Assembly: GCF_024436055.1 (NCBI RefSeq) | Contig: NZ_JANFNH010000001.1 | Span: 1-64,000 of the forward strand | DNA length: 64,000 bases | Source of the DNA: Streptantibioticus rubrisoli | GTDB taxonomy: Bacteria; Actinomycetota; Actinomycetes; Streptomycetales; Streptomycetaceae | Direction: 5' to 3' | Shown: positions 1-64,000 of the stretch, piece by piece | How the letters are laid out: every line of letters begins with the position of its first letter | Position numbering within the stretch: position 1 is the first letter of the stretch | The notes under the pieces: model-generated | Database searches by the model: none | Seen by the model: only the letters and a program-made list of their open reading frames with translations | Told to the model about the DNA's origin: nothing | Made by a program: the position numbers and the translations under genes

Positions 1-207
1 GGCGGGAGGGGAGGGGGAGGGGGAAGCCCCCGGGTTCGGCAGGGTGGTGGTCAGCTCCTCGCGGGCGGGCTGTGGTGCGATCCGTACGAGCGCCGGTAGC
101 CGTGGCGGCGCCGGACGGTCCGGTGGGTCGGGCCGCTCGGAGACGTTGACGCATCCGGTGAGCAGTGTGGCCGCCGCCATGACGGCCGCTAGGGGAAATC
201 GGCGCAC
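1..207 (-). CDS. Putative lipoprotein, N-terminal part only (runs off window)
   Basis: A GTG-started reading frame on the minus strand is open from 207 to the window edge. Its first 22 residues form a textbook lipoprotein signal peptide: MRRFPLA, a short alanine-rich hydrophobic stretch, then the lipobox LLTGC at about residues 15-19. The remaining visible residues are a proline-rich linker (RPDPPDRPAPP and GASPSPSP), as is common just after the lipidated cysteine. No catalytic domain is visible because the body of the protein lies outside the window. The Shine-Dalgarno is weak (GGGTAG next to the GTG), so the start is inferred mainly from the signal peptide. It should be a membrane-anchored extracytoplasmic protein; its function cannot be called. 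Confidence 0.6.
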   Translation of the reverse strand, partial: MRRFPLAAVMAAATLLTGCVNVSERPDPPDRPAPPRLPALVRIAPQPAREELTTTLPNPGASPSPSPPA

Positions 208-318
208 CTACCCAACTCTGGGCCGTGCCAAGGTAGTTGGCCATTCCCCGCAGGAGTGATCGCTGCAGGGTGACCGCCGCAGTAGTGATCCTCGCAGGGG
301 TGATCGGCAGCCGCCGTC

Positions 319-834
319 TCACTCGCCGGTGGCGCCGTCGATGCGTTCGCGGATCAGATCGGCGTGCCCGTTGTGCCGGGCGTACTCCTCGATCATGTGC
401 GTGTAGATCCAACGCAGCGAGTACGTCCGGCCCCGGCGGGTCCCGGTGTCGTCCAGTGAGCGCGCCGCCGCGATCTCCTTCGCGCGGTCGATCTGCTCCC
501 GCCAGGTGGCGAAGGCCTCCATGGTGTCCGCCGTGTCGAGGTCGTGGAACTCGCCGTCCCGGTCCTCCTCCGAGTAGTAGATCGGCTTGGCGTCCTGCGC
601 GCCCAGCACGCCACGGAACCAGCCGGACTCCACCTCCGCCATATGCCGTACCAGGCCCAGGAGCGTCAGTTCCGACGGCGGCACGGTGGGGGCGCGCAGT
701 TGCTCATCGGACAGCCCCTCGCACTTCATCGCCAAGGTCGCCCGGTGGTAGTCCAGCATCGCCTCCAAGGTGGTGCGCTCGTCCGCGGTGGTGGGCGTAT
801 CGGTTCGCTGTATCCCCGTCATGGCCGTCATCAT
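319..834 (-). CDS. DinB-fold protein of the DUF664 family
   Basis: This 171-residue protein matches the DinB/DUF664 four-helix bundle family, whose actinobacterial members are putative metal-dependent, often mycothiol-linked, transferases or hydrolases. The conserved spacing of histidines is visible in LVRHMAEVE in the middle and in EEYARHNGHADLIRERIDG at the C-terminus. These correspond to the metal-ligand positions of the family. Three in-frame ATGs lie at the start (834, 831 and 822); I took the first, but 822 is also possible. It is a lone gene, divergent from the oxidoreductase gene at 992. A paralogue with the same architecture lies at 50508-51065. Substrate and thiol partner are not predictable from sequence. 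Confidence 0.8.
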   Translation of the reverse strand: MMTAMTGIQRTDTPTTADERTTLEAMLDYHRATLAMKCEGLSDEQLRAPTVPPSELTLLGLVRHMAEVESGWFRGVLGAQDAKPIYYSEEDRDGEFHDLDTADTMEAFATWREQIDRAKEIAAARSLDDTGTRRGRTYSLRWIYTHMIEEYARHNGHADLIRERIDGATGE

Positions 835-991
835 GACGCGGCCAGGGGGCAGACGGCGCGGCATTTTCCACCGGCCTCCACCCGGCCCTGCCGCCAGCCC
901 CCGGCCGCCGTCCCCACCCGTACCGCCCCCGCAGGCCCCGTATGCTGCACGGAAGGGAACACTCGTACCGCGGGACAACGGGAGACGAGCA

Positions 992-1918
992 GTGGCATCA
1001 CCGGGCAGGCCGCTCAAGGTCGGTGTCATCGGCCTCGGTGACATAGCGCGCAAGGCCTATCTGCCGGTGCTCACCGCGCTGCCCGGCATCGATCCCCATC
1101 TGCACACCCGTACCCGCGGCACGCTGGACCAGGTCGGCGACAGCCATCGCGTCCCGGCGGACCACCGGCACACCGAACTGCGCGCCCTCATCGACCAGGG
1201 GCTCGACGCCGCCTTCGTACACGCCCCCACCGCGGTGCACGCCGAGATCGCCGGGGCGCTGATCGACGCCGGGGTCCCGGTCTACGTCGACAAGCCGCTG
1301 GCCGCCGACCACGCGGGTGCCGAGGCGCTGGTGCGTCGCGCGCGGCAGCGCGGTGTGAGCCTGATGACGGGCTTCAACCGCCGCTACGCGCCCTGTTACA
1401 CCCAGTGCCTCGATCACCCCCGCGACCTGATCGTGCTGCAGAAGAACCGGGTCGGACTCGCCGCGGAGCCACGGGAGTTCGTCTTCGACGACTTCATCCA
1501 CGTCGTGGACACGCTGCGCTTCCTCGCGCCCGGCACGATCGACCACGTCGACATCCGCACCAGGTCGCAGGGCGGTCTGCTGCACCATGTGGTGCTGCAA
1601 CTATCCGGTGACGGGTTCACCGCGCTCGGCATCATGAACCGGATGAGCGGCTCCAGCGAGGAGGTCCTGGAGGTGATGGGCCAGGACACCAAGCGCCAGG
1701 TGGTCAACCTCGCGGAGGTCATCGACCACAAGGGGCAGCCGACTGTGCGCAGGCGCGGTGACTGGGTGCCGGTGGCCCGCCAGCGCGGCATCGAGCAGAT
1801 CACCCTGGCCTTCCTGGACGCGGTGCGCACCGGCAAGGTGCTCAGCGCCGAGGACGACCTGGTGACCCACGAGTTGTGCGAGCGGATCGTCAACGTCGCC
1901 CTGCGCCGGGCTTCCTGA
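992..1918 (+). CDS. Gfo/Idh/MocA-family NAD(P)-dependent oxidoreductase
   Basis: This 308-residue protein opens with a Rossmann dinucleotide-binding segment (KVGVIGLGDIA, residues about 9-19). It contains VYVDKPLAADH, equivalent to the EKP motif of the Gfo/Idh/MocA family, and a C-terminal alpha/beta substrate domain with DDFIHVVDTLRF. Members oxidise or reduce sugars, inositols and related polyols in the cytoplasm. The GTG at 992 has GGGAGA six bases upstream, which is why the long upstream open frame was not used. The gene overlaps the convergent lnt gene by 29 bp at the 3' ends. There are no sugar-pathway neighbours, so the substrate is unknown. Confidence 0.85.
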   Translation: MASPGRPLKVGVIGLGDIARKAYLPVLTALPGIDPHLHTRTRGTLDQVGDSHRVPADHRHTELRALIDQGLDAAFVHAPTAVHAEIAGALIDAGVPVYVDKPLAADHAGAEALVRRARQRGVSLMTGFNRRYAPCYTQCLDHPRDLIVLQKNRVGLAAEPREFVFDDFIHVVDTLRFLAPGTIDHVDIRTRSQGGLLHHVVLQLSGDGFTALGIMNRMSGSSEEVLEVMGQDTKRQVVNLAEVIDHKGQPTVRRRGDWVPVARQRGIEQITLAFLDAVRTGKVLSAEDDLVTHELCERIVNVALRRAS

Positions 1919-3479
1919 CCGCGCGGTAGCCCTCGTAGCAGGCGCTCAGCGCCAGCAGGCCGACGGATAGTTCGATCACCCAGTCGCCCCACCGGTCGTA
2001 GGGGCTGCGGCCGCCCGACAGCGGCACCGTGTAGACGTGGGCGGCGCTGCTTGAGGTACCGATGCGCGGGCCGATCCGGGCGCCGTGCGCGTCGTAGACC
2101 GCGCTGATGCCGGTGAGGGTGGCGTGCACCATGGGGCGCCAGGTCTCCGCCGCGCGCAGCGCCGCCAGCGAGGCGTGCTGGGCCGGTGCCCAACTGTGCT
2201 GGAACGTCGAGGTGGACGACTGTGCCACCAGCAACTGGGCGTCCATGTCGGCCAGATGGCGGCTCATATCGGGGAAGGCGGTCTCGAAGCAGATCAGCGG
2301 CCCGATGCGCAGCGTGCCGACGTCCATCACCACCTGGTGGGTGCCGCGGTGCCGGTTGACGCTGGCGGCCTTGCCGACCTTGGTGGCCCAGCCGAGCACC
2401 GAGCGCAGCGGGATGTACTCGCCGAACGGCACCAGCCGCATCTTGTCGTAGCTCTGCCCGGTCGGGCCGTTCGGGCCCACCAGTACGGACGTCTTGTAGA
2501 TGCCGCGTCCGTCGGCGCGCTGTGCGTCCACGTTGACCAGCAGGTCGGCGCCGACCTGCCGGGACAGCGCGGCCAGCCGGGTGCTGAGCGCCGGGTGGGC
2601 GTTCAGGTCGAAGCCGACGCTGCTCTCGCCCCACACCACCAGATCCGGATGTGTGCCGGACAGTTGGGCGGTGAGCCGCGCGCTGCGGTCGAACCGCGCC
2701 TGCGCGTTCTCGATCGTCCCCGGCTGCACGACGGCGATCCGTACGCTTCCGTGCGCTGGCGCCGTCGGCACCCAGAACCACGCCGCGGTACCGCCCAGCG
2801 CCACCGTCAGCAGCGCCGCCACCGCGGCACGGCGCGCCGAGGGCACCGCGATGAGCACCGTGACCGCGGTGTTCACCGACACCAGCAGGAAGCTCAGCAG
2901 CCACACTCCGCCCACCGAGGCCAGCCGCAGGGCGGCCGGTACCTGCCACTGGCTGGCGCCCAGCAGTCCCCATGGGCCGCCGAGGTACTGCCAGGAGCGG
3001 ACGATTTCGGCCAGCAGCCACGCCGACGGCAGCAGCACCAGCGCTGCCAGTGCGCTGCCGACCCCGGGTGAGCCGCCGAGCAGCCGCTGCGCCAGCCATC
3101 CCCAGGGCAGCCACACCAGGCCGAGCAGCGCCGCGATCACCACGATGAACGGACCCAGGCTGGGCAGCAGCCAGTGGTGCACCGCGATCATGAACCCGGT
3201 GCCGCCGAGCCAGCCGTCCAGCGCGCCCCGGCGGCGGGTGGGCGCCGAGCGCGCCAGCAGGGTCAGCGGGACCAGGGCGACATAGGCCAGCCACCACAGC
3301 GCGGGCGCCGGGAAGGCCAGGGCGGGCACCGCTCCGGCGGCGACGGCGGCGCCGCCGCGCCACCAGGGCGAGGCGAGCGAGGGCCGGTGGCCGCTGGCGT
3401 CCCGGGGCGGCGGTTCCTGGCGCCGTGTCGCGCCGGGGCTGCGGCGGCGGGGGTTGGTGAGCTTCGGGACGGTGGTCAC
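1890..3479 (-). CDS. lnt: Apolipoprotein N-acyltransferase
   Basis: This 529-residue integral membrane enzyme transfers a third acyl chain to the N-terminal cysteine of lipoproteins. About six to seven membrane spans fill residues 35-235. A carbon-nitrogen hydrolase (nitrilase-like) domain follows, with the full catalytic triad visible: Glu in VVWGESSV, Lys in YDKMRLVPFGEYIP and Cys in GPLICFETAFPD. A last membrane span (ELSVGLLALSACYEGY) closes the protein. The GTG start is preceded by GGGGAG at good spacing. The first 40 residues are basic, proline-rich and probably cytoplasmic. Streptomycetes often carry two Lnt proteins, so this may be one of a pair. It is convergent and overlapping with the oxidoreductase gene. 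Confidence 0.93.
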   Translation of the reverse strand: MTTVPKLTNPRRRSPGATRRQEPPPRDASGHRPSLASPWWRGGAAVAAGAVPALAFPAPALWWLAYVALVPLTLLARSAPTRRRGALDGWLGGTGFMIAVHHWLLPSLGPFIVVIAALLGLVWLPWGWLAQRLLGGSPGVGSALAALVLLPSAWLLAEIVRSWQYLGGPWGLLGASQWQVPAALRLASVGGVWLLSFLLVSVNTAVTVLIAVPSARRAAVAALLTVALGGTAAWFWVPTAPAHGSVRIAVVQPGTIENAQARFDRSARLTAQLSGTHPDLVVWGESSVGFDLNAHPALSTRLAALSRQVGADLLVNVDAQRADGRGIYKTSVLVGPNGPTGQSYDKMRLVPFGEYIPLRSVLGWATKVGKAASVNRHRGTHQVVMDVGTLRIGPLICFETAFPDMSRHLADMDAQLLVAQSSTSTFQHSWAPAQHASLAALRAAETWRPMVHATLTGISAVYDAHGARIGPRIGTSSSAAHVYTVPLSGGRSPYDRWGDWVIELSVGLLALSACYEGYRAVRKPGAGRR

Positions 3480-4049
3480 CTTCGTAGACTCCCCAGGTCA
3501 GCTCGGCGGCAACCGGGCGGCGGCGGTACGGGTCGGGGAGTGCCGGGCCGACGGTTGCCGTCAGGGACGGGGTCCGGACGGCTCAGCCCTCGCCCAGTCG
3601 GGCCTCCTCCAGGTCGAGACGGCGTTGGACGCGCCGCCGGGGTGGTGTCGCTGATCCGGTGAGGTGGTACAGCCGGCGCAGCTCGGCGGTTTCGACCGCT
3701 GTGTACGTCGATACGCACCTGACGATACGCGTTCGCCGTCGTGCGGTCCTGTTCCTGCGCGCGCAGCCGCTCGGGGGCTCCCGGCGATCCCGGAGCGCCG
3801 CGCGTCCCGGCCGACCGGACTTCCCGGTGCCGATGTCCCTATGGCGGCCGTACCGCGTCAAGGCGCCGTCAAGGAGTCACGTGATCGTGTAAGGACACCG
3901 CTAACGGTCGCCGTGACCGGCGTACCGGGGCAGCACGCTACGAACCAACGGGGCAGCACGCTGGGAGTGCCCGCGGAACCGGCCCTATCGCGCGGCACGA
4001 CGTCTGAGAAGCGCGGCACGATGCCTGACGACACAAGGAGGGGCTCCAG
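3480..4049. other. Intergenic region between lnt and kdpD
   Basis: This 570-bp gap between divergent genes holds both promoters. A minus-strand frame ending at 3583 (tail RRLDLEEARLGEG) has plausible codon usage for its last ~45 codons but no convincing start, so it is not called a gene. A Shine-Dalgarno AAGGAGGGG at 4035-4043 serves kdpD. I see no kdpF, kdpA, kdpB or kdpC here. Confidence 0.5.
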
Positions 4050-6560
4050 GTGGTGCACAGCGCCGTCCCACCCGGCGAACTGAAGGTCTTTCTAGGCGCG
4101 GCGCCCGGAGTGGGCAAGACCTACCGGATGCTGGACGAAGGACGGCGCCGCGCCGGACGCGGCAGGGACGTGGTGGTGGCGCTCGCCGAATGCCACCACC
4201 GTCCGCACACCGAGGCGATGCTGGACGGCCTGGAGATCCTTCCCCGGGCCCAACGTACCTATCACGGGGCCGACTTCACCGAACTGGACCTGGCCGCCGT
4301 GCTGGAGCGCCGCCCCGAGGTCGCGCTGATCGACGAGATGGCGCACACCAACGTGCCCGGCGGGCGCAACGCCAAACGCTGGCAGGACATCGAGGAACTG
4401 CTGGCCGCCGGGATCGACGTGGTCACCACGGTCAACGTCCAGCATCTGGAGTCGCTCAACGACGTCGTCCAGAAGATCACCGGTGTGCCTCAGCGGGAGA
4501 CCGTGCCCGACGAGGTGGTGCGCCGCGCCGCGCAGATCGAACTGGTCGATATACCCGCCGAGGGCCTGCGCCGCCGCATGGCGCACGGCAACATCTATCC
4601 GCCGGAGAAGATCGACGCCGCCCTCTCCCACTATTTCCGGGTCGGCAACCTGACCGCGCTGCGCGAGCTGGCGCTGCTGTGGGTCGCCGGACGGGTGGAC
4701 GAGGCGCTGCAGAAGTACCGCTACGAGCACCGCATCGGCAAGGTGTGGGAGACCCGGGAGCGGGTGGTCGTCGCGCTCACCGGCGGCTCGGAGGGAGAAA
4801 CGCTCATTCGCCGGGCCGCGCGGATCGCCGCGCGCTCCTCCGGCGGCGATCTGCTCGCCGTCCACGTGGTGCGCAGCAACGGTCTGACCGACTCCTCACC
4901 GGCCGCGCTGGCCGCTCAGCGGCAGTTGGTGGAGAGCCTTGGCGGCAGCTTCCACTCGGTGGTCGGCGACCATGTGCCCACCGCGCTGCTGGAGTTCGCC
5001 CGCGCCGAGAACGCCACCCAGCTCGTCGTCGGCACCAGCCGCCGCAGTCGGCTGCGCCGGATGCTGGCCGAGCGCGGTGTGGGCGAGACCACCGTGGCGT
5101 CCTCCGGCGACATCGACGTCCACATGGTCACCCATGAACGGGCGGGCGGTGGACGGTTGCTGCCGCTTCCCGGGAACGCGCTGCCGGTCTCCCGGCGGGT
5201 GGCCGGACCGCTCGCCGGAATCGTGTTGCCGGTGCTGCTGACCGTGCTGCTGCGCACCGGCGCGCACGCGCTGCACCTGAACCTCACCAGTGAGACGCTG
5301 CTGTTCTTGACCACCGTGGTCGCGGTGGCGTGCATCGGCGGGGTCGGCTCGGCGGTGCTCGCCTCGATCAGCGCCTCGCTGCTGCTCAACTACTACTTCA
5401 TCCCGCCCATCGGCGAGTTCACCATCGCCGAGCCCAACAACATCCTCGCGCTGGCCTCGTTCACCGTGGTCGCGGTCGTCGTCGCCGCCATCGTGGACCG
5501 TTCGCTGAGGCTGTCGCGGCGCGCGGCCAACGCCACCGCCGAGGCAGAGACGCTCTCCTCGCTCGCCGGGCACATCCTCCGCGGAGACCAGGCCGTCTCC
5601 GCGCTGCTGAACCTGACCCGGGAGACCTTCGGCATGGAGTCCGCCGTCCTGGTGCGGCGCCGCGGCGGTGACGCGGCGGGTCCGGGCGACGACGCCGACC
5701 TGAGCGTCCCGATAGGCCCGGACAGCCTGCTGCTGCTCAAGGGACGGGATCTGGCAGCGTCCGAACACCGGGTGCTGACCGCGTTCGCCGCGCATCTGGC
5801 GGCGGCACTGGAGCGGGCCCGGCTGGCCGAGGCCGCCGCCGAGGTCGAGCCGGTCAAGGCCGCCGACCGGATGCGCACCGCGCTGCTGGCCGCGGTCAGC
5901 CACGATCTGCGCACCCCGCTGGCCAGCGGCTGGGCCGCGGTCAGCGGGCTGCGCAGCCGCGATGTGGACTTCAGCGACCAGGACCGCGAGGAACTGCTGG
6001 CCACCGCCGAGGAGTCGCTGGCCAAGCTGAACCGGCTGGTGGACAACCTGCTCGACATGAGCAGGCTCCAGGCCGGGGCGCTCACCTTGCGGGTGCGGCC
6101 GACCGCGCCCGCCGAGGTGCTGCCGCTGGCCCTGGACACCCTGCCGGACAGCTCCGTCGCGGTGCTCGCTCCGGGACTTGAGGAGGCGGCCGACGTGCTC
6201 GCCGATCCGCCGCTGCTGGAGCGGGTGCTGGCCAACCTGGTGGCCAACGCGGTACGCCACTCGCCGCCCGGCAAACCGGTGTCGGTCAGCGCCAGCGCGC
6301 TGGGTTCCCGGGTGGAGATACGGGTCGTGGACCGCGGCCCCGGCATCCAACCGGCCGACCGGGAGCGGGCGTTCGAGCCGTTCCAGCGCATGGGCGACAC
6401 CGACAACAGCACCGGCCTCGGCCTGGGCCTCGCGCTGTCCCGGGGGCTGACCGAGGCGATGGGCGGCACCCTCACCGCGGAGGAGACACCCGGTGGCGGG
6501 CTGACCATGGTGGTCGCGCTGCCCGCCGCCCGCCCGCTACGGGATGAGGTGGTGGCATGA
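4050..6560 (+). CDS. kdpD: KdpD-type osmosensitive K+ sensor histidine kinase
   Basis: This 836-residue membrane sensor kinase has the usual KdpD order. First is an N-terminal KdpD domain with Walker A GAAPGVGKT (residues 16-24) and DEMAHTNVPG. A Usp-like domain follows (about residues 235-370, VVGTSRRSRLRRMLAERG), then four clustered membrane spans (about 390-490), and a GAF-like segment. The HisKA domain carries the phosphorylated His in SHDLRTP (residue 618), and the HATPase ends the protein with NAVRHSPPG, DRGPGI and GLGLGLALS. In the family it senses K+ limitation and turgor and phosphorylates KdpE. The GTG at 4050 follows AAGGAGGGG. Its stop overlaps kdpE in an ATGA, so the two are translationally coupled. 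Unusually, the structural kdpFABC genes are not beside it. Confidence 0.93.
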   Translation: MVHSAVPPGELKVFLGAAPGVGKTYRMLDEGRRRAGRGRDVVVALAECHHRPHTEAMLDGLEILPRAQRTYHGADFTELDLAAVLERRPEVALIDEMAHTNVPGGRNAKRWQDIEELLAAGIDVVTTVNVQHLESLNDVVQKITGVPQRETVPDEVVRRAAQIELVDIPAEGLRRRMAHGNIYPPEKIDAALSHYFRVGNLTALRELALLWVAGRVDEALQKYRYEHRIGKVWETRERVVVALTGGSEGETLIRRAARIAARSSGGDLLAVHVVRSNGLTDSSPAALAAQRQLVESLGGSFHSVVGDHVPTALLEFARAENATQLVVGTSRRSRLRRMLAERGVGETTVASSGDIDVHMVTHERAGGGRLLPLPGNALPVSRRVAGPLAGIVLPVLLTVLLRTGAHALHLNLTSETLLFLTTVVAVACIGGVGSAVLASISASLLLNYYFIPPIGEFTIAEPNNILALASFTVVAVVVAAIVDRSLRLSRRAANATAEAETLSSLAGHILRGDQAVSALLNLTRETFGMESAVLVRRRGGDAAGPGDDADLSVPIGPDSLLLLKGRDLAASEHRVLTAFAAHLAAALERARLAEAAAEVEPVKAADRMRTALLAAVSHDLRTPLASGWAAVSGLRSRDVDFSDQDREELLATAEESLAKLNRLVDNLLDMSRLQAGALTLRVRPTAPAEVLPLALDTLPDSSVAVLAPGLEEAADVLADPPLLERVLANLVANAVRHSPPGKPVSVSASALGSRVEIRVVDRGPGIQPADRERAFEPFQRMGDTDNSTGLGLGLALSRGLTEAMGGTLTAEETPGGGLTMVVALPAARPLRDEVVA

Positions 6561-7243
6561 GGCGGGTCCTGGTCGTCGACGACGAGCCGCAGATGCTGCG
6601 TGCTCTCGGCATCAACCTCAAGGCCCGGCAGTACGCGGTGGCCACCGCGCCGGACGGCACCACCGCGCTGCGCCTGGCCTCCCGGTGCCCGCCGGACGCG
6701 GTCGTCCTCGACCTCGGCCTGCCGGACGTGGACGGTGTCGAGGTGATCGCGGGGCTGCGGGCCTGGAGTTCGGCGCCGATCATCGTGCTGTCCGGGCGCA
6801 GTGGTCCCGAGGTCACCGTCGAGGCGCTCGACGCGGGTGCCGACGACTACCTGACGAAACCGTTCTCCATGGATGAGCTGCTGGCCAGGTTACGGGCCGT
6901 ACTGCGCCGCCCGGCAGTCGCCCCGCCACGGCGGCAGACGGTCAAGGTGGCCGACTTCACCGTTGACCTGGACTCCCACACCGCGGTGCCGACCTTGGGC
7001 GGGGGCGAACCGCTGCATTTCACGCCCACCGAGTGGCGGTTGCTGGTGCCGCTGCTGCGCAATCCGGGCAGGCTGCTGACGGGCGCCCAACTACTGCGCG
7101 ACGTATGGGGGCCTGGGCGGGAGGACCGGACCAACTATCTGCGGATCTACATCTCGGCGTTGCGCCGCAAACTTGAGCCGGATCCGTCCCGGCCACGGCA
7201 TCTGATCACCGAACCCGGGATGGGATACCGCTTCGACCCCTGA
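6557..7243 (+). CDS. kdpE: KdpE-type OmpR-family response regulator
   Basis: This 228-residue regulator has a receiver domain (acidic pocket VVDDEPQ, phosphoacceptor Asp in VVLDLGLPDVDG, and Lys in LTKPFS) and an OmpR-type winged helix (FTPTEWRLLVPLLRNPG, then YLRIYISALRRKLEPDP and GYRFDP). It pairs with KdpD through a 4-bp ATGA overlap. Codon 112 (6890-6892) is TTA, rare in Streptomyces and read by the bldA tRNA. Translation of this regulator could therefore be tied to development, unlike that of its kinase, where I noticed none. It would be expected to activate kdpFABC located elsewhere. Confidence 0.92.
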   Translation: MRRVLVVDDEPQMLRALGINLKARQYAVATAPDGTTALRLASRCPPDAVVLDLGLPDVDGVEVIAGLRAWSSAPIIVLSGRSGPEVTVEALDAGADDYLTKPFSMDELLARLRAVLRRPAVAPPRRQTVKVADFTVDLDSHTAVPTLGGGEPLHFTPTEWRLLVPLLRNPGRLLTGAQLLRDVWGPGREDRTNYLRIYISALRRKLEPDPSRPRHLITEPGMGYRFDP

Positions 7244-7254
7244 GGGAGGCGGGC

Positions 7255-7662
7255 GTGGTGGTGGGGGTGTTTGCCGCGATCACCGGCATGTGCGGACTGG
7301 TCGCGGTGTTGGCCGGGGTCGCCGGGCTGCGCGAGGCCCGGCGGATGCGGCGGGTCGGCCTGCCCGCCGGTGCGCTGGTCAAGCGGGCGCCGGGGGATGT
7401 CGCCGGGGAGCCGTGTCCGCCGCGGCCGCGTTTGCAGTTCACCACCGCGGACGGCCGGGTCGTCGAGGTGGTCAGCCCCGTGCCGCCCGATCGGCGGCGG
7501 CCGCTGCGCGACGGTGAGACGGTGCTGGTCTTCTACGATCCCGCCGATCCGCGGACCGTTGTCGTACACCGGCGGGAGCGGGTGGGACTGGAGTACGGGT
7601 TCATCGTGGCGGGCAGTGTTCTCGTCGTGACCTGTGGAGTGCTGCTCGCCGTCGCCGACTGA
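7255..7662 (+). CDS. Small DUF3592-like membrane protein
   Basis: This 135-residue protein has one membrane span at each end (VGVFAAITGMCGLVAVLAGV and YGFIVAGSVLVVTCGVLLA). They flank a soluble beta-rich domain with VEVVSPVPPDRRRPLRDGE and VLVFYDPADPRTV. This is the arrangement of DUF3592 proteins, in which a short domain hangs between two helices. The GTG at 7255 lies 11 bp after kdpE with GGGAGGCGGG upstream, so it is probably the third gene of the kdpDE transcript. No function is known. Confidence 0.7.
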   Translation: MVVGVFAAITGMCGLVAVLAGVAGLREARRMRRVGLPAGALVKRAPGDVAGEPCPPRPRLQFTTADGRVVEVVSPVPPDRRRPLRDGETVLVFYDPADPRTVVVHRRERVGLEYGFIVAGSVLVVTCGVLLAVAD

Positions 7663-7689
7663 CTCCCACCCGCCCGCTCACCGTCCGCG

Positions 7690-8346
7690 CTACCGCGGGC
7701 TGGGGACCAGCGAGCGCAGCAACGCCGGTTCCGCCTCCTCCAGCGAACGCAGTACCGTGCGCCCCGGCGCCGCCGCTATCGGTACCGCCGAAGGCACCGC
7801 CAGCACCTGGCAGCCAGCCGCCTCGGCCGAGGCCACCCCGGTCGGGGTGTCCTCCACCGCCACGCACCGCGCCGGGGCCACGCCGAGCAGCCGGGCCGCG
7901 GCCAGATACGGGTCCGGCGCGGGCTTGGTGCGCGCGGTGTCGTCGGCCGAGACCGTCACCGTGAACCGGTCGCGGCCCAGGACCCGCAGCACCATGTCGA
8001 CCACCCGGCGCGGCGAGGCCGACACCAAGGCGGTGGTCAGCCGCTGCGCCCGTAGCGCGTCCAGCAGGGCCAGTGCTCCCGGCCGCGGCCGGATGTCGCG
8101 TTCGACCAGCTCCGCGAACCGGCCGTCCAACTCCGCGGCCAGCGCGGCGCGTTCGCGTCCGGTGCCGGTGACCCGCAACAGGTGGTCCGCGGTGTGCTCC
8201 ACCGGGCGGCCGAGTACATCGGGCAGGTCCCGCTCGGTCAACCGGTAGCCGAGGCCGCGGGCGATGTCGTCGACCGCCTGCCACCACACGTCCTCGGTGT
8301 CCACCAAGGTGCCGTCCATGTCGAAGAGAACCGCTGCCAGGGTCAT
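7690..8346 (-). CDS. HAD superfamily subfamily IA phosphatase, last gene of the ABC importer operon
   Basis: This 218-residue HAD hydrolase carries motif I FDMDGTLVDTE (nucleophile Asp and general acid Asp), motif II LVSASPRRV, motif III Lys in RTKPAPDPY, and motif IV VEDTPTGVASA. It resembles beta-phosphoglucomutase and phosphoglycolate-type phosphatases. It is not a clear PhnX, because the phosphonatase-specific cap lysine is not evident. Its ATG overlaps the ATPase stop codon in an ATGA, so it is translated with the transporter and probably dephosphorylates the imported compound or a product of it. Confidence 0.85.
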   Translation of the reverse strand: MTLAAVLFDMDGTLVDTEDVWWQAVDDIARGLGYRLTERDLPDVLGRPVEHTADHLLRVTGTGRERAALAAELDGRFAELVERDIRPRPGALALLDALRAQRLTTALVSASPRRVVDMVLRVLGRDRFTVTVSADDTARTKPAPDPYLAAARLLGVAPARCVAVEDTPTGVASAEAAGCQVLAVPSAVPIAAAPGRTVLRSLEEAEPALLRSLVPSPR

Positions 8347-9380
8347 GCGGCGCGCGCCTCCACCAGCACCGGCCGCTCGGGCAGCGTCACGGTCGCCGCG
8401 GCGCCCGCCACCAGGCCGCGGGCGCGGTGGCTGGGGATGTCGGCCTTGACCGTGGTGCCGTCGGCGAGCGCCACCGTCAGCCGGGTGACGGCGCCGTGGA
8501 ACGCGGTGGCCGTCACCCGCGCCGAACCCTGCTCGTCGGCGGCGGCGTCCACCGCCTCGGGCCGCACCAGCACATCGACGGTGCCCGAGGTGGCCGCGTC
8601 GCCGCGTACCGGCAGCCGCTGCCCGAGCACCTCCACGCTGCCGTCACCGGTGGCCAGGCCCGGCAGCCGGTTCATGGTGCCGACGAACTCCGCGACGAAC
8701 GGGGTCGACGGGCTGTCGTACAACTCGGCCGGGCTGGCGCACTGTTCGAGGCGGCCGTCCCGCATCACCGCGACGCGGTCGGCGGTGGACAGCGCCTCCT
8801 CCTGGTCGTGGGTGACGAACACCGTGGTGATCGCCAGCTCCTGCTGCAGCCGCCGGATCTCCTCCCGCAGTTGCACCCGGACCTTGGCGTCCAGCGCGGA
8901 CAGCGGCTCGTCCAGCAACAGCACCTTAGGGCGCAGCGCCAGCGCCCTGGCGAGCGCCACCCGCTGCTGCTGGCCGCCGGACATCTGGTGCGGGTAGCGG
9001 TCGGCGTGCTGCGGCAGGCCGACCAGTTCCAGCAACTCGGCGGCTCTGGCGCGCCGTTCGGCCGCGCCGACCTTGCGCATCCGCAGCCCGAACGCCACGT
9101 TGTCGGCGGCGGTCAGATGCGGGAAGAGGCTGTAGGACTGGAACACCATCCCGGCGTCCCTGCGGTGCGCCGGGATGTCGCTGATGTCCTCACCGTCCAC
9201 CAGCACCTGCCCCGAGTCCGGCCTCTCGAAGCCCGCCAGCATCCGCAGCGCGGTGGTCTTGCCGCACCCGGACGGCCCGAGCAGGGCCAGCAACTCGCCC
9301 TGGCGGGCGGTGAGATCGAGCCCATCGAGGGCCTTGGTGGCGCCGAACGACTTGTGCAGCGCCCGGAATTCGACGGTCAT
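8343..9380 (-). CDS. ABC importer ATP-binding protein (PotA/FbpC-like)
   Basis: This 345-residue ATPase energises the importer. It has Walker A GPSGCGKTT, Q-loop VFQSYSLFPH, signature MSGGQQQRVALARAL, Walker B VLLLDEPLSALD and the H-switch VTHDQEEAL. A C-terminal TOBE-like domain (about residues 240-345, VDVLVRPEAV) follows, as in the spermidine/iron/2-aminoethylphosphonate importer class. The ATG at 9380 overlaps the preceding permease stop in an ATGA. The stop in turn overlaps the HAD gene start. The TOBE domain normally contacts substrate or regulators, but specificity cannot be read from it. Confidence 0.92.
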   Translation of the reverse strand: MTVEFRALHKSFGATKALDGLDLTARQGELLALLGPSGCGKTTALRMLAGFERPDSGQVLVDGEDISDIPAHRRDAGMVFQSYSLFPHLTAADNVAFGLRMRKVGAAERRARAAELLELVGLPQHADRYPHQMSGGQQQRVALARALALRPKVLLLDEPLSALDAKVRVQLREEIRRLQQELAITTVFVTHDQEEALSTADRVAVMRDGRLEQCASPAELYDSPSTPFVAEFVGTMNRLPGLATGDGSVEVLGQRLPVRGDAATSGTVDVLVRPEAVDAAADEQGSARVTATAFHGAVTRLTVALADGTTVKADIPSHRARGLVAGAAATVTLPERPVLVEARAA

Positions 9381-10255
9381 GTGGCCGACTCCTGCGGAAC
9401 GAGCGCCGGGGCGGCCTTGGCACGCGCCCGGCGGGGGGTACGGGTACGGGGGCGGCTCGCGGCGGCGAACACCAGCAGCAGCGCCCAGGTCAGCAGCAGG
9501 CTCAACACCGATACCGCCACCGACAGTTGGGCCTGGCTGCCGCCGATGCCCACGATCCACACCGCGAACGGCCGAAAGCCCAGCAGCGCGCCGACGGTGT
9601 ACTCACCGAGCACCAGCGCCAGGGTGAGGAAGCTGGCGTTCATCAGCGCACCGCGCAGATTCGGCAGCACCGCCTGGAACACCGCCCGCACCGGGCTCGC
9701 GCCACAGCTGCGGGCCGCCTCCATCAGGGTACGCACGTCCACCGCGCGCATCCCGGCGTCCAGGGCGCGGTAGGCCAGCGGCAGCGCCATCACGCTGTAG
9801 GCGAGCACCAGCACCACGGGGAAGTCGGCGTTCTGCACCGCCACGAAGGTCTCGAACAGCGGGGTGCGGGACAGGTACTGCGGCCCCCAGCGCAGCACCC
9901 CGCTGTATCCGGCGACCAAGGCCACCGAGGGCACCACCAGCGGCAGCGAGCACACGACCTCCAGCAGCGGCCGCAGCCGGGGCGCGCCGAGCCGCGCCGC
10001 GAGCAGCGCCGGGACCAGCAGCCCCAGCACCAGCACGATGGTCGCGGCGGCCAGCTCCAAGGTGAGCAGCAGGCTGCTGGTGAAACCGCTGGCGCTCAGG
10101 ATGCCGGTGTACGCGCCGAGGGTGAAGCCCCGGCCTGGCACGTCCACGGTGAACAGCACCGAACAGGCCAGTGGCACAAGGAAGTACAGCCCGGCGGCGA
10201 GCGCGACCGCGCCGCGCCACCAGCGGATCCCTCGCCGGTTCGTCAGGCCAGCCAT
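9377..10255 (-). CDS. ABC importer permease 2
   Basis: This 292-residue inner-membrane permease has about six spans and the EAA loop EAARSCGASPVRAVFQAVLP (near residue 190), which docks on the ATPase. It is of the PotC/PhnV-like BPD_transp_1 type. The ATG has AAGGAG seven bases upstream. The gene overlaps the end of permease 1 by 13 bp and the ATPase start by 4 bp, so the whole transporter is translationally chained. Confidence 0.9.
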   Translation of the reverse strand: MAGLTNRRGIRWWRGAVALAAGLYFLVPLACSVLFTVDVPGRGFTLGAYTGILSASGFTSSLLLTLELAAATIVLVLGLLVPALLAARLGAPRLRPLLEVVCSLPLVVPSVALVAGYSGVLRWGPQYLSRTPLFETFVAVQNADFPVVLVLAYSVMALPLAYRALDAGMRAVDVRTLMEAARSCGASPVRAVFQAVLPNLRGALMNASFLTLALVLGEYTVGALLGFRPFAVWIVGIGGSQAQLSVAVSVLSLLLTWALLLVFAAASRPRTRTPRRARAKAAPALVPQESAT

Positions 10256-11184
10256 CGGGCGCTCCTTCGCTGCAGGGGGACGTAGACCGCCATCACCGCG
10301 CCCGCGACCACCACCATGTCGACGCTGAGCGCGAGTGCCACGTTGCCCTGGCCCACCAGGACGTTGCCGGACAACGCGTCGGCGATCTGCGAGGTCAGCA
10401 GCGGCACCGAACTGCCCACCATCGCCGCGGCGGTGGCGTAGGCGGCGAAGGCGCTGCCGAACAGCAGCACATAGCCGCCGAGCAGCGACGGCGCCAGCAC
10501 CGGAAGCGCCACATGCCGCCAGAACTGCCAGGAGGTGGCCCCGTTGTTGCGGGCCGCCTCGCGCCAACCGGCGCGCAGCCCCTCCAGGGCGGGCGCGATG
10601 GTCAGCACCATCAGCGGCAGCAGGAAGTACAGGTACACCACCACCAGGCCCCAGAAGCTGTACAGGCTCCAGCCCCGGGCGGCCAGGTGGAGACGTGTGG
10701 TGAGGACACCGGCGTTGCCCAGGGTGGCGACGAACGCGAACGCCAGGGGTACGCCACCGAAGTTGGCGAGCACGCCGGAGGCCGACATCACCGCGTCGCG
10801 CAGCGCCCGGCTGCCCGAGGTCACCACGGCCTGCGCCAGCGGCACCCCGAGCACCGTCGCCAGCAGCGCCGACAGCGCGGAGAGCCTGACGCTGCCCCAC
10901 AGCGCGGTCAGATAGGCGCCGTGCACCGAGGTGGTCAGGTTCGACAGCGTCCAGCGCACCCCGCCGGGGGCGTCGGCGCTGGTGGTGAACGCCCCCGTGG
11001 CGATGGCGATCGCGGGCAGCCCGAAGGCCGCTCCCATGAAGACCAGCAGCGGGGCGACGGCCAGCGGCGGTCCAAGCGCCCGGCGGTGTGGGGGCTTTGG
11101 GGCCTGCCCCCGGAAGAGGAGCTTCCGGGGGCAGGGGGCCTGCTCCGGGAGCGGACCCGTATCAGCCGAAGTGGCGACGTTCAT
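10243..11184 (-). CDS. ABC importer permease 1
   Basis: This 313-residue permease of the PotB/PhnU-like class has six or more spans and the EAA loop EAARNNGATSWQFWRHVALP. Its ATG shares a base with the stop of the binding-protein gene (TGATG). The first ~35 residues, before the first membrane span, are unusual and proline-rich. They are encoded by a perfect 14-bp inverted repeat (11103-11135), which suggests a mobile-type intergenic repeat has become part of the reading frame. No other in-frame ATG or GTG exists between the hairpin and the first span, so translation must cross it. Confidence 0.88.
   Translation of the reverse strand: MNVATSADTGPLPEQAPCPRKLLFRGQAPKPPHRRALGPPLAVAPLLVFMGAAFGLPAIAIATGAFTTSADAPGGVRWTLSNLTTSVHGAYLTALWGSVRLSALSALLATVLGVPLAQAVVTSGSRALRDAVMSASGVLANFGGVPLAFAFVATLGNAGVLTTRLHLAARGWSLYSFWGLVVVYLYFLLPLMVLTIAPALEGLRAGWREAARNNGATSWQFWRHVALPVLAPSLLGGYVLLFGSAFAAYATAAAMVGSSVPLLTSQIADALSGNVLVGQGNVALALSVDMVVVAGAVMAVYVPLQRRSARWLA
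11103..11135. repeat. Perfect 14-bp inverted repeat inside the start of permease 1
   Basis: Arms CCTGCCCCCGGAAG (11103-11116) and CTTCCGGGGGCAGG (11122-11135) enclose the 5-nt loop AGGAG. It lies about 50 nt into the permease gene, just after the binding-protein stop. In mRNA it would make a very stable hairpin, which could hold back 3' decay and favour binding-protein over permease production. Confidence 0.75.
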
Positions 11185-12332
11185 CACGAGACGGCCGCTG
11201 CCCACTTCTCGGTGACGACCTGCTTGGCCTTGTCCGTCTGGCCCGGGGTCGGGAAGCTCGGCGTGCCGCTGACCGCGGCGAGCTTGCCCGCGGCGGCGGT
11301 GTCCAGCGTTCCGGCCTGCTTCATGGCGTCCATCAGGGCGGGGCGGGCGTACCCCTTGAGGAACAGGTTCTGGCCCTCGGCGCTGTAGAGGTACTCCTCC
11401 CACAGCCGGGCCGCCGCCGGGTGCGGTGCGGAGGCGTTGATCGCCTGCGAGTAGTACTGCGAGTACCGGCCGTCGGAGGGGACGGTGACCTGCCAGTCGA
11501 CGCCCTTGCCGCGGAACTCGTCCGCGTAACCGGAGTTGAGGTAGTCCCAGTCGACGCTGATCGGGGTCTCGCCCTTCTGGATGGTCGCCGGGGTGGCCTG
11601 CACCGGGTCGAAGTTGCCAGCCTTCTTCAGCTTGCCGAAGAAGTCGATGCCGGGCTGGATGTCGTCGAACGAGCCGCCGTTCGCCAGCGCCGCCGCGTAC
11701 ACCGCGCCGAACGCGGCACCGGCCTTGGTCGGGTTGCCGTTGAGCGCCACCTGGCCCTTGTACTCGGGCTTGAGCAGATCGGCGAAGGTCTTCGGGCAGT
11801 CCTTGACCCGCTTGGTGTCGCAGCCGATCGAGATGTAGCCGCCGTAGTCGTTGTACCAGCGGGCCTGGCCGTCCTTCTGCGCGGCGGGGATCTTGTCGAA
11901 CCCGGCCACCTTGTAGGCGGCGAACAGCCCCTGCTGTGCGCCGCTGAGCGCGAACGAGGAGCCGAGGTCCACCACGTCGGGGGCGCGGTCCTGGCCCTTG
12001 CGGGAGGTGATCGCGTTCAACTCGTCCTGGCTGGCGCCTTCGGGGTTCTCGTCGTTGACCTTGATGCCGTACTTCTTGGTGAACCCGTCGATGACCGCAC
12101 CGTAGTTGGCCCAGTCGCGGGGGAGCGCGATGGCGTTGAGCGTGCCCTCCTTCTTCGCGGCGGCGACCAGTGCGTCCGTTCCGCCGAAGTCGGCGGCCGA
12201 GGTGGCGGCCGCGGCGCTCTTGCCGCTCGCCGTGGTGCTGGTGGCGGGAGCGGCGCCACAGGCGCTGAGGGTGAGTGCCGTCGTGGCCAGGACGCCCGCG
12301 GCGCCGATGGCTCGGAGTCTGGGCACGTTCAC
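11184..12332 (-). CDS. Extracellular solute-binding lipoprotein of the ABC importer (family 1)
   Basis: This 382-residue lipoprotein has the signal VPRLRAIGAAGVLATTAL with lipobox LSAC. The mature domain begins TDALVAAAKKEGTLNAIALP and includes NENPEGASQDEL-type family-1 binding-protein features, as seen in polyamine, ferric and 2-aminoethylphosphonate binders. The GTG at 12332 is preceded by AAGGAG, which excludes the longer upstream frame. It is the first gene of a five-gene operon (binding protein, permease, permease, ATPase, HAD). A GntR/UTRA regulator is divergent, with a palindrome at 12378-12404 between them. The ligand is unknown; a phosphonate or phosphate ester would suit the HAD partner, but that is inference. 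Confidence 0.88.
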   Translation of the reverse strand: MNVPRLRAIGAAGVLATTALTLSACGAAPATSTTASGKSAAAATSAADFGGTDALVAAAKKEGTLNAIALPRDWANYGAVIDGFTKKYGIKVNDENPEGASQDELNAITSRKGQDRAPDVVDLGSSFALSGAQQGLFAAYKVAGFDKIPAAQKDGQARWYNDYGGYISIGCDTKRVKDCPKTFADLLKPEYKGQVALNGNPTKAGAAFGAVYAAALANGGSFDDIQPGIDFFGKLKKAGNFDPVQATPATIQKGETPISVDWDYLNSGYADEFRGKGVDWQVTVPSDGRYSQYYSQAINASAPHPAAARLWEEYLYSAEGQNLFLKGYARPALMDAMKQAGTLDTAAAGKLAAVSGTPSFPTPGQTDKAKQVVTEKWAAAVS

Positions 12333-12377
12333 TTCGGTCTCCTTGCGAGGTTCTGAGAGGGGGCGGCCAGGTTGGCT

Positions 12378-12404
12378 GTACAACTTGACGCGCCAAGTAG
12401 GTAC
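12378..12404. promoter_or_regulatory. Candidate GntR operator between binding-protein gene and regulator
   Basis: Perfect half-sites ACTTG (12383-12387) and CAAGT (12394-12398) are flanked by outer GTAC tetramers at 12378 and 12401. The whole element is nearly symmetric about 12391. It lies 46-72 bp upstream of the binding-protein start and about 150 bp from the regulator start, where a UTRA-type repressor would control both directions. Confidence 0.55.
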
Positions 12405-12549
12405 GAGCCGGATGGCCGGAAAGTGAACGAGTGGCCGAAATTCGACGAAGGCGACGGGAACGGCCCGATGCTGCCCACAGGTTGCGGTTAGGCTCCCGAT
12501 CACATACGTGGCACACGCACTGATCAGGTGCGCTGGACGTGGGACGGGG

Positions 12550-13305
12550 ATGATCGTGGCGGACGGGCGCCAGGCGATGTACCGGAAGGTCGCCGCCGAA
12601 CTGCGGCAGGGCATATCCGACGGCGCCTACGGCTCCGGCGGCAGGCTCCCCGCCGAGTCCGCGCTCGCGCAGACCTACGGTGTCTCCCGGGGCACCATCC
12701 GGCAGGCCCTCGCCCTGCTGCGCGCCGACGGCCTGGTCACCTCCCGGCGCGGCACCCGCCGGGTGGTGCTGGGCACCGCCAGGGTGCAGACGTTCAGCGA
12801 GACCGTCAGCTTCACCCGCTGGGCGCGCTCGCTGGGCGAGGAGCCCGGCGGCCGGGTGGTGGACGTGGTGCGGCGCGCGGCCGAACCCGTGGAGCGTGAG
12901 AAGCTGCGGCTGGCCGAGGGCGACGAGGTGTGCCTGGTGCTGCGGGTGCGCACCCTGTCCGCGGTGCCGGTGATGGTCGAACGCTCCGTGTACCCACGGC
13001 ACATCGGGGAGATCGTCGCCGGGCTCGACCCGGCCGCCGTCTCGCACACCGTGCCGCTGGAGGAACACGGCGTGCGGTTCACCGACGTGCACCACACCAT
13101 CGATCTGACCTACGCCGACGCGGACGACGCCGCGCTGCTCGACTGCCGTGTCGGTGACGCGCTGCTGCGCGAACGGCGGCGCAGCACCGATCCCACCGGG
13201 ACGCCCGTGGAGTGGTCCGAGGACCGCTACCTGCCGGGTACGGTGGCGTTCACCGTGCACAACTCCTCGGCCGCGGCCGCGCTTTCACGGCGCACCGCTT
13301 CCTGA
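12550..13305 (+). CDS. GntR-family regulator with UTRA ligand domain (HutC/PhnF type)
   Basis: This 251-residue regulator has an N-terminal winged helix (AMYRKVAAELRQGI, then LPAESALAQTYGVSRGTIRQ and ALALLRADGLV at about residues 10-75). A UTRA domain follows (about 95-240) with EVCLVLRVRTL, VMVERSVYP and a final EDRYLPGTVAFTV. UTRA domains bind small metabolites, often sugar phosphates, phosphonates or histidine-pathway compounds. The start could be ATG 12550 or GTG 12556, which has GGGG at better spacing. It is divergent from the ABC importer operon and is its likely regulator. Confidence 0.88.
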   Translation: MIVADGRQAMYRKVAAELRQGISDGAYGSGGRLPAESALAQTYGVSRGTIRQALALLRADGLVTSRRGTRRVVLGTARVQTFSETVSFTRWARSLGEEPGGRVVDVVRRAAEPVEREKLRLAEGDEVCLVLRVRTLSAVPVMVERSVYPRHIGEIVAGLDPAAVSHTVPLEEHGVRFTDVHHTIDLTYADADDAALLDCRVGDALLRERRRSTDPTGTPVEWSEDRYLPGTVAFTVHNSSAAAALSRRTAS

Positions 13306-13312
13306 CGTACCG

Positions 13313-14131
13313 TCAACTCTCGTGCAGCCAGCTCCGCGCCACCTCGGCCAGGGCGTCGGCGGCCCGGCCCCGGGCGGCCGGGTCGTGCCGTACCGAGAAG
13401 CTGTTCTCGACGTGCACGAACGGCACCCCGTCCGCGGCCGCCCGGCGGGCCTGCACGTTCGTGGTGCCCTCCAGGCCGTCGCAGCGCTCCCGCCACACCC
13501 GGCACACCCGGAACCCCTTCTCGTCCAGCAGCCGCGCCGCCCGCCGCACCGCGTCGCCCGGTGGCGCCGGACCCGGTGAGACCACCACGTCGTGCCCGGG
13601 AGCGCTGGCATCGGCGAAACCGTGCACCTGGATCGCGGGCAGTCCGCGTGCCACCAGCGCGTCGCACACCGCGTTGAAGGCGGAGTCCGCCCGGTGCGCC
13701 ACATCCGCGCAGTTCCCCTCGCCCGCCGTGCGCAGCGCACCGGCCAGCACCAGCACCCCGCCCGGCGCCCGGTCGAACAGCTCGGCCGCCAGCAGCCCGG
13801 TGCGCAGGTCGGAGCGCGGATGCGGAGCCTGCACGCTCCAGTGCGCCGGCCGGGTCACATCCACGTACACCCGGCCCCAGCCCCGCCCGGTCCACGCCGT
13901 CTCGCACACCTCCGCCAGCTCACCGGTGGCCCGGCGCAGTCTGCGCACCGTGTAGCCGATCGCCGCCAGCCGCCCGCTCGCCGCCTCGGGCCGCCCGTCG
14001 AGCACCTCAAGCACCCCGGCCGCCAGCGCCGCCCGCTCCGCCCGGTCCGGCACCCGGTAGCCGTCGGCCATCGGAAAGCCCCTGATGAACGCCTGGACGT
14101 GCTGCGCCAGATCGACGGGCTGCGCCGACAC
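13313..14131 (-). CDS. Conserved hypothetical protein with HADS...QVHGF motif
   Basis: This soluble 272-residue protein has no signal peptide or membrane span. Visible conserved-looking segments are VAHRADSAFNAVCDALVA, PAIQVHGFADAS, GHDVVVSPG, GTTNVQARRAA and FVHVENSFSVR. The alternation of His/Asp/Glu in beta-strand contexts is reminiscent of metal-dependent amidases or hydrolases, but I do not recognise the family with certainty. The GTG at 14131 has GGGGGAG just upstream. It is divergent from pcaF and convergent (7 bp) with the GntR gene. Function unassigned. Confidence 0.7.
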   Translation of the reverse strand: MSAQPVDLAQHVQAFIRGFPMADGYRVPDRAERAALAAGVLEVLDGRPEAASGRLAAIGYTVRRLRRATGELAEVCETAWTGRGWGRVYVDVTRPAHWSVQAPHPRSDLRTGLLAAELFDRAPGGVLVLAGALRTAGEGNCADVAHRADSAFNAVCDALVARGLPAIQVHGFADASAPGHDVVVSPGPAPPGDAVRRAARLLDEKGFRVCRVWRERCDGLEGTTNVQARRAAADGVPFVHVENSFSVRHDPAARGRAADALAEVARSWLHES

Positions 14132-14313
14132 GGTCTCCCCCTTCTCGCTGCTCAGCGGCTGCCACAAGATCAACCTACCCGGCGCCCGCCCGGTTACGGC
14201 GGTGGCGGGGAGGAGGCGTTGACAGCGCCGACGACCGGGCACAGACTCGGGCGCGAACCGCCGCGATCTTCGGCTCGCCGGGCGAACAGGGCAGGGCGCA
14301 GGGAAGGACACCG

Positions 14314-15510
14314 ATGAGTACTGGCGTGGCAGCCCGTGATGTGTACATCGCCGACGCGGTGCGCACCCCCGTCGGCAAGTACGGCGGCGCGCTCGCCGGA
14401 GTGCGCCCGGACGACCTCGCCGCGCATGTCGTACGCGCCCTGGTCGACCGCAGCCCGCAGCTGGACCCGGCCAGGATCGACGACGTGGTGCTGGGCAACG
14501 CCAACGGCGCGGGCGAGGAGAACCGCGACGTGGCCCGGATGGCGGTGCTGCTCGCCGGACTGCCGGTCACCGTGCCCGGCTCGACCGTCAACCGGCTGTG
14601 CGGATCCGGTCTGGAAGCCGTGATCCAGGCGTACCGCGCCGTCGCGCTCGGTGACGCCTCGATCGCCATCGCGGGCGGCGTGGAGTCGATGAGCCGCGCG
14701 CCGTGGGTGGTGCCCAAGCCGGAACGGGCGTTCCCCACCGGGCACCAGGAGATGTACTCCACTACCCTCGGCTGGCGGATGACCAACCCCCGGATGCCCA
14801 AGGAGTGGACGGTCTCCCTCGGGGAGGGCGCCGAACTCGTCGCGGACCGGCACCGCATCACCCGCCAGGCACAGGACGCCTTCGCCCTCGCCAGCCATGA
14901 GAAGGCCAGCCGCGCCTGGAAGGACGGGCTGTACGCACCGGAGGTGGTACCGGTCGACGGTACCGATCTGGTGCGGGACGAGACCATCCGCGACGCCACC
15001 TCGCTGGAGGCGCTGGCCAAGCTGAAGCCGGTGTTCCGCGAGGGCGGCACGGTGACCGCGGGCAACGCCTCACCGCTCAACGACGGCGCCGCCGCGCTGC
15101 TGATCGTGGACGAGGCGGGCCTGGCGGCGACCGGCCGCGAACCGCTCGCCCGGATCAGCGCCAGCGCCGTCACCGGCATCGAGCCGCACCTGTTCGGGCT
15201 CGGCCCGGTCGAGGCGGTGGAGCGCGCCCTCCAGCGCTCCGGCCGCCGCTTCGCCGACCTTGTGACCTTCGAGCTCAACGAGGCCTTCGCCGCCCAGGCG
15301 TTGGGCTGCCTCGCCGAGTGGCCGGACCTCGACCCGGCCGTGGTCAATCCACGCGGCGGCGCCATCGCCATCGGCCACCCGCTCGGCGCTTCGGGCGCCC
15401 GGCTCGCCGGGGCCGTCGCCCACCAACTCGCCGCCGCCGGTTCGGGAACCGGCCTTGCCGCCCTGTGCATCGGCGTCGGCCAGGGCCTCGCCCTCGTCCT
15501 CGAACGCTAG
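14314..15510 (+). CDS. pcaF: Beta-ketoadipyl-CoA thiolase
   Basis: This 398-residue thiolase would cleave beta-ketoadipyl-CoA to succinyl-CoA and acetyl-CoA, the last step of the beta-ketoadipate pathway. It has the nucleophile Cys in STVNRLCGSGLEAV (about residue 93), His in GAIAIGHPLGASGARL, and the second Cys in ALCIGVGQG. GNANGAGEENRDVARMAVLL and YSTTLGWRMTNPRMP are PcaF-like, which favours it over generic acetyl-CoA acetyltransferases. The ATG follows GGGAAGG. pcaH and pcaG lie 172 bp downstream on the same strand, with a repeat-like sequence in the gap. pcaI, pcaJ, pcaB, pcaL and pcaV are not present here. Confidence 0.88.
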   Translation: MSTGVAARDVYIADAVRTPVGKYGGALAGVRPDDLAAHVVRALVDRSPQLDPARIDDVVLGNANGAGEENRDVARMAVLLAGLPVTVPGSTVNRLCGSGLEAVIQAYRAVALGDASIAIAGGVESMSRAPWVVPKPERAFPTGHQEMYSTTLGWRMTNPRMPKEWTVSLGEGAELVADRHRITRQAQDAFALASHEKASRAWKDGLYAPEVVPVDGTDLVRDETIRDATSLEALAKLKPVFREGGTVTAGNASPLNDGAAALLIVDEAGLAATGREPLARISASAVTGIEPHLFGLGPVEAVERALQRSGRRFADLVTFELNEAFAAQALGCLAEWPDLDPAVVNPRGGAIAIGHPLGASGARLAGAVAHQLAAAGSGTGLAALCIGVGQGLALVLER

Positions 15511-15612
15511 GCGCTCCGCGGGGGAGTGCGGGGATCCGCCGTGGATCGTCCGCGGCACCGTTGCGGCTGGTCGTGCGGTTCCCCGCGTCCCTTCAGGGCG
15601 CTGTCGCACCGC
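15509..15612. repeat. Dispersed GC-rich intergenic repeat, copy A
   Basis: Beginning at the pcaF stop codon (TAGGCGCTCC...), this tract shares an ordered set of blocks with 40590-40735: GGCGCTCC, a G-run, GTGCGG, ATCGTC-GCGGC, GGCTGGTCG and a CCCTTC-GGGCGCT hairpin at the end. Such elements sit downstream of stop codons across Streptomyces genomes. Here it separates pcaF from pcaH and could form an attenuating hairpin. Confidence 0.55.
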
Positions 15613-15682
15613 CGAGCCGACCGCACACCCGCCAGAAGTCACCGGACAGGCCGTAGGAGACCGCACCGCTAGGAGGCCGCAC

Positions 15683-16318
15683 ATGCCGGAGCCGTACCGT
15701 GGCGCGTTATCCCGCCAACCGCAGCGCCCGCTGGTCGTGGTGGACGACCCCGAGGCCGTCGAGCTGACCGGACCGGTGTTCGGCGCCGCCGACGTCACCG
15801 CGATCGACAGCGACCTCACCCGCCAGCACCCCGGCCAGCCGCTGGGTCAGCGAATCACCGTCAGCGGCCGTGTGGTTGACCGCACCGGCCGCCCGGTGCA
15901 CGGCCAACTGGTCGAGATCTGGCAGGCCAACGCCGCCGGACGCTACGCGCACCGCCGCGACCAGCACCACGCCCCACTGGACCCCAACTTCACCGGCGCC
16001 GGACGCTGCCTCACCGACGACCAGGGCCACTACCGGTTCACCACGATCCGGCCCGGCGCCTACCCGTGGGGCGAGCACTCCAACTCCTGGCGGCCCGCCC
16101 ACATCCACTTCTCGCTGTTCGGCACCGCCTTCACCCAGCGGCTGGTCACCCAGATGTACTTCCCCGGCGACCCACTGCTCCCGCTGGACCCCATCTGGTG
16201 CGGTGTGCCCGACGCCGACCGGCAGCGGCTGGTCGCCGCCTACGATCCCGAACTGTCCGTCCCCGGCCGGGCGTTGGGCTACCGCTGGGACATCGTCCTG
16301 GACGGAGGCCCGCGATGA
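15683..16318 (+). CDS. pcaH: Protocatechuate 3,4-dioxygenase, beta subunit
   Basis: This 211-residue intradiol dioxygenase subunit carries the non-heme Fe(III) site. All four expected ligands are visible with the correct spacing: Tyr in AAGRYAH, Tyr in PGAYPWG 39 residues later, and the two His in RPAHIHFS 13 and 15 residues after that. With PcaG it cleaves protocatechuate between the hydroxyls to beta-carboxy-cis,cis-muconate. AGGAGG lies seven bases before the ATG. Codon 9 (15707-15709) is TTA, so its translation should need the bldA tRNA. It overlaps pcaG in an ATGA. Confidence 0.93.
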   Translation: MPEPYRGALSRQPQRPLVVVDDPEAVELTGPVFGAADVTAIDSDLTRQHPGQPLGQRITVSGRVVDRTGRPVHGQLVEIWQANAAGRYAHRRDQHHAPLDPNFTGAGRCLTDDQGHYRFTTIRPGAYPWGEHSNSWRPAHIHFSLFGTAFTQRLVTQMYFPGDPLLPLDPIWCGVPDADRQRLVAAYDPELSVPGRALGYRWDIVLDGGPR

Positions 16319-16875
16319 CGCTTGAGCCCACCCCGTCCCAGACCATCGGCCCCTACTTCGGCCACGCCCTGCCGCATCCGGCGGGCGGCCGGATCGCACC
16401 CACCGGGCACCCGGACACCGTCACCGTCCACGGCCGGGTGCTCGACGGCTGCGGCGCGCCGGTGGACGACGCCCTGCTGGAGTTCTGGCAGCCCGCACCG
16501 GACGGCTCGCGCACCGGGGCGCCCGGCTCACTGCGCCGCGACCCGGTGGACGGTACGGCCGTCGGCCGGGACGGTGTGGCGTTCACCGGGTTCGGACGGG
16601 TCGCCACCGGCGCGGACGGCGGCTACGTGGTGCGCACCCTGAGGCCGGGCGGGGTGCCGTACCTGTCGGTGTGCGTCTTCGCCCGGGGACTGCTGGGCAA
16701 CCTTTTCACCCGGGCCTACCTGAGCCAGGCCGCCGACCCGCTGCTGTCCTCGCTGGACGCCCGGCGCCGCGCGACGCTGATCGCGGTGCCGGAGCGCACC
16801 GGGGTCCACCGCTTCGACGTACGGCTGCGCGGCGACGGGGAGCACGAGGAGACGGTCTTCCTCGCGTTCCGGTGA
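16315..16875 (+). CDS. pcaG: Protocatechuate 3,4-dioxygenase, alpha subunit
   Basis: This 186-residue structural partner of PcaH has the family start TPSQTIGPYFGHAL, a central intradiol fold (VTVHGRVLDGCGAPV, LLEFWQ), and the C-terminal RFDVRLRGDGEHEETVFL. It lacks the iron ligands, as alpha subunits do (GGVPYLSVCVFARG replaces the RPAHIHFS region). It is translationally coupled to pcaH by ATGA. The next gene is the chitinase, so the catabolic unit ends here. Confidence 0.92.
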   Translation: MTLEPTPSQTIGPYFGHALPHPAGGRIAPTGHPDTVTVHGRVLDGCGAPVDDALLEFWQPAPDGSRTGAPGSLRRDPVDGTAVGRDGVAFTGFGRVATGADGGYVVRTLRPGGVPYLSVCVFARGLLGNLFTRAYLSQAADPLLSSLDARRRATLIAVPERTGVHRFDVRLRGDGEHEETVFLAFR

Positions 16876-16927
16876 ACTCCGCGGCGCGCGAAGGGCGTTG
16901 GCGCGGCAGTGATTTCCCGCCGGTGTC

Positions 16928-16960
16928 TTGACGCGGGTCATTGGTCCAGGCCAATTTATT
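16928..16960 (+). promoter_or_regulatory. Chitinase promoter with DasR-like (dre) box
   Basis: A -35-like TTGACG (16928-16933) is followed by ATTGGTCCAGGCCAAT (16940-16955), which matches 12 of 16 positions of the DasR consensus ACTGGTCTAGACCAGT. An AT-rich -10-like stretch AATTTATT (16953-16960) overlaps its end. This is the arrangement expected for GlcNAc-responsive control of chitinases; the leader would be about 160 nt. Confidence 0.65.
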
Positions 16961-17127
16961 GGGCATGCGGTGACCGCGGTGTCCCACGGGACGCCCGCGC
17001 CGTATGCCACCCCAGCACGCCCGGACGCCGCCCCCTGGCCGCGGCGCCGCCATCACCCGCGCCGGGACGGCCGTGCCCGACCACGCCGCCCGGCGCGGGC
17101 TCCATCCCCCCACAACCGGAGTCCGCC

Positions 17128-18174
17128 ATGCCGCAACGCTCCGCCCTGCCCACCAAGACCAAGCACCGCCGCACCACGCTGCTCGCCACCACGCTCCTCG
17201 CGGGATCCATGGCGCTCACCGCCAACACCGGCAGCGCCACGGCCGCCACCGCGGGCCAGCACCCGGCGGCCAGCGGTTTCGGCGCCTTCTCCCCGTACGC
17301 GGACCTGTCGCTCTACCCGCAGTACAACCTGGCGGGCGGCGCCTCGACCGAGGGCACCAAGTACTTCAACCTGGCGTTCGTCACCGACGGCGGCGGCTGC
17401 GACCCCAAATGGGGCGGCGTCACCGACCTGACCGACCAGACCACCACCGACAACATCGCCGCGCTGCGCTCCGCCGGAGGCGACGTACGGGTCTCGTTCG
17501 GCGGCGCCAACGGCACGGAGCTGGCGACCGGTTGCTCCTCGGCCACCGATCTGGCCGCCGCGTACCAGAAGGTCATCGACCAGTACGCGCTCACCGACAT
17601 CGACTTCGACGTCGAGGGCGCCTCGGTCGCCGACTCCGCGTCAGTGGAACGCCGCAACCAGGCGATCGCCCTCCTGGAGCAGAACAACCCCTCGCTCCAG
17701 GTCTCCTACACCCTGCCGGTGCTGCCGAACGGACTGACCTCGGACGGCGTCAACGTCCTGAACAGCGCCAGGAACAACGGCGCGAACATCGCCGCGGTGA
17801 ACGTGATGGCCATGGACTACGGCTCGTCGTTCCCCACCGACATGGGGCAGAACGCCATCGACGCGGCCACCGCGACCCAGGCGCAGATCAAGTCGGTCTG
17901 GCCGGACCTCAGCGACGACCAGGCGTGGAACAAGGTGGCGGTCACCCCGATGATCGGGCTCAACGACAACACCAGTGAGACGTTCACCCTCGACGACGCC
18001 GCCAGCCTGGTCTCGTTCGCCCAGGGCAAGCACCTGGCCTGGCTGTCGTTCTGGTCCGCCACCCGCGACCAGCCCTGCCCCGGCGGCTCGACCGGCTACG
18101 CCCAGCCGACCTGCTCCTCGGTCGACCAGAGCCCCGGCGCGTACGGTCAGACGATGACCGGCTACACCGGCTGA
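17128..18174 (+). CDS. Secreted GH18 chitinase
   Basis: This 348-residue secreted hydrolase has a signal peptide (basic TKTKHRR, then TLLATTLLAGSMALTANT and an AxA-type site before the TAGQHP region). A single GH18 TIM barrel follows. The catalytic signature DIDFDVE is at about residues 157-163 (Glu163 the acid), preceded by VRVSFGGANG and followed by VNVMAMDYGSS and the barrel-closing LAWLSFWSATRD. No carbohydrate-binding domain is present. The ATG follows GGAG. A DasR-like box lies about 170 bp upstream. It likely degrades chitin or fungal cell walls. It ends only 6 bp from the convergent glyoxalase-fold gene. Confidence 0.9.
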   Translation: MPQRSALPTKTKHRRTTLLATTLLAGSMALTANTGSATAATAGQHPAASGFGAFSPYADLSLYPQYNLAGGASTEGTKYFNLAFVTDGGGCDPKWGGVTDLTDQTTTDNIAALRSAGGDVRVSFGGANGTELATGCSSATDLAAAYQKVIDQYALTDIDFDVEGASVADSASVERRNQAIALLEQNNPSLQVSYTLPVLPNGLTSDGVNVLNSARNNGANIAAVNVMAMDYGSSFPTDMGQNAIDAATATQAQIKSVWPDLSDDQAWNKVAVTPMIGLNDNTSETFTLDDAASLVSFAQGKHLAWLSFWSATRDQPCPGGSTGYAQPTCSSVDQSPGAYGQTMTGYTG

Positions 18175-18180
18175 CCGGCG

Positions 18181-18966
18181 TCAGGCCGACGGCGGCATGG
18201 CGATCACGCCGAACACCCCGCCCTGTGGATCGCGGACCACGGCCATCCGGCCCGCGGGGATCTCATAGGGCTGCTGCAACACCGCCCCGCCGGCCTTGGT
18301 CAGCAGTTCGACCGTGACATCGGTGTCGTTCACCGAGAAGTACGCCAGCCAGTGTGAGGGCGTGCCCTCGGGGAACTGCTCAAGTCCCTGTAGTCCGCCG
18401 ACCGTTCGGCCCCCGGCGTGCAGTGTGAAGTAGCCGGGCATCTCCTGGTACGGAGTGAAGCTGACGCTGAGCACCCGGGAGTAGAACTCCGAAGCCGCCT
18501 GCGGGTCCCGCGAGTTGAGTTCGTTCCAGCACAGGGTGTTCGGTTCGTTGACGAGTTGCGCGCCGAAGAAGTCCAACGGCTGCCAGAACCCGAACACCCC
18601 GCCGGTCGGATCGACGCAGACCGCCATCCGCCCGATGTTGGGCGGAACGTCCATCGGCCCCATGCAGACCTGTCCGCCGTACTCGCCGACCGCCCGTACC
18701 GCCGCGTCGATGTCGTCCACCGACAGGTACGTGGTCCAGGCGGTGGGCGGCGCGGGCTGGCCCTCCATCGCCATCGCCTTGCCGATTCCGGCAACGGGCT
18801 TGCCATGCAACGTACAGACCGTGTAGCCGCCCACCTCCTCGGGGCCGACCTCGCCGGACCAGCCGAACAGCTCGCCGTAGAAGTCCAGGGCGGCCTGCTG
18901 ATCGCCGACCATCAGATCCACCCAGCACGGGGTCCCCACCGGGTGCGCGGCTGTGACCTCGGACAT
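18181..18966 (-). CDS. Two-domain VOC (glyoxalase/bleomycin-resistance fold) protein
   Basis: This 261-residue cytoplasmic protein contains two VOC modules in tandem (about residues 10-125 and 140-258). Each has the family pattern: a strand with PCWVDLMV or LCWNELNS, a FYGELFGW or FYSRVLSV helix, and a closing DPTGGVFGFWQP or DPQGGVFGVIAMP. Many Streptomyces members are annotated as hydroxylases or glyoxalase-like, with metals bound between the modules. The ATG at 18966 has GGAGG upstream. No neighbour gives a pathway. Confidence 0.82.
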   Translation of the reverse strand: MSEVTAAHPVGTPCWVDLMVGDQQAALDFYGELFGWSGEVGPEEVGGYTVCTLHGKPVAGIGKAMAMEGQPAPPTAWTTYLSVDDIDAAVRAVGEYGGQVCMGPMDVPPNIGRMAVCVDPTGGVFGFWQPLDFFGAQLVNEPNTLCWNELNSRDPQAASEFYSRVLSVSFTPYQEMPGYFTLHAGGRTVGGLQGLEQFPEGTPSHWLAYFSVNDTDVTVELLTKAGGAVLQQPYEIPAGRMAVVRDPQGGVFGVIAMPPSA

Positions 18967-19071
18967 GCCCTCGCCTCCACATCTCGGCGGTCCGCCGCCC
19001 ACCACGGCGGACGATGTCCATCCCCTCGCCACCCACCCTTGCCGAGCCCGGTGCCGACCGCCACTCGGGGG

Positions 19072-19602
19072 TCAGCGCGCCGGGGCGGCCTGCGCCGTAC
19101 GGGCCAGCATGGTCATCGGGTCGCCGACCCGCAGCGCCCGCTCCAGGGTGTCGAGCAGCTCCGAGGGTGGGACAGCCAGCACGGTGCACCTGGCGTGCGC
19201 CAGGCAGTAGCGGCTCACCGCACCGTGGAACATCCGCCGCAGCCGACCGCGCCTGCCGCTCCCCACGATGAGCAGGTCATCCGGCCGGTCCGCGGTGTGC
19301 ACCAGTGCCTGGCCAGCGTCGCCGCGCACCACCCGGCCCTGGATCCGCACGCCCTCCGGGTAGCCGCCGAAGGCCTGCTCGAAGGCGGTGTCCATCCGCT
19401 TGCACGCGGCGATCTCCCACTCCTTCAGCAGCGCCGGGCAGGGGCTGCGGCGGTACGTGGCCTCGCCGCCCACCGGGGTCCAGGCGAGCACCGGCACGAG
19501 GACGGCGTCCCTGCGGCGCGCCTCGTCCACCGCGCGGTGCAGCGCCGCCAGGCTGCTCAGCGATCCGCTGACCCCCACGACGACCCGCGTGTCCTCGGCC
19601 AT
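19072..19602 (-). CDS. Universal stress protein (UspA family), single domain
   Basis: This 176-residue protein has one Usp fold (about residues 5-145): VVVGVSGSLSSLAALHRAVDEAR at the N-terminus and the ATP-binding pattern G-x2-G-x9-G in VGSGRRGRLRRMFHGAVSRY. A short tail follows. Usp proteins bind ATP and are induced by stress or slow growth. It is a lone gene; GGGAAG precedes the ATG. Confidence 0.85.
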   Translation of the reverse strand: MAEDTRVVVGVSGSLSSLAALHRAVDEARRRDAVLVPVLAWTPVGGEATYRRSPCPALLKEWEIAACKRMDTAFEQAFGGYPEGVRIQGRVVRGDAGQALVHTADRPDDLLIVGSGRRGRLRRMFHGAVSRYCLAHARCTVLAVPPSELLDTLERALRVGDPMTMLARTAQAAPAR

Positions 19603-19771
19603 GATCGTTCGCTTCCCTTTTCCGCTCCGCTCCCGGGGCCCCTGCCGCCCCGGGTGATCCGCACCTCCAGTGGACGTCCGTCATATGCCCGGCGACGGTC
19701 GTCTTGACGGGCTTCGTACGGCGGCCGCCCACTGCTTGACGCGTCCTTGATGTGCGGGGACAGCGAGCTGG

Positions 19772-21187
19772 TCAGACCCGCTGCGGCAACGGTGGCAGCC
19801 GCTTCTCGTACAGCCATGACCGAAACAGTTCGTCGAGCTTGCGGTGGGCGTGCCGCTCGGCCAGGGCGATGAACTCGCCCGTCGCCGCGTTGCCGTGGCG
19901 GTACTCGGTCGCCCAGGCGCGCAGCGTGGCGAAGAACGCCTCGTCCCCGACCGTGGTGCGCAGCGCGTGCAGCGTACAGGCGCCACGGGAGTACACCCGG
20001 TCGTCGAAGATCCGGTCGGGTCCGGGGTCGCCGATCCGCAGCCGCTGGCCGTCGTCGGCCAGGTCCGTCCAGTTGTCCGCCGCGAGTTGGTCGGCGCTGG
20101 CGCCGCCGGAGTGCTCGGACCACAGCCACTCGCAGTAGGTGGCGAACCCCTCGTTGAGCCAGATGTGCCGCCACTCGGCGAGGCTCACGCTGTTGCCGAA
20201 CCAGTGGTGGGCCAGCTCGTGCGCCACCAGGTGCTCACTTCCGCGCCTGCCGTCCACGTGGTTCACGCCGAACAGCGAGAACGTCTGGTTCTCCACCGGC
20301 TGGTCGAGCTCGGCGTCGACCACCACCGACCCGTACACCTCGAACGGGTACGGTCCGAACAGGTCCTGGAACAGCCGCATCATCTGCGGCTGCCGTCCGA
20401 AGTCATGGTCGAACGCGGTGGCCAGCCGCATGGGATAGGCGTTGCGGATCGGCACCGGGCCGCCGTCCTGCGTGGTGAAGACGAAGCGGCCGATGTTGAG
20501 CGTCGCCAGATAGCTGGCCATCGGCCCGGGGTGCTGGTACGTCCAGGTCGTCCCCGTCCCCGGCACGGTCGTGCGGTCGGTCAACACCCCGTTGGCGACG
20601 ACCTGGTGGCCCTCCGGCACCGTCACCGCCATCCGGTACGCGGCCTTGTCGCCCGGCCGGTCGTTGCACGGGTACCACGAGGGGGCGCCCAGCGGCTGGC
20701 TGGCCACCAGCACACCGCCGGGCGAGCCCGTCGTGTAGTCCCAGCCGATCTCACCGAACGGGGTGCGCAACGGCTTGGGCCGCCCCGAGTAGCGCACCTC
20801 GCAGACGAACCGCCGACCGGCGGCCAGCCCACCGGCCGGAGTGACACGCAACTTGCCCCGCCGGTGCCGGAACTGGGCGGCCACCCCGTCCACGTCCACC
20901 GCCGACACGGTGAGCGCCGAGGACAGGTCAAGCCCGAATCCGTCGCCCGCCGCGTCGGCGGTCGCCGTCACCCGTGCCACGCCGTCCAGCGTGCGGATCG
21001 GCGGATGGTACGTCAGCCGCAGGTCGTACTCGGCGACATGCAGACCCGGGTCGCCGTGGTTGGGGAAGTAGCGGGCCTGGGCAGCCGCACCCGCGGCACC
21101 GGACCCCTGGTAGGCGTCCGCCGCGGCGCACGTCACCGGAAGGGACAGCGCACCGGCCACGAACGCCCGGCGAGTCCACGGACACAC
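19772..21187 (-). CDS. Exported M1-family zinc metallopeptidase, downstream of the Pls-like synthetase
   Basis: This 471-residue gluzincin has the zinc motif HELAHHW, the third ligand Glu in NEGFATY, and an exopeptidase-type segment VENQTFSLFG in the position of GAMEN. A beta-rich N-terminal domain precedes it. The N-terminus WTRRAFVAGALSLP is a twin-arginine-type signal, so the enzyme should act outside the membrane. The GTG at 21187 follows AAGGAG. It lies 78 bp behind the polymer synthetase gene on the same strand, with a hairpin between. Known enzymes that degrade epsilon-poly-L-lysine are zinc aminopeptidases, so turnover or resistance for the neighbour's product is a reasonable inference. 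Confidence 0.85.
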   Translation of the reverse strand: MCPWTRRAFVAGALSLPVTCAAADAYQGSGAAGAAAQARYFPNHGDPGLHVAEYDLRLTYHPPIRTLDGVARVTATADAAGDGFGLDLSSALTVSAVDVDGVAAQFRHRRGKLRVTPAGGLAAGRRFVCEVRYSGRPKPLRTPFGEIGWDYTTGSPGGVLVASQPLGAPSWYPCNDRPGDKAAYRMAVTVPEGHQVVANGVLTDRTTVPGTGTTWTYQHPGPMASYLATLNIGRFVFTTQDGGPVPIRNAYPMRLATAFDHDFGRQPQMMRLFQDLFGPYPFEVYGSVVVDAELDQPVENQTFSLFGVNHVDGRRGSEHLVAHELAHHWFGNSVSLAEWRHIWLNEGFATYCEWLWSEHSGGASADQLAADNWTDLADDGQRLRIGDPGPDRIFDDRVYSRGACTLHALRTTVGDEAFFATLRAWATEYRHGNAATGEFIALAERHAHRKLDELFRSWLYEKRLPPLPQRV

Positions 21188-21221
21188 GGTTCGATCTCCT
21201 TGGAAGTCCAGGGGCTTTGCC

Positions 21222-21254
21222 GGGTCCGCCGCGTCAGAACGACGCGACGGACCC
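21222..21254 (-). terminator. Hairpin between the polymer synthetase and M1 peptidase genes
   Basis: Arms GGGTCCGCCGCGTC (21222-21235) and GACGCGACGGACCC (21241-21254) pair over 14 positions in the minus-strand RNA, counting one G-U pair, around a 5-nt loop. There is no strong U-tract, so attenuation or RNA stabilisation is as likely as full termination. Confidence 0.5.
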
Positions 21255-21265
21255 CGGAAGACGGC

Positions 21266-24200
21266 TCACGCCGAGGCGACCGGCTCGGCGTCCGACGTCC
21301 ACGAGGACACCGGGTTGCCCAGCCAGCGGGTGCCGGACGGCACCTGCTCGCCGCGCATCACCAGGGACGCCGGACCGATCACGGTACCGTCGCCGACCGC
21401 GGAACCGGGCAGCACGATGGAGTGCGGACCCAGTGTCGCGCCTCGTCCCAGCCGGACGCCGTCAACACGCATCAGCCGGTCGTGGAACAGATGCGTCTGC
21501 AGCACACAGCCTCGGTTCACGCTCGCCCCGTCGCCCAGCCGCACCAGGTCGGTCTCCGGCAGCCAGTGGCTCTCGCACCACACCCCGCGGCCGATCCGCG
21601 CGCCCAGCGAACGCAGCCAGATGTTCAGCAGCGGCGTGCCGATCAGCGAACCGGCCAGCCACGGCATCGCCAACTCCTCGACGAACACGTCGTACAGCTC
21701 GTTGCGCCACACGAAGGAGGACCACAGCGGATGCTCACCCTGCCGGAACCGGCCCACCAGCAGCCACTTGGCCGCCGTCGTGGTCGCACACGCCACCGCG
21801 CCCGCCGCCAGCAGCACCAACCCGGCCAGCGCCAGCGCCGCCGTCCAACCGTCCAGGTCCACCAGCTCCTGCAACGCCACGAACGACACATCGCCCAGCA
21901 CCGCGGTGCACAACAGCGGGATGAACCGGCACAGTTCCACCGCCGCGCGGGCCATCACCAGCCGCTTGGGCGGCGCGAAGGTACGGCTGGGATCGGCGCC
22001 GTCCGCGTTGCGGGCGACGGTGAAGCCCGGGCGGCCCAGCCAGGACGACCCGGGCTCGGCGTGCGCGGGCGCGTCGGAGAGCACCCCGACCAGCGACTCG
22101 TCGGGCAGCGCCCGGCCCGGCCCGACGATGCCCGAGTTGCCGACGAACGAGCGCCGACCCACGCTGGACCGCCCCAACCGCAGCCAGCCGCCGCGCACTT
22201 CGTACGGCGCCACCAGCGTGTCGTCCGCCAGGAACGCGCCGTCCTCGACCGTCATCAGCCCCGGCAGCGCCAGCACCGTGGACAACTCGGCCCGGCGGCC
22301 CACCCGGGCGCCCAGCAGCCGCATCCACACCGGAGTGAACAAGCTGGCATACAGCGGGAAAAGGGAACCGCGCGCCTGGTCCATCAGCCCCGAGGCGACC
22401 CAGGCGCACCAGGCCGCCTTGCCGTGCACCGGATGGAAACCGGGCTTCAGCGCCCGGCCCGCCAGCCGGACCAGCACTACCAGCAGCCCCGCGTAGCAGG
22501 TCATGGTCAACGCGGTCAACGCCGGTGCGGTCCATAGCAGTTGGCCCAGCAGTACGCCCAGCGACGCGTCGCGCCCGGCGATCCGGTACAACACCGCCAG
22601 CGCGGGCAGTACGGACACCAACGGCAGCAGGTTGAAGCCCAACAGCGCCGCGGCGTACGCCGGATACCACCGCTTGGAGTGGCTACCGCGCGGCTCGGGC
22701 CACTCAGCGCCCGCCGGATCCGCGTCCCGGGCGGGCCTGGCCGGGCTGCCGACCCAGCGCTGCCGCGCGGGTACCACACCGCTCACCAGCGAGCCGGGTG
22801 CGACCTCGGCGCCCGCACCGACCACGGCGCCGGGCAGCAGCGTCGACCGGGTCGCCACCCGGGCGCCCGCCTCGACCTTCACCCGGCCGAGGTGCAGCAC
22901 ATCCCCGTCCAGCCACCAACCGGCCAGGTCGACCTCCGGCTCCACGGCGCAGCCGTCGCCGAGTTCGGCCATGCCGGTCACCGGCGGCATGGTGTGCAGC
23001 GACACATCACGGCCCACCGAGCAGCCCAGCGCCCGGGCGTACCGCGCGGCCCACGGCGTACCGATCAGCCCCGGCACACCGAACGTGGCCACCACGCGCT
23101 CGGCCGCCCACAGCCGCAGGTGCGTCGCACCACCGCGCGGATGCGCACCGGGCCGCAGCCCCCGGGTCAGCAGCCGGGCCGCACCGGCGCCGATCGCCAG
23201 CCGGGCGGGCGCGCTGTAGAGCACCAGCCAGCCGCCGAGCACCACCCACCACGAGGTGTGCGGCGCCCACGGCAGCGGCCCCACCAGGTTGTCCAGCGTG
23301 GCCAGCCCCAGCAGCCAGCGCATGCCGGTGACCGTGTACAGCACGGCCAGCACCAGGCACTGCACCACTCCGGCGCGCTTCGGTGTCGGCCGCACCTCGC
23401 GCTGGGCCTCCGAGGACTCGCGATGCGAGTCCAGTCGTTCGGCCAGCGCCAGCAGCCCCGAGCAGTGGTAGACGTCGGCCACCGACACGTCCGGATACCG
23501 CTCGCGCAGTGTGGAGACCAGCTTGGCGGCGGACAGGCTCGTGCCGCCGAGCGCGAAGAAGTCCGACTCCGCGGAGACCGGCAGGCCCAGCAGATCCTGC
23601 CAGCGCGCCGCCAGCCAGCCCGCGGTGCCCGTCAACTCCTGCTCCACCTGCGGTCGCGCGTTCGGCAGCGGCCACGGCAGTGCGCCTCGGTCGACCTTGC
23701 CCGAGGTACGGGTGGGCAGGTCGTCCACCACGGCGAGCACCGGAACGAGTGACTGCGGTAGCTGGTCGAGGAGTTGACGGCGGGCGGCCGTGGTGTCCAG
23801 CCCGTCCTCGCTCGGCACCAGGTAGCCGACCAGCACCTGGCCGCCTCCCGAGGTGCTGCGCACCGCCGCCGCGGCGGCCCGTACCCCCGGCAGCGCCTGC
23901 AACGCGGCGTCGATCTCACCGAGTTCGACCCGGCGTCCGGCGAGCTTGACCTGTTCGTCGGCCCGGCCGACGAACACCAGCCCCTCCGGCTCCGCCCGCA
24001 CCAGGTCACCGCTGCGGTAGGCGCGGCGGCCGGGCAGCGCGGGGTGGGCGCTGAACTTCTCGGCGTCCTTGGCCGGGTCGAGGTAGCGGGCGGTGCCCAC
24101 ACCGGCGATCACCAGTTCACCGGACTCGCCCCAGGACACCGGTCGGCCCTCGGCGTCCACCACGGCGATCTCCCAGCCGTCCAGTGGTTTGCCGATGCGC

Positions 24201-25195
24201 ACCGGCTCGCCCGGCAGCATCCGGGTGGCGCAGGCGACGACGGTGGTCTCGGTGGGGCCGTAGGTGTTCCACATCTCGCGTTCGCCGCCGAGCCGGTCCA
24301 CCAGTTCGGCAGGGCAGGCCTCGCCGCCGACGATCAACAGCCGTACCCGGTCCAGCGATTCCACCGGCCACAGGGCGACCAGCGTCGGCACCGTGGAGAC
24401 CACCGTGATCGCACGGTCCACCAGCCACGGTCCCAGATCGGTGCCCGCCCGCACCAGCGAGCGCGGCGCGGGGACCAGGCAGGCGCCGTGCCGCCAGGCC
24501 AGCCACATCTCCTCACAGGAGGCGTCGAACGCCACCGAAAGACCGGCCAGCACCCGGTCACCGGGGCCCAACGGTGCCCGCTGGAGGAACAGCCGGGCCT
24601 CGGCGTCCACGAACGCGGCGGCCGACCGGTGGGTGACGGCAACTCCCTTGGGCTTGCCCGTCGTTCCGGAGGTGAAGATGATCCAGGCGTCGTCCTGCGG
24701 CGAAGGTCTGCGCCGCCTGCCCTGCGGCGGGGCCTCGGGACGGGCGACCACGGACAGCCCGGCACCGATGACGGCGCACACCGCGGCCTCGGACCAGATC
24801 ATCTCGGCCCGCTCGTCAGGGTCGTCGGCGTCCACCGGTACGTAGGCGGCGCCCGCGTACAGCACGCCGAGCACGGCCACGTACAGGTCGGAGGTGCCTG
24901 ACGGCACACGTATGCCGACCCGGTCGCCCGCGCCGATGCCCTGGGCGTTCAACTTGTCGGCGAACACGGAGACTTCGGCGAGCAGGCCGCGGTAGTCGAG
25001 GACAACGCCCCCGGCCTCCAGGGCCGGAGCTGTGGGATGCGTCTGGGCGGAGGTCTCCAGGACGTCGATGAGTGTACGGGCGGGCGCGGGCGGTACCGCC
25101 GACCAGAGCGCCCCGGAGACGGGAGAGTCGGTCAGTGTGTCCTGCTGGGACGGAATCCGGCATGGCGAGGTGGCGTACTGCGGTCGCGGTGTCAA
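21266..25195 (-). CDS. Pls/PosA-family NRPS-like homopoly(amino acid) synthetase
   Basis: This 1309-residue membrane enzyme has the order adenylation, thiolation, then membrane spans with three soluble repeats. The A domain (about residues 40-510) shows A3 IIFTSGTTGKPKGVAVTH, the A4-region Asp in AFDASCEEMWLAW (Asp224), A5 NTYGPTE, A7 YRSGDL, A8 GRADEQVKLAGRRVELGEID and the A10 lysine TSGKVDRGAL (K500). The carrier Ser is in LGGTSLSAAK (about 553). From about residue 610 on, paired hydrophobic spans alternate with hexapeptide-like condensation modules. This is the architecture of epsilon-poly-L-lysine synthetase and relatives. I chose TTG 25195, which has AGAAGGACC upstream; GTG 25279 is an alternative. 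It is followed by the M1 peptidase gene. The monomer cannot be assigned without a specificity comparison. Confidence 0.88.
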   Translation of the reverse strand: MTPRPQYATSPCRIPSQQDTLTDSPVSGALWSAVPPAPARTLIDVLETSAQTHPTAPALEAGGVVLDYRGLLAEVSVFADKLNAQGIGAGDRVGIRVPSGTSDLYVAVLGVLYAGAAYVPVDADDPDERAEMIWSEAAVCAVIGAGLSVVARPEAPPQGRRRRPSPQDDAWIIFTSGTTGKPKGVAVTHRSAAAFVDAEARLFLQRAPLGPGDRVLAGLSVAFDASCEEMWLAWRHGACLVPAPRSLVRAGTDLGPWLVDRAITVVSTVPTLVALWPVESLDRVRLLIVGGEACPAELVDRLGGEREMWNTYGPTETTVVACATRMLPGEPVRIGKPLDGWEIAVVDAEGRPVSWGESGELVIAGVGTARYLDPAKDAEKFSAHPALPGRRAYRSGDLVRAEPEGLVFVGRADEQVKLAGRRVELGEIDAALQALPGVRAAAAAVRSTSGGGQVLVGYLVPSEDGLDTTAARRQLLDQLPQSLVPVLAVVDDLPTRTSGKVDRGALPWPLPNARPQVEQELTGTAGWLAARWQDLLGLPVSAESDFFALGGTSLSAAKLVSTLRERYPDVSVADVYHCSGLLALAERLDSHRESSEAQREVRPTPKRAGVVQCLVLAVLYTVTGMRWLLGLATLDNLVGPLPWAPHTSWWVVLGGWLVLYSAPARLAIGAGAARLLTRGLRPGAHPRGGATHLRLWAAERVVATFGVPGLIGTPWAARYARALGCSVGRDVSLHTMPPVTGMAELGDGCAVEPEVDLAGWWLDGDVLHLGRVKVEAGARVATRSTLLPGAVVGAGAEVAPGSLVSGVVPARQRWVGSPARPARDADPAGAEWPEPRGSHSKRWYPAYAAALLGFNLLPLVSVLPALAVLYRIAGRDASLGVLLGQLLWTAPALTALTMTCYAGLLVVLVRLAGRALKPGFHPVHGKAAWCAWVASGLMDQARGSLFPLYASLFTPVWMRLLGARVGRRAELSTVLALPGLMTVEDGAFLADDTLVAPYEVRGGWLRLGRSSVGRRSFVGNSGIVGPGRALPDESLVGVLSDAPAHAEPGSSWLGRPGFTVARNADGADPSRTFAPPKRLVMARAAVELCRFIPLLCTAVLGDVSFVALQELVDLDGWTAALALAGLVLLAAGAVACATTTAAKWLLVGRFRQGEHPLWSSFVWRNELYDVFVEELAMPWLAGSLIGTPLLNIWLRSLGARIGRGVWCESHWLPETDLVRLGDGASVNRGCVLQTHLFHDRLMRVDGVRLGRGATLGPHSIVLPGSAVGDGTVIGPASLVMRGEQVPSGTRWLGNPVSSWTSDAEPVASA

Positions 25196-26032
25196 GGAAG
25201 GTCCTTCTGGATTACGCCCTGTGTGGGCGGGGCGTGTGTCACGAAGGCCGCTGCCCCGTACAGCGGCGGTTTGTTGCACATATACAGACGCGCGATGAGC
25301 TGGCGCAGTTGGCGACAAAGGCGCAAACAGTGGACCAAGAGTCCGTAGGTCCTCCTCAAAATCTGTTCGAAAAGACGTCAGCCGACGGCTGGCGTCTCGG
25401 ATAAGACGCTGGTAAGCCAAGCATGAGAAGAACATAAGAGAAAGCTGAGAGGGCGCTCAGGTCGCGCAACGATCCGCTTTCCGAACGGCTTTACCAGCCG
25501 TTTCATGGGGTGTGACCGGCGATTTCGAAACCTCACCCGGTGTACACGCGTGCGAGTGCGGGCCGGTGCGGGCGCACTTGGCAATTCGATGGATGTGCTA
25601 GAATTTTCGATTCGCTCGCGCCGCCGTCACGCCCCCGTCACGGCCTCAGCCGTATTCCGCCGCGATGCGAGCGGGTCACGGCGAACAGTCCCGTCCGAAG
25701 GACTCCTCGATGCCTGGTCGCGGGGGCGCCCGGTCAAGGATGGCGCCTTCAATTCACCTTCCGCACATCAAGGTTCACTTTCCGCTCGCGCGATGTGGAG
25801 GCGGTGTGGAGGCGACGCGTCCGGTACCGGGGCGATCGCGGGGCGGTGCGGGCTTGCCGCGGTCCCGGGTGGCGCCGAGCCGACCAGCCGCCAGATGCCC
25901 GGCGGGTGGCGGCGGACCGGGTGGAAATGGCGCAGTGACACGGCCGCCGATTGGATCTTCTGCTCGCGCTGCCCGCGGCGTACCGTCGCCCCTGGACGCA
26001 GTCCCGATGAACCCCGACCAACGAGGAGAGCC
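25196..26032. other. Long divergent intergenic region, partly AT-rich
   Basis: This 837-bp gap lies between the synthetase and the PEP mutase-family gene. 25250-25520 and 25580-25615 are clearly richer in A/T than the surroundings. A hairpin or operator-like repeat sits at 25374-25396 (GACGTCAGCC, GAC, GGCTGGCGTC). A promoter-like TTGGCA (25578) with TAGAAT (25599), spacer 15, points rightward. Apparent open frames here lack coding character; I see no gene. Confidence 0.5.
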
Positions 26033-26866
26033 ATGGCTGTTGACGCCCGTACCAAGGAAAAGGCCCGGCGGTTCCGGGAGTTGGCGCTGGAATCGGTGCT
26101 CGTGCTGCCCAACGCCTGGGATGCCGCGAGTGCCGCGGTGATCGCCGAGGCGGGCGCCCGGGCGATCGCCACCAGCAGCGCCGCGATGGCCTGGTCGCTG
26201 GGGCGCGGCGACGGTCAGAAGATGAGCCGGGAGGAGATGGCGCGGGCCGCCGCCCGGGTCGTGGCAGCCGTCGAGCTGCCGGTGACCGTGGACGCCGAGG
26301 CGGGCTACGGCCCGACGGAGGAGGACGCCGTGGCCACCGCGACCGCGGTGATCGCGGCCGGTGCCATCGGGCTGAACCTGGAGGACTCCACGGTGCCGCG
26401 CGGACCGCTGTTCACCGTTGAGCGGCAGTCCGCCCGGATCCGTGCGGCCCGGGCGGCCGCGGTGGAGGCGGGACTGCCCGAGCTGGTGATCAACGCCCGT
26501 ACGGATGTGTACCTTTCACAGACCGGTGCGGCCGAGTACCGGCTGGGCGAGGCGTTGGACCGGGCGGTGGCCTACGCGGAGGCGGGTGCCGACAGCTTCT
26601 TCGTGCCCGCCCTGCTCGACCTGGACACCCTGCGCGAGCTCGCCGAGGCCTCGCCGCTGCCGCTCAACGCGCTGGCCATGCCCGGCGGCCCGAGCGTGGC
26701 CGAGCTCGCGCAGGCGGGGGTACGCAGGATCAGCCTCGGTGCCGGGGTGGCCCGGGCCGCGTACTCGGCGGCCCGCGAGGCCGCGCTGGAGCTGCTGAAC
26801 GAGGGCACGTTCAAGGGCCTTGAGGGTACGCTCGAAGCCTCCCACCTCAACAGCCTGTTCTCGTAG
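26033..26866 (+). CDS. Isocitrate lyase/PEP mutase superfamily protein
   Basis: This 277-residue cytoplasmic TIM-barrel enzyme includes LPNAWDAASAAVIAEAGARA at the substrate phosphate-binding strand. Metal-site strands are VTVDAEAGYG and GLNLEDS, with NARTDV after them. The KKCGH catalytic motif of isocitrate and methylisocitrate lyases is absent (ATSSAAMAWSLGRGD occupies the gating region). It is therefore more likely an oxaloacetate decarboxylase, hydrolase or mutase-like member. GAGGAGAG precedes the ATG at 26033. It is a lone gene that ends 9 bp from a convergent methyltransferase. Confidence 0.82.
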   Translation: MAVDARTKEKARRFRELALESVLVLPNAWDAASAAVIAEAGARAIATSSAAMAWSLGRGDGQKMSREEMARAAARVVAAVELPVTVDAEAGYGPTEEDAVATATAVIAAGAIGLNLEDSTVPRGPLFTVERQSARIRAARAAAVEAGLPELVINARTDVYLSQTGAAEYRLGEALDRAVAYAEAGADSFFVPALLDLDTLRELAEASPLPLNALAMPGGPSVAELAQAGVRRISLGAGVARAAYSAAREAALELLNEGTFKGLEGTLEASHLNSLFS

Positions 26867-26875
26867 GGCGGTTGG

Positions 26876-27667
26876 TCACGGCAGTCGGCGGCCCCATGCC
26901 GAGATGGTGACCTGTGGAATGTCGACGAAGGCCGGATCATCGAGCAGTTCGAAGAACCCCTTCAGATCCGCCTCGGTGATCAGGCCGTCGGCGACCAGCG
27001 CCGGACCGGCCTGGTTGATCAGCGGGCGCCAGCGGTCCTTGCCGAGCAGGCCCATACAGCCCAGGTTGCCGGTGAATCCCACGTCTCGCAGCCCGTTGCG
27101 GGCGAGCACCGCGGGCAGGCCGCGCGCCCAGGTCAGATCGGCGCCGTGCTCGTTGTACTTGCGTTCGTACGCCGCCATCAGCCGTCGCACCAACGGGAAC
27201 GGCGAGGTGTCCGCCGGGAGTTGGTAGGGGTCCTCGACCATCAGCCAGCCACCGGGCGCCAGCCAGCGGGTGGCGCGTGCGATGACCTCCTCGCGCCGCG
27301 GCAGATGGCAGAGCAGATAGCGGGCGTGGATCAGGTCGAAGCCGCCCGGCGGGAACTCCTCGCTGAGCACGTCGGCCTGCTGGACGACGAGGTTGTCGGC
27401 CCGGTCGGCGTCGAGGTACCGGGTGTCGATGTCGACCGCGGTCACCTGTCCGTCCGGGCAGCGCCCGGCCAGCCAGTAAGCGATGGACCCGGCACCCGCG
27501 CCCAGTTCCAGGCAGCGCCAGGAGGGTTCGACGGACAGGTCCTCGATGACCGCGATCGTCCGTGCGTCCACGCTGTTCTGGATGGACTCCAGCCGGTTGC
27601 GTTCCTGCGGGGAGTTCTTGCCCAACATGCCGGTGCTATAACGGTCGTTGGCGGCGGGACGGTTCAT
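26876..27667 (-). CDS. Class I SAM-dependent methyltransferase, third gene of the ImmA/MAB_1171c operon
   Basis: This 263-residue Rossmann methyltransferase shows motif I LELGAGAGSIAYWLA (about residue 54), the acidic ribose-binding residue in VTAVDIDTRY, motif IV GFDLIHARYLLCHLP and WLAPGGWLMVEDP. Substrate unknown; small molecules are typical for this class. Its ATG overlaps the stop of the MAB_1171c-type gene in an ATGA, so the two are produced together. Confidence 0.85.
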   Translation of the reverse strand: MNRPAANDRYSTGMLGKNSPQERNRLESIQNSVDARTIAVIEDLSVEPSWRCLELGAGAGSIAYWLAGRCPDGQVTAVDIDTRYLDADRADNLVVQQADVLSEEFPPGGFDLIHARYLLCHLPRREEVIARATRWLAPGGWLMVEDPYQLPADTSPFPLVRRLMAAYERKYNEHGADLTWARGLPAVLARNGLRDVGFTGNLGCMGLLGKDRWRPLINQAGPALVADGLITEADLKGFFELLDDPAFVDIPQVTISAWGRRLP

Positions 27668-28917
27668 GGTTCTCGCTGAGCTCCTGATTGCGGCTGCGGT
27701 TCGGGCCGGACGGCCTCGGCCATCTGCTCGCCGTATCCATCCGGTACGGGCGTGGAGCGGGTGGGCCGCACGGAATCCGGCGGAAAGCCCGCGACGATTC
27801 TGCGCGCCCGGTGCACCTCGAGGAGGAACTCGATCTCATCGTGCAGATCGTGTCCCCTAAAGCTCGCGGAGGCGGTCGGATTGGGCAGCGGCAGGGCCCC
27901 GTTCGCCTTCGTCCGCCGGGCTTCCGCCAACCAGCAGGCGACGACCGCCGGTTCGAACCGGTGCTCCGGCAGACCGCGCATGCTGACGTACTCGCGGGCG
28001 CGCTCCACGGTCTGCGGCGTCACATAGTCACGCAGTACCAAGATGGCGTCGCGGATCTCGATGACCTCGCGGTACAGCCGCAGGTACACCGCCTGGGGTC
28101 CGCCGAGGGTCTCCCGGAACCGGCCGCGTGGAGCGTCCAGGGCGACATGCGGAACCGCTTCGACGAGTTCCCGCCACAGCGGCCGCAGTCGCCACAGGGC
28201 TGCCGCGTTGCGGGCCAGCCGGTGCGCGGTGAGCAGCAGCGGAAGCGCGGTCCCGGCGGTCATCAGCCATGCGGTGATGCCGATGTTGAGCGGGAACAGC
28301 GCACCGAGCCAGGCGGGGCGGGCGAGCAGGAACGCCAGCACGACGGTCCAGAACACCGAGGACGAGATGAAGCCGCCGGCGAGCAGCACCAGCCCGAGGC
28401 GGAAGGCCCGGTCCCGCTTCGCCTGGCGGCTGTAGCGCACGCACATCACCGCACACGGAATCGTTCCGGTCAGATGCGCCGCGACCAGGATCCACCAGAA
28501 CAGGCTGTACCACGGCACGTGCTCGGAGGTGACGCAGCCCGAGTTCGGCGCGATGGTGGCGTTGAGCACGACCAACGTCACGGTGGTGACCGCCATCGCG
28601 CCGTAGACCAGCCAGGGGCGGCGCCGTGACATGGCGGCCAGCACGAAGTCGAGGATGAGCGCGGAGCTGAAGACGCCCCACACGTTCATGAACAGGCCGC
28701 AGCTCTGGGCGAACACGAAGGTCCGGTCGAGCGCCGCGGTGACCGGGTCCAGATAGACGGTGATCGACCCGGCCAGTCCCGCCACGGCGAGCAGCAGCAT
28801 CCGCTGCTGGCGCGAGCGCCGGGCCGTGGGCACCCGCAGGAACACCGCCAACCACATGACCAGCGCGCCGGACAGCTCAACGGCAGAGCCCATGTTGTAC
28901 ACCGAGGCGTCGTCCAT
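27664..28917 (-). CDS. MAB_1171c-family putative membrane transporter
   Basis: This 417-residue protein has about seven to eight hydrophobic spans in its first ~240 residues (for example LVYGAMAVTTVTLVVLNATI, WWILVAAHLTGTIPCAVMCV and AFRLGLVLLAGGFISSSVFW). A cytoplasmic C-terminal domain of about 180 residues follows, with YLRLYREVIEIRDAILVLRDY and DEIEFLLEVHRAR. This matches the actinobacterial MAB_1171c family (related to DUF6545), often encoded next to an ImmA-like peptidase. It sits 5 bp after the M78 gene and overlaps the methyltransferase. Role unknown. Confidence 0.78.
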   Translation of the reverse strand: MDDASVYNMGSAVELSGALVMWLAVFLRVPTARRSRQQRMLLLAVAGLAGSITVYLDPVTAALDRTFVFAQSCGLFMNVWGVFSSALILDFVLAAMSRRRPWLVYGAMAVTTVTLVVLNATIAPNSGCVTSEHVPWYSLFWWILVAAHLTGTIPCAVMCVRYSRQAKRDRAFRLGLVLLAGGFISSSVFWTVVLAFLLARPAWLGALFPLNIGITAWLMTAGTALPLLLTAHRLARNAAALWRLRPLWRELVEAVPHVALDAPRGRFRETLGGPQAVYLRLYREVIEIRDAILVLRDYVTPQTVERAREYVSMRGLPEHRFEPAVVACWLAEARRTKANGALPLPNPTASASFRGHDLHDEIEFLLEVHRARRIVAGFPPDSVRPTRSTPVPDGYGEQMAEAVRPEPQPQSGAQREP

Positions 28918-28922
28918 GACTC

Positions 28923-29423
28923 CTACTCGCGGATTCCGAGGGACACTTCGAGCTTGCCGCGCACCCCGGTGGACGGCAGCGGCGCGAGCGTTCCGGCCTT
29001 GGCCCGGATCAGGCTCGCGACGAGTTCCGCTTCCTGTTCCTGCTCGGTGGTGTAACTGGTGCGGCCCAGGATGCGTCGAATCGCCTCCGGATCGAGGCTC
29101 GGTAGCAACCCGGCCAGCGCACCGGGGTCCTCCCAGCCTCCGTTGTCATGGTGCATCAGGATGTGGCCGATTTCGTGGAGGGCGATGTGGTCGCGGTGAA
29201 ACCGGGACGTCTTCTCCTCGACGTAGATCTCGTCGGCCGTGTCGGTGGAGATCACCAGTCCGCAGGCATGGGCTCCGAAGCCGCTGGGCAGGCTGCGCAG
29301 CCGGATGGCACGGCCACGCTGTAAGGACAGGTCGTGGATGAGGCGCTCCACGGAGAACGGGCGGGGGAGGGTGAGCGTACTGACCAGCGCTTGGCACTTG
29401 TTCCGGACGCGCCGTGTGGTCAT
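28923..29423 (-). CDS. ImmA/IrrE-type (M78) metallopeptidase-like protein
   Basis: This 166-residue protein has the zinc-site motif HEIGH in IALHEIGHILMHHD (about residue 82). It is preceded by ADEIYVEEKTSRFHRDH and followed by SYTTEQEQEAELVASLIRA, where Glu is the expected third ligand. ImmA/IrrE peptidases usually cleave or relieve a partner XRE repressor, but no XRE gene is adjacent here. Start 29423 is chosen because GGAGGGT lies in front of it. It is the first gene of a three-gene operon with the MAB_1171c protein and the methyltransferase. Confidence 0.85.
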   Translation of the reverse strand: MTTRRVRNKCQALVSTLTLPRPFSVERLIHDLSLQRGRAIRLRSLPSGFGAHACGLVISTDTADEIYVEEKTSRFHRDHIALHEIGHILMHHDNGGWEDPGALAGLLPSLDPEAIRRILGRTSYTTEQEQEAELVASLIRAKAGTLAPLPSTGVRGKLEVSLGIRE

Positions 29424-29495
29424 GGTGCGGCTGTACCCTCCCATCGCCCTTGGCCCGCGGTCGGCCCGGGCCGTAGGACCACTCTTCCCTAGCCA

Positions 29496-29514
29496 ACCAA
29501 CGCCGTACGTTGGT
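29496..29514. promoter_or_regulatory. Inverted repeat upstream of the M78 operon
   Basis: ACCAACG (29496-29502) and CGTTGGT (29508-29514) form a perfect 7-bp inverted repeat with a 5-bp spacer. It is immediately downstream of a -35-like TTGACG (29520 to 29515, minus strand) and about 75-90 bp from the M78 start. It is a candidate operator for a repressor encoded elsewhere. Confidence 0.45.
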
Positions 29515-29583
29515 CGTCAATATCGGTTGCCGTTGACAAGTGGTCAGAAAACGAAGCGGAATGGCGTGCGGCGCTGTTCGAAT

Positions 29584-30372
29584 TCAGCCCTGCCGCACCG
29601 CGACCGCGAACAGACGGCGGAACGGGAAGACCGTGCCGTGCGGCCCGGCCGGGTACGCCTCGCGCAGCAGCGCGCCGTACTCGGTGAGGAAGGCGGCCTG
29701 GTCCGCCGGGTCGGTGAGCTGGCTGAGGACGGGGCGCAGTGCGGTGCCCCTGGTCCAGTCGAGGACCGGGTCGGGGCCGGTCAGCACCGTGTAGTAGGTG
29801 GTCTCCCACACATCCGCGGCGCAGCCCTGAGCCAGCAGGGCGTCCAGGTATTCGGCCGGTTCGTGCACGCCGGAGCGGTTGGGCGCCAGGTCCAGCTTCC
29901 GGCTCCAACGCGGGCTGCCGATCAGCTCGCTGAGCAGGGTGTGGCTGGGGGCGTCGAAGTTGCCGGGGGCCTGGAAGGCGAGTACGCCGCCGAGGCGCAG
30001 TGCCCGCACCCAGCGGGGGAGCAGCTTGATATGGCCGGGCAGCCACTGGATCAGCGCGTTGCTGACGATCAGGTCGGGCCGGGCGGGCGCCGGGTCGTGT
30101 TCGGCGGCGTCGGCGAGCAGGTAGTCGGCGCTGGGCTCGCCGGTGGTGCGGGCGGTGTGCAGCATCTCGGGGGAGTTGTCGACGCCGGTGATCCGGGCCT
30201 GTGGCCAGTGCTCGCGTACCACGGCGGTGGAGTTGCCTGGGCCGCAGCCGAGGTCGAGGACGACGGGTGCGGCGGGCAACTCCGGTACCCGGGCCAGCAG
30301 TTCGCGTAGCGGCCGGGTGCGCTCCTTCGCGAAGCGCAGGTACTGCTGCGGGTCCCAGTTGGGTGCGGTCAT
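29584..30372 (-). CDS. tam: Trans-aconitate 2-methyltransferase
   Basis: This 262-residue SAM methyltransferase begins NWDPQQYLRFAKERTRPLRELLARV, characteristic of Tam. It shows motif I VVLDLGCGPGNSTAVV, DNSPEMLHTA, PDLIVSNALIQWLPGH and the family end FPFRRLFAVAV. Tam methylates trans-aconitate, an inhibitor formed spontaneously from the aconitase intermediate. GGAGG precedes the ATG. In S. coelicolor tam is divergent from the MarR-family regulator tamR. Here MarR-like palindromes remain in the promoter, but the divergent gene is missing. Confidence 0.92.
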   Translation of the reverse strand: MTAPNWDPQQYLRFAKERTRPLRELLARVPELPAAPVVLDLGCGPGNSTAVVREHWPQARITGVDNSPEMLHTARTTGEPSADYLLADAAEHDPAPARPDLIVSNALIQWLPGHIKLLPRWVRALRLGGVLAFQAPGNFDAPSHTLLSELIGSPRWSRKLDLAPNRSGVHEPAEYLDALLAQGCAADVWETTYYTVLTGPDPVLDWTRGTALRPVLSQLTDPADQAAFLTEYGALLREAYPAGPHGTVFPFRRLFAVAVRQG

Positions 30373-30390
30373 GGTGACGCCTCCGCCAGA

Positions 30391-30457
30391 TATCTTGACG
30401 TCAAGGTACCTGTAAGCTTCCCCGGTATATCTCTCGGCGTCAAGATACTTGATCTCG
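30391..30457. promoter_or_regulatory. Two MarR-like palindromes in the tam promoter
   Basis: Site 1 (30391-30408) contains the perfect 12-bp palindrome CTTGACGTCAAG (30394-30405) in the context TATCTTGACGTCAAGGTA. Site 2 (about 30427-30447) reads TATCTCTCGGCGTCAAGATA, with the same TATCT and CAAGATA ends. TCAAGATACTTGA directly adjoins it. TamR of S. coelicolor is a MarR protein that controls tam, so these are candidate TamR sites. Confidence 0.5.
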
Positions 30458-30592
30458 TGAGGTCTGTTCCCCGGCGTGCGCCGCCGACGGCGAGAACGAT
30501 CTTCGACGGCCATCTCCCGCCGCACGCGAGCAGGGGACGTGTCATCGGCCCGCCCAGGAGACCATGGAACCCGAAGCACCCATGGTGGGGCG

Positions 30593-30751
30593 CGGAAGAT
30601 CGACCGGCGCCTCGACGCGCTGCGCCACCCGCTGGACGCCGGCGACCGCCCGCTGGAGGAGACCTGCGACCGGCTGCTGCGCGAACTGCGCTCACCCGAC
30701 GACCCGGACGACGTCGCCCTGCTCATCGCCCGCACCCATCCCTACCGCTGA
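30593..30751 (+). pseudogene. C-terminal remnant of a SpoIIE/PP2C-type phosphatase
   Basis: About 52 codons read KIDRRLDALRHPLDAGD, RPLEETCDRLLREL and DDPDDVALLIARTHPYR before a TGA. This is the characteristic C-terminus of Streptomyces SpoIIE-domain phosphatases. Upstream in the same frame there is no phosphatase sequence, only arginine-rich out-of-frame translation. The rest of the gene is therefore gone, probably lost in the rearrangement that also removed the expected regulator opposite tam. Confidence 0.6.
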
Positions 30752-30815
30752 CCTCCGCGCCCGCCAACCGGCCGCAGTCCGGGGCAGCCTGGCTCTCGGC
30801 GACGCGCGGAACGGA

Positions 30816-31391
30816 TCAGCCGTGCTGCGCCCCACGGGCCAACAGCAGCAGCGCGTCGACGAGTTCCTCCGCGGGGGATCCCGTGGCCAGGCTGCGCAGT
30901 TGTAGCCCGAAGACCAGGGCGACGGCACTGCTCGCCCACCGTTCCGCGTCGCACACCCCCAGTCCGGTCAGGATCCGGGCGGCCAACCGGTCGTACGCGG
31001 CGAAGCACTGCGCGGCCGCGGCGCGCAGCCGCTCGTCACGGCCAGCCTGAACGTACAGTTCGAACGGCGCGATGTGTCTGCTGTCGAACTCCGTGCCCCG
31101 CGCGACCTGACCGACCACGAAGGCGGCCCGATCGAGGTCCATGCCCTCGGTCTGGCACTGGTCGGCGAGTTCGGTGAACCGCCGGGTCTCCTCGGCGACG
31201 AAGTGCAGCAGACTCTCGCGCAGCAACTCGTGCTGGGTGGCGAAGTGGTAGGTGACCGAACCGAGCGAGACCCCCGCCTCCTTGGCGATCCGCCGGTTGG
31301 TGACTCCCGCGATGCCGTCCTCACCGATGATGCGCAGCACGGCGTCGATGATGCACTGCCGGGTTCCGGGGGGCTTGGACATGGCGATCAT
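30816..31391 (-). CDS. TetR-family transcriptional regulator
   Basis: This 191-residue regulator has a TetR helix-turn-helix at about residues 12-58 (CIIDAVLRIIGEDGIAGVT, NRRIAKEAGVSLGSVTYHF) and an alpha-helical ligand domain. Its ATG overlaps the amidase stop in an ATGA; an internal ATG at 31382 is possible. The amidase-tetR pair faces an SDR gene across a perfect palindrome, GTTCGTTCGAACGAAC (32833-32848), the likely operator. Confidence 0.88.
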   Translation of the reverse strand: MIAMSKPPGTRQCIIDAVLRIIGEDGIAGVTNRRIAKEAGVSLGSVTYHFATQHELLRESLLHFVAEETRRFTELADQCQTEGMDLDRAAFVVGQVARGTEFDSRHIAPFELYVQAGRDERLRAAAAQCFAAYDRLAARILTGLGVCDAERWASSAVALVFGLQLRSLATGSPAEELVDALLLLARGAQHG

Positions 31392-32812
31392 TGTTCCACC
31401 GGCGCCCTCCCGGTGGAGTCGAGGGCCGGGCGCAGTTCGGGCCAGCGCAACTCGGCCTCCAACTGGGCGGCCAAAGACACCAGCGACTCCTCACCGCAGG
31501 CGGGTCCGAGCAACTGGGCGCCGACCGGCAGTCCGTCCCGGGTGAAGCCCGCCGGAACGTTCATCGCGGGCCAGCCGAGCGCGTTCCACGGCCATGCGTA
31601 CGGGCAGGCCGCGATCATCGCCCGGTCGGTCCGCAAGGCGCCCATCCCGTCGAAGGCGCCTATGCGCGGCGGCGGCACGGCGGTGGTCGGGGTGAGCACG
31701 ATGTCGTACCCGTCGAAGATGCCGCCGATCCTGCGGTGTTGGCGGGGTTCACGGCCCCTGGCGATGCGCAGGACCCGCCCGCCGAGTCGTCTGCCGGTGC
31801 GCACCGTGCTACGGGTGCGCGCGTCGAGCAGGTGCGGTACGGCGTGCTGGGCGGCGGCCTGCGTCACGCCCGCCGCCGCGCGGGGTACGAAGCTCAGTCC
31901 GATCAGCCCGTAGCGGGGCCTTGCCTCCTCGACGTGGTGGCCGAGCCGGGCGAGGGTCTCCGCGATGGCGGTGACGGCACGGCGTACGTCGGGATCAGGG
32001 CGCGTGCCGGTGAGGGTGAGCGGCGGCCGCCAGGCCAGCGCGATGCGCAGTCGGCCCGGTTCGCGACGGCATGCCGCCGAGGCGTTGACCGGCGCGGGGC
32101 ACCCCACGTCCGTCGGGTGCGGGCCAGCGATCACATCTAGCAGCAGTGCCGCGTCCGCGACGGTACGGGCCAACGGGCCGTTGACGGTCAGACCGTGGAA
32201 GGCATCGGTGTACGGGTACAGCGAGACCCGGCCGCGTTGCGGCTTGATGCCGACCAGATGGGTCCAGGCCGCGGGGATGCGGATGGAACCGCCGCCGTCC
32301 GATCCGACGGCGGCCGGTACGAGTCCGGCGGCGACCGCCGCGGCCGAGCCGCCGGAGGAACCGCCGGGCGTGTGGGCGGTGTTCCAGGGATTGCGGGTGG
32401 CGCCGAAGGCGCCCTCGGTGAAGGGCCACTGGCCGAGTTCGCAGGCGTTCGTCTTGCCGACGACCACCGCCCCCGCCGCGCGCAGCCGTCTCGCCAACTC
32501 GCCATCCGCCGACTTCGGTTCGGCCTCGCCGCCGCAGCCGAACCGGGTCGGCAGCCCCGCCACATCGGTGTCGTCCTTGACCGCTATCGGCACGCCCAGC
32601 AGCGGTAACCGCTCACCCGCGGCGAGTGCGCGGTCCGCATCCTCCGCCTCCCGCAGCGCCTGCCGCGCGCGCACGTGGCGGAAGGCGTTGAGGGTGCCCT
32701 GGGTCGCCGCGATGCGTTCCAGCGAGGCCCGCACCAGGGCCACCGATGTCGTCTCCCCCGCTGCCAGGGACCGGACCTGCTCAGCGAGTCCGGTGAAACC
32801 GGCTGTGGACAC
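31388..32812 (-). CDS. Amidase-signature family hydrolase
   Basis: This 474-residue enzyme has the complete Ser-cisSer-Lys triad: Lys in GVPIAVKDDTD, the cis-Ser in TPGGSSGGSAAAVAAG and the nucleophile Ser in GSDGGGSIRIPA. It would hydrolyse an amide to acid and ammonia in the cytoplasm. The GTG at 32812 follows AAGGGGAAC. Codon 69 (32608-32606) is TTA, hence bldA-dependent translation. It is co-transcribed with the TetR gene and divergent from an SDR reductase, which suggests a small catabolic or detoxification unit. Substrate unknown. Confidence 0.9.
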   Translation of the reverse strand: MSTAGFTGLAEQVRSLAAGETTSVALVRASLERIAATQGTLNAFRHVRARQALREAEDADRALAAGERLPLLGVPIAVKDDTDVAGLPTRFGCGGEAEPKSADGELARRLRAAGAVVVGKTNACELGQWPFTEGAFGATRNPWNTAHTPGGSSGGSAAAVAAGLVPAAVGSDGGGSIRIPAAWTHLVGIKPQRGRVSLYPYTDAFHGLTVNGPLARTVADAALLLDVIAGPHPTDVGCPAPVNASAACRREPGRLRIALAWRPPLTLTGTRPDPDVRRAVTAIAETLARLGHHVEEARPRYGLIGLSFVPRAAAGVTQAAAQHAVPHLLDARTRSTVRTGRRLGGRVLRIARGREPRQHRRIGGIFDGYDIVLTPTTAVPPPRIGAFDGMGALRTDRAMIAACPYAWPWNALGWPAMNVPAGFTRDGLPVGAQLLGPACGEESLVSLAAQLEAELRWPELRPALDSTGRAPVEQ

Positions 32813-32832
32813 GGCCGTTCCCCTTCCCTAAC

Positions 32833-32848
32833 GTTCGTTCGAACGAAC
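32833..32848. promoter_or_regulatory. Perfect 16-bp palindromic operator between amidase and SDR genes
   Basis: GTTCGTTCGAACGAAC is perfectly self-complementary. It lies 21 bp upstream of the amidase GTG and 22 bp upstream of the SDR ATG. Its size and symmetry fit a TetR dimer pair, and the tetR gene is in the amidase transcript. Confidence 0.7.
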
Positions 32849-32869
32849 AGCTTTCGGGAGGCTACTCGT

Positions 32870-33661
32870 ATGCGCATCGCAGGATCAACCGTGCTGGTGA
32901 CCGGGGCCACCGGCGGTCTCGGTCAGGCCATCGCCCGTGAACTCGCGGTCAGGGGAGCCAAGTTGGTGCTCTCCGGGCGCCGCGCCGACGCTTTGAAGCC
33001 CATCGCCGCCGAGTTCGGCGCCCGTGCCGTCACCGCCGATCTCGCCGACCCGGACCAGGTCGACCAACTCGCCGAAACGTGCGCGGACACCGACATCCTG
33101 ATCGCCAACGCCGCCCTGCCCTCCAGCGGCGACCTCCTGGAGTACACACCCGAGCAGATCGACCGGGCGCTCACGGTGAACCTGCGCAGCCCCGTCATGC
33201 TGGCCCGGGCGCTCGCTCCCCGGATGGTCGAGGCGGGCCGCGGACACATCGCCTTCGTCGGCTCGATCTCCGGGAAGACCGCCAGCAGGTCCACCTCGCT
33301 CTACAACGCCACCAAGTTCGGCCTGCGCGGCTTCGCCCTGGGCTTCCGCCAGGACCTGCACGGTACGGGGGTGGGCGTCTCACTCGTCCAGCCCGGTTTC
33401 GTCCGCGACGCGGGCATGTTCGCGGTGACGGGAGCCACCCCGCCCGCCGGGATGCGCACGGTCTCCCCGGGCCAGGTCGCCACGGCGGTCGTACGGGCAG
33501 TCGAGCGCGACCTGTGCGAAGTCAACGTGGCGCCGGTGGAGTTGCGGGTGCTCAGCGCGATCGCCGGGCAGTTCCCGGGAATCGCGGAGCGGGTGCAGCG
33601 CGGTTCCGCCGCGCGGCGGACGGTCCGCCAGATCGTGGAGGCGCAGCGGGACCGGCGGTAG
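32870..33661 (+). CDS. Short-chain dehydrogenase/reductase
   Basis: This 263-residue classical SDR has the cofactor motif TGATGGLG (residues about 11-18), an N-A-A variant of NNAG in ILIANAALPSSG, the catalytic Ser in GSISGK and YNATK (Tyr and Lys). RRAD after strand 2 suggests NADP preference. GGGAGG precedes the ATG. It is divergent from the amidase-tetR operon across the 16-bp palindrome, so probably TetR-controlled. Confidence 0.9.
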   Translation: MRIAGSTVLVTGATGGLGQAIARELAVRGAKLVLSGRRADALKPIAAEFGARAVTADLADPDQVDQLAETCADTDILIANAALPSSGDLLEYTPEQIDRALTVNLRSPVMLARALAPRMVEAGRGHIAFVGSISGKTASRSTSLYNATKFGLRGFALGFRQDLHGTGVGVSLVQPGFVRDAGMFAVTGATPPAGMRTVSPGQVATAVVRAVERDLCEVNVAPVELRVLSAIAGQFPGIAERVQRGSAARRTVRQIVEAQRDRR

Positions 33662-33757
33662 CCGGTGCGGGGCGCCGGTTGCCGGTTCCGGCGTGCCGCA
33701 AGCCGCGGCGTAGGCTGAACGCACCGAATCATCCGCGTTCATGGGGAAAGGCCGATC

Positions 33758-34747
33758 GTGCAGACACCTCTGGCCTGGCTGGCCGACAGATATTCGCTCA
33801 AGCCGAGAAGTGTCCGGTAAGCGTCACTGGCCTCGGTCGTGGCCAGCATCCTGATCGTCGTCACCGGCGGAGTCGTTCGTCTGACCGGCTCGGGACTCGG
33901 CTGTCCCAAGTGGCCGATGTGCACCGGTGACACGCTGGCCCCCACCGCCGCCATGGGCGTGCACGGCGCGATCGAGTTCAGCAACCGGATACTGACCGGC
34001 GTGCTGTGCGCGGTCGTCGGATGGCTCATCATCGCCGCCCGGTTGCAGAAGGTCTCCATGCCCTCGGTGCTCCGCGGCTCCTGGCTCCAGTTCTGGGTGG
34101 TCGTGCTGAACGCGGTGGTCGGCGGCGTCACCGTCCTGATGCGGCTGAGCCCCTACATCGTGGCGGCGCACTTCCTCGCCGCCATGCTGCTGCTCACGGC
34201 CGCGGTGATCACCTGGGAGCGGGTCCGCCAGCACCAGGTCCCGCCGCGGGAGCCGGCGCCCCCGCCGTCGCGGGTGCGCACCGCCTCGGTGGTGCTGGTG
34301 GCCGCGACGGCCTTGCTGGTCGTGGCGGGAACGCTGGTGACCGGGGCCGGTCCGCATGCGGGGGACTCCTCGGACGTGGCGCGCATGCCTTTCGACTGGA
34401 CGCTCGTCGCGGTCGTCCATGGAGCGCTGGCCGTGGTGGTCCTGGGTGCCGCGGGCTTCATCTGGTCCGCGCTGACCGGGGGCGGTGCCGACAGCGCTCG
34501 CCGGAGGACGGCGTGCTTCCTCGCCGTGGTACTGGCCCAGGGGGCCGTCGGCCTGTGGCAGTCCCTGTCGGGTCTGCCCGGACTGGCCGTCGGCCTGCAC
34601 CTGCTGGGAGCGTCGCTGGTATGGGCCGGTACGCTGCGGGTGTACTGCGCGGTGCGGATGCCGGACTCGGCCGAAGCAGTGGTTGAATTCGAGACCGTAT
34701 CGGACTCCCCGAGCGGTGGCGCGATACCCCATCTCAGCGGCTCCTGA
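33758..34747 (+). pseudogene. ctaA: Heme A synthase (COX15/CtaA) gene with an in-frame TAA near the start
   Basis: From GTG 33758 the frame reads MQTPLAWLADRYSLKPRSVR and then TAA (33818-33820). It continues in the same frame for 308 further codons as ordinary CtaA. That part has the extracytoplasmic Cys pair GLGCPKWPMC, the four heme-ligand histidines (GVHGAIEFSNR, IVAAHFLAAM, AVVHGALAV, VGLHLLGAS) and about eight spans. An intact gene would have a sense codon where the TAA stands. Re-initiation at GTG 33839 would truncate the first span and has no Shine-Dalgarno. It is probably a dead or dying copy, with a functional ctaA elsewhere. Confidence 0.75.
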
Positions 34748-34996
34748 AAAGGATCAGATGACATGGCCGTCGGCGCATATTTTGCACAGAATGGTTTCAG
34801 GATCTTTTCATCTGGCTAATCTTGCGCTGCCTAATCTTTCGGAACCTCGCCCTCCACCCCTTTCTGGAATCATTTCCTCCGCCCGGTTTCCGTGGCCACT
34901 CATGGATCATTGCCGCATCCGTGAAGAATCTTGCGTTCTGCTCTGCCCGGTGGTTACCATATGGATTCATTCACCTGGGGGAGGGGGGTGACAAAG
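34748..34996 (+). other. Lower-GC leader before the macrolactam cyclase, with short reading frames
   Basis: These 249 bp are close to half A+T in parts, unlike the flanks. Short frames exist: ATG 34757 to 34990 (77 codons, AAAAGGATCAG in front), ATG 34762 to 34818 (MAVGAYFAQNGFRIFSSG) and a frame ending at 35004 inside the cyclase start (last residues LPYGFIHLGEGGDKDG). A lasso precursor should sit here if one survives, but none shows a clear leader motif or ring residue pattern. Confidence 0.4.
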
Positions 34997-36532
34997 ATGG
35001 CTGAAAACGAAGTCGTCGAATACGAGGCGCCTGAGATGCTGGATGGCGCATTTCTCGGTCAACCTTTTCTGGCCAGCGGAACCGCAGTGCTGAAGCAGGC
35101 CTCCGGCGGAACGTGGGTGGTCGCGGACGACTCGCATTCTCGCCTGGTTTCTGCTGAAGCCAGCGCCAGACGCCTTGCGCTCTTCGGTGAGACGGATATC
35201 GAAGTGGGGCGTCTGGCGCGCCTCCTCGAACGCCATGGCAGTGCGCGTGACGTGATGGCCGCCGCACACGAAATACCGGGCAGCTTCCACATCCTCTACA
35301 CTGACGGTCGAACCATGGTCGTCCAGGGAAGTGCTTCCGGCCTTCGCCAGGTGTTCTACGCCAGGCTGGCGGACCACGCCCATGTGGCGTCGGATTCCGT
35401 GGAGTTGCTGGCCCGGCTGTGCGGCGGTGGCCCCCGAATCGAGATGGTCGCATGGGGCATGGTGCACCCGGGTTTCGACTACGGTCTGACCGAGGGCACC
35501 TACTGGAAGGGCGTCCGTCGGCTCCCCGCCGACCAGCGCCTCCACCTCACCGGCGATCGTGTCGAACGCTCCACCTGGTGGAGCCCACCGGTGCCAGCGC
35601 TGTCGATCGCGGAAGGCGCGCCCGGGCTGCGGTCCGCGCTCGACGAAGCGGTGGCCGTCCGGGTCGGCACGGCCCGGGGCCTGTCCGCGGACCTGTCCGG
35701 GGGCATGGACTCCACTTCGCTCTGCTTTCTGCTGGCCGAGCAGGGAGCGCGGTTCCAGGCGTTCGTCGAGCAGACCATCGATCCCAACCACGACGACGCG
35801 CGATGGGCGGCCATCGCCGCTCGGGAGATGGATCGGGAACTGACGGTCCTCCAGCCGGACGACATACCGGGGCCCTACGACGGCATCTGGGAACGCGATG
35901 AAGGACTGGTCCAGACGGTTCCCTACGGGCTCGGTGAGCCGTACACGCTGATCCGCAACCGGGCACGCAAGGCCGCCATGTCAAAGCTGTTCGCGGCGAC
36001 CGGTGCGACGGTCCACATCGGCGGCTTCGGCGGCGACGAGTTGTTCACCGTGCCACCGTCGTACTTCAGTGATCTGTACGCGAGTTCACCCCTCAAGGCG
36101 ATCCGGGGCATCCGCGACCTCGCCCGTCTGCGCCGGTGGAGCCTGAAGAGTGTGCTGCGGTCACTCGCACGCCAGCAGTCGTACCGGGGTTGGTTCGAGG
36201 AGCAGTTGCGCGACTTGCGTCTGCCCCGGCCGGACACCCTCGGGCCCACCGTCAACTGGGGCCCGCCGCTGCGGGTGACTCCATGGTCCACACCGGTCAA
36301 CGTCGAGGCGATCAGGTCGTTGGCCCGCGCCGAGGACGCCGCCTGCCGGCCACAGGCCCCCAGCCGTGCGGCGCACACCTGCATCGCCGGCCAACGGATC
36401 GGCGGCCAGCGGCTGGGACCGCTGCGAGCGCTCATGCAGCACCAGGGTGTCACGCTCTCGCTGCCGTACATGGACGACAAGGTCCTCGAAGCCGCGCTGG
36501 CCATCTCGCGCGCCGAAGCGCTGCCAGCCTGG
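34997..36532 (+). pseudogene. Lasso-type macrolactam cyclase (asparagine synthetase-like), C-terminally truncated
   Basis: This frame has an N-terminal glutaminase-like half without a catalytic Cys at position 2 (MAENEVVEY). An asparagine synthetase-type ATP-binding half follows, with the PP-loop LSGGMDSTSLCFLL, GGFGGDELFTVPP and PYMDDKVLEAALAI. This matches cyclases that activate an Asp/Glu side chain of a RiPP precursor (lasso, albusnodin-like). Homology stops at about codon 512 (LPAW, 36521-36532). The last ~80 residues expected, including the conserved Lys region, are missing, and the frame runs on out of register to 36784. ATG 34997 has GGAGGGGGG upstream; GTG 34988 is possible. Probably inactive unless the junction is an error. 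Confidence 0.75.
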
Positions 36533-37563
36533 GAGAACTCCTCGAACTGGGGCCGGACTTCGCAGCGTCGGCCGAGCAGAACGTCATGGCGCTTTTCGGC
36601 GCTTGGGGGCACCGCCGCGCACGCGGCATCGAGGAGTCCGAACAAGCGCGGCGCGGCGCCCCGTTCGAGTACTCGCTGGTGCTCAGCGGCGATCGCGTCG
36701 ACGTACGATTGTTCTTCCGGCCGCTGGCCGCCGAAGGGGCCACCGACGCCGACGCCAGCTGGGAGCAGGGCTGGCGGACTCTGACCCGTCTCGAACAGCG
36801 TGACCGCGCGCATCTGGAGCGCGCCCGCGGCCTCGGTGACCTCTTCCGCCCGCGCAGTCGGCAGGCGGCGTTCGGGCTGTGCCTGGCGGCGTCGGTGCAG
36901 CCGCTCACGGTCGGCCGCGTCAAGGTGTACTTCGACACCCTGGCGGCGGGCACGGAACGAAACCGGCAGGTGCTCGCGGAGGCATTGAACCGGATCGGCC
37001 TTGGCGCCGCATGGAGTTGGCTGCAAGAGCACGACCCGGCGGGCATGACCCACCTCATGCCCGCCTTCTTCGCCCTTGACGTCGACGGTTCGCCCGACGC
37101 CAGGGTCAAGTTCTACACAACTGTGGCGGAACGGTCCGCCAGCCAACTCGCCGCACGCCTGGCCCCGTTCTCCGACACCGCCCGACGCACCGCCGCCGGG
37201 TTCCTGGAAAACACGGCGGTAGACGCGGCGGAAGCACTCGCGCAACCGGGAGTCCGACCGACACTGTGCTGGAGCATGACCGCGCGATGCCACCATCGTC
37301 CCGTTGACGCGACGCTGTACCTGCCCTTCAACCAGTACGCACCCGAGGGCGGGCAGACCCTCGGTCGGCTACGGAAGACGCTCGCGCCACGTCACTTCCG
37401 CGCGATCGAGCGCCTGGTCACCCGGCACGCGGCCGTGGTGCCGCCCAACGAGCCGGAAAACCCGTTCCATTGGGCGGCCACGAAGCTCGTCAGGGACCGC
37501 GAGTCCTTGACCCTCTACATCTCAGCGGCCGCCGTGGACGCCGCGCGAACGGCTGGGCACTGA
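36529..37563 (+). CDS. DMATS-type aromatic (indole) prenyltransferase, 5' end disturbed
   Basis: About 345 codons match bacterial tryptophan dimethylallyltransferase-like enzymes. Matches include SLGELLELGPDFAAS, APFEYSLVLSG, GRVKVYFDTLAAGTE, DARVKFYTTVAERSAS, VDATLYLPFNQYAPEGGQ and the end SLTLYISAAAVD. The repeated strand-Lys/Tyr pattern (KVYFD, KFY, LYLPF, LYI) is the ABBA-barrel diphosphate shield. The frame starts abruptly at 36529, exactly where cyclase homology ends one frame away. The first in-frame ATG is 36586, which would cost about 19 residues, and no Shine-Dalgarno fits. It would add a dimethylallyl or larger prenyl group to an aromatic residue. Next to a RiPP cyclase, a prenylated peptide is a natural inference. 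Confidence 0.75.
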   Translation: MGELLELGPDFAASAEQNVMALFGAWGHRRARGIEESEQARRGAPFEYSLVLSGDRVDVRLFFRPLAAEGATDADASWEQGWRTLTRLEQRDRAHLERARGLGDLFRPRSRQAAFGLCLAASVQPLTVGRVKVYFDTLAAGTERNRQVLAEALNRIGLGAAWSWLQEHDPAGMTHLMPAFFALDVDGSPDARVKFYTTVAERSASQLAARLAPFSDTARRTAAGFLENTAVDAAEALAQPGVRPTLCWSMTARCHHRPVDATLYLPFNQYAPEGGQTLGRLRKTLAPRHFRAIERLVTRHAAVVPPNEPENPFHWAATKLVRDRESLTLYISAAAVDAARTAGH

Positions 37564-37616
37564 GCCCGGCGCCGCCTGCGACGAGACCGGAAGCCGCCAG
37601 CGCCTGCCGAGTTGAG

Positions 37617-37652
37617 GGCGTCCAGACCGGCCCGCGGGCCGACCTGGACGCC
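37617..37652. terminator. Bidirectional terminator hairpin between prenyltransferase and katG
   Basis: GGCGTCCAG (37617-37625) pairs perfectly with CTGGACGCC (37644-37652), enclosing the 12-bp palindrome GGCCCGCGGGCC (37629-37640). It lies between convergent stops at 37563 and 37657, 5 bp from the katG stop. Confidence 0.65.
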
Positions 37653-37656
37653 GTGA

Positions 37657-39900
<2,244 letters not shown>

Positions 39901-40042
39901 TCACGGTGTTCCGGAGCTGCGGACGGTGGAACGGTCGGGGCACGACGGGGGCGGCTGTCACCCACAGGCCGGCACCGCGCGGTTCCCCGGCGGCGGTCCC
40001 GCCATGTCTCTGTCTCCTGCCGTACTGGAGTCATCCTGTCCC

Positions 40043-40089
40043 TTGGTTATCACCGGAAACGATCCTACGATGGACTGAGTCCAAGTCAA
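40043..40089. promoter_or_regulatory. Overlapping divergent promoters of katG and the Fur-family gene with a shared palindrome
   Basis: Rightward: TTGGTT (40043-40048), 17-bp spacer, TACGAT (40066-40071). Leftward for katG: TTGACT (40089-40084), 16-bp spacer, TAGGAT (40067-40062). The palindrome TGGACTGAGTCCA (40071-40083) lies inside the katG spacer and over the rightward start region. One repressor bound there would shut both genes. The rest of 39877-40181 shows nothing else. Confidence 0.65.
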
Positions 40090-40181
40090 GAAGCATGCGA
40101 AGCCCATATCCCATCGGACCCCGGACGTTCGCTTGGTGGACTACTTCGGGCATCCCACGGAACCTGAACAGGTGAACCGAC

Positions 40182-40592
40182 ATGAGCGACCTGCTGGAGC
40201 GACTGCGAGGGCGCGGCTGGCGGATGACCTCCCAGCGGCGTGTCGTTGCGGAGGTCCTCGACGGCGACCACGTGCACCTCACCGCCGACGAGGTGCACGC
40301 CCGCGCGGCACGGCGGCTGCCCGAGATCTCCCGGGCGACCGTCTACAACACCCTGGGCGAGCTGGTCTCCCTCGGTGAGGTCGCGGAGGTCTCCACCGAC
40401 GGCCGCGCCAAGCGCTACGACCCCAACGCACACCACCCGCACCAGCACCTGGTCTGCTCCCACTGCGGCACCATCCGCGATGTCCACCCGACCGGCGACC
40501 CGCTGGCCCACCTGCCGACAGCGGAACGGTTCGGCTTCACGGTGTCCAAGGCCGAGGTCACCTACCGGGGACTGTGCCCGGACTGCGCGTAG
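40182..40592 (+). CDS. Fur-family peroxide-type repressor (CatR/PerR/FurA-like)
   Basis: This 136-residue regulator has a winged helix (RMTSQRRVVAEVLDGD, ADEVHARAARRLPEISRATVYNTL) and a dimerisation/metal domain. It carries the His-rich AHHPHQHLVCSHCG, with CxxC, and a second CPDC at the C-terminus, which together make a Zn(Cys)4 site. PerR/CatR-type repressors use Fe(II)/Mn(II) to sense H2O2. Its position opposite katG and the shared palindrome argue for catalase-peroxidase control and autoregulation. ATG 40182 is used. Confidence 0.9.
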   Translation: MSDLLERLRGRGWRMTSQRRVVAEVLDGDHVHLTADEVHARAARRLPEISRATVYNTLGELVSLGEVAEVSTDGRAKRYDPNAHHPHQHLVCSHCGTIRDVHPTGDPLAHLPTAERFGFTVSKAEVTYRGLCPDCA

Positions 40593-40735
40593 GCGCTCCC
40601 GCTGGGGGTGCGGGTGCGGTGATGTGCCGTCGATCGTCTGCGGCGCCGCTGTGGCTGGTCGCGCCCACGCGGCGGAGCCGCACATGAACACAGCCCCGCA
40701 CCCCTTCGGGCGCTGCCGAACCGCAGCGGACACAC
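40590..40735. repeat. Dispersed GC-rich intergenic repeat, copy B
   Basis: It starts at the Fur-family stop codon (TAGGCGCTCC) and follows the block order of copy A at 15509: G-rich GGGGGTGCGG, ATCGTCTGCGGC, GTGGCTGGTCGCG and a final CCCCTTCGGGCGCT. It has an extra ~30 bp (including GCGGAGCCGCACATGAACAC) before the last block. Confidence 0.55.
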
Positions 40736-40762
40736 CGCCCGGAGGGCCGTTCAGACCCGGCC

Positions 40763-40794
40763 GTCGTGCACGCGCCTTCCCTGGCGTGCACGAC
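40763..40794. terminator. Terminator hairpin between Fur-family and roadblock genes
   Basis: GTCGTGCACGC (40763-40773) and GCGTGCACGAC (40784-40794) form a perfect 11-bp stem with a 10-nt loop between convergent genes ending at 40592 and 40808. Confidence 0.7.
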
Positions 40795-40807
40795 AGCCAC
40801 CGCCGGG

Positions 40808-41182
40808 TCAGACCTCGAGGTCGGATTCGATCCGGCGCAGCTGGTGCCGTGCCATGGCGAGGTTGGCGCGGTTGCGGTCCAGCGCCAGGTAGAGGAACAG
40901 GCCCTTGCCGGAGCGGCTGGTGAGCGGCCTGATCAGGTGGTACTGGCTGCCCAGGGTGATCAGGATGTCCTCGATGCTGTCGCCGAGATTGAGCATCTCG
41001 ATCGCGCGCAACTTGGCGCGGACGACATCGGTGTTGCCTGCCGCCGCGACGTTGAGGTCCAGTTCGGCCCCTCCGCCGAGCGTGCCGAGGGCCATCCCGC
41101 TGTTGTAGTCGACCAGGGCGACGCCGACGGCGCCGTCGATCGAGCTCATGGCGTCCTTCAGGGAGAGTTCGGTGTTGGCCAT
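40808..41182 (-). CDS. Roadblock/LC7-like protein, gene 4 of the roadblock cluster
   Basis: This 124-residue single-domain protein begins LSLKDAMSSIDGAVGVALVDYNSGMALGTL, the strand-helix opening of roadblock folds. It ends FLYLALDRNRANLAMARHQLRRIES. The C-terminal motif LDR-ANLAMAR recurs in the roadblock protein at 42573. Roadblock proteins dimerise and act as GTPase-activating or scaffolding partners of small Ras-like GTPases. No GTPase, DUF742 or kinase gene is adjacent, so this is not a standard conservon. It lies 73 bp behind the MglB-like gene. Confidence 0.75.
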   Translation of the reverse strand: MANTELSLKDAMSSIDGAVGVALVDYNSGMALGTLGGGAELDLNVAAAGNTDVVRAKLRAIEMLNLGDSIEDILITLGSQYHLIRPLTSRSGKGLFLYLALDRNRANLAMARHQLRRIESDLEV

Positions 41183-41255
41183 GGTGGTTGTTCCTCTCTG
41201 GTGGAGTGGGGTGCGTGATCCGCTGTCGCGTGGGTGCGGCTGTTGGAGTACGGGG

Positions 41256-41666
41256 TCAGGGTCGGCTCTGGCGGCGCGGCGCGGCCTTCGTGTGTTCGGC
41301 GATGCGGGCTCCGGCCCGGCGGGCCTCGAAGTGCAGCAGACCCACGTTGGCGTCCGGCCCGGCGAAGAGGGTCAGCACGACCGACGCGCCGACCGCGTAG
41401 GTCGCGATGTAGCCGTGCTCTCCGCGCGTGAGCAGCTCCTGGAACGCGCCCTGGCCGGTGGCCTCGGCCAGTCGCGCGCCGACGCCCAGTGCCGCGGCGG
41501 TGAGCGCGGCGACCCCGTCGGGCTCCGGGCCGTCGATGTCGTGTGCGAGGACCAGCCCGTCGGTCGTCGCGACCAGGGAGCCGGTGAGCTCCGGCACTTT
41601 GCCGCGTAGCCCGTGGAGTTCGGCGAGGACCTCGGGCGCCACGGTCAACTGCCGTTCGATCGACAC
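41256..41666 (-). CDS. MglB-like roadblock/LC7 protein, gene 3 of the cluster
   Basis: This 136-residue roadblock protein follows the classical pattern: LAELHGLRGKVPELTGSLVATTDGLVLAHDI, then AALTAAALGVGARLAEATG and VGASVVLTLFAGPDANVGLLHFEAR. GTG 41666 is preceded by AAGGAG, which excludes the upstream cysteine-rich frame. Of the three roadblock proteins in the cluster it is closest to the MglB/CvnB type that pairs with a GTPase. Confidence 0.8.
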   Translation of the reverse strand: MSIERQLTVAPEVLAELHGLRGKVPELTGSLVATTDGLVLAHDIDGPEPDGVAALTAAALGVGARLAEATGQGAFQELLTRGEHGYIATYAVGASVVLTLFAGPDANVGLLHFEARRAGARIAEHTKAAPRRQSRP

Positions 41667-41742
41667 GGGTTGACTCCTTGCGGACAGTTGGCGAAGGGTG
41701 CGTTTCATGACCGGGCGGTGCCTTCGGCGAAGGGTGGAGCAC

Positions 41743-42576
41743 TCACAGCCGGGCCTCCAGGGCGGCTCGAAGTCGCAGCAGCAGGGCGACGTCCGGGTCT
41801 GACAGGTCATGGGGCGGTTCGCCGCGCGAGGGCGGTGGGGGCGGCCGGTCCACCACGGGCGGATCGGGCGCGGACGGCGGATCGGCCCGGCGCCCCGGTG
41901 TCTCGATCAGTCCCGTCGCCGCCAGTTGCCGGACGTCCAGCAGCGTGCCGAAGGCCGACCGCCGCAGCAGTCTGGCGATCTCCGGCGGGGTGCGCAGTCC
42001 GTCGGCCGCCGCCAGCACGGCGCGCTGCCTCGGGGCGCGGGCGGCCAACCGACGGTCCTCGCCGGGCGGTTCGAGGCGCTGGGTCACCGCGGCGGTGTCC
42101 ACCTCGGGCCAGGGCCACACCTGGTGGAGCAGTGCGCGGCGTCTTCCGACGGCCTCGCGCAACGAGTCGGCGGACAGGACGTGGACCGCGGCCAGGCGCG
42201 GCAGTTGGCCGGTTCTGAAGTCGAGCGGCACGCGATCCTGCGGTAGGGCGAAGTAGGCGGCGTCCAACAGCGCGGTCAGTTGGCACAGTTCCCGTTCGCC
42301 GGAGGTGACGAGGCTGGTGGCGTGCGGCCGTGCTCCGGTCGGCTCGGCCGGTTCAGGGCCTGCGGCGAGCAACGTCTCGACGTCCGGCGCGAAGGGGCTC
42401 TCCGCGTGCACCACCGCGCCGTCCACCAGGTACACACCGCCCGCGGGCCCCACCAGGGCGCCGGTGGCGCGGCGCCCGCAGAGTTCGCTGAGCGCGGCCT
42501 GGAAGGTGCTGGTCGGCAGTGAACCGGTGCGGCGCCGTCGCCGTGGCAGGGGGATCGAAGCGGTGCGCGGTGTCAT
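41743..42576 (-). CDS. DUF4388-like protein with unstructured C-terminus, gene 2 of the cluster
   Basis: This 277-residue cytoplasmic protein has an N-terminal module FQAALSELCGRRATGALVGP, VYLVDGAVVHAESP, which resembles the PATAN/DUF4388 fold often fused to roadblock or receiver partners. The middle has helical repeats (LAARAPRQRAVLAAADGL, PPEIARLLRRSAFGTLLDV) like a small winged helix. A proline-rich linker and a final LSDPDVALLLRLRAALEARL close it. Its ATG overlaps the first roadblock gene in an ATGA. Probably a signalling adaptor. Confidence 0.65.
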   Translation of the reverse strand: MTPRTASIPLPRRRRRTGSLPTSTFQAALSELCGRRATGALVGPAGGVYLVDGAVVHAESPFAPDVETLLAAGPEPAEPTGARPHATSLVTSGERELCQLTALLDAAYFALPQDRVPLDFRTGQLPRLAAVHVLSADSLREAVGRRRALLHQVWPWPEVDTAAVTQRLEPPGEDRRLAARAPRQRAVLAAADGLRTPPEIARLLRRSAFGTLLDVRQLAATGLIETPGRRADPPSAPDPPVVDRPPPPPSRGEPPHDLSDPDVALLLRLRAALEARL

Positions 42577-42959
42577 AACGCCGGAACCATCCGGTCGACG
42601 ATGGCGGCCAACCGCAGTCGGGCCATGGCGAGATTCGCCGTGCTCCGGTCGAGCCGCAGATGGATGAGGAGGTTGCTGTCGAAAGTGGTGTCCACGAACC
42701 TGAGCAGGTGATAGACGGTCTCGGAAGTGACGATCACTTCCTCGGGCGACGAACTCCCGGTCGCCGGGTCGGCGAAGGCCTGCCGTAGCTTCACGGCACG
42801 GGCCAGCTCCGCCGCGTCGACGGCGCCCGACGCATGGTCGCCGCACGGCCCCGTACCGGCCGTGGAGAGCGCGAGTCCGCCGGTCCAGTCCACCAGACTG
42901 ACCCCGAGCGCCCCGGTGATGCTCATGGCGTCGAAAAGACACCGATCGATGTTCGACAT
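42573..42959 (-). CDS. Roadblock/LC7-like protein, gene 1 of the cluster
   Basis: This 128-residue protein reads CLFDAMSITGALGVSLVDWTGGLALS at the N-terminus and LLIHLRLDRSTANLAMARLRLAAI at the C-terminus, parallel to the protein at 40808. The start is placed at ATG 42959 after GGGAGGG; GTG 42965 is possible. It opens a cluster of four genes transcribed leftward and is translationally coupled to the DUF4388-like gene. Confidence 0.72.
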   Translation of the reverse strand: MSNIDRCLFDAMSITGALGVSLVDWTGGLALSTAGTGPCGDHASGAVDAAELARAVKLRQAFADPATGSSSPEEVIVTSETVYHLLRFVDTTFDSNLLIHLRLDRSTANLAMARLRLAAIVDRMVPAL

Positions 42960-43758
42960 CGCCACGAACCCTCCCTCGCCCATGACGCATGTGCCGCAGC
43001 GCCCCGTCCGGCACCAGTTCGACGCGTGACGCTACCGGGTGAGGGTTTGAGGCCCCGCAGTTTTAGCCATACCCGGACGGCATATGCCAAGGTGTGGTAT
43101 CGGGCGCCCCAACCGTGAATCGCCGTGCACCGCAGTGGCGTTGGGGGGAGGGGCGATGGACCTCGGCGACTGGGGCGTGGCTGCAGACGGCGGCACATTC
43201 GCTGATGGCCAATCAATTCCCTTACGCCAACAGCCTCATGCTCCGGGCCGCTGCACAACAGGCGCATTCGCTGAGGAGGCTGTGGAATTCCTGTGCGACA
43301 GGGTGACGCGATGTGCCGCACTTCATCGGTTCATACGCGTCCAATTTGTTGAGCATCCGGTTCCTTTGCCGGATCTCGGATGCCGACTGCCTATCCGTAC
43401 CGTGCTGGTGCGCTATGGCGACGACGCCATGGCAACGATGCCATGGCGTAACCCACGAACTTTTTCCCGCGTCGTTGACCCATGTTCATCAATCCTGCTT
43501 TGCTGCCCGCGGCAGACGGACACCACTCGCAGTGGTGGCATCAATCCCGGCGCCGTGGTTCGTGTACTTCCTGTTCAGCGCTGCCCGGCAAATCCCGTAT
43601 GCCCGAAGAGAGTTGCGGGTGGAATTTCCGGCGGTCCGGGAGGCCCGGTCGGCGCTGTGGGACGGGCCGCGGCGGCGGGCGGTCGGCCATGTCCAGGAAT
43701 GCGGTCACCGCCGTACACCCTGCGGGTGGTGCCGCCCCAAGAGAGGAAATCCTCAACG
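42960..43758. other. Long intergenic region with nested inverted repeats
   Basis: This 799-bp stretch between the divergent roadblock cluster and the secreted protein has lower GC from about 43190 to 43600. It holds the palindrome GGCATATGCC (43079-43088) and an alternating repeat at 43415-43448. There, ATGGCG pairs with CGCCAT, and CGCCATGGC (43425-43433) pairs perfectly with GCCATGGCG (43440-43448). Open frames through it have no coding character. I see no gene. Confidence 0.5.
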
Positions 43759-45624
43759 ATGGGAAATCCCCCCAGTTCTGGGAGAGCCAGACGCAGCGCG
43801 GTGACCGCGCTGACGTCGCTCGCGATCGCCGTCGGCGGCTTCTCCGCCGCCGGGACGGCTCACGCGGCGACGGGCAGTACGCTCCCCAATCCGGCCCAGG
43901 GGCACCCGTACCGCCACGGTGCGGTCCCCATGCGTGGCGCCGCCCACCACGCGGCGGGCGCCAACACGGCCGCGACCTCGTCCAGCAACCTCAACTACGG
44001 TGGCGGCGCGGGCAGTCCGAGCATCGGCGTGACCACCGGAGCACCCCACGTCTACCTGGTCTTCTGGGGTTCGCAGTGGGGAACGTCGGGCACCGACAGC
44101 AACGGGTACACCACGCTCAGCGGTGACCCCAACGGCATGGCTCCCCGCCTGCAGGCCCTGTTCAAGGGGCTGGGGACCGGCAACGAGACCTGGTCGGGCG
44201 TGATGACGCAGTACTGCGAGGGCATAGCGACCGGCTCGCAGAGCTGCCCGAGCACCGCCGCGCACGTCGGCTACCCGGCGGGCGGCGCCCTCGCGGGCGT
44301 GTGGGTGGACACCTCCGCCGCCGCACCGGGCAGCGCCACCGGCAACCAGATCGGTGCCGAAGCCGTCAAGGCCTCCGGCCACTTCGGCAACACCTCCGCC
44401 GCCGCGAACCGCGACAACCAGTACGTCATCGTCTCGCCCACCGGCACCACCCCGGACGGCTTCAACACCTCCAGCGGCAACTTCTGCGCCTGGCACGACT
44501 ACACCGGTGACTCGACCCTGAGCGGCGGCGCGGTCAGCTCCCCGTACGGCCAACTCGCCTTCACCAACCTGCCGTACGTCACCGACGCGGGCGCCAGCTG
44601 CGGCCAGGGGTCGGTGAACAGCCCCGGCACGCTGGACGGTGTGACGATCGTCGAGGGGCACGAGTACGCCGAGACGATCACCGACCAGAACCCCGCCGGA
44701 GGCTGGACCGACAGCAGCGGCGCGGAGGACGGCGACAAGTGCGCCTGGATCAAGACCGGTCAGGGCGCCACGGCCAACGTCGCCTTCTCCACCGGCACCT
44801 TCCCGATGCAGTCCACCTGGTCCAATGACTTCAACAACGGCGCTGGTGGATGCGAGATGACCCACCCGATCGTCGGTGGCGGCACCTCGTCCAACACCGT
44901 CACGGTGACCAACCCCGGCAGCCAGACCGGTACGGTCGGTACCGCGGCCAGCCTCCAGATCGCCGCCAGTGACTCGTCCTCCTCGGCGACGCTGAGCTAC
45001 TCGGCCTCCGGCCTGCCCGCCGGGCTGACGATCAACTCCGCGACCGGCCTGATCTCCGGCACGCCGACCACCGCGGGCAGCTCCAACGTGACGGTCACCG
45101 CGACGGACAGCACCGGCGCCTCGGGCAGCACCACCTTCTCCTGGACCGTCGGATCCGGCAGCGGCAGCGGATGCACCGGCGGCCAACTGCTGGGCAACCC
45201 CGGCTTCGAGACCGGTACGGCCTCCCCGTGGAGCGCGAGCTCCGGAGTCATCAACAACTCCGCGTCCGAGCCCGCGCACTCCGGCTCGTGGGACGCCTGG
45301 CTGGACGGTTACGGGACCACGCACACCGACACACTCTCCCAGACGGTGACGATCCCGGCCGGCTGCAAGGCCACCTTCTCCTTCTGGCTGCACATCGACA
45401 CCGCCGAGACCGGCAGCACCGCCTACGACAAGCTGACCGTCCAGGCGAACTCCACCACGCTCGCCACGTACTCCAACGTGAACGCGGCCAGCGGGTACGT
45501 GCAGAAGTCCTTCGACCTGTCGTCGTTCGCGGGACAGACGGTGACGCTGAAGTTCACCGGCACGGAGGACTCCAGCCTGCAGACCAGCTTCGTCATCGAT
45601 GACACGGCGCTGAACGCGTCCTGA
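43759..45624 (+). CDS. Large secreted protein with HEYAE motif, Ig-like and carbohydrate-binding-like domains
   Basis: This 621-residue secreted protein has the signal peptide [20 protein letters not shown] ending at AHAA. The N-terminal domain (about residues 70-375) begins [14 protein letters not shown] and includes [15 protein letters not shown] and GDKCAW. HEYAE resembles a metallopeptidase zinc helix but lacks the second His, so catalysis is uncertain. A putative Ig (He_PIG) domain follows ([21 protein letters not shown], about 430-445). A C-terminal jelly-roll module follows ([16 protein letters not shown] to FVIDDTALN), of the carbohydrate-binding type. A strong terminator lies downstream at 45655. 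Confidence 0.8.
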
Positions 45625-45654
45625 CCCATCACCCCTGGACGGGGCTGTGCCAGC

Positions 45655-45699
45655 GGCCCGTGACCCTGCCCCCGCACTCTACGGGCGGGGCCACGGGCC
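45655..45699. terminator. Strong terminator after the secreted protein gene
   Basis: Nested stem: GGCCCGTG (45655-45662) pairs with CACGGGCC (45692-45699), with an inner G/C-rich stem around the loop CACTCTA. It is placed between convergent genes ending at 45624 and 45777. Confidence 0.75.
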
Positions 45700-45776
45700 G
45701 TCGCTGAGCTACGCGCGGGAGGGCATGCACGTCACCCCGTACCGGTCCGCTCCACTCGGCGCCGTCACCTCGTCGT

Positions 45777-47657
45777 CTACCTCGTGTCGTTGCTCCGGTC
45801 GTTCTGCAGCTCCCACAGCTCCCGGAACAACCCCGGCTGGGTCGACAACTGTGCGAACGTGCCGGACTGTACGATCCGGCCTTGGTCGAGGACGACGATC
45901 CGGTTCGCGACGGTCACGTTCGTCAGCCGGTGCGTCACCAGCACCACCGCCCGGGAGGTGGCGAGTTGCCGCAGCCCGGTGAAGATCCGGTGCTCCGCCC
46001 GCGGGTCCAACGCGGAGGTGGGCTCGTCGAGCACCAGCAGACCTGCTGGGCGGTAGAACGCCCTGGCGAGCGCGATGCGCTGCCACTGGCCGCCGGACAA
46101 CTCCTCGCCGCCGACCCATTCGCGGGCCAGCAGTGTCCGCAACCCCGACCGCAACCGGTTCACCACCTCGTCGGCCCCGGATGCCTCCAGCGCCGCCCAC
46201 AACGCCGCCTCGGCGCCCGGGGCGTCCTGCCCCTGCCCTTGTGTGACGTTCTCCCGCGCGCTCAGCGGCCAGTGCGCGAACTCCTGCGGCACCATCGCGA
46301 TCCGCCGCCACAACATCACGGGATCCATCTCCCGGATGTCGATGCCGTCCCATTCGACGGCTCCGCCGGTCGGCAGGTAAAGGCCGGTCAACAGCTTGGT
46401 GAGGGTGGTCTTGCCTGACCCGTTCTCACCCACCAGGGCGAGCACTTCGCCCCGGCGGATCGTCAAGTCGACGTTGTCCAAGGCGTTTCGCTTGGCGCCC
46501 TCGTACTGGTACACCAGACCGGTCACACGGATCTCCTGCGGGTCCTTCGGCGCCACCTGGCCGCGCCGCATCTGGTAACCCCCAGCCTCGTCCAGGAACT
46601 TCGTCCAGTCATCCAGGTACATGCCGGTGCGGAACATCCGCGCTCCCACCGACACCAGCCCTTGAACCGACGCGTTCGCCGAGCGCAGAGCGAAGACCGC
46701 CGTTCCCGCCAGAGCGACCGACACGCGTCCGGACGCGAGCAGCCACACCACCGCTGACCACACCACCACCAGCGCCATCCCACCGCCTACGGATCCGAGC
46801 AGCGACATCCGCGCCCCGCGTGCGAACGCCCGGCGTTGAGCGTCCCGGACCCGGTCGGTGATGCGCCTGGCCCGGTCGAGGAGGAACGGCGCCATCGTCG
46901 CCGACCTGATCTGATCGGCGGTGTACTTGTCGGTCGTGTGCCAGCGCAGCAACGCCAGCATGCGCCGGTGCCCGATCATCTCCAGGTTGGCCAGGTAACT
47001 GGCCTTCGCCGACTGCACCTGCGCGATCCCCTGCGGGAAGGCGGCCAACAGCAGCAGCGGCAGGAGCACCGGGTGCACGGCGGTCAGCACCGCCGCACCG
47101 GCCGCCAGCGACGCGCACGCGGCGATGAAGTCCTGGCCCTCTTGGATGATGTCCTGCCCGATCTGAACGCCCATCTCGGCCGCCTCCTTGCGGTCCGAGA
47201 ATCCGGGGCTGTCGTACGCGGCCAGTTCCACGTTCACCGCGGCGGTCATCATCATCAGCTCGGCCTCTTGAGCCATCACCGGCCCCAGTCGGGACGACAG
47301 CCACGAGATCACCACCCCGAACAACGCCCGTACTCCCGAGGCGCCCGCGAGCACCGCCAGGGATGGCCACGCCGCCCACAGCCGGTGGCCGATGTCCCCG
47401 TGCCCGATGATGGCGGTGATGGTGCCGGTGGTGGCCAGCAATCCGAGCGCCTGTACCACGCCGGACGCCGTCTGGCAGGCCAGCAGGCCGGCCACCGATG
47501 CCCTGTCCGCCCGCCACGCCATCCCCAACGACCGGACCACGAGCCGGGGAAGCCGCGCGGCCATCCCTCGTGCGGTGATCGCCTGAACGCTCTTCCACGA
47601 CGGATCCCGCGCGAGGTTGAAGTCCAACTCTTCGACGTGCTCTACGGTGTCGGTCAC
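45777..47657 (-). CDS. ABC exporter, fused membrane and ATPase domains
   Basis: This 626-residue half-transporter has a six-span exporter domain (about residues 45-350, e.g. AGLLACQTASGVVQALGLLA and GGGMALVVVWSAVVWLLASG). An ATPase domain follows with Walker A GENGSGKTT, Q-loop MVPQEFAHWP, signature LSGGQWQRIALAR, Walker B LLVLDEPTSALD and the H-loop in VVLVTHRL. It likely works as a homodimer exporting a lipid, drug or peptide. GTG 47657 follows GGGGAGG. No biosynthetic or precursor gene is beside it, so the cargo is unknown. The ATPase resembles those beside RiPP and antibiotic clusters. Confidence 0.88.
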   Translation of the reverse strand: MTDTVEHVEELDFNLARDPSWKSVQAITARGMAARLPRLVVRSLGMAWRADRASVAGLLACQTASGVVQALGLLATTGTITAIIGHGDIGHRLWAAWPSLAVLAGASGVRALFGVVISWLSSRLGPVMAQEAELMMMTAAVNVELAAYDSPGFSDRKEAAEMGVQIGQDIIQEGQDFIAACASLAAGAAVLTAVHPVLLPLLLLAAFPQGIAQVQSAKASYLANLEMIGHRRMLALLRWHTTDKYTADQIRSATMAPFLLDRARRITDRVRDAQRRAFARGARMSLLGSVGGGMALVVVWSAVVWLLASGRVSVALAGTAVFALRSANASVQGLVSVGARMFRTGMYLDDWTKFLDEAGGYQMRRGQVAPKDPQEIRVTGLVYQYEGAKRNALDNVDLTIRRGEVLALVGENGSGKTTLTKLLTGLYLPTGGAVEWDGIDIREMDPVMLWRRIAMVPQEFAHWPLSARENVTQGQGQDAPGAEAALWAALEASGADEVVNRLRSGLRTLLAREWVGGEELSGGQWQRIALARAFYRPAGLLVLDEPTSALDPRAEHRIFTGLRQLATSRAVVLVTHRLTNVTVANRIVVLDQGRIVQSGTFAQLSTQPGLFRELWELQNDRSNDTR

Positions 47658-48312
47658 GCTTGCCTCCCCATCCCAAAAGCACAACGAGGCCGCCGCTGAA
47701 TCGAACGCACTCGATTTCAGACGGCGTTGTGGCCCGGCACCGCACGGGTGGTGGGTACGGCCCTTCGCAGCCATCGGGCCTGGATCTTGCTGCTGATTGG
47801 CTGAAAGAGGGCTTGCACCCGGCCACGCACGACGGCCTTCGCGGTTGCGGCCAGCCCGCTGGTGCACCGAGGCCGCGGCGGCCTGCGTCGCGCCCGTGCC
47901 CGCTGCCGGACCTCGCCGACGGCAACCGCGCCGACTGCGCGTCTTGAGTAACGGTCGCCTCGCGCTCTGCTGCGGATTTCGCGAGGGGCGGCAACTGCAT
48001 CTTGAGCCGTCCGATGCGCCTTCCTACTCCTATTGCTCCTGGAGGGTTTTTCTGTCCCCGGCGTAATCGTGTGACGCGCGCAATATGACCCGCGTCACAT
48101 TTATTGGCGCCCGCTGTGATGCCCCCGATATGGCGCGCGTCACATACGACGCCGCTTAGTGGTCGTCGGCCCGCAGCGGCTGCGGCTCGCCCCCGCCAGC
48201 GAATTGCCTCATACGAAGCGGCTTCGGAGTATGCGCCGATTCCTATGTCTTGTTTTGCCCGGAATGCCTGGTTAATGCTTCTGGGGTCCCCGACGAAAGA
48301 GGTAACCCTCGC
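47658..48312. other. Intergenic region with repeated CGTCACAT elements upstream of the transglycosylase gene
   Basis: This 655-bp gap lies between divergent genes. Two 18-bp direct repeats, ATATGACCCGCGTCACAT (48083-48100) and ATATGGCGCGCGTCACAT (48128-48145), agree at 16 positions and start 45 bp apart. GTGTGACGCG (48069-48078) forms an inverted repeat with CGCGTCACAT of the first copy. They lie 170-240 bp before the transglycosylase start. 47700-47960 shows nothing I can support. I found no ydaO-type riboswitch core. Confidence 0.5.
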
Positions 48313-48768
48313 ATGCTGCGCTTCCCCAAGTCTTCGACCCGCCGTCTGACCAAGGCCCGTACCTTCGCCCTGAGCGGCCTCGCCGCCACCGGCCTGTCGG
48401 TACTCGCCGCGACCGCCGGCGCCCCCAGCGCCTCCGCGGCCACCCCGGGCGGCAACGTCGACGGCTGGATCAAGCAGGCCCTGGTCGTCATGCACGAAAA
48501 GGGCATCCCCGGCAGCTACGACGGCATCCACCGCAACCTGATGCGCGAGTCCGCTGGCAACCCCAACGCCATCAACAACTGGGACTCCAACGCCAAGATC
48601 GGCACCCCTTCGAAGGGGCTCATGCAGGTGATCGACCCGACGTTCAAGGCCTACCACGTGGCTGGCACGTCCTCGAACATCTACGACCCGGTCGCCAACA
48701 TCGTCGCCTCCGCCAACTACGCGGCACACCGCTACGGCTCGATCGACAAGGTCAACTCCGCCTACTGA
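48313..48768 (+). CDS. Secreted SLT-domain lytic transglycosylase
   Basis: This 151-residue protein has a signal peptide (RRLTKARTFALSGLAATGLS, with an SASA-type site) and one SLT domain. The catalytic Glu is in HRNLMRESAGNPNAINNWD, followed by SKGLMQVIDPTFKAYH and IVASANYAAHRYGS, the usual GLMQ and AA-Y elements. It would cleave peptidoglycan glycan strands between MurNAc and GlcNAc during growth or spore germination. It has no LysM or other anchor. AGAGG precedes the ATG. Upstream direct repeats suggest dedicated regulation. Confidence 0.88.
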   Translation: MLRFPKSSTRRLTKARTFALSGLAATGLSVLAATAGAPSASAATPGGNVDGWIKQALVVMHEKGIPGSYDGIHRNLMRESAGNPNAINNWDSNAKIGTPSKGLMQVIDPTFKAYHVAGTSSNIYDPVANIVASANYAAHRYGSIDKVNSAY

Positions 48769-48936
48769 GCCCAAACCCAAAGGCTCCAGCCCTCAGGCGA
48801 GACTCCCACCCCGCGCGGCATGCACCGGAACAGCTGCACCGCTTGACGAAGTGACTCGATCCCTTCGGCCCTACCTGGTCCTGGCCTCGCCAGGCGCGAG
48901 ACACTCAAGGCAGGAGACCAACTGGTAGGTGGGGAT

Positions 48937-49446
48937 ATGCAGTTCAGCAACGAGGAGCCGCCGTCGCATGAGGTGCGGACGGTGGCATGGGCGCGTAGGG
49001 CGTTAGGACGGCGTATCGCGGTCCTGGCCAACGAGCCGATGGGGCTGATCGGTTACGCGGCAGGCAGCCTGCCCGACGGGTCGGAGGAGACGTGGGAGAT
49101 CCACGTTCGCTACCCGCGGGCCGAGGTCAAGACCCTCCGGCACCCGTCGTCGGTACGGCCGGGAGTGACGACGGTGGACCTGCTGATCGACGCGGTCGCT
49201 TCCTTCTCCCACGTCCCCGACCTGGTGACTGAGGCTGATGTCGAGGAGTGGCTGACCGCCCAGGCGACCCAACCTCCTGTGACGGTCGAGGACATGCCCG
49301 AGGCGATGCGGATCGACGGCACGCCCTATCGCGGTGTGCAGGCCGAGCGTGACGATGTCACCGCGCGGCTGGTGCAGCCGGAGGATGGGACGGCCGTCGT
49401 TGTCGTGGGCGAGTCGCTCGGGGCTGTTCGCCTCCTTTGGGCTTGA
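48937..49446 (+). CDS. Hypothetical cytoplasmic protein with a TTA codon
   Basis: This 169-residue soluble protein has no signal or membrane span. Visible features are ALGRRIAVLANEPMGLIGYA, ETWEIHVRYPRAEVKTLRHP, an acidic middle (VTEADVEEWLTAQ) and VVVVGESLGAVRLLWA at the end. I do not recognise the family. GGTGGGG precedes the ATG. Codon 23 (49003-49005) is TTA, so synthesis should depend on bldA. It is a lone gene following the transglycosylase by about 170 bp. Confidence 0.65.
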   Translation: MQFSNEEPPSHEVRTVAWARRALGRRIAVLANEPMGLIGYAAGSLPDGSEETWEIHVRYPRAEVKTLRHPSSVRPGVTTVDLLIDAVASFSHVPDLVTEADVEEWLTAQATQPPVTVEDMPEAMRIDGTPYRGVQAERDDVTARLVQPEDGTAVVVVGESLGAVRLLWA

Positions 49447-49599
49447 ACAGCACGACGCGCGGCAGGCAGTGGCACCGACCGTGTTCGCTGGGGAGCCCGT
49501 CGCTGGTCGGCAGGTCCCGCAAGCTGGTTCCGGCCGCCGATCGTGCCGCTGTTCCCGACGCACGCCGATGGTTCATCCGGTGCCTGAGCGATCTGCGGT

Positions 49600-50133
49600 T
49601 CAGGCGGACTTGGCGGTCGGCAGGCCGAGGGTGCGGAAGGTGATGCGCTGGTCGAACCAGAGCAGCGCGACGGTCGCGGAGGCCATGACGACGGCGAAGG
49701 CGAGATGCCCGGCTGCGGACGTCACCTGGGCACCGACCAGACCGAGCAGCACATGGGCACCGAGGCGGGCGGCGATCAGCGCGAGCGCGATGAGGCGAGT
49801 GCGGGAGTTCTTCAGCATCGCCCGAATCAACTTCCGGCGCTTGCCCAGCACCGTCAGCCCGATGGCCAGATTCGCCGCGCCCAGCGCGACCAGCACCATC
49901 CAGGCACCTGCCCATACATGACACAGGTCGTACGCCGCACCCATCACACCCTCGAACGCGAAGAACCACGCGGGAAGCGGCTTGACCTGGGAGAGATCCA
50001 TCGCCGACCTGCCCGTCAACGATGCGGTGGCCGACGGAACGTCGGGCGTCGGTGCGTCGCTCGTCGGTGCGTTGACCGACGGGGCGTCGATCGACTGCAA
50101 AGCCTGCGGCTGCGACGTCGGAGTGCTGGCCAT
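49600..50133 (-). CDS. Hypothetical membrane protein with proline/serine-rich N-terminus
   Basis: This 177-residue protein begins with about 50 disordered residues in which APT/APS units recur (SIDAPSVNAPTSDAPTPD). Three to four membrane spans follow: AWFFAFEGVMGAAYDLCHVW, MVLVALGAANLAIGLTVLG, LIALALIAARLGAHVLLGLV and GHLAFAVVMASATVALLWF. ATG 50133 has AGGGGGA upstream. It is not a family I can name. The 374-bp gap to the divergent DinB-fold gene holds only promoter-like sequence. Confidence 0.65.
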   Translation of the reverse strand: MASTPTSQPQALQSIDAPSVNAPTSDAPTPDVPSATASLTGRSAMDLSQVKPLPAWFFAFEGVMGAAYDLCHVWAGAWMVLVALGAANLAIGLTVLGKRRKLIRAMLKNSRTRLIALALIAARLGAHVLLGLVGAQVTSAAGHLAFAVVMASATVALLWFDQRITFRTLGLPTAKSA

Positions 50134-50507
50134 CTCGTCCCCCTGAGGATTGCGCGCCACCTCCCTGGTGGCGTCGACCATGCTGCCAAGCCGCCAGTTC
50201 ACACCGGCAGATGCGGCCGTCATCAGTTCGGTAGGACAAATGTCCCGGGTCAGCGGTGCGGATCCGCCGACCGATGCGTGCTCATCGTTCGGACTGTGGG
50301 TTCGCGGCCGAAGCCGGGAGGCCTTGGCCAGGGTCGCTTGGCCTCCGGTTGCCGATCCGGGCGGCGGCCGCGGCGGTGCGAGTGACGGGACTCCGCCGTC
50401 GCTGCGCTCTGCCTTCTTTCCTTCGCGTTTTAGGACAGGCCCTGACCGCAATGGCTCCTAGTGTGGTCCTTGACCGACGGAATACCGAACACCGGAAGGC
50501 GCAGACC

Positions 50508-51065
50508 ATGACCTTTGACGAGCGGACCACCCGCGACCTGGCCGGAGCTCCGGCCGTCACCGGTGAGCGCGCCGAGTTGCTGGAGATGCTGGCCAAGCAC
50601 CGGCACTTCCTGCGCTTCACCACCCGTGACCTCACCGACGAGCAGGCCGGACTCCGGACCACCGCCAGCGAGCTCTGCCTGGGCGGCTTGATCAAGCACG
50701 TCGCCGCGGTCGAGCGGAACTGGGTGGACTTCATCCTGAACGGCCCATCCGCGATGGGAGACTTCACGGCCATGACCGAGGCCGACTGGGCTCGGCGGGC
50801 TGACGAGTTCCGGCTGCTGCCCGGTGAGACGCTGGCTGGTGTGTTGGCCGACTACGCCGAGGTGGCCCGCCGGACCGACGACCTGGTCGCCACTCTGCCC
50901 GACCTGGAGGCCACGCGGCCGTTGCCGAAAGCCCCGTGGTTCGAGCCCGGCGCGCAGTGGTCGGCCCGCCGGGTGCTGATGCACATCATCGCCGAGACCG
51001 CTCAGCACGCCGGCCATGCCGACATCATCCGTGAGTCCCTGGACGGCGCCAAAAGCATGGGCTGA
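50508..51065 (+). CDS. DinB-fold protein of the DUF664 family, second copy
   Basis: This 185-residue DinB/DUF664 protein parallels the one at 319-834: ELLEMLAKHRHFLRFTTRDL, GGLIKHVAAVERNWVDFIL, and RRVLMHIIAETAQHAGHADI with the conserved His spacing. It is likely a metal-dependent transferase or hydrolase of unknown substrate. The ATG at 50508 follows GGAAGG. It is a lone gene. Confidence 0.82.
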   Translation: MTFDERTTRDLAGAPAVTGERAELLEMLAKHRHFLRFTTRDLTDEQAGLRTTASELCLGGLIKHVAAVERNWVDFILNGPSAMGDFTAMTEADWARRADEFRLLPGETLAGVLADYAEVARRTDDLVATLPDLEATRPLPKAPWFEPGAQWSARRVLMHIIAETAQHAGHADIIRESLDGAKSMG

Positions 51066-51199
51066 CCAGCGGCGCGGGTGAAGGACTGTGTGGCGGGTCA
51101 TTGATGACGGTGCGGTGGCTTACCATCGCCGCCATAGCGGGTGATGCTGATGACCTCGGCGTCGTCGAAGAGCACCCAACGCCCGCCAGGCACAACGCG

Positions 51200-51808
51200 T
51201 CAGTCGAACCGCAGGCTACCGGTGCGCTCCCGCTTCAGCTCGAAGAAGTCCGGATGTGCCGATAGCGTCCGCACCGCATCGAAGAGCCGCGCCGCCTCCG
51301 CACCACGTGGGATGCTGTTCAACACCGGGCCGAAGAAGGCCGTTCCGTCAATGTGCATCGTGGGCGTGCCCACATAGCCACCCGCCGCAGGATCCTTTCC
51401 CGCGTCGTGGCTGCGCTTGAGGGCGGCGTCGTAGTCGGTCGTGCGAGCCGCCTCCGCGAGGCTTGCGGGGAGGCCGAGTTCGGCCAGGGACTCGACAGCG
51501 ACGGTGTCGAAGTCTTTCTCACCTTTCACGTGGATCCGGGTGCCGAACGCGGTGTACAGGCCGCGGAGGACGTCGTTGGAGTGCTGTTCGGCCGCGGCCA
51601 CGGCGACCCGGACCAGACCGAGGGAGCGGTCGACGAGGTCGCGGTACCAGTCGGGCAACTCGTTGCCCTCGTTGTGCAGATACAAGCTCATGACGTGCAA
51701 GCGGACGTCAAGGTCGCGCAGCGGCTCCACCTCGAGGATCCAGCGCGAGGTGATCCAGGCAAAGGGACAAGCGGGGTCGAAGTAGAAGTCGACTCGGGTC
51801 TTTGGCAT
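51200..51808 (-). CDS. DsbA-family, mycothiol-dependent nitroreductase-like (Rv2466c family) protein
   Basis: This 202-residue thioredoxin-fold protein with an inserted helical domain opens [20 protein letters not shown]. That is the active-site region of the Rv2466c/DsbA-like group, here with a single Cys (CPFA) in place of CPWC. The cis-Pro loop is in [11 protein letters not shown]. Actinobacterial members use mycothiol to reduce oxidised or nitro compounds. ATG 51808 with GGAG upstream defines the start. It is a lone gene, with a divergent or unrelated neighbourhood. Confidence 0.82.
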
Positions 51809-51884
51809 GTCTCCAACGTAAGCGTCGTAATGGCCTGTTGCACTGGCCAATCCAGGTTTGTTCCAGTGGGCCAATCCAGTAGGC

Positions 51885-52427
51885 CTACCGGGGGCGGTAC
51901 CGGGTCTCCAACCGTGCCGCCAGTTCCTGGGGGAGCATGTCACGGTTCTGCGATGTCAGATGGACGAGTTCGATGTCGGCGCGGCCCTTGAGGGCGTCCG
52001 TGAACGGGTCGCGGTGCGCGTGGACAGTGGCGACGACATCGACGTCGGCCTCGAACAGCGCCCGGACCGCGTCCCGGAACGGGGAGCACGCCAGTTCCAT
52101 CCGCCCGAGCTCATCGACGATCAGCAGTCGCTCGGCGGGCGCACCAGGTGGCGGAGGCTTCAGCGCTGGAAGCGCCAGGCGTTCCATGACGCTGAGGTCG
52201 ACGCCGTAGCGCCCGACCCGCGGTGGTCCGGGGAAGTCGACATGGGCGAGCACGGCGCGCTGGCCCGCTAGCGTCTCCAGTGCGAAGCCGACCCGGGTGC
52301 CGGTCTGCCGGATCTCCTCCGTGGTGAATCCGGCGACCTCACGGGTGCGCAGCAACGCGGCCAGTCGGCGCACGGCGGTCGTCTTGCCGCTGCCCGGGCG
52401 GCCCTCCAGCAGAATCCTCGTCGGCAT
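51885..52427 (-). CDS. THEP1-like nucleoside-triphosphatase (NTPase_1 family)
   Basis: This 180-residue P-loop protein has Walker [18 protein letters not shown], strand [18 protein letters not shown] and Walker [13 protein letters not shown], then [15 protein letters not shown]. This is the pattern of THEP1-type NTPases, which hydrolyse nucleoside triphosphates with low specificity. ATG 52427 follows GGAGAG; a longer form from 52478 is possible. It lies 61 bp downstream of the AraC-type regulator gene on the same strand. Confidence 0.8.
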
Positions 52428-52488
52428 ACTGATGCTCTCCGGCCTGGGCGCTTCACCTACCAGGTACCAGGTTCCCACGACAGCCGCA

Positions 52489-53436
52489 TCACGGCTCTGC
52501 CCGGAACGCGCGGCGGTAGGCGCCCGGCGTTGTGCCCAGGGAGCGGAGGAAGCGTCTGCGGAGGTTGGTGGCCGAGGAAAGGCCGGAGCGGCGGGCGACC
52601 GCGTCCAGTGGCAGGTCGGATGACTCCAGCAACTCCCGTGCCGCGGCGATCCGTTGGGCCAGCAGCCACTGGCCTGGGCTGGCGCCGAGCTGATCGGCGA
52701 AGCGCCGCGCGAGCGTGCGCGTGGACAGGCCCGCGTGGGCGGCCAGGTCCTCAGTGGTCAGCTGTTGGTCGAGTCTGCCGGTCGCCCACTGCAGTAGCGG
52801 GGCGAGGGAGCCGTCGATGTGTACGGGGCGCGGTGGCGCCGAGTACTGCAGCTGCCCCCCTTCGCGGTGAGGCGGCATGACCATGTGCCGTGCGACGTGC
52901 GCGGCGTATCCGGCACCCTGGTCGGAGCGGACCAGGTGCAGGCACAGGTCGATGCCGGCACCGGCGCCTGCGCTGGTGGCGACGTCGCCGTGGTCCACGT
53001 ACAGCACGTCCGGGTTGACCTGGACGGCCGGGAAGCGGTCGGCCAACTCGCCAGCTTGCGCCCAGTGCGCGGTCGCCTGCCGTCCGTCCAGCAGGCCTGT
53101 GTGCGCCAGCGCGAAAGCACCGGAGCAGATGCTGACTATCCGCGCTCCGCGGGAGTGTGCGCGGCGCAGGCCCTGGAGGACTGCGGGCGAGGGCGGCTCC
53201 TCGATGGGCAGCCATCCCGGGATGACGACGGTGTTCGCTTGGCTGAGTGCGTCCAGGCCGTCGGGCACGACCATGTCGTACCCGGCGAGTGTGGCGACGG
53301 GGCCGGGACGCTCGGTGCACACGCTGAACGTGTAGCGCGCGGGAAGTTCCCGCCGCTTGAGGCCGAACACCTCGGCCGCGCAGGCGAGTTCGAAGGTGGA
53401 CTGCGGTGGGCGGACGAGTGCCACTACTCGATGCAT
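52489..53436 (-). CDS. GlxA-type AraC-family regulator with DJ-1/PfpI-like domain
   Basis: This 315-residue regulator has an N-terminal class I glutamine amidotransferase-like domain (about residues 1-170: VVALVRPPQSTFELACAAEVFG, IVSICSGAFALAHTGLLDGR with the nucleophile-elbow Cys). A C-terminal pair of AraC helix-turn-helices follows (LAAHAGLSTRTLARRF and DAVARRSGLSSATNLRRRF). Such proteins usually activate nearby operons in response to small nitrogenous ligands. It is divergent from the cupin gene with only 70 bp between, so cupin control is likely. Confidence 0.88.
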   Translation of the reverse strand: MHRVVALVRPPQSTFELACAAEVFGLKRRELPARYTFSVCTERPGPVATLAGYDMVVPDGLDALSQANTVVIPGWLPIEEPPSPAVLQGLRRAHSRGARIVSICSGAFALAHTGLLDGRQATAHWAQAGELADRFPAVQVNPDVLYVDHGDVATSAGAGAGIDLCLHLVRSDQGAGYAAHVARHMVMPPHREGGQLQYSAPPRPVHIDGSLAPLLQWATGRLDQQLTTEDLAAHAGLSTRTLARRFADQLGASPGQWLLAQRIAAARELLESSDLPLDAVARRSGLSSATNLRRRFLRSLGTTPGAYRRAFRAEP

Positions 53437-53506
53437 GGCGGGAAAGTACCGCACGATGTCATTCCTGACACTCGGCGGGGCGGCTACTGGCCGCCAGGCT
53501 GACACC

Positions 53507-53839
53507 ATGACGACGAAACAGAACATGACTGGGTATGTGTGGTCCGCCGTGCAGGACGCACCGGTTCAGGAGTTGTTCCCAGGTATCCGCCTGCGCCCGC
53601 TGTGGAGCGGGGACAACGGCGCGAAGGCTCATGTGCTGGAGATGGACCCCAACACGTGCTGGCAGGGGGTCGACATCCACGAGCCGGGCCCCGAGGAGGT
53701 CTTCGTGGTCTCCGGAGTCTTCAACGACGGCGACCGGGACCTCCCCGCAGGCTCCTTCATCCACGCCCCCGCAGGCTCCTCCCACGTCCCGCAGACGACA
53801 ACGGGCTGCACGCTGTTCGTCTTCTACCCGGAAGGCTAG
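53507..53839 (+). CDS. Small cupin-domain protein
   Basis: This 110-residue single cupin resembles ChrR-type cupins. Metal-site elements are visible: WQGVDIHEPGPEEVFVVSGVF (His and Glu of motif 1) and FIHAPAGSSHVPQTTTG (His of motif 2). It probably binds Zn or Fe in the cytoplasm and acts as a small oxygenase-like enzyme or sensor. Divergent from the GlxA-type regulator. Confidence 0.82.
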   Translation: MTTKQNMTGYVWSAVQDAPVQELFPGIRLRPLWSGDNGAKAHVLEMDPNTCWQGVDIHEPGPEEVFVVSGVFNDGDRDLPAGSFIHAPAGSSHVPQTTTGCTLFVFYPEG

Positions 53840-54033
53840 GCGGCTTCCTTCAGTGCCATCTGATGCGTCATCAGGGGGCGGCCTTCCTGTGCGACACGCG
53901 GCCTCGTGCGAGGACAGCAGTGTCGCCGCCCCCGTTGATCAGCCGTGCGTCCGGCGGGATGGCGAGTGTTCTCCTGCGCTGGGCGAGTACGGCGGCATGG
54001 ACCACTGTGCGACCTTCCCGGCGCGGAGCGGCG

Positions 54034-54444
54034 TCAGCTGTCCGCTGTCTCGCGGCCCATCTGTTCCAGTGCCTGCCGCGACGCGGCACGGGCCTGCTGC
54101 AGCTTGTCGCAGCCATACCACGCCAAAGCCGCGGCGCACGTCGCGTAGACACACGTCAGGGCGGCAGCAGCCCGGTGGGCGGGCCAGCGGCGTTCGAGTG
54201 TGCGTAGCACCGTCTGGTGCGTCATCACGAGCGTGAGAACGCCGCAGGTCCCGGCCCCGGCCACGGCCGCCGAGCCCAGGCCCGCTCGGCGAACCGTGGC
54301 CACCAACTCGGCCTTGGTCTGGTCGATCTCCGCGCGGACCAACGACGCCACGTCTTGCGACAGCCGCCCAGCGGCATCGGAAAGCCCGCCCGCTGCGGTT
54401 CCGGAATCAGTCGGCGAACCCTGGTCCGGCTGCTGTTCCGTCAT
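54034..54444 (-). CDS. Putative actinobacterial holin-X (DUF1469-like) membrane protein
   Basis: This 136-residue protein begins with about 25 polar residues, then an amphipathic LSQDVASLVRAEIDQTKAELVATV, typical of the holin-X/DUF1469 family. Two membrane spans follow (GSAAVAGAGTCGVLTLVMTH and AAALTCVYATCAAALAWYG). Despite the name, these are host membrane proteins of unknown role, often near stress genes. It lies 24 bp after the hemerythrin gene, in the same operon. Confidence 0.75.
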   Translation of the reverse strand: MTEQQPDQGSPTDSGTAAGGLSDAAGRLSQDVASLVRAEIDQTKAELVATVRRAGLGSAAVAGAGTCGVLTLVMTHQTVLRTLERRWPAHRAAAALTCVYATCAAALAWYGCDKLQQARAASRQALEQMGRETADS

Positions 54445-54468
54445 CGTGTACGCCTTTCACGAAGGGGC

Positions 54469-55026
54469 TCAGTGGTGGCGGCCGGTGAGCAGGTCGCGCA
54501 CGCGGTCCACCATGCCTGCGCCGGGGGCGAAGATCTTGTTGGCGGGAGGGGTGTCGGGCGCGGACGGGTGCGGGCGGGTGGGAGCCGCTTTCTTGGCCTT
54601 GCGGATCTTCTCCCCGAGCTCGTCCAGCACCTCGGGCGCGCAGGATTCCGCCAAGAGCGCGAAGAGGCGGCCCTCCTCGTCGCGAACGTGCTCAGTCACG
54701 TCAAGCCTCAGTTTGGCGACCAAGTGGTCGAACTGATCGTCCTCGGCGGCACGGCCTTCCAGGTCCTTCAGCAGCCGCTCGATGCCCGCGTGGTCCTCGA
54801 TCTCCTTGTCCGCCAGGTCGTCACCGTCGTCCACATACCTGCGGACGACCGGGTACAGGTACTGCTCTTCGGCGACCAGGTGCCGCACCAGCGCGACCGT
54901 CAGCTCATCTACCAGTTCCCTGCGCCGGTTGTCGCCGACCGGCTGCGTCTCGATCTTGGCGAACAGATCGTCGACCTCCCGGTGGTCCGCCGTCAGCTCC
55001 GCGATGACATTGCCACCATGTCCCAT
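54469..55026 (-). CDS. Hemerythrin HHE domain protein
   Basis: This 185-residue four-helix protein has His/Glu iron-ligand positions in LTADHREVDDLFAKIE, VRHLVAEEQYLYPVVRRY, DHAGIERLLKDLEG and DVTEHVRDEEGRLFALL. These are the H...HxxxE...H...HxxxE pattern of HHE domains. The C-terminal 45 residues are a basic, proline-rich tail. It likely senses or binds oxygen, NO or iron in stress. GAGAGGAAA precedes the ATG. It is first in an operon with the holin-X-like gene. Confidence 0.88.
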   Translation of the reverse strand: MGHGGNVIAELTADHREVDDLFAKIETQPVGDNRRRELVDELTVALVRHLVAEEQYLYPVVRRYVDDGDDLADKEIEDHAGIERLLKDLEGRAAEDDQFDHLVAKLRLDVTEHVRDEEGRLFALLAESCAPEVLDELGEKIRKAKKAAPTRPHPSAPDTPPANKIFAPGAGMVDRVRDLLTGRHH

Positions 55027-55424
55027 ACCGTTTTCCTCTCCCAATTTCTCCAGCCGGGGGTGGCCGGGCCAGTTCACCGTCGCAGCACGGTTACCCGAAG
55101 CCGCCGCCGACACGCGCACATCTCCCCACAGCACGGCATTCGGACGATGCCGTCCCCGAAGCCGGTCGACTCGGCCGCTCGCTGCCGGGGACTGCCCACC
55201 CCACCGGCGTGCCACCCAAGGGCATGCTGCTGCGCGGGAGCGATGGGAGGGCGGCTCGGGCGTCGGACCCCAGGTCGGCGGTCGGACGACCGAGGCGTCG
55301 ATGCCGCGTCAACCACCGCCGCAGGCATGGTGGGAGGTCCCCAAGAGGCCAGTCCTCAACAGTCCTGTCCGCCAAGAGTTCTGTCGCCAGGAGGCCTGCC
55401 GTCACGGTTCGAGGGAATGCCGCA

Positions 55425-55438
55425 TGTGACATGTCACA
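55425..55438. promoter_or_regulatory. 14-bp palindrome upstream of the LysR gene
   Basis: TGTGACATGTCACA is perfectly symmetric and lies 60 bp before the LysR ATG, within the otherwise featureless 55027-55497 gap. The spot suits autoregulation by the LysR protein or control by a CRP-like factor. Confidence 0.5.
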
Positions 55439-55497
55439 CAAGACCGCGCGTGTTCCAGCCCTGTTGGGAACCTCCTCCCGTTCATAACATCCGCGGC

Positions 55498-56562
55498 ATG
55501 GACCTGGAGGTACGGCATCTGCGGGTGGTCTGCGCGATCGCGGAGGCCGGAAGTCTCACCCGCGCCGCGGTGTCGCTGCACATGACGCAGCCGGGGCTCA
55601 GTGCCCAGCTGCGGCGCATCGAGGTCATGCTGGGTGGGACGATCTTCGAGCGCGGGCAGGCCGGGGCGGTGCCCACGCCCTTCGGGGAACTGGTGCTCAC
55701 CCGGGCACGGGCCATCCTGCCCGGCATCGACGACCTGCTGGCCGACACCGCGCGTGCCACCCGGCCCCGAGGCGCCCCCGACCGTGTCCGACTCGGCTCG
55801 GTGGGCGCCCCCCTGCTGGCCGATCTCGTCCTGGCGGTACGGGGCGTGCTCCCCGCGGCGGAGGTGTCGACCCGATGCCAGTACTCCCCGTCGCCGCTCC
55901 TTGATGACCTGGCCGCGGGGCGCCTGGAGGCGGCCGTCGTCGGGGACAACCCCGGCCACGAACTCCCGCCGCACGCAGGCGTCGTACTGTGCCCGCTGGT
56001 CACCGAGCCCGTCTTCGCCCTGCTTCCGGGCACCCACCCGCTGGCCGCCGAGGAGGAGGTGAGCCTGAACCAACTCCTTGAGGAGGACTGGGCGATGCCG
56101 CATCCCGACAGCGACCGCACCCGGGAGTACTGGGCGACCGTCTTCGCGATGATGGGCCGCCAGCCCCACACCCCGTACGAGGCTGAGGGGCGGCAGCTCA
56201 TCGAGATCGTGCGCGCGGGGCTGGCGGTCAGCCTCTGCCAGGCCACCTTCATCGAAGTCCCCGGCATCGCGGTCCGCCCACTGGCCGGTACTCCGCTGTG
56301 GTACCGCCACGTGCTGGCCTGGCACCGCGACGGTCCGCTCGCCGTCCACGGCGACGAGATCGTCCGCAGGGTGGGCGAGGGCTATCTGGCCACCTGCGCC
56401 GCCACCCCCGCCTACGCCCGATGGCGCGAACGGCACCCCGTTCGGCGCGGCTGTCCGACCGGGTCGGCTGAGCCGAAGACGGCCACTGCACCGGCGGCAC
56501 GTCATGGCGCGCCACCGGGGGCCGGGCGTACGACCTCGCACGTCCCGAGCCGTGCCGGGTGA
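55498..56562 (+). CDS. LysR-family transcriptional regulator
   Basis: This 354-residue LTTR has the N-terminal helix-turn-helix VRHLRVVCAIAEAGSLTRAA, SLHMTQPGLSAQLRRIE (residues 5-45). A two-lobed substrate domain follows (GSVGAPLLADLVLAVRG, LEAAVVGDNPG, PLVTEPVFALLPGTHPL, IVRAGLAVSLCQATFI). The final ~45 residues are a Pro/Ala/Arg-rich extension that ordinary LTTRs lack. ATG 55498 is at the family-typical position. No divergent target gene is adjacent, because the hemerythrin operon begins about 470 bp away. Confidence 0.87.
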   Translation: MDLEVRHLRVVCAIAEAGSLTRAAVSLHMTQPGLSAQLRRIEVMLGGTIFERGQAGAVPTPFGELVLTRARAILPGIDDLLADTARATRPRGAPDRVRLGSVGAPLLADLVLAVRGVLPAAEVSTRCQYSPSPLLDDLAAGRLEAAVVGDNPGHELPPHAGVVLCPLVTEPVFALLPGTHPLAAEEEVSLNQLLEEDWAMPHPDSDRTREYWATVFAMMGRQPHTPYEAEGRQLIEIVRAGLAVSLCQATFIEVPGIAVRPLAGTPLWYRHVLAWHRDGPLAVHGDEIVRRVGEGYLATCAATPAYARWRERHPVRRGCPTGSAEPKTATAPAARHGAPPGAGRTTSHVPSRAG

Positions 56563-57238
56563 GGCTACCGCTTGGTGAGGGAAATCCCGTCCTGGAGCGT
56601 GTTGTTGCTTCTTTCGACGCTGGTCCGCACTCCTGTCGCGGGGTCGTCGAAGGACTGCCCACGGTGCGGGGCCGCCATGTCCACGGGTTGCAGCCCTGAG
56701 GCGGGGGGGCGCCGGGGTTGCCGTCAGCACTTGAGCCGCAACTGGTCCTGCGCCGCGCCCGGGTGGACCACGACCGGGGCCACCGTCGGACACAGGGCGA
56801 GCGAACAGTGGTTCACACGGGCAGGGCGTGGGCACCCGTCGAGGCGACACGGCGGGAGCTAGTCGCCTGTACGGGATGTTGACCGCGCCGATCCGAGAAC
56901 GCACCTCCTTCCGATGTGCCTTCCGTCTCGTATGAAGCATCTGTCTTCCGCGGTGCCGTGGGGGAGATGTCAAAAACCCATAACCCGGCGTTGTGGATGA
57001 CTGCGTCGACCACCCCAAGGTGGCCAGAAACGATTGACCGGGCTTCGGGGCCGGGTGACGGGGGGCGTGCGGGGGCGGTGTTCCTGCGGTTGTCGTCCGG
57101 AAGCGCTGGTTGGGGTGCGGCGGAGCCGAATTGGGGCTATGCGAGCTGTGGGGTGAGCCTCTACGCTCACCCGCGTCCTGTGGTGGCGGGAGCACCGCGT
57201 GACTCGAAACGCGCTCCGTCATGCCCAGGAGGCACTTG
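56563..57238. other. Intergenic region before the beta-propeller gene
   Basis: No gene is supported in these 676 bp. On the minus strand around 56978-57031 a short frame reads VSGHLGVVDAVIHNAGLW, similar to the NNAG region of short-chain dehydrogenases, and may be a tiny gene scrap. An AGGAGG at 57227-57232 is the ribosome site of the following gene. Confidence 0.4.
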
Positions 57239-59812
57239 ATGCTCCAACGCTCCAGCCTGCTCGTGGTCGCCGTGGCGACCGCGACGATACTCACAGGCGG
57301 CGCGGTCGGCTTTGCCGCGCCCAGACCTGACCACCCGTCTGCCGACCGTCAACTTGCCGCGCTCGGCAGGCACGTGCATCACGACAGCAGCGGTGGTATC
57401 AAGCCAGCCGAGGATGGCGGGGATCCGGACGACCCCGTCGCGGGAACCCTCCAGTTCGCCGCGGCCAGGACGGCCCCGTCCGCCACCGTCTCCGGTGCCG
57501 CGCTCGCCGAAGGAGCGGCCGAAGGCGACCGGCTGCCGGTCCGCGGCGGCAACTGGTCGGAGGTGACCAGCGGTTCGGCCAGCAGCGAGACGCCCGGCTA
57601 CGCCGACCCTTCCTTCTCCGACTACGGCTCCGGCTGGGGTCTGGTGACCGGGCGGGCGTCCGCGCTCGCCACTGACGGCCCCTGGGTGTATGCCGGGTTC
57701 GCCGACGGTGGCGTCTGGACATCGAACAACGCCGGAAAGACATGGAAGGCGGAGTTCCAGAACCAGTCCACCGAGTCGATCGGCTCACTGTGGGTGAACC
57801 CGGTCGACCACTCGTTGTGGGTCGGTACCGGTGAGGCCAACACGAGCGCCGACAACTACACCGGTCAGGGCGTCTTCCGGTCCGCCGACCACGGCCGGAC
57901 GTTCCAGCGGGTCGGTGGATCCGAGCTGCTGAACGCCCAGGTCGCCCAGTTGACGACGAACGGCACATATGTGTTCGCGGCGACCAGCCACGGCCTGTGG
58001 CGGCGACCGGTCACCAGTCGGCTGAGCCAGCCGTGGCAGTCGGTACTCAGGCCGGACCCGAATCCGGACAAGGATCCGACGCGGACCTCGATCATCTCCA
58101 GCGTCACGGTCCGACCGGGCAGTGGCGGAAACACGGTGCTGGCGGCGCTGGGTTTCCGCAACGGTACCGCTTACGACGGGCTCTACCTGTCCGCGAAGGG
58201 TGGCGCGCCTGGCTCCTTCAGGCGGATCCAGCCAGCCGGGCTGGACAATTCCGACATCGGCCGAACCAGCCTCGACTACGCCAACGACGGCAGCGCGTTG
58301 TACGCGGTGATCCAGTCACCTGCCTACTACTCCGGCAAGCGCCCCTCGCCGCTGCGATCGACCTCGCTCAAGGGCGTGTACAAGTCGGCGAGCGGTGACC
58401 CGAACGGTCCGTGGACGCTGGTCGCGGACGCGGGCACGTTGGGTGGGTCCGGGTCCGCGCAGGCGTTCCCGTCCACCTACGAGCCGGGGGTCGGCTCCTG
58501 GTACAACCAGTACGTCAAGGTTGACCCGCGTGACCCCGAGCACGTCTACGTCGGTCTTGAGGAGATCTACGAGACCCGCGACGGCGGAGCCACCTGGAAG
58601 ACCAGCGCGCCGTTCTGGAACTTCACACTTCCCTGCTACGGGACGACAACCGGCTGCCCGCCCACGGTCCACACCGACCAGCACGCCATCGCGATCAGCC
58701 GTGACGGCACCATGTACGTCGGCAGCGACGGTGGCGTCTGGTCCCGGCCGACCTCCGACGACCCAACAGCGGGTTGGAAAGACCTCAACGCCGGGTTGCA
58801 CACCCTCCAGTACTTCTACGTCGGCGCGGGTCGCGACCCCAACGGCGGCACCGCGCTGTGGGGTGGCCTGCAGGACAACGGTGGCACCCTGGTGCGCGGC
58901 AACTCCCACAAGGTGATCCAGCCGTTCGCCGGTGATGGGGGTGATGTCATCGTGGACCCGGACAACGCCGACCGAGCGGCTGCCGAATACGTCGACGGAG
59001 ACATCACGGTGACCACCGTCGGCGGTCGCTCCGACGGCAAGACACCGGCGTTCCGGGAGATCAGCCCCAGCTGCCAGATCAACAGCCCGATCGCGAGCTG
59101 TGACCCGGGCATGCAGTTCATCGCGCCGTTCGCGGCGGACAGGGCGGAGCCCAACCGCTGGGTCATCGCGGGCAGATATGTGTGGGAGACCCAGAAGGGC
59201 TTCGAGACGGTCTGCTCCAAGCAGGCGGCGGCCTGCGACTGGAAGATCGCCTACGACCTTGGCGCCACCGCCTCGACCACCGCGGTGGAGGGGAACAGGG
59301 GCGTGGACTACGTCGGTTGGTGTGGTCCGTGTCTGCCTTCGGACGAGAACGGCGGCGGCTTCAAGAACGGTATCGCCACCAACTATGGCGGCGCCTGGCA
59401 CGCCATCACCGCGCCCAACCTGCCGAACCGGTACATCACCCGGCTGGTCAGCGACCCGGCCAACCCGGCGCATGTCTACGCCGTTTACGGGGCCTACTCG
59501 CGCAAGTGGATTCCCGGCGCTGGGTCCGGGCACGTCTTCGAGTCGAAGAACGGCGGTGCGACCTGGAAGGACATCAGCGGAAACCTGCCCGACCTCCCCG
59601 CCGACGCGCTGGTCATCGCGAAGGGCCAGTTGATCCTGGCCACCGACCATCTCGTCTACACGGCAGACATCAAGAACCCAACGCGCTGGGCGCGGCTGGG
59701 CCGCGGTCTGCCCAGTTCCGTGACGACCGACATCACCCTCTACCCCTCGGGTGACACAGTGGTCGCGGCCACGCACGGCCGCGGTCTGTGGAGGCTCGAG
59801 CTCGGCAAGTGA
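57239..59812 (+). CDS. Secreted Asp-box (BNR/sortilin-like) beta-propeller protein
   Basis: This 857-residue secreted protein has a signal peptide (RSSLLVVAVATATILTGGAV, then an AxA-type site near FAAP). The rest is a series of Asp-box repeats: SNNAGKTW, SADHGRTF, TRDGGATWK, SDGGVWS and SKNGGATWK. These mark a seven-bladed or double propeller of the GH74/VPS10/sialidase superfamily. Catalytic residues of xyloglucanases or sialidases are not obvious, so it may bind or degrade an extracellular polymer. AGGAGG precedes the ATG by six bases. A 12-bp perfect-stem terminator follows at 59850. Confidence 0.85.
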   Translation: MLQRSSLLVVAVATATILTGGAVGFAAPRPDHPSADRQLAALGRHVHHDSSGGIKPAEDGGDPDDPVAGTLQFAAARTAPSATVSGAALAEGAAEGDRLPVRGGNWSEVTSGSASSETPGYADPSFSDYGSGWGLVTGRASALATDGPWVYAGFADGGVWTSNNAGKTWKAEFQNQSTESIGSLWVNPVDHSLWVGTGEANTSADNYTGQGVFRSADHGRTFQRVGGSELLNAQVAQLTTNGTYVFAATSHGLWRRPVTSRLSQPWQSVLRPDPNPDKDPTRTSIISSVTVRPGSGGNTVLAALGFRNGTAYDGLYLSAKGGAPGSFRRIQPAGLDNSDIGRTSLDYANDGSALYAVIQSPAYYSGKRPSPLRSTSLKGVYKSASGDPNGPWTLVADAGTLGGSGSAQAFPSTYEPGVGSWYNQYVKVDPRDPEHVYVGLEEIYETRDGGATWKTSAPFWNFTLPCYGTTTGCPPTVHTDQHAIAISRDGTMYVGSDGGVWSRPTSDDPTAGWKDLNAGLHTLQYFYVGAGRDPNGGTALWGGLQDNGGTLVRGNSHKVIQPFAGDGGDVIVDPDNADRAAAEYVDGDITVTTVGGRSDGKTPAFREISPSCQINSPIASCDPGMQFIAPFAADRAEPNRWVIAGRYVWETQKGFETVCSKQAAACDWKIAYDLGATASTTAVEGNRGVDYVGWCGPCLPSDENGGGFKNGIATNYGGAWHAITAPNLPNRYITRLVSDPANPAHVYAVYGAYSRKWIPGAGSGHVFESKNGGATWKDISGNLPDLPADALVIAKGQLILATDHLVYTADIKNPTRWARLGRGLPSSVTTDITLYPSGDTVVAATHGRGLWRLELGK

Positions 59813-59849
59813 CCCCGGCCGCCTGCGGATTCGGTAGGCCAACATCGGC

Positions 59850-59881
59850 TCCGGCACGCGTGCGCGCGGACGCGTGCCGGA
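59850..59881 (+). terminator. Terminator of the beta-propeller gene
   Basis: TCCGGCACGCGT (59850-59861) and ACGCGTGCCGGA (59870-59881) form a perfect 12-bp stem around an 8-nt loop, 37 bp after the stop codon. Confidence 0.8.
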
Positions 59882-59937
59882 ACTGTTCACCCAGCGGACG
59901 GCGACGTTGTCGCCGTTCGGCGAGACGATGCCGTAAG

Positions 59938-60040
59938 CGCGCGCCGCGCCCAGGTGCGGCCTCGTGGTGGGCTCAGCGTCTGCCCCGCCTCGTCGGCGCA
60001 GCAGATGAGCGCGCCGAGTTCGCCGGTGTCTTTCCACGTA
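59938..60040 (-). mobile_element. IS630-type transposase remnant
   Basis: On the minus strand a short frame reads TWKDTGELGALICCADEAG and QTLSPPRGRTWARR. This matches the second-Asp region (DEAG...P..GRTW..R) of IS630-family transposases. Sequence on both sides is out of frame or unrelated, and no terminal repeats or TA duplication are recognisable, so this is an inactive scrap. Nothing else is seen in 59882-60109. Confidence 0.55.
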
Positions 60041-60109
60041 CGCGATCCTCCACAGCGCAAGCGGTCTTGTGGTCCAGCCCCCGGATCGCGATGGCGGCGT
60101 CGGTGGCTG

Positions 60110-61111
60110 CTACCTGCTCAGTGCGTTGTTGGCGATGAGCGCGGTGGCGGTGTCGATGATGGTCTGCTCGGTGGGGCGGGGGCGCCAGCCGAGCTGGGTG
60201 CGGGCCTTGCTGCTGTCGACGAGCCTTGTGCGGCCCAGTTCGGGGCGCACCATCGCCATCTGCGGGTTCAGGTGGGCGAGGAGCTTGACGATGATGTCGG
60301 GCATGGTGCGTGTGGGCACCTTGGCTGCTTCGTCCGGGAGCTTCTCGCGCAGGATCCGGGCGATGTCCCGGTACCACCAGAAGCTGCCCGACCCGAGGAA
60401 GCGCTGGCCCGCGGCGGCTGGGCTGGTCATGGCGAGTATGTGCAGTTCGGCGATGTCGCGGACGTCGACGACGTTCCATCCGATGTTCGGCACGGCGGGA
60501 ATCTCACGGGTGAGCAGGCGGCGGATGATCTCGACCGTTCCCGGCCTGTTCGACCGGCCCAGCATGGGGCCCTGCATGAACGTCGGGAGGACGGCGGTCA
60601 GTTCGAGGCCGGTCGCGGCGGCGAGATCCCATGCGTCGCGCTCGGCGAGGATCTTGGAGTCGGGGTACGCGCGAAGCGGTGTGGCGGACGGGGCGGTTCG
60701 CACCGATTCAGTCGCGGCCGTGGCCGGGTCGCCGGTGTCGGCCGTGACGCCGGAAGAGGTGAGCACGGCACGCTTCACCCCGGCGCGGGCGGCGGCGCCC
60801 AGGACGCGGCGGGTGCCCTCGCGGGCGGTGGTGATGAGGTCCACGCCCGAGCCGAAGGGCATCGGCGAGGCGGTGTGCAGCACGTAGTCGGCACCCGCGA
60901 CCGCCTCGTCCCACCCGTCGTCGCGTAGGAGGTCAACGGCCGCGAACTCGACGGCCTCGGCCGCCAGTCCGCCTGCCTGCTCGCCGACGGCAGCGCGCAC
61001 CTGCTCTGCCTTGTCGAGGCCGCGCACGGTGGTGCGCACCCGGTAGCCGCGCTGGAGCAGGCCCGAGATCACCCAACCGGCCAGGTAACCCGTTCCGCCC
61101 GTGACAAGCAC
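60110..61111 (-). CDS. NAD(P)-dependent epimerase/dehydratase (extended SDR, reductase-like)
   Basis: This 333-residue extended SDR starts MLVTGGTGYLAGWVISGLLQ (TGGTGYLA cofactor loop). It has VLHTASPMPFG, the Ser in VLTSSGVTA and a Y-x3-K in AYPDSKILAE, as in dihydroflavonol-reductase-like enzymes. The only in-frame start is GTG 61111, with a weak ribosome site. An ATG at 61125 preceded by AAGGA is one base out of frame and would restore ADETVLVTGG if one base were added. The true start may thus be mutated. It overlaps or abuts the divergent MarR gene. Confidence 0.8.
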   Translation of the reverse strand: MLVTGGTGYLAGWVISGLLQRGYRVRTTVRGLDKAEQVRAAVGEQAGGLAAEAVEFAAVDLLRDDGWDEAVAGADYVLHTASPMPFGSGVDLITTAREGTRRVLGAAARAGVKRAVLTSSGVTADTGDPATAATESVRTAPSATPLRAYPDSKILAERDAWDLAAATGLELTAVLPTFMQGPMLGRSNRPGTVEIIRRLLTREIPAVPNIGWNVVDVRDIAELHILAMTSPAAAGQRFLGSGSFWWYRDIARILREKLPDEAAKVPTRTMPDIIVKLLAHLNPQMAMVRPELGRTRLVDSSKARTQLGWRPRPTEQTIIDTATALIANNALSR

Positions 61112-61148
61112 CGTCTCGTCGGCATGGCGGTCGATCGTCCTTGTTCTG

Positions 61149-61544
61149 GTGGAGGTGGGAAACGCGGCGGACGCGGTCGTGGCCGAGGTGCTCGGCGAGT
61201 TCGGAGTGCCAGCCTCCGTGGCTGGTGCGCTGTGGGCGCTCGCTCCGGGAACCGAGCCGCCGACGATGAGAGAAGTGGCGGCCCGGCTGCGCTGCGACCC
61301 CTCCACGGTCAGCCTCGTCGCCGACAAACTCCAGGCCACGGGACTCGTCGCCCGCCAGCCCCATCCCGCCGACGGCCGCAAGCGCACCCTGGCCCTGACC
61401 GAACGCGGGCATGAACTCTGGGACGTGCTGAGAACCCGGCTGCACGCCTCCGGCCTCTTCGCCGACCTCGACGCGGAGGAACAGGGCACCCTGCTCGCGC
61501 TGCTCACGAAAATGCGACCGCTGCAGCGGCCGTACTCAGAATGA
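61149..61544 (+). CDS. MarR-family transcriptional regulator
   Basis: This regulator of about 131 residues has a winged helix: MREVAARLRCDPSTVSLVADKLQATGLV, wing HPADGRKRTLALTERG, and flanking dimerisation helices. No start has a good Shine-Dalgarno: GTG 61149, GTG 61155 and the leaderless-type GTG 61101 (inside the divergent gene) are all possible. It is divergent from the epimerase gene, with which it shares a compressed promoter, so it probably represses it. Confidence 0.82.
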   Translation: MEVGNAADAVVAEVLGEFGVPASVAGALWALAPGTEPPTMREVAARLRCDPSTVSLVADKLQATGLVARQPHPADGRKRTLALTERGHELWDVLRTRLHASGLFADLDAEEQGTLLALLTKMRPLQRPYSE

Positions 61545-61575
61545 ACTCGCAGCGTTCCTGAGCTGGTGTCGGCCG

Positions 61576-61689
61576 TTATTCCTTGCTGGGCAGCGCGGTG
61601 CCGACCATCTTCGACACCGGCGTTCCGGTGCCCAGCGCCAGCAGCAGGCCACCGGTGGAGGCCCGCAGCCAGTCGATCAGATCGGACAT
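61576..61689 (-). CDS. 37-residue small protein downstream of the KDPG-aldolase gene
   Basis: MSDLIDWLRASTGGLLLALG begins a 37-residue protein that ends SKMVGTALPSKE. It has an acidic-basic amphipathic start and a short hydrophobic core, so it could sit at the membrane. AGGAGG lies in front of the ATG at good spacing, and the gene overlaps the end of the aldolase gene by 13 bp, both of which support real translation. No family is recognised. Confidence 0.6.
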   Translation of the reverse strand: MSDLIDWLRASTGGLLLALGTGTPVSKMVGTALPSKE

Positions 61690-62345
61690 GGCCCGTTCCT
61701 CCTGTTCCTGGCGGATCCGCGGGCCAGGGTGAACACCCTGGCCCGGCGGGTGATTTCGGCCCAGTCGCCGTCCGCCACAGCGGCCGGGGGAACGACGTCG
61801 GTTCCGGCGCACACGGCCAGCGCACCGTGGGCGAGGAACTGTGCGGCGTTCCTGCTGGTGACTCCGCCGGAGGCGATGAGCGGGGCGTCGGGAAAGGGAC
61901 CGCGAAGGTCACTGAAGTAACCGGGGCCGAAGGCCTTGGCGGGGAAGACCTTGACCGCGGCCGCACCGAGGTCGAGGGCCTCGGCCACCTCGGTGGGGGT
62001 CAGCGCGCCGAGCACGGCGGCGACTCCCGCGGTGCGGGCGGTCTCGGCGACGGCCGGGCGCAGGCCGGGCGTGACCAGGAAGAACGCCCCGGCGGCGATC
62101 GCCTGCTCGGCTTGCTCGGCGGTCAGCACGGTGCCCGCGCCGACCCGGTGTCCGGCGGCGCTTGCGTCGGCCAGGTGGCCTGGCGTTCCTGGTGTGGTGA
62201 AGGTGAACTCCGTGCGGTGGATACCGCCGGCGGCGAGCGCCTCGCAGAGCGCGGCGGCGTCGGGTATGCGCGGTGCCCTGATGACGGCGATCACCGGGTC
62301 CTCCGCCAGAGCGGCGCGCAGTTCGGTGGCTGCGGGACGGGTCAT
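61677..62345 (-). CDS. eda: KDPG/KHG aldolase (2-dehydro-3-deoxy-phosphogluconate aldolase family)
   Basis: This 222-residue class I aldolase has Glu in GGIHRTEFTF, the Schiff-base Lys in AAAVKVFPAKAFGPGYF, and the phosphate loop IASGGVTSRNAAQFLAHG. It cleaves 2-keto-3-deoxy-6-phosphogluconate or 4-hydroxy-2-oxoglutarate to pyruvate plus an aldehyde. The ATG overlaps the D-aminoacylase stop in an ATGA. The pairing suggests it handles a keto acid derived from a D-amino acid. The symbol follows the family, not proven specificity. Confidence 0.85.
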   Translation of the reverse strand: MTRPAATELRAALAEDPVIAVIRAPRIPDAAALCEALAAGGIHRTEFTFTTPGTPGHLADASAAGHRVGAGTVLTAEQAEQAIAAGAFFLVTPGLRPAVAETARTAGVAAVLGALTPTEVAEALDLGAAAVKVFPAKAFGPGYFSDLRGPFPDAPLIASGGVTSRNAAQFLAHGALAVCAGTDVVPPAAVADGDWAEITRRARVFTLARGSARNRRNGPCPI

Positions 62346-63943
62346 GTGGCCTTGGTTCCTCGGGGAGTTCTTCGCAGGGCGCGTCCGGGCAGGGCGCCGG
62401 TGGGGGAGCCTTGGCGGAGGACGGCGGTGCCGTTGACGTAGACGTACTCGATACCGGCGGCGGGGCGCCGGGGGTGGTCGAAGGTGGCGGTGTCCTGGAC
62501 GGTGTGGGGGTCGAACAGCACCAGGTCGGCGTGGTAGCCGGGCCGGACCAGGCCCCGGCGGTCGAGTTTCAGTCGACGGGCCGGGCGGCCGGTCATCCGG
62601 GCGATCGCCTCCTCAAGCGTGAGAATGCCCAACCCACGGCTGTAGTGGGCGAGATAGCGGGGGAAGGTGCCCCAGGCCCGGGGGTGTGGCCGGACTCCCA
62701 CGAGCAGTCCGTCGCTGCCGACGGTGTGGGCGGGGTGCCGCATGATGGCCCGTACGTTCTCCTCGTGGCCGACGTGCTGGAGGATGGTGGTGGCCAACTC
62801 GTCCTGGCGCAGCAGGTCGAAGAACACCTCGGTGCCCTTGCGCCGCCGCCACGCGGCGAGTTCGGCGACGGTCCGGCCGACGGCGTCGGCCAGTCGCGGG
62901 TTGCGGACGCCGGAGATCTGGATGGTGGCCCAGTCGGCGACCACGCCGTGGCAGCCGTCGCTGCCCCGCTCTTCGAGGTCGACCCGGATCCGCTCCCGGG
63001 CACCCGGCTCGGCGAGCCGGGCGAGAAGGGCGTCGGGTCCCCCCTCGGCCGCCCAACTGGGCAGCAGCGCGGCCAGCGTGGTGGATCCGGGAAGATAGGG
63101 ATAGCTGTCCAGCGTGATGTCGCAGCCGTCCGCGAGGGCCGCATCCACCAGGGTCAGCAGCTCGACGGCCCTGCCCCGGTTGACCTCGAAGTTCATCGTG
63201 GCGTGCGTCAGGTGGAGCGGGCAGCCGGACCGGCGGGTGATCTCCACCATCTCGGAGTAGCCCGCCAACGCGCCCTTGCCGTAGGAGCGTTGGTGCGGGG
63301 CGTGGAAGCCGCCGAACTCGGCGACCACCCGGCACAGCGCCACCAGCTCATCGGTGTCGGCGTACATCCCGGGCGGGTAGGTGAGGCCGCTGGACATGCC
63401 GACCGCGCCCTGCGCCATCCCCTGGGCCAGCAGCTCCCGCATCAGGCAGAGCTCCCCGGCGGTCGGCGGCCGGTTGTCCCAGCCCATCGCGAGCATCCGA
63501 ACGGAACCGTGCGGTACCAGGTAACAGGCGTTGACGCCGATGCCCCGGTCGAGCCGGTCGAGGTACTCGGCGACGGTACGCCAGTTCCAGTCGAAGCCCT
63601 CCGGATCGCCGTTCCACCCCGCGAGTTGACGGCGCAGCGCGGCCAGCGTGGTGTCGTCGACCGGGGCGTAGGACAGGCCGTCCTGGCCGAGTACCTCGCA
63701 GGTGATGCCCTGGGTGACGCGGGACGGGTGCTCGGGTTCGACCAGCACTTCCAGGTCGGAGTGCGTGTGCATGTCGATGAAACCGGGCGTGAGGACGAGG
63801 CCGTCCGCGTCGATGATATGACGCCCCGTCAGGTTGGTTCCCACTTCGGTGATGAACCCGGCGGTGACGGTGACGTCAGCGCGGTAGCGGTCGGCTCCGG
63901 TGCCGTCGACGACGGTGGCGTCGCGGAAGAGCAGGTCGGACAT
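62342..63943 (-). CDS. N-acyl-D-amino-acid deacylase (D-aminoacylase)
   Basis: This 533-residue amidohydrolase has the metal motif PGFIDMHTHSDLEVL (HxH), the bridging Cys region TCEVLGQDGLSYAP, then HAPHQRSYG, LHLTHATM, ITLDSYPY and the Asp in HTVGSDGLLVG. A final beta-sandwich closes with GYHADLVLFDP. The Cys-bridged zinc site is diagnostic for D-aminoacylase. It releases D-amino acids from N-acyl forms. It starts in a TGATG overlap with an upstream gene and ends in an ATGA overlap with the aldolase, so it is the middle of an operon. Confidence 0.93.
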   Translation of the reverse strand: MSDLLFRDATVVDGTGADRYRADVTVTAGFITEVGTNLTGRHIIDADGLVLTPGFIDMHTHSDLEVLVEPEHPSRVTQGITCEVLGQDGLSYAPVDDTTLAALRRQLAGWNGDPEGFDWNWRTVAEYLDRLDRGIGVNACYLVPHGSVRMLAMGWDNRPPTAGELCLMRELLAQGMAQGAVGMSSGLTYPPGMYADTDELVALCRVVAEFGGFHAPHQRSYGKGALAGYSEMVEITRRSGCPLHLTHATMNFEVNRGRAVELLTLVDAALADGCDITLDSYPYLPGSTTLAALLPSWAAEGGPDALLARLAEPGARERIRVDLEERGSDGCHGVVADWATIQISGVRNPRLADAVGRTVAELAAWRRRKGTEVFFDLLRQDELATTILQHVGHEENVRAIMRHPAHTVGSDGLLVGVRPHPRAWGTFPRYLAHYSRGLGILTLEEAIARMTGRPARRLKLDRRGLVRPGYHADLVLFDPHTVQDTATFDHPRRPAAGIEYVYVNGTAVLRQGSPTGALPGRALRRTPRGTKAT

Positions 63944-64000
63944 CAGAAGGACGTCCTCACCAGATCGGCCACCCGTGGCTCAGGGCTGTCCGCGTCGTCC
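63943..64000 (-). CDS. C-terminal end of an upstream operon gene (runs off window)
   Basis: Only 18 codons are visible: DDADSPEPRVADLVRTSF, then a TGA that shares a base with the D-aminoacylase ATG. This spacing shows a translationally coupled gene upstream, but the product cannot be identified from so little. Confidence 0.55.
   Translation of the reverse strand, partial: DDADSPEPRVADLVRTSF

Follow-up and report, generated by a model that had tools for sequence, protein, structure and literature searches.

A lasso-type cyclase abutting a DMATS prenyltransferase in Streptantibioticus rubrisoli: a probable relic of a prenylated lasso-peptide cluster

In the 64,000-nucleotide stretch of Streptantibioticus rubrisoli DNA analysed here (the window), a lasso-type macrolactam cyclase runs directly into a DMATS aromatic prenyltransferase. 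The locus is very probably a decayed copy (pseudogene) of a prenylated lasso-peptide cluster. Compared with intact loci in Streptomyces it carries three separate lesions, one nonsense mutation and two deletions, and because the core peptide has been deleted the window genome yields no such product. The odd fusion is explained as gene decay, and not as a new enzyme architecture. The locus comprises the following features:

33758..34747, plus strand: CtaA/COX15-like gene, a cluster-specific paralogue (68% identity to its positional counterpart in S. iakyrus; PF02628, E=3e-28)
34997..35041, plus strand: lasso precursor remnant, leader MAENEVVEYEAPEML (13/15 residues identical to the S. iakyrus leader)
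35042..36526, plus strand: cyclase (C protein) remnant (NF033561, 4e-47; 77% identity to S. iakyrus over 500 aa by alignment)
36527..36528, no strand: deletion junction (~2.07 kb absent; coordinates from the L009/L010 comparison, see below)
36529..37563, plus strand: DMATS aromatic prenyltransferase remnant (TIGR03429, PF11991; 60% identity to S. iakyrus; fold model)

The cyclase-prenyltransferase junction

The junction is real. The cyclase-family match ends at 36526 and the DMATS match begins at 36529, shifted by one frame and lacking an initial start codon (frame read directly), as the preliminary description had it. Starting at ATG 34997, the cyclase frame (34997-36535) runs for 513 codons without a stop, and in profile searches it matches the albusnodin/ikarugamycin macrolactam cyclase model NF033561 (E=4e-47) as well as PF00733 (E=2e-19). 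The PPi-loop SGGMDS is retained, while the PF00733 match halts at profile position 254 of 354, leaving the last 100 positions of the synthetase domain absent. As a query against PDB sequences the cyclase gave no matches.

The DMATS frame (36535-37560) scores below the cut-off of TIGR03429 (E=2e-11, 44 bits, cut-off 163.85) and above that of PF11991 (E=9e-7, 29 bits, cut-off 25). In a PDB sequence search it matches solved indole prenyltransferases (4yl7, 7.5e-15; IptA, 4e-13), and the predicted model of the remnant (pLDDT 66, pTM 0.70) resembles 6zs0 and 5inj (best E 2.4e-10), its fold matches being the 5-dimethylallyltryptophan synthase of S. coelicolor, PriB and IptA. Judged by sequence and modelled fold, the remnant is a member of the DMATS family. 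The assignments first made from the letters of the DNA, a RiPP-type cyclase and a DMATS enzyme, were thus borne out by NF033561 and PF00733 for the one and by TIGR03429, PF11991, PDB matches and predicted structure for the other.

Could the two frames be joined into a single enzyme by frameshifting? This was rejected: there is no start, the synthetase domain is truncated, and the junction DNA folds no better than shuffled sequences. A scan for promoters and terminators found nothing.

Intact loci in Streptomyces

A scan of genome contigs recovered two loci whose cyclase is 75-77% identical to that of the window, in S. iakyrus NRRL ISP-5482 (L009) and S. katrae NRRL B-16271 (L010). The gene order is the same in both: a CtaA/COX15-like gene, precursor A, cyclase C, B1, B2, a PhyH oxygenase and DMATS, where B1 is PqqD-like (RRE) and B2 is a transglutaminase-like leader peptidase. 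The preliminary description had proposed looking in relatives for the cyclase beside a DMATS protein, with short genes ahead of the cyclase and B1, B2 and transporter genes; all of these, the precursor being the short gene, were found in the two loci but for a transporter, of which none was seen.

The window taken alone shows just two adjacent enzyme remnants, so that cyclase and DMATS might come from different pathways and have been joined by a chance rearrangement. This is contradicted by L009 and L010, where the same two genes (77% and 60% identical to those of the window) bracket B1, B2 and PhyH, and we give the idea almost no credence.

As intact counterparts of the decayed cluster, both loci encode a complete set of lasso components. 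The L009 precursor has 40 residues, leader MIENEIVEYEAPEMLPVGEFSELTM and core WYGWASNDGEGVAII; in the L010 core, T replaces V. The leader is of the YxxPxL type (YEAPEML) with a penultimate Thr (GEFSELTM/WYGWASND), and if the core starts at W, D8 would provide the Asp/Glu at core position 7-9. By the NCBI curated lasso cut-offs, the leader (NF033521, lasso_leader_L3; 20.9 bits, cut-off 19), B1 (NF033530; 73.3 bits, cut-off 70) and B2 (NF033537; 97.6 bits, cut-off 33) all qualify. PhyH (PF05721) and DMATS (PF11991), judged by Pfam cut-offs, exceed them, and the S. iakyrus cyclase, of the asparagine-synthetase type, spans the full length of PF00733. The two strains offer intact clusters in which to study the prenylated lasso peptide.

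Directly downstream of the S. iakyrus DMATS (L009 15235-19596, minus strand) lie mevalonate-pathway genes, namely KASIII-like, HMG-CoA synthase, HMG-CoA reductase and type 2 IPP isomerase genes. It is possible that they provide the prenyl supply or that they belong to a separate cluster; neither S. katrae nor the window genome has HMG-CoA reductase.

Three lesions in the window copy

The first lesion is a TAA at 33818-33820, codon 21 of the CtaA-like gene counted from GTG 33758 (read directly); past it, the gene is still open from GTG 33839. The second, a deletion of ~155 bp (L009 coordinates 9858-10012), joins the precursor leader to the cyclase in the same frame, at the cost of the remaining leader, the entire core peptide, the spacer and ~13 cyclase codons. 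The precursor remnant keeps its Y..P..L motif. The third is the absence of ~2.07 kb between the cyclase residues LP and DMATS residue 22 (L009 11501-13577; L010 about 11495-13562). This loss covers the C-terminal end of the cyclase, all of B1, B2 and PhyH, and the start of DMATS. The cyclase remnant is accordingly without its first ~13 residues and without the C-terminal ~95 conserved residues and variable tail, and the DMATS remnant without its first ~21 residues. Core, B1 and B2, which a lasso cluster requires, are missing from the window copy, as is PhyH from the locus.

The preliminary description had taken the cyclase to be intact as far as LPAW, which ends at 36532. This placed the junction correctly to within two codons, but residues 1-15 (34997-35041) are precursor leader; no precursor was found upstream of 34997, the leader being the start of the supposed cyclase itself. 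Both protein ends are indeed missing, although the true loss also takes in B1, B2 and PhyH. Between the deletion and the frame error that had been offered as causes, deletion stands. A simple frame error does not, because three separate lesions hit the locus, one of them deleting the core peptide; a frame error alone is ruled out by the ~2.07 kb of the relatives' DNA that is missing in place of one base.

Might the strain nevertheless hold an intact cluster, two stretches of which were collapsed or dropped in assembly? The genome is a draft of 103 contigs, and the cyclase and DMATS frames are still open and constrained. However, the three lesions differ in kind, one being a point nonsense mutation in the neighbouring CtaA-like gene, and the ~155 bp deletion gives an exact in-frame fusion. 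The junctions are also internal to a contig of 673 kb, no PhyH copy occurs elsewhere in the genome, and relics occur in other genomes too. An assembly artefact is therefore considered very unlikely.

Less probable still is a functional shortened system, in which both the leader-cyclase fusion and the DMATS lacking its head would be made, for example by way of frameshifting or internal starts, and would work on another peptide. The in-frame leader, the lack of accumulated stops and the additional B2 genes of this genome, one adjoining an asparagine-synthetase-type gene, would fit such a system. They have to be set against a cyclase with an incomplete synthetase domain, a DMATS that is startless and in another frame, and the fact that no core peptide remains.

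The decay of the cluster does not seem to be old. Compared with the intact relatives, the cyclase remnant gives dN 0.15-0.18 and dS 0.6-0.8 (NG86) and 41 residues are private to it (33 and 44 in those relatives); no further stops occur in the two remaining coding stretches (cyclase and DMATS). The constraint on the cyclase remnant looks normal and it evolves no faster than the intact copies, which counts against decay unless it is recent; the cluster was probably lost recently in the window genome.

A CtaA paralogue specific to the cluster

A CtaA-like gene lies directly upstream in all three loci (window 33758-34747, L009 8413-9558, L010 8589-9638), and all three genomes encode, in addition, a second CtaA at a separate place. 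Among 24 other sampled genomes of the family, 22 have a single CtaA match; of the remaining two, one has its gene broken into two pieces and the other a second match that lies under the cut-off. In the tree the cluster copies group as a single clade (100/100) on a long stem (1.11), apart from the housekeeping copies, and they retain the histidines and the glutamate that are conserved in the family.

When a biosynthetic cluster contains a second copy of a housekeeping enzyme, this is often a sign of self-resistance, and the dedicated paralogue is a candidate for such a gene, which gives a concrete hypothesis on the target of this prenylated lasso family. We tentatively suggest, though the odds are against it, that the CtaA (heme A synthase)-like protein is a resistant duplicate of the target of the peptide, in which case peptides of this family would block either the synthesis of heme A or the assembly of cytochrome aa3. 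If so, the window strain would be one in which the peptide is already gone and the immunity gene is decaying. In the lasso-peptide literature searched, no link between lasso peptides and CtaA was found, the one match being unrelated.

Relics in other genomes and neighbouring genes

A DMATS of the same type (E<=1e-25) occurs in only 3 of 395 genomes of the family of the window organism: the window genome, a second of the same genus (G001) and one of another genus (G247). G001 retains only the C-terminus of the DMATS, and G247 a broken PhyH adjoining a broken DMATS; both have one CtaA each. Every copy in this sample is a relic, the intact copies being the two Streptomyces loci. The 40-aa precursor gave no matches in the 395 genomes, in a search without a positive control, and a plasmid search gave a single distant match, in Calothrix.

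The C-terminal half of the G001 DMATS (L011 13003-13566; G001:C33 about 603002-603565) lies among unrelated genes, in a setting unlike that of the window. The G247 relic occupies L019 9351-10605 (G247:C1 about 496350-497605), and just upstream of it (L019 8068-9021) is a gene that by eye is hemC-like, a second heme-related neighbour.

In the window genome (G000), no PhyH copy was found outside the locus either. The only lasso B2 homologues are at G000:C93:103944-105864 and G000:C35:9531-9893, both distant (48-52%); the C93 homologue adjoins an asparagine-synthetase-type gene and probably marks another lasso cluster. An Asn_synthase fragment at C16:95150 was rejected as unrelated, its ORF reading as what we take to be QueC. 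Just downstream of the relic, as read by eye from the translations, lie a katG-like catalase-peroxidase (37657-39876, minus strand) and a Fur-family regulator (40182-40592, plus strand).

Proposed biosynthesis in the intact family

The core of the relatives, WYGWASNDGEGVAII, appears to be of the wygwalassin type, a name that fits the WYGWA start. Harris et al. (2024, Biochemistry 63:865) reportedly described wygwalassin as a Trp-prenylated lasso peptide, said to carry 5-dimethylallyl-Trp and 2,3-didehydro-Tyr.

From its gene content, the intact cluster seems equipped to make a prenylated lasso peptide, with prenylation site, ring size and oxidation as predictions. B1 would bind the YxxPxxL leader and B2 would cleave after Thr-Met. 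Cyclase C could then link the Trp1 amine to the Asp8 side chain, giving an 8-residue ring with the tail threaded. PhyH may oxidise a residue, which on the model of wygwalassin would be Tyr2, and DMATS, with transfer from DMAPP to an indole as its predicted activity, would move a dimethylallyl group onto a Trp of the folded lasso.

Comparison with known systems

The closest family model for the cyclase is that of the albusnodin/ikarugamycin cyclases (NF033561; 4e-47 for the window, 1e-64 for S. iakyrus). However, both scores (161 and 219 bits) are below the curated cut-off of 300, which places these cyclases outside the core of the subfamily. The DMATS remnant resembles the 5-dimethylallyltryptophan synthase of S. 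coelicolor, PriB, IptA and MpnD in family and fold (7.5e-15 by sequence, 2.4e-10 by fold). These bacterial indole prenyltransferases take free Trp or small indole compounds as their substrates, whereas the window DMATS sits in a peptide cluster.

The apparent likeness to wygwalassin would lie in the WYGWA start of the cores encoded by L009 and L010, WYGWASNDGEGVAII and its V-to-T variant, next to PhyH and DMATS genes; the 5-dimethylallyl-Trp and didehydro-Tyr would fit this core and the PhyH gene. The window copy differs in that core, B1, B2 and PhyH are gone and C and DMATS are incomplete.

The preliminary description knew of no described pairing of this kind, which did not hold up: Trp prenylation of lasso peptides is already in the literature (PMC13352647; PMC12715784; Harris et al., 2024; Shi et al., 2025). 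A 2026 review includes it in its list of lasso modifications known so far and places prenylation with the steps that follow formation of the interlocked fold (PMC13352647). Collinodin, cited there (Shi et al., 2025, ACS Catal 15:6628), is by its title a lasso peptide that undergoes iterative oxidative and prenylation modifications. Prenylated lasso peptides were thus described in 2024-2025, and the window copy is a defunct representative of a cluster type that had already been published.
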